Source: Ramlibacter sp. (GTDB taxonomy: Bacteria; Pseudomonadota; Gammaproteobacteria; Burkholderiales; Burkholderiaceae_C). Taken from it: DNA of 10,990 bases. The translations under genes were made by a program, and so were the position numbers. Location of the stretch: NCBI GenBank assembly GCA_021156245.1, contig JAJNBO010000084.1, forward strand, positions 1 to 10,990, in the 5' to 3' direction. Under the pieces are notes generated by a model that was not told the DNA's origin, made no database searches, and saw nothing but the letters and a program-made list of their open reading frames with translations. Shown here piece by piece: positions 1 to 10,990 of this stretch; position 1 is the first letter of the stretch; each line of letters starts with the position of its first letter.

Positions 1-40
1 CATGGTCGGATTGCATTCGATGCAGTAGCCCGCGGCTGCG

Positions 41-349
41 TCACAGCAGCTCGATCGGCTGCGCCCTGACCACCAGTTCCTCCTGCTGGAAGGTCGCCTT
101 CAGCTGCTCCCGGTATGCCGCCCACCAGGGCCGGTCCACCGCTTCTGCCATCACCTCGTAAACCACGATGTCGTCCTTCTGCACGGACTCGCCGTCCTCC
201 TTCCACAAGCCCTTGGCCGGCGCGCGGCTGTAGGTGGTCAGGCCGCCGAAGCGCGCCACCAGCTCCTCGCGAACGGCGTCGTACAGGCAACGCTGGAACG
301 GCTGGCCGGCGTTGTCATAGAGAGGAAGGAGCAACTGGATGAGGTGCAT
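41..349 (-). CDS. Conserved hypothetical protein, 102 aa
   Basis: I do not recognise a named family. The protein is small, soluble and acidic, with no signal peptide or membrane segment. It starts with a hydrophobic strand (MHLIQLLLPLYDN), then an amphipathic helix with the pattern AVREELVARFGG, a central YSRAPAKGLWKEDG segment, and a strand-helix half with VVYEVMAEAVDRPWWAAYR. This alternation resembles a small alpha/beta fold of the ferredoxin-like or dimeric alpha-beta-barrel type, but that is only an impression. The ATG at 349 was chosen because the in-frame upstream extension to 502 is arginine-rich and overlaps the divergent exporter gene. No clear Shine-Dalgarno sequence precedes it. 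It diverges from the exporter gene across 97 bases. Coding is well supported by composition and conserved-looking aromatic residues; function is unknown. Confidence 0.7.
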   Translation of the reverse strand: MHLIQLLLPLYDNAGQPFQRCLYDAVREELVARFGGLTTYSRAPAKGLWKEDGESVQKDDIVVYEVMAEAVDRPWWAAYREQLKATFQQEELVVRAQPIELL

Positions 350-446
350 GGGAACTCGCAGGAGTCCGTCCACTGTAAGTCCGCGGGGTCTTGCGTGGGC
401 GCGCGGGACGCGGCACCATCCGGCCTCCACAGCCGGGGAGCCCTCC
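350..446. promoter_or_regulatory. Divergent intergenic spacer with RBS hairpin before the exporter gene
   Basis: This 97-base spacer separates the leftward hypothetical gene from the rightward exporter operon and must carry the operon's promoter unless that lies inside the hypothetical gene. I see no convincing -35/-10 pair. A purine-rich GGGGAG at 435-440 sits six bases before the TTG start and serves as ribosome binding site. A small inverted repeat CCGGC (420-424) / GCCGG (432-436) overlaps the first bases of that site, so it could lower initiation. With only five base pairs this may be chance in GC-rich DNA. Confidence 0.35.
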
Positions 447-1061
447 TTGATCACCCTCGAATTCCTCATCACTTCGTTCATCGTCGTGCTCATTCCAGGC
501 ACGGGCGTGATCTACACCGTCTCCACCGGCCTCGTGCAGGGCCGGCGCGCCAGCGTCTACGCAGCGCTCGGCTGCACCGCCGGAATCCTTCCGCACCTGG
601 CAGCGACGGTCGCCGGGCTGGCCGCCATCATGCATACCAGTGCCCTGGCGTTCCAGGTGCTCAAGATCGCGGGCGTGCTGTACCTGTTCTATGTGGCATA
701 TGCCACGTGGCGCGACCAGTCGGCCTTCGCGGTGGATGGCCAGGTGTCCCGCAGCACGGCCGCCGGGCTGGTTGCCAAGGCCTTCCTGCTGAACATCCTC
801 AACCCGAAGCTCACCATCTTCTTCCTGGCCTTCCTGCCGCAGTTCGTGGATCCGGCCGCGGCGCGGCCGCTGCTGCAGCTGCTGCAACTCAGCGCGGTGT
901 TCATGGCGATGACCTTCGTCGTCTTCGTCGCCTACGGCTTCATAGCGCACGCCTTCCGCAAGCTGGTCGTCGAATCGCCGCGCGTGCAGAAGTGGCTGCG
1001 CTACACCTTCTCCGCCGCCTTTGCCGGGCTGGGCGCTCGGCTCGCGGCCACGGAGCACTGA
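447..1061 (+). CDS. LysE/RhtB family amino-acid exporter
   Basis: The 204-residue inner-membrane protein belongs to the LysE/RhtB translocator family, which exports amino acids (lysine, homoserine, threonine, leucine) or related small molecules. Visible hallmarks are the first membrane helix with a PGTG motif (residues 17-20), the glycine-spaced segment TGLVQGRR followed by ALGCTAGILPH (about 27-50), a second hydrophobic stretch near 51-82, the family signature LNILNPKLTIFFLAFLPQF (about 115-133), and a last pair of helices at about 147-170 and 185-200. I chose the TTG start at 447 because the protein then begins directly with the first helix, has the usual family length of about 205 residues, and has GGGGAG six bases upstream; the in-frame ATG at 339 would add a charged, non-hydrophobic leader. 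It is the first gene of a packed six-gene run. The substrate cannot be read from sequence. Confidence 0.9.
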   Translation: MITLEFLITSFIVVLIPGTGVIYTVSTGLVQGRRASVYAALGCTAGILPHLAATVAGLAAIMHTSALAFQVLKIAGVLYLFYVAYATWRDQSAFAVDGQVSRSTAAGLVAKAFLLNILNPKLTIFFLAFLPQFVDPAAARPLLQLLQLSAVFMAMTFVVFVAYGFIAHAFRKLVVESPRVQKWLRYTFSAAFAGLGARLAATEH

Positions 1062-1072
1062 GCGAAGCGACC

Positions 1073-1684
1073 GTGCAGCCCGACCCCATCAGTGCCGGCA
1101 CGCTGGCGCACTACGAAGCGCGCGCGGCCGACTTCTGGGAAGGCACCCGCGGGCACGACGTCTCCCAGAACATAGACGCGCTGCTGCGGCATACGCCGGG
1201 CCGGCCGCCGTGGCGCATCCTGGATCTGGGCTGCGGGCCGGGGCGGGATCTCGCGACCTTCAAGGCACTCGGCCACGAGCCGGTCGGCCTCGACGGTTCG
1301 GAGGCTTTCGTCGCGATGGCGCGGGCGCACAGCGGATGCGAAGTCTGGCAGCAGGACTTCCTGGCCCTGCAGCTGCCTGCCCACCGCTTCCACGGCATGT
1401 TCGCCAATGCGTCCCTGTTCCACGTGCCGCGCCGGGATCTGCCACGGGTGCTGCGCGAGCTGCATGCGGCGCTGCAGCCCGCCGGCGCGCTGTTCACCTC
1501 CAACCCGCGGGGCGACAACCAGGAGGGCTGGACCGGCGGCCGCTATGGCGTGTTCCACGACCTCGCAGCGTGGCGCGGCTTCCTGCAGGAAGCAGGCTTC
1601 GTCGAACTGGAGCACTACTACCGGCCGCCCGGCTTGCCGCGCGAGCAGCAGCCCTGGCTGGCGAGCGTCTGGAGGGCTGCATAG
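1073..1684 (+). CDS. Class I SAM-dependent methyltransferase
   Basis: The 203-residue soluble protein has a Rossmann-like methyltransferase fold. The SAM-binding motif I is ILDLGCGPGRD at residues 49-59. Motif II ends with acidic D74 in VGLDGSEAF, which should contact the SAM ribose. QQDF near residue 96 is the usual adenine-contacting position, and a motif IV/post region NASLFHVPR leads into the helix LPRVLRELHAAL and the strand ALFTSNPRG. This matches Methyltransf_11/25-type small methyltransferases. The GTG at 1073 lies 11 bases after the exporter stop codon. Longer in-frame readings upstream merely run in another frame through the exporter gene. The Shine-Dalgarno is weak, so translational coupling to the exporter is likely. 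The substrate is unknown; the C-terminal half carries nothing diagnostic. Confidence 0.88.
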   Translation: MQPDPISAGTLAHYEARAADFWEGTRGHDVSQNIDALLRHTPGRPPWRILDLGCGPGRDLATFKALGHEPVGLDGSEAFVAMARAHSGCEVWQQDFLALQLPAHRFHGMFANASLFHVPRRDLPRVLRELHAALQPAGALFTSNPRGDNQEGWTGGRYGVFHDLAAWRGFLQEAGFVELEHYYRPPGLPREQQPWLASVWRAA

Positions 1685-1715
1685 CCCGGGCGTGACGACA
1701 ACCAAGGAGAGACCC

Positions 1716-2114
1716 ATGCACAAGAGCCGCCTGGCTACCATCGTCATCGACTGCCAGTCGACCGACGTCGAGCAGGCCAGCCAATTCTGGACCCAGGCAC
1801 TGGGCTGGCCCGCGAAACCGCTGCAGAATCCAGCGTACTCCGCCTATCGCGTGCTCGACGCACCCGCCGACGGTCCGTCCGTGTTGGTGCAGGCGGTGGA
1901 GCACCCCAGCCGGGTGCACATCGACATCGAGACGGACGACATCGAGGCGGAGGTCGCGCGGCTGGAGCAACTGGGCGCCACGCGCGTGAAGTTCGTCAAG
2001 CGCTGGTGGGTCATGGAGGCGCCTACGGGCCAGCGCTTCTGCGTGGTCATGCCGCAGCGCGCCGATTTCGCGGAGAAGGCAAATGTCTGGAACGGCAGCA
2101 AGCCGCGGGCTTGA
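1716..2114 (+). CDS. VOC superfamily (glyoxalase-like) protein
   Basis: The 132-residue protein has the vicinal-oxygen-chelate fold: two beta-alpha-beta-beta-beta units. The first starts with LATIVIDCQSTDVEQASQFW (residues 6-25), including the characteristic helix with FWTQALGW. The second starts with VHIDIETDDIEAEVARLEQLGA (67-88) and ends with the strand pair WVMEAPTGQRFCVVMP. H68 and E101 occupy positions that bind metal in many VOC enzymes, but the family covers glyoxalases, dioxygenases, resistance proteins and binding proteins, so no reaction can be assigned. The ATG at 1716 has a good ribosome binding site (AAGGAGAG) five bases upstream. Its last 32 bases overlap the start of the next gene, showing that the two are expressed together. 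Confidence 0.88.
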   Translation: MHKSRLATIVIDCQSTDVEQASQFWTQALGWPAKPLQNPAYSAYRVLDAPADGPSVLVQAVEHPSRVHIDIETDDIEAEVARLEQLGATRVKFVKRWWVMEAPTGQRFCVVMPQRADFAEKANVWNGSKPRA

Positions 2115-2607
2115 GTTCCGGCCGCTGGCCGAGGAAGACCTCGCGATGCTGCACGCGTGGGTCCAGCGTCCGCATGTCGCACAGTGGTGGGAGGACCCTT
2201 CATCCCTGGAAGACATCCGGCACGAGTACCGGCCGGTGGTGCAGGGCAGGGACTCCACGCGTGCGTATGTGGTGCAGCGTGGGATGCAGCCCATCGGGTT
2301 CATCCAGTCGTATGTGGTGGCCGATTCGGGCGACGGCTGGTGGCCGGGCGAGACCGATCCGGGAGCGCGTGGCATCGACCAGTTCCTCGCCGACGCGAAC
2401 GGGCTGGACCAGGGCACGGGCACGTCCATGATCAAGGCCTTCCTCGAACACCTGTTCCGCGATCCCCACGTCACCGTCGTCCAGACCGACCCGGCGCCGC
2501 ACAACGCACGCGCGATCCGTTGCTACGAGAAAGCCGGCTTCCAGCGCGTGGGCGTGGTCGATACGCCCGACGGGCCGGCCCTTCTCATGCGGTGTCCGCG
2601 CCCGTAG
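2083..2607 (+). CDS. GNAT acetyltransferase, AAC(6')-Ib-like
   Basis: The 174-residue cytoplasmic protein is a GNAT N-acetyltransferase that strongly resembles aminoglycoside 6'-N-acetyltransferase AAC(6')-Ib as I recall that sequence. Matching blocks are EEDLAMLHAW, IGFIQSYVVADSGDGWW (71-87), ETDPGARGIDQ (90-100), the acetyl-CoA loop QGTGT (110-114), QTDPAPHNARAIRCYEKAGF (134-153) and TPDGPALLM (161-169). Aligned without gaps over this stretch with an offset of 16, W86, D99, D136 and D163 correspond to W102, D115, D152 and D179 of AAC(6')-Ib. The two positions changed in the fluoroquinolone-acetylating -cr variant are therefore unaltered here. The ATG at 2083 is preceded by GGAGAAGG and overlaps the VOC gene by 32 bases. 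I see no integron attC-like or IS sequence beside it, so it looks like a resident chromosomal gene. Aminoglycoside acetylation is a likely but untested activity; a different amine may be the natural substrate. Confidence 0.9.
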   Translation: MSGTAASRGLEFRPLAEEDLAMLHAWVQRPHVAQWWEDPSSLEDIRHEYRPVVQGRDSTRAYVVQRGMQPIGFIQSYVVADSGDGWWPGETDPGARGIDQFLADANGLDQGTGTSMIKAFLEHLFRDPHVTVVQTDPAPHNARAIRCYEKAGFQRVGVVDTPDGPALLMRCPRP

Positions 2608-2616
2608 GATGCGCGC

Positions 2617-2889
2617 ATGACCATCGAACTCACCAGGGAAGACCGCACGCAGGCCATCGCGTCGATCGAGCGCTACTTCCGCGAGAACATGGAAGAGAAG
2701 ATCGGCAACGTGGCCGCCGGCGGCCTGCTGGGCTTCTTCCTGGAGGAGATCGGCCCCGCGATCTACAACAAGGCGGTGGCGGACGTCCAGGAAAAGCTGC
2801 AGGCGCGCATCTCCGAGCTGGACTTCGAGGTGCACGAGGACGAGTTCACCTACTGGCGCAAGTTCGACAAGGCCCGCAAGGGCAGGTAG
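2617..2889 (+). CDS. DUF2164 family protein
   Basis: The 90-residue protein matches the DUF2164 family as I know it: an N-terminal IELTREDRTQAIASIERYF helix, then ENMEEKIGNVAAGGLLGFFLEEIGP, then YNKAVADVQEKLQ, and a closing acidic-aromatic segment EDEFTYWRK before a basic tail (KARKGR). It is mostly helical, soluble and without signal peptide. The function of the family is unknown. The ATG at 2617 lies nine bases after the acetyltransferase stop, and its own stop lies seven bases before the next start codon, so it sits inside the operon. No strong Shine-Dalgarno is seen (the upstream bases are TAGGATGCGCGC), which again suggests coupled translation. Confidence 0.88.
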   Translation: MTIELTREDRTQAIASIERYFRENMEEKIGNVAAGGLLGFFLEEIGPAIYNKAVADVQEKLQARISELDFEVHEDEFTYWRKFDKARKGR

Positions 2890-2896
2890 GTTCGGC

Positions 2897-3592
2897 GTGA
2901 CCCTGCACATCGGCATCGTCGGCTGCTCCGCGGAAGGTGCGGCGCTCTGCTACCGCACGATCTGCAGCGAGGGCGCAGCCTTGCTCGGACCGCACGCGCA
3001 TCCCGAAGTGTCCATGCACACGCCTTCGCTCGCCGAGTACGTGCGCTTCCTGGAGTCGGGCGATCTCGAGGGAATCGCCGGGTTGATGCTCGGGTCCGCG
3101 GGAAAGCTCGCTGCCGCGGGCGTTGACTTCCTCGTGTGCCCGGACAACACGATCCACCAGGCCATGCCCCTGGTGGAGCCGCGCAGTCCGCTGCCGTGGC
3201 TGCACATGCCGCGCATCGTGGCGCAGGAGGCGCGGGCGCGCGGCTTTCGGCGGGTGGGCCTGACGGGAACGACCTGGCTCGTGCGCGGCGACGTCTATCC
3301 GCGCGAACTGGAGCGTGCCGGTGTCGAATGGCTGCGTCCTTCGGATGAAGACGTCGCGGAGGTGGGCCGCATCATCATGGACGAACTGGTGCCGGGCCGC
3401 ATCGTGCCGGCCAGCGTGGCGCGGTTCGAGCAGGTGGTTGCCGGGCTCGCGGAGCAGGGTTGCGACGCAGTGGTGCTGGGCTGCACGGAACTGCCCCTGA
3501 TCATGGACGACCGGAATGCTCCCGTGCCGACCCTCGATTCGACGCGGCTGCTGGCCCGCGCGGCGTTGGCCCGGGCAGCTAGGTCCGGATGA
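2897..3592 (+). CDS. Aspartate/glutamate racemase family protein
   Basis: The 231-residue protein belongs to the cofactor-independent Asp/Glu racemase superfamily, which inverts the alpha carbon using two cysteines. Both are present: C81 in FLVCPDNTIHQ and C196 in VVLGCTELPL, the usual placement one per pseudo-symmetric domain. The start IGIVGCSAEGAALCYR is the typical N-terminal strand and loop, and RVGLTGTTWLVRG opens the second domain. Length is normal for YgeA-like aspartate or broad-specificity racemases; hydantoin racemase and maleate isomerase are more distant alternatives. The GTG at 2897 follows AGGTAGG and lies seven bases after the previous stop. Conversion of acidic amino acids between L and D forms is the likely reaction, inferred from the family. 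It is the last gene of the operon and its tail overlaps the convergent propeller gene by 14 bases. Confidence 0.87.
   Translation: MTLHIGIVGCSAEGAALCYRTICSEGAALLGPHAHPEVSMHTPSLAEYVRFLESGDLEGIAGLMLGSAGKLAAAGVDFLVCPDNTIHQAMPLVEPRSPLPWLHMPRIVAQEARARGFRRVGLTGTTWLVRGDVYPRELERAGVEWLRPSDEDVAEVGRIIMDELVPGRIVPASVARFEQVVAGLAEQGCDAVVLGCTELPLIMDDRNAPVPTLDSTRLLARAALARAARSG
3579..3592. other. Convergent 3' overlap of two genes
   Basis: The racemase gene stop (TGA at 3590-3592, + strand) lies inside the last codons of the propeller gene, whose stop (TAG) occupies 3581-3579 on the - strand. The two genes thus share 14 bases, and no bidirectional terminator hairpin can fit between them. Each transcript must end inside the other gene, producing complementary 3' ends. 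Confidence 0.85.
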
Positions 3593-4562
3593 CCGTGATG
3601 TGTTCCGTGCCGCTCTCGGGCAGCCACACCTCGCCCTTGCGCCCGAGGATCTGGCGGACGTTGCCGCTGTCGCGGGGCAGCGCATGCTTGTCGAACTTCT
3701 CGGTTCGCGGCTCGAACGACCACACCGCGTTGCCGCCGAAGTCGCTGGCCCACACCGTGTCCCGCTCGTCGACGTAGACGGCATACACCCGCGGCTTGTC
3801 GCCCGGCACCTTCCAGGCGCGCCAGCTGTTCGCGGCCGGGTCGTGCATGGAGATCTGTCCGCTGTTCCACTCGCTCACCCAGATGCGGCCGCGGCTGTCG
3901 CTCCAGACGCGGCGCGCGCCCTGGTCACGCGTGGGCGGCTCCACGATGCGCGACTCGCCGGTGCGGCGGTCCACCTGCGCGATGAACGAGCCTGCCAGGG
4001 AGCACCACCACACGTCGCCGGAGGGCGTCGTGCAGATCCCGTACGGCCCGCGGCCGCGCGGCGACTGCTTCACGGTCACTTCACCGGTCCGCACGGCGAC
4101 GCGTCCGACGAACCCGCTCTGTCCCGTGAACCACAGGTCGCCGCTGCCGTCGAACGCGCAGGTGTTCAGGTTGGCGTAGCCCGTGCCTTGCGGCAGCGGG
4201 AAGGCGGTGATCTTCTTGTCCGGCCAGCCGACGCGCACGATCGCGTTCTGCCCGCCATCCGTGAGCCACGCCGCGCGGTCCGGTCCCTGGATCACGCCAT
4301 GCGGCGAGGAGCCGGAGCCCAGCGGGATCAGTTCGGTGCGGCCGGTGGCGGGCTCGAACCAGCCCAGGTGCCCGGTGGCCTGCGCGCTGAACCAGACGCC
4401 ACCGTCCGGCGCCGGCGCCACGTCGTGGATGCCCGTGCGCCGCGAGGTCGCCAGCTTCCAGCTCTGCATGCCGCCCGCGCCCTGTGCTCGTCCCCCGCCG
4501 GGCAGCGCCAGTGCACCCAGCGCGGCGAGCACGGGGCGGCGGGAGATCGGTGTCGGATGCAT
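3579..4562 (-). CDS. Tat-exported beta-propeller, Vgb-like (streptogramin lyase superfamily)
   Basis: The 327-residue protein begins with a twin-arginine signal (SRRPVL at 7-12, hydrophobic core to about 20, likely cleavage near GRAQGA around 25-29), so it is probably exported folded to the periplasm. The mature part is a beta-propeller with repeated blades ending in W-[FVLA]-x patterns: GGVWFSA, RAAWLTD, GDLWFTG, GDVWWCS, GRIWVSE, DTVWASD, GEVWLPE, giving seven blades. This is the COG4257 streptogramin-lyase/NHL-type group. From my memory of Staphylococcus Vgb, its catalytic histidines fall in PHxI turns of two late blades; the matching turns here read ARRVWSD and RVYAVYV, so true streptogramin lyase activity is unlikely. 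The ATG at 4562 was chosen for its AAGGAGAG ribosome site; an ATG nine codons upstream lacks one. It is the last gene after gdhA and the response regulator. The ligand or substrate is unknown. Confidence 0.82.
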   Translation of the reverse strand: MHPTPISRRPVLAALGALALPGGGRAQGAGGMQSWKLATSRRTGIHDVAPAPDGGVWFSAQATGHLGWFEPATGRTELIPLGSGSSPHGVIQGPDRAAWLTDGGQNAIVRVGWPDKKITAFPLPQGTGYANLNTCAFDGSGDLWFTGQSGFVGRVAVRTGEVTVKQSPRGRGPYGICTTPSGDVWWCSLAGSFIAQVDRRTGESRIVEPPTRDQGARRVWSDSRGRIWVSEWNSGQISMHDPAANSWRAWKVPGDKPRVYAVYVDERDTVWASDFGGNAVWSFEPRTEKFDKHALPRDSGNVRQILGRKGEVWLPESGTEHITVIRT

Positions 4563-4592
4563 GGCGCTCTCCTTGGCGTGGAGGCCCATTCT

Positions 4593-4609
4593 GCGCGGGG
4601 ACTCCGCGC
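4593..4609 (-). terminator. GC hairpin between response regulator and propeller gene
   Basis: A perfect six-base inverted repeat GCGCGG / CCGCGC with a five-base loop sits in the 50-base gap after the response-regulator stop and before the propeller gene's ribosome site. On the - strand it is not followed by a T-rich run, so it is not a classical intrinsic terminator. It could weaken read-through or stabilise the upstream mRNA end. It could also be chance in this GC-rich DNA. Confidence 0.25.
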
Positions 4610-4612
4610 CGC

Positions 4613-5665
4613 TCAAGTGGCGGCCAGGCCCGTGATTTCGATGGTGGGATCGCCGCGCTCGGTGGTGGCGCGGCGGCCGAGCGTCGCCTGGTGTTCGAGC
4701 ACCTTGACCATCGCCTCGGATGCGGCGACGCGCCAGCCGTTCGCGGCCGCCGCTTCCTCCATGGCGGACGCGGCGCTCACGCATTCGCCGGGCACGAGCG
4801 TGTGGCCCAGGTCGCCGTGCAGGCCGTCGTTGACGGCGACGAGCGCCACCGGCCCGGTGTGGATGGCCACCGTGTACGAGCGCAGGCGGGGAGCGGACTT
4901 CGACAGCGCCATCGCCGCGCGCAGCACGCGCAACTCCACCGGCGTGGTCAGCGTCGCCTCGTCGCCCCGGAACACCGCCACCAGCTTGCTGCCGTAGGGC
5001 AGGACGTAGTCGGCGCCGAAGAGGTACAGCGTGTCGCGGGCGGTCTGTTGCACCTGCTTCAGCCGGCTGGCCAGTTCCGCCTCCGGCGCCGGGAGGATGC
5101 CGCCCAGCAGGTCAGCCAGCAGCACGCAGGCGTGTTCGAGGTGCACGTCGCCGGACTCGTTGGCGCTGCGCGTCCAGCGGGCATTGATCTCGCGCTGCAG
5201 CTGCGACTCGTACTGGCGGCCCAGCGTCTCCTTCTGCTTTTCCAGGGCGCTTTCCACGAAGTCGGACATGGAGCTGCGGAAGGCGTCTTCCTGCACCTGC
5301 CGGCGGGCGATCACCGCGGCGATCGCCTCGCACAACTCGTCCGGCCGGTAGGGCTTGGTCAGGTAGTCGTCCGCTCCTGCCGTCATGCCTTGCCGCATGT
5401 GCTTGCGGTCCGACATGGCGGTGAGCAGGATGACGGGCACGGTCGCCAGGTCGGGGTCGGCGCGCAGGGCGGCGACCACCTCGTAGCCGGTCATGCCGGG
5501 CATCATCACGTCGCAGACGATCACTTCCGGCCGCTCGTGCCGCGCGGCGGTCACGCCCTGCGGCCCGTCGGAAGCTTCGCGCACCTGGTGGCCGGCCTTC
5601 TTCAGGGCGAAGCCCGCGATGAAGCGCTGGGCATCGTCGTCCTCGATCAGCAATACGTTGGCCAT
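4613..5665 (-). CDS. Response regulator: receiver plus degenerate nucleotidyl-cyclase domain
   Basis: The 350-residue cytoplasmic protein starts with a complete receiver domain (1-122): acidic pocket E8-D9-D10, phospho-acceptor D52 in VIVCDVMMPG, T82 and K104 in the TKPY turn. A helical linker (about 123-170, QVQEDAFRSSM to LQREINARW) looks able to form a coiled coil. Residues about 177-350 resemble a class III adenylate/guanylate cyclase domain: VLLADLLGG (metal D185), YGSKLVAVF (224-232), IHTGPV (268-273) and PGECVSAASAMEEA. The second metal aspartate of the GD motif is S226 and the NxxxR-type motif is altered, so catalysis is doubtful and the domain may sense or bind instead. The ATG at 5665 gives the usual receiver start MANVLLIEDD; a GTG at 5686 is an alternative. 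No clear ribosome site is seen at either. It follows gdhA by 39 bases and is probably co-transcribed with it. No histidine kinase gene is nearby. Confidence 0.85.
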   Translation of the reverse strand: MANVLLIEDDDAQRFIAGFALKKAGHQVREASDGPQGVTAARHERPEVIVCDVMMPGMTGYEVVAALRADPDLATVPVILLTAMSDRKHMRQGMTAGADDYLTKPYRPDELCEAIAAVIARRQVQEDAFRSSMSDFVESALEKQKETLGRQYESQLQREINARWTRSANESGDVHLEHACVLLADLLGGILPAPEAELASRLKQVQQTARDTLYLFGADYVLPYGSKLVAVFRGDEATLTTPVELRVLRAAMALSKSAPRLRSYTVAIHTGPVALVAVNDGLHGDLGHTLVPGECVSAASAMEEAAAANGWRVAASEAMVKVLEHQATLGRRATTERGDPTIEITGLAAT

Positions 5666-5704
5666 GGGCGGATTGTCACCCGGCACGGGCCGGGCGGGGC
5701 GGCA

Positions 5705-7048
5705 TCAGGTCACGCCCTGGGCCAGCATGGCGTCGGCCACCTTGACGAAGCCCGCGATGTTCGCGCCGTCCACGTAGCTCACGCTGCCGTCCTCGCGCTG
5801 TCCGTGCTTCACGCAGGCGGCATGGATGCCGCGCATGATGTCCAGCAGGCGCGAGTCCACTTCTTCGCGCGGCCAGGACAGGCGCATGGCGTTCTGGCTC
5901 ATCTCGAGTCCCGAGGTGGCCACCCCGCCCGCGTTGCTGGCCTTGCCGGGCGCATACAGCACGCCCGCCTGCTCGAACACCTGCACGGCGCCGAGGGTCG
6001 ACGGCATGTTGGCCCCTTCGGCGACGCACAGCACGCCGTTCTTCACCAGGGTGCGGGCGTCTTCCTCGTCCAGCTCGTTCTGCGTGGCGCAGGGCAGCGC
6101 CACGTCCACCTTCACGCCCCATGGCCGGATGCCGGGCATGAAGCGGCTCCTGGTGCGCTCCGCGTAGTCGCTCACACGCCCGTACAGGTGGTTCTTCACC
6201 TCCATGAGTTCGGCCAGCTTGGCGGTGGTGAAGCCTTCCTCGTCGATGACGGTGCCGCTCGAATCCGAGACGGTGACCACCTTGGCGCCCAGGGCCAGCG
6301 CCTTCTCCACGGCGTACTGCGCCACGTTGCCGGAACCGGAGACGCTGACGCGCAGGCCCTCGAAGCTGCGGCCGGAGCGCTTGAGCATTTCCTCGGCGAA
6401 GTACACCGTGCCGTAGCCGGTGGCTTCGGGGCGGATGAGCGAGCCGCCGAACGACAGGCCCTTGCCGGTGAAGACGCAGTCCGCGCGGTTGGTCAGCTTC
6501 TTCATCATGCCGTTCATGAAGCCGACCTCGCGGCCGCCCACGCCGATGTCACCCGCGGGCACGTCGGTGTCGCCGCCGATGTGGCGGAACAGCTCGGTGA
6601 TGAAGGCCTGGCAGAAGCGCATCACTTCGCCCGGGCTGCGGCCCTTGGGGTCGAAGTCGCTGCCGCCCTTGCCGCCGCCCATGGGCAGCGTGGTCAGCGC
6701 GTTCTTGAAGGTCTGCTCGAAGGCCAGGAACTTCAGGATCGACGCGTTCACGGAGGGGTGGAAGCGCAGTCCGCCCTTGTACGGGCCGATGGCGGAGCTG
6801 TGCTGGATGCGGTAGCCACGATTGACGTTCACGTCGCCCTTGTCGTCGATCCAGCTCACGCGGAACTGGATCAGCCGCTCGGGCTCGACCAGCCGGTCGA
6901 GGAGGCCGTGCTCCGCGTAGCGCGGATGCTTGCCGATGAAGGGCCAGAGGCTCTCCATCACTTCGCTCACGGCTTGCAGGTATTCGGGCTGGCCGGGGTT
7001 GCGCGCGGCAACCTGGGCCAGGAAATCATGGGCGCTCTGGTACTTCAC
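5705..7048 (-). CDS. gdhA: NADP-specific glutamate dehydrogenase
   Basis: This 447-residue enzyme makes glutamate from 2-oxoglutarate, ammonia and NADPH in the cytoplasm (EC 1.4.1.4). It matches E. coli GdhA nearly end to end as I recall it, and the GTG start at 7048 gives exactly the same length. Active-site elements are IGPYKGGLRF (K91), EQTFKNALTTLPMGGGKGG (K115 and catalytic K127) and DVPAGDIGVGG (D167). The dinucleotide-binding domain has the loop GSGNVA (240-245), and TVSDSSGT follows strand two, as in NADP-type enzymes. An ATG at 7093 would add 15 residues without family support and would read through an inverted repeat; neither start has a clear Shine-Dalgarno sequence. It lies 89 bases after the MetE-like gene and 39 bases before the response regulator. 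The NADP rather than NAD preference is inferred from similarity. Confidence 0.95.
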   Translation of the reverse strand: MKYQSAHDFLAQVAARNPGQPEYLQAVSEVMESLWPFIGKHPRYAEHGLLDRLVEPERLIQFRVSWIDDKGDVNVNRGYRIQHSSAIGPYKGGLRFHPSVNASILKFLAFEQTFKNALTTLPMGGGKGGSDFDPKGRSPGEVMRFCQAFITELFRHIGGDTDVPAGDIGVGGREVGFMNGMMKKLTNRADCVFTGKGLSFGGSLIRPEATGYGTVYFAEEMLKRSGRSFEGLRVSVSGSGNVAQYAVEKALALGAKVVTVSDSSGTVIDEEGFTTAKLAELMEVKNHLYGRVSDYAERTRSRFMPGIRPWGVKVDVALPCATQNELDEEDARTLVKNGVLCVAEGANMPSTLGAVQVFEQAGVLYAPGKASNAGGVATSGLEMSQNAMRLSWPREEVDSRLLDIMRGIHAACVKHGQREDGSVSYVDGANIAGFVKVADAMLAQGVT

Positions 7049-7049
7049 T

Positions 7050-7085
7050 TCGGGGGTCCACGGGATGCAGGAAAGGAACCCCCGA
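7050..7085 (-). promoter_or_regulatory. Inverted repeat directly before the gdhA start
   Basis: TCGGGGGT (7050-7057) and ACCCCCGA (7078-7085) are perfect eight-base complements separated by 20 bases. On the gdhA transcript the stem would end one base before the GTG start codon, in the place where a ribosome site would normally be; no Shine-Dalgarno is visible. It could hide or expose the start, or be a protein-binding operator. No T-run follows, so it is not a classical terminator. The rest of the 89-base gap (7049-7137) shows no convincing promoter. Confidence 0.35.
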
Positions 7086-7137
7086 TTGTGCATGCCGCAC
7101 CAGCGGGGTGCGTAGACCGAAAGTGTTCAGGAGCGCA

Positions 7138-8244
7138 TCAGCTCCACATCTCCTGCGCCGTTTCGATGACCAGGCGCAGCTTGTTGCGCTGGTCTTCCAC
7201 CGCGATGTTGTTGCCGTGGACGGTGCTGGAGAAGCCGCACTGGGGCGACAGCGCCAGTTGCTCCATGGGGGCGTACTTCGCGGCCTCCTCGATGCGCCGC
7301 TTGAGCGCATCCTTGTGCTCGAGCTGGCCGAACTTGGTGGTCACCAGGCCCAGCACCACGGTCTTGCCCTTGGGCAGGAAGCGCAGCGGGCGGAAGTCGC
7401 CGGAACGCTCGTCGTCGTACTCCATGAAGTACGCGTCGATGTCCATTTCCTTCAGCAACGCCTCGGCCACGGGCTCGTAGTTGCCTGCAGCGGCATGCGT
7501 GCTCTTGAAGTTGCCGCGGCACAGGTGCATGCCCAGCAGCATGCCTTGCGGCTTCCGCGCGACCACCTTGTTGATGAACTTCGCGTAGCGGTGCGGCAGT
7601 TCGTTGGGATCGTCGCCGCGCTGGCGCGCCGCTTCCCGCATCTTCTCGTCGCACAGGTAGGCGAGGTTGGTGTCGTCCATCTGCACGTAGCGGCAGCCCG
7701 CTTCGTACAGCGAGCGCAGTTCGTCGCCGTAGGCCTTGGCCACGTCGTCGTAGAAGGCCGGTTCGAGCTCGGGATATGCGTCCTTGCTGATGCCGGCGCG
7801 ACCGCCGCGGAAGTGCAGCATGGTGGGCGAGGGGATCGTCACCTTGGGCGTGAAGCCCGCGCCGACTTGCGACTTCAGGTATTCGAAGTCGGCCTTCTGG
7901 ATGTCCTTGGCATGGCGCACCTTGTCGATGACGCGGATGACGGGGGGCGCCAGTTCTTCGGTGCCGTCGGGCTTGCGGATGGTGACCGGGATGTCCGTCT
8001 TCACGCCACCGAGCTGCTCGAGGAAGTCGATGTGGAAGTAGGTGCGGCGGAACTCGCCGTCCGTGATGCTCTTCAGGCCCACGTCCTGCTGGAACTTGAC
8101 GATCTCGGAGATGGCCTTGTCCTCGACTTCGCGCAGCTGCTCGGACGTGATGTCGCCGCGGGCCTTCTGGGCACGGGCCTCGAGCAGGTATTGCGGGCGC
8201 AGGAAGCTGCCGACGTGGTCGTAGCGGGCGGGGAGTTGCATCAT
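7138..8244 (-). CDS. MetE-like cobalamin-independent methionine synthase family protein
   Basis: The 368-residue protein corresponds to the catalytic C-terminal half of MetE, a zinc enzyme that transfers a methyl group to a thiol such as homocysteine. The zinc site is complete: H240 and C242 in GMHLCRGNF, E275 in YFMEYDDER, and C336 in LSPQCGFSS. Other signatures are the start YDHVGSFLRP, ITDGEFRR (60-67), IPSPTM (137-142) and YVQMDDTNLAYL. It lacks the N-terminal MetE domain that holds methyl-folate, as do YxjG/YxjH and the folate-independent core-MetE proteins, so the methyl donor is unknown. No DUF1852 (MesX) partner gene lies nearby. Two adjacent ATG codons (8244 and 8241) could start it; AGAGAGA lies about ten bases upstream. 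The gene begins only 32 bases after the truncated vanB, so its place in the van operon may be recent or artefactual. Confidence 0.88.
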   Translation of the reverse strand: MMQLPARYDHVGSFLRPQYLLEARAQKARGDITSEQLREVEDKAISEIVKFQQDVGLKSITDGEFRRTYFHIDFLEQLGGVKTDIPVTIRKPDGTEELAPPVIRVIDKVRHAKDIQKADFEYLKSQVGAGFTPKVTIPSPTMLHFRGGRAGISKDAYPELEPAFYDDVAKAYGDELRSLYEAGCRYVQMDDTNLAYLCDEKMREAARQRGDDPNELPHRYAKFINKVVARKPQGMLLGMHLCRGNFKSTHAAAGNYEPVAEALLKEMDIDAYFMEYDDERSGDFRPLRFLPKGKTVVLGLVTTKFGQLEHKDALKRRIEEAAKYAPMEQLALSPQCGFSSTVHGNNIAVEDQRNKLRLVIETAQEMWS

Positions 8245-8276
8245 GGTTGTGTGTCTCTCTCAGGAACGTGTCAATT

Positions 8277-9047
8277 CTAGAACGTCATCCCCGCGAAGGC
8301 GGGAGCCGGCACTTCGTAGCTCGCGCCGCTGCTGGCGATCTTCACCGTGAACGGCTGGTCGCCCGTGGTGTCCTGCGTCGCCGCGCCGAAGTACTCGACA
8401 TGCAACTGGTCCTTGCCCCAGCCCCAGCCTTCCGCGGACTTCACGACCCAGTCGATGAAGCCGGTGGGGCCGCACACATAGACGTGGGTGCCGGGCTCGG
8501 GTTTCGCCAGCACCCTGTCGAGTGCGAGTTTCTGCGACGGCGGGCCATCGTCGAAGTGGTATTTCACGTTGCGGGCAAAGGCCGAGGCGGCGATCTCGTC
8601 GCGAAAAGCCGTTCGCTCGGCCGAGCGGGTGCAGTAGTGCAGCGTGAAGTCCGCCTCGATGGCGGACAACCGCTGCGCCATGGCCAGCAGCGGCGTGACG
8701 CCGATGCCGCCCGCGAACAGCAGCGTGCGCTTCGCATGCACGAGGGGGAAGTGGTTGCGCGGCTCGCTGATCAGGAGCGTGTCGCCCTCGTTCAGCGCGT
8801 CGTGCATGGAGATGGAACCGCCGCGGGAAGCGGGGTCCCGCAGCACCGCGATGCGGTAGCGATGGTTCTCCGTCGCGTCATTGCACAACGAATACTGGCG
8901 CGTCACGCCACCCGGCACCTGCACGTCGACGTGGGAGCCGGCGCTGAAGCCGGGGAGGGCGCTGCCATCGGCCTTGCCCAGTTCGAAGCTGGTGATACCC
9001 AGGGCCTCCTGCTTCTTGCGCAGGACCTTCACTGCAATCTGCGTCAT
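8277..9047 (-). CDS. vanB: Vanillate O-demethylase reductase, truncated: lacks the 2Fe-2S domain
   Basis: VanB passes electrons from NAD(P)H through FMN and a plant-type 2Fe-2S centre to VanA. The first two domains are intact over 256 residues: the flavin-binding barrel with RQYSLCN (50-56) and the nucleotide domain with GGIGVTP (113-119), HYCTRS, VYVCGPTGF (189-197) and HVEYFGA. Family members run to about 315 residues with a ferredoxin domain carrying a CxxxxCxxC cluster. Here the frame stops at the first strands of that domain (FTVKIASSGASYEVPA) and finishes with PAFAGMTF, encoded by a palindromic repeat-like sequence. About 60 residues and all cluster cysteines are missing, and the missing part is nowhere else in the window. 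The ATG at 9047 starts four bases after the vanA stop. Unless another ferredoxin substitutes, the product should not support VanA; it may be treated as a pseudogene or as an assembly break. Confidence 0.85.
   Translation of the reverse strand: MTQIAVKVLRKKQEALGITSFELGKADGSALPGFSAGSHVDVQVPGGVTRQYSLCNDATENHRYRIAVLRDPASRGGSISMHDALNEGDTLLISEPRNHFPLVHAKRTLLFAGGIGVTPLLAMAQRLSAIEADFTLHYCTRSAERTAFRDEIAASAFARNVKYHFDDGPPSQKLALDRVLAKPEPGTHVYVCGPTGFIDWVVKSAEGWGWGKDQLHVEYFGAATQDTTGDQPFTVKIASSGASYEVPAPAFAGMTF
8283..8304. repeat. Short palindromic repeat-like element at the vanB 3' end
   Basis: The core CCCCGCGAAGGCGGG (8289-8303), preceded by CGTCAT, resembles the dispersed intergenic palindromes of many proteobacteria that read roughly GTCAT(T/C)CCCGCGAAGGCGGGA. 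It contains CCCGC / GCGGG around a GAAG loop. Read on the - strand it gives PAFAGMT, which replaces the expected VanB sequence in frame. Only one copy is seen in this window, so its repetitive nature is known from other genomes, not shown here. Confidence 0.6.
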
Positions 9048-9051
9048 GGCG

Positions 9052-10095
9052 TCAGGCGGCCAGCTTCTGCGGCTGTTCCGCCGCAATGAGCTTGTCGATG
9101 ATGCGCCGTGCCTGCACGCCGCCCGCGTCGATGTTCAGCAGCAGCAATTTGCGGGTCGGGTGCGCGAGCAGGTTGCGCTGCTGCGCTTCAAGCACTTCCG
9201 TGTCTTCGGAGAAGACCTTCGCCTGCCCATCGCGGATCTGCGCGGTGAGGTTGCGGTCCTTCGGGTTGAAGTTGCGCGCCATCCCCCAGAAGTACCACAT
9301 GGTCGTGTCGGTCTCGGGCGTGAGGAAGTCCACCACGATCGAGTACACCTTGTCCTTGGGGTCGGCGTTGTAGCCGCCCTTGCCGGCATGGGCCACGCCC
9401 ACTTCGATCATCACGTGGCTGGGCGGGACGAAGTGGCACACCTGCCAGCGGTCCACCGGCACGTCGTCGGCCAGGTTGTTGCCGCGCAGGTTGGCGCGCC
9501 AGAAAGGCGGCGGCATCACGTTGTCCATGAAGCGGCTGGTGACCACGGTCTCGCCCACGGTCTTGGTGGTGACCGGCGTCTCGTCGATCTCCTTCTGGCC
9601 GATGCTGGTGGCGTGCACGTAGGTCTCGTGCGTCAGGTCCATCAGGTTGTCCACCATCAGGCGGTAGTCGCACTTCACGTGGTACAGGCCGCCGCCATAG
9701 GCCCAGTCGGGGTTGTCCGCCCACTCCAGGTGGTGGATCTTCGCGACGTCCGCCTGCGCCGCGTCACCGGGCCACACCCAGACGAAGCCGTACTTCTCCA
9801 CGACCGGGTACGCCTTGATCTTCGGGAAGCCGCCGACGCGCTGGCCGGGCATGGAGACGGTCTTGCCGTCACAGCCCATCACCAGGCCGTGGTAGCCGCA
9901 GACCAGGTTGCCCTCGCAGACGGAGCCCAGCGAGAGCTGCGCGCCACGGTGGGGGCAGAAGTCCTCGACGGCCGCGACCTTGCCGTCGGCGCCGCGGTAG
10001 AAGGCGATCTTCTCGTTGCAGATGGTGCGGCCGAGGGGCTTCGCGTCGATTTCGTCAGGGGTGCAGGCGACGTACCAGGCGTTCTTGGGAAACAT
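9052..10095 (-). CDS. vanA: Vanillate O-demethylase oxygenase subunit (Rieske non-haem iron)
   Basis: VanA removes the methyl group of vanillate, giving protocatechuate and formaldehyde, with electrons from VanB. The 347-residue protein follows Pseudomonas VanA closely as I recall it, from MFPKNAWYVACTPDEI through the end. The N-terminal Rieske domain binds the 2Fe-2S cluster with C47-x-H49 and C66-x2-H69 (FCPHRGA, VCGYHG). The catalytic domain has N150-x2-D153-x2-H156-x4-H161: D153 should bridge to the neighbouring Rieske centre, H156 and H161 bind iron, and D298 in SEDTEV is the likely third ligand. SIGQKEIDE and NIDAGGVQARR are typical of VanA rather than of dicamba or toluenesulfonate oxygenases. 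The ATG at 10095 fits the family start; an ATG at 10164 lies in the operator and would add 23 unlikely residues. vanB follows after four bases. Expression is probably controlled by the divergent GntR regulator. Confidence 0.95.
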   Translation of the reverse strand: MFPKNAWYVACTPDEIDAKPLGRTICNEKIAFYRGADGKVAAVEDFCPHRGAQLSLGSVCEGNLVCGYHGLVMGCDGKTVSMPGQRVGGFPKIKAYPVVEKYGFVWVWPGDAAQADVAKIHHLEWADNPDWAYGGGLYHVKCDYRLMVDNLMDLTHETYVHATSIGQKEIDETPVTTKTVGETVVTSRFMDNVMPPPFWRANLRGNNLADDVPVDRWQVCHFVPPSHVMIEVGVAHAGKGGYNADPKDKVYSIVVDFLTPETDTTMWYFWGMARNFNPKDRNLTAQIRDGQAKVFSEDTEVLEAQQRNLLAHPTRKLLLLNIDAGGVQARRIIDKLIAAEQPQKLAA

Positions 10096-10132
10096 GGCGG
10101 GCACGGGGAGAGGGAGTGGAGGGGTTGCCCGG

Positions 10133-10161
10133 ATTATGCTGAAAAGTCCCGGCGTTGTATA
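10133..10161 (-). promoter_or_regulatory. Predicted vanA promoter
   Basis: On the - strand CATAAT (10138-10133) matches the -10 consensus at five of six positions. Seventeen bases upstream lies TATACA (10161-10156), matching four of six -35 positions. Transcription would start near 10126, leaving a leader of about 30 bases before the vanA ATG. The -35 box is part of the TGTATACA palindrome, so a bound regulator would block polymerase. Prediction by eye only. Confidence 0.5.
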
Positions 10162-10163
10162 CA
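10156..10163. promoter_or_regulatory. Operator-like palindrome TGTATACA, vanA side
   Basis: This perfect eight-base palindrome (context TTGTATACAT) is identical to the one at 10245-10252. It is AT-rich in otherwise GC-rich DNA and covers the predicted vanA -35 box. GntR/FCD regulators commonly bind short palindromes of this size and symmetry, so the divergent regulator is the likely ligand. Confidence 0.6.
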
Positions 10164-10208
10164 TAGCCGCCTGACCGTTCCTTGCCTCTTCATTGGTAGA
10201 GTCTCGGG

Positions 10209-10237
10209 TTGACGGCGCCGGAGTGAGCCATTAATCT
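10209..10237 (+). promoter_or_regulatory. Predicted promoter of the GntR regulator gene
   Basis: TTGACG (10209-10214, five of six -35 positions) is followed after 17 bases by TAATCT (10232-10237, a weak -10 with three of six matches). A start about seven bases later would fall at or next to the ATG at 10244, giving a leaderless mRNA; consistent with this, no Shine-Dalgarno precedes the ATG. The TGTATACA site would then cover the transcription start. Confidence 0.4.
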
Positions 10238-10243
10238 GCTTCA

Positions 10244-10990
10244 ATGTATACAGAACGCGATGAGGCGGGAGGCTCCCAGTCGGTCAAGGCGCAGCTGAAA
10301 CTGCGCGAAATGATCCTGGCCGGCGAGCTGCCCGGGGGCGCCCGCATCGCCGAACTCGCCATCGTCGAGCGGCTGGGCGTCTCGCGCACGCCGATCCGCG
10401 CGGCGCTGATGCGGCTGGAGCAGGAGGGGCTGCTCGATGCCTTGCCCAATGGCGGCTACGCGGTCCGCACGTTCTCCGAGCGCGACGTCTCGGATGCCAT
10501 CGAGCTGCGCGGCACCGTCGAGGGCCTGGCGGCGCGTCTCGCGGCGGAACGCGGCGTCGCGGAGGGAGTGCTTGCCGAAGCCAGCGCCTGCCTCGATGAA
10601 GTGGACGAGGTGCTGCAACAGCCCGCGCTCGACGACGAGGCCTTCACCCGCTACGTGCGCCTGAACCAGCGCTTCCACAACCTCCTGGCGGACATGGCGG
10701 GCAGCAGCGTGCTCGCGCGTGAGCTGGAGCGGGTGGTGAACCTGCCGTTCGCGTCGCCCTCGGGCTTCGTGGTGGTGCAGGCGGACACGCCCCGGGCCCG
10801 CGACATGCTGATCGTGGCGCAGGACCAGCACCGGCAGGTGATCGACGCCATCGAGCGGCGCGAGGGCGCGCGCGCCGAGGCGATCATGCGCGAGCACTCC
10901 CGCATCGCCCAGCGCAACCTGCGCGAGGCGGTGCAGGGGCAGCACCAGCACCGCATGCCCAGCGTGCGCCTGATCCGGCAGCGCGGCTGA
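10244..10990 (+). CDS. GntR family (FCD) transcriptional regulator, VanR-like
   Basis: The 248-residue DNA-binding protein has an N-terminal winged helix of GntR type (about 13-77; RIAELAIVERLGVSRTPIR at 34-52 contains the recognition helix, and NGGYAVR the wing). The C-terminal all-helical FCD effector domain (about 82-228) carries likely metal ligands N141, H145, H196 and H218 in RLNQRFHN, DQHRQVID and MREHSR. FCD regulators usually sense small carboxylates. Its position divergent from vanA, with one identical palindrome on each side of the spacer, suggests a vanillate-responsive repressor like VanR, released by vanillate. This is inferred from context; the sequence itself does not name the ligand. 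The ATG at 10244 is the only suitable start; there is no ribosome site, so leaderless translation is possible. The stop codon is the last three bases of the window, so the gene is complete. Confidence 0.88.
   Translation: MYTERDEAGGSQSVKAQLKLREMILAGELPGGARIAELAIVERLGVSRTPIRAALMRLEQEGLLDALPNGGYAVRTFSERDVSDAIELRGTVEGLAARLAAERGVAEGVLAEASACLDEVDEVLQQPALDDEAFTRYVRLNQRFHNLLADMAGSSVLARELERVVNLPFASPSGFVVVQADTPRARDMLIVAQDQHRQVIDAIERREGARAEAIMREHSRIAQRNLREAVQGQHQHRMPSVRLIRQRG
10245..10252. promoter_or_regulatory. Operator-like palindrome TGTATACA, regulator side
   Basis: This is the second exact copy of the palindrome, 89 bases centre to centre from the first. It overlaps the ATG of the regulator gene (codons 1-3), so binding would block transcription initiation or early elongation. 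That suggests negative autoregulation together with control of vanA. Confidence 0.6.

Follow-up and report, generated by a model that had tools for sequence, protein, structure and literature searches.

The vanB gene of the Ramlibacter genome analysed here, which codes for the probable reductase subunit of a vanillate O-demethylase, runs into a copy of a dispersed palindromic repeat (REP) and stops there without the part coding for the 2Fe-2S ferredoxin domain. We think it likely that the gene was broken recently by a deletion extending from a REP in the downstream intergenic gap into vanB, and the case is most likely one of ordinary gene breakage and not of a new kind of enzyme. The titles and abstract openings of the literature found do not name a VanB broken at a REP. 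The window, by which we mean the whole stretch of 10,990 bases that was analysed, corresponds to contig C516; the draft genome to which it belongs is 69% complete and totals 3,312,702 bases over 556 contigs.

The truncated reductase gene and its neighbours

The truncated vanB lies at 8277..9047 on the reverse strand and has 256 codons and a stop, as established by translation, homology and Pfam matches; the translated protein of 256 aa ends in YEVPAPAFAGMTF, directly followed by the stop. Its native part, residues 1–248 (8304..9047, reverse strand), was delimited by tblastn and by comparison of C-terminal ends. It comprises the flavin and NAD part and the start of the Fer2 domain and matches full-length homologues up to YEVPA at residue 248. 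At the nucleotide level, blastn identity with ten relatives begins at 8305–8323. The replacement tail PAFAGMTF and the stop (8277..8303, reverse strand) are coded by the REP and its left edge, as seen from the translation and the comparison of REP copies, with CCCCGCGAAGGCGGG sitting at 8289–8303. Pfam (E up to 0.001) matches NAD-binding families in this protein, including NAD_binding_1 (PF00175) with 30.1 bits at a cut-off of 22, and finds no Fer2, and there is no cysteine beyond residue 192. The preliminary description had read the frame in the same way, as a normal VanB up to YEVPA which then turns into PAFAGMTF, stops and lacks the ferredoxin cysteines, and the translation and the comparison with homologues bear this reading out.

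The adjoining vanA (9052..10095, reverse strand), coding for the Rieske oxygenase subunit of 347 aa with VanA_C (PF19112) and Rieske (PF00355) domains, is apparently intact, as had been stated before. Its best match among solved structures is the dicamba O-demethylase DdmC, and vanillate is, judging from homology, the probable substrate of VanAB. A GntR/FCD regulator at 10244..10990 on the forward strand (PF00392 and PF07729) is a possible VanR, a name that we assume from its position. On the opposite side of vanB, a MetE-like methyltransferase gene of the PRK06520 family (7138..8244, reverse strand; NF005085, 444.1 bits, cut-off 313) has its start codon 32 bases (8245–8276) from the vanB stop, at just the distance that the preliminary description had given for the start of the next gene. 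The leader of this gene together with the left flank of the REP (8245..8282, reverse strand) forms the remainder of the gap between vanB and the MetE-like gene; the leader resembles that of some relatives, and the blastn match of one homologous locus (L043 of G020) extends to 8280.

In 33 of the 41 distinct homologous places described below, the start of a MetE-like gene of the PRK06520 family, recognised by its N-terminal motif, lies at most 225 nt downstream of vanB. This neighbour may be linked to the use of the methoxy carbon. The genome also encodes, at G000:C26:10152-10733, a class III extradiol dioxygenase beta subunit that is protocatechuate 4,5-dioxygenase-like (NF009903), so ring cleavage after vanillate demethylation seems to be present.

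Intact homologues and spread of the truncated allele

The closest relative among the genomes compared is G045 (JAJTCN010000060.1, the MAG Ramlibacter sp. C_No_T20_B_bin.97), which has the order vanR–vanA–vanB–MetE-like–gdhA in common with the window and is about 89–92% identical to it in nucleotides from gdhA to the regulator. Its VanB is full length (318 aa), 94% identical to the window VanB across residues 1–249, with Fer2 (PF00111) at residues 236–310 (54.6 bits) and cysteines at positions 267, 272, 275, 284, 305 and 306. It aligns with phthalate dioxygenase reductase (2pia) across residues 6–318, and through this alignment the flavin part of the window VanB may be assigned by homology. Cysteines 267, 272, 275 and 305 are aligned with 2pia cysteines that we take to bind the cluster. 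Measured against G045, vanB in the window is 70 native codons short and has lost its original stop, and the remainder of the gap is missing as well.

The search for VanB homologues covered 80 genomes, the window's own included, and gave a match in 68. Thirty loci were taken from the best matches and, together with a second set of 27 loci and after subtraction of the window locus and 15 duplicate places, left 41 distinct places, which represent best matches only. The ferredoxin end with its cysteines is in frame in 40 of them. The junction between REP and vanB, searched with up to three mismatches, occurs in one of 60 Ramlibacter genomes, that of the window, and no second strain with the truncated allele was seen among these 60. 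With 40 of 41 places in frame, one frameshifted, and the junction confined to a single genome, no conserved short form was found. A natural, conserved VanB of 256 residues, which according to the preliminary description would have argued against a truncation, was looked for in the 41 places and the 60 genomes of the genus and is absent, and we regard it as ruled out.

The one frameshifted place belongs to the complete genome of Ramlibacter terrae (CP053418; L107, 1942-3940), where vanA and vanB each span more than one frame, which may reflect either decay or sequencing errors.

With the 3′ end of G045 vanB and the gap as query, the lost part of vanB was not found elsewhere in the 69%-complete draft among the 40 of 176 candidates scored; within these 40, the window's own vanB was the sole match as vanB sequence, the others lying in the gap part or being short. 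A 27-base match on contig C112 to the G045 vanB end and gap falls in an open frame with many 4Fe-4S-type cysteine motifs and is, by eye, unrelated. It is possible that a copy of the vanB end resides in the missing part of the genome. VanB has four matches in the window's genome, and besides its own the two among the matches listed are 29% and 33% identical; no other close VanB is among the matches listed.

The repeat at the joint

The element at 8283..8303 (forward strand) is a CGTC-tagged REP that reads CGTC-ATCCCCGC-GAAG-GCGGG and, on comparison with other copies, is cut at its inner side. Its head faces the MetE-like gene and it is complete through GCGGG, while the similarity may reach 8307 through the bases AGCC. 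The core CCCGCGAAGGCGGG, with one mismatch allowed, occurs 192 times in the 3.31-Mb genome, where its reversal occurs 4 times. When a longer REP pattern is used and two mismatches are allowed, there are 156 occurrences versus 0 for the control, the window copy, which diverges from this pattern at its inner end, not being counted among the 156. Exact matches to the 21-base REP elsewhere in the genome number at least 17 among the candidates scored, and the consensus CGTCATYCCCGCGAAGGCGGGRATCCAGGGC was obtained from 46 genome stretches selected by the core CCCGCGNAGGCGGG, which contain 47 distinct copies, counting that of the window. The earlier suggestion that the tail is coded by a widely dispersed palindrome, for which a count of copies had been proposed, is confirmed by these numbers. 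Across 60 Ramlibacter genomes, many of them drafts, the count of CGTC-type REPs ranges from 0 to 397 per genome.

The part of PMC3733652 that defines the CGTC-1 class describes a CGTC head, an 8-bp stem starting with AT, a 4-base loop and a CCA tail. The window family agrees with this description in the CGTC head, the arm beginning with AT and the GAAG loop (8283–8298 in the window), and in its many copies, often arranged in inverted pairs. The window copy departs from the class, as defined in that part of the source, in two respects. Its stem has five Watson-Crick pairs, one T–G pair and two mismatches, leaving three of eight positions unpaired in the Watson-Crick sense, whereas other copies of the family have fully paired stems; and where the end of its second arm and the CCA tail would be, it has sequence that fits vanB, other copies mostly continuing as ATCCAGGG and the window copy as AGCCGGCAC.

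The bases AGCC at 8304–8307 can be assigned either to the REP or to vanB. This continuation occurs in none of the 35 REP copies with a perfect head and is present in a copy on contig C394 whose head is changed; the vanB of relatives reads, for example, GGCCGGCAC or GGCGGGCAC at the position of the joint. Because AGCC fits both sides, the putative deletion joint between REP and vanB (8304..8308) would share about 3–5 bases at most, and its exact base is ambiguous.

REPs lying inside open frames, or overlapping the ends of coding regions, are already described in the relevant part of PMC3733652. The window REP is like the latter in supplying the last codons of a frame and unlike those so described in that the frame is shorter by about 70 codons and an entire cofactor domain is gone.

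Mobilisation of the REP by a single-copy Y1 transposase was considered and rejected, as no link between the two was found. A Y1 match is present in 29 of the 30 same-genus genomes searched, including that of the window, where the protein scores 74 bits against NF047646, under the cut-off of 80. Ten Y1-positive genomes (G004, G005, G006, G007, G010, G012, G017, G023, G026 and G028) have no REP match, in G018 (75% complete) 35 REP matches are present without any Y1, and none of the 20 Y1 transposase regions examined, of 2.6–4.9 kb each, contains the REP core. That Y1 is common with or without REPs and has no REP core nearby fits the published view, as given in the part of PMC3733652 concerned with CGTC REPs, that these elements have no dedicated transposase.

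Origin of the junction

In two of the 41 places vanB is intact and the gap separating it from the MetE-like gene contains paired REPs of this family. In L018 of G047 (the same place as L095) the REP cores lie 11 and 45 nt past the vanB stop. In L027 of G015, where the pair is intact, they lie 35 and 94 nt past it; about 34 nt separate the MetE-like start from the beginning of the first REP, which has the orientation of the window's REP and nearly its position. By analogy, the G015 gap would serve well as a model of the pre-deletion locus. The gap of G045, the closest relative compared, has no family REP, so an ancestral REP can be deduced only from more distant relatives, whose REPs may be independent insertions. 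The G045 gap has (L039 13805-13905) a different, longer inverted repeat, which resembles stretches at other places in the window's genome. In 11 relatives 230–395 bp lie between vanB codon 248 and the MetE-like start, in the window about 60 bp.

We propose that VanB was still complete in the ancestor, at about 318 aa, and that the gap before the MetE-like gene contained a CGTC-type REP, which probably formed one half of an inverted pair. The deletion would have had its ends at the inner side of this gap REP and near vanB codon 248 and would have taken away some 70 codons of vanB together with its stop codon and the remainder of the gap. From there the frame would have continued for eight residues through the REP and its edge before reaching a stop. 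The mechanism may have been hairpin-associated slippage, or end joining with few shared bases.

The preliminary description spoke of repeat-associated recombination, and of this the repeat at the joint stands, but recombination between two REPs finds no support, as no REP was detected in the 3′ part of vanB in any of the 41 places with the patterns used and the joint shares only about 3–5 bases. A real deletion by homologous or slipped recombination between two direct REPs, one of them formerly within vanB, would overlap with the explanation given above and would leave exactly one REP at the joint, and REPs are abundant and, according to the part of PMC3733652 cited, can occupy genes. We nevertheless consider it improbable, since it requires an otherwise unseen REP insertion in vanB, while one gap REP and a few shared bases suffice without a second REP.

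A local artefact, in which a REP inserted at vanB codon 248 and a direct gap REP had been merged with collapse of the stretch between them, or in which a chimeric molecule had been assembled, has to be weighed more seriously, although we judge it unlikely. The draft is fragmented and 69% complete, the repeat has its many exact copies elsewhere, and REPs in open frames are on record in the part of PMC3733652 mentioned. A local collapse of about 170–335 bp, as derived from the gap sizes of relatives, is possible, and if it were true VanB might hold an in-frame REP-coded insert and retain its ferredoxin domain. Both flanks, however, are syntenic with the relatives compared, which contradicts a false join of distant loci; no REP is seen in the vanB 3′ part of the homologues; and a false bridge would still require reads linking the REP to vanB codon 248.

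Furthermore, a control gene shows that at least one gene–REP junction of the draft is real. In this gene, L068, whose product was recognised by eye as a probable enoyl-CoA hydratase, the frame passes into a REP pair beyond GEGRHGAS and the protein acquires a tail coded by the repeat; in the separately assembled G045 the homologue (L151, G045:C78) passes into a REP pair from that very residue and has such a tail too. In G027 and G015 the homologous protein ends in GEGRHGKF, with no REP core in the stretch, the G047 homologue, cut by the contig end, likewise has no REP core, and that of G014 has a broken frame and is uninformative. The L068 case lengthens a protein and is no proof of the vanB deletion.

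Functional state and age of the allele

According to PMC2358900, a C-terminal 2Fe-2S domain sets the FNRC-type reductases apart. The window VanB shares the flavin and NAD part with the FNRC-type reductases of type I Rieske systems, such as 2pia and full VanB, and its gene adjoins that of a Rieske oxygenase of the VanA family. Unlike 2pia and full VanB, it is without the C-terminal 2Fe-2S domain and, as far as its sequence goes, is a remnant of an FNRC-type Rieske oxygenase reductase and not a complete member. In FNRC-type reductases it is through the 2Fe-2S domain that the flavin delivers electrons, one at a time, to the Rieske centre of the oxygenase. With this domain lost, VanAB would be expected to be inactive in cells carrying the truncated allele, and VanB function has probably been abolished.

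Changes on the window branch, polarised with up to eight outgroup loci (L040–L047), number 30 synonymous and 11 nonsynonymous in vanB, 36 and 8 in vanA, 29 and 8 in the regulator, 36 and 9 in the MetE-like gene, and 45 and 12 in gdhA. Nonsynonymous changes make up a larger share in vanB than in any of the other four genes, though not significantly so: the comparison with the four neighbours pooled (146 synonymous, 37 nonsynonymous) gives a Fisher p of 0.40, which with 11 nonsynonymous vanB changes is a weak test, and that of the window branch with the G045 branch of vanB gives p=0.75. Relaxed selection in the remaining part of vanB was thus not detected from the window-branch changes in the five genes, at low power, which suggests that the loss of vanB is recent or harmless. 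The absence of detectable relaxation is expected if the loss is recent, and would, on so weak a test, also fit a still-working protein.

Such a protein would be a short reductase with flavin (FMN) and NAD parts only that passes electrons to a separate 2Fe-2S ferredoxin in a three-component system. The flavin and NAD part is indeed intact and not significantly relaxed, and the free-standing ferredoxin gene that the preliminary description had proposed to look for is present, coding for 102 aa with Fer2 at G000:C517:5591-5896; it could in principle substitute for the lost domain. Within the window, however, no ferredoxin gene stands beside the cluster, the free one being on another contig, and nothing ties it to VanA. 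It is matched at 53–62% identity in eight of the 12 other same-genus genomes searched (G045 not among them), one match lying within a 423-aa open frame and one containing a stop, so it does not have the appearance of a compensating gain. A naturally short VanB occurs in none of the 41 places, and the remnant closes with a repeat-coded tail that follows the start of the lost domain. We therefore hold a working short reductase to be very improbable.

As to a two-component Rieske system caught just after its reductase lost the fused ferredoxin and now using the free one, which if true would mean that a repeat had turned a two-component system into a three-component one in nature, we give it hardly any credence. 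Among the three options offered by the preliminary description, the evidence speaks most for recent loss at a dispersed repeat; the working short reductase is unsupported and the join of distant loci is at odds with the synteny.

Implications

The truncated vanB leaves the established knowledge of VanB and of REPs unchanged. If the deletion is real, the locus would be a clean case in which an entire cofactor domain was deleted and a dispersed palindrome marks where the deletion ended. For the organism, the vanAB annotation in this Ramlibacter genome gives no basis for assuming vanillate use, and, as a protocatechuate 4,5-dioxygenase beta-like subunit is present, the loss of vanB may interrupt an otherwise working route.
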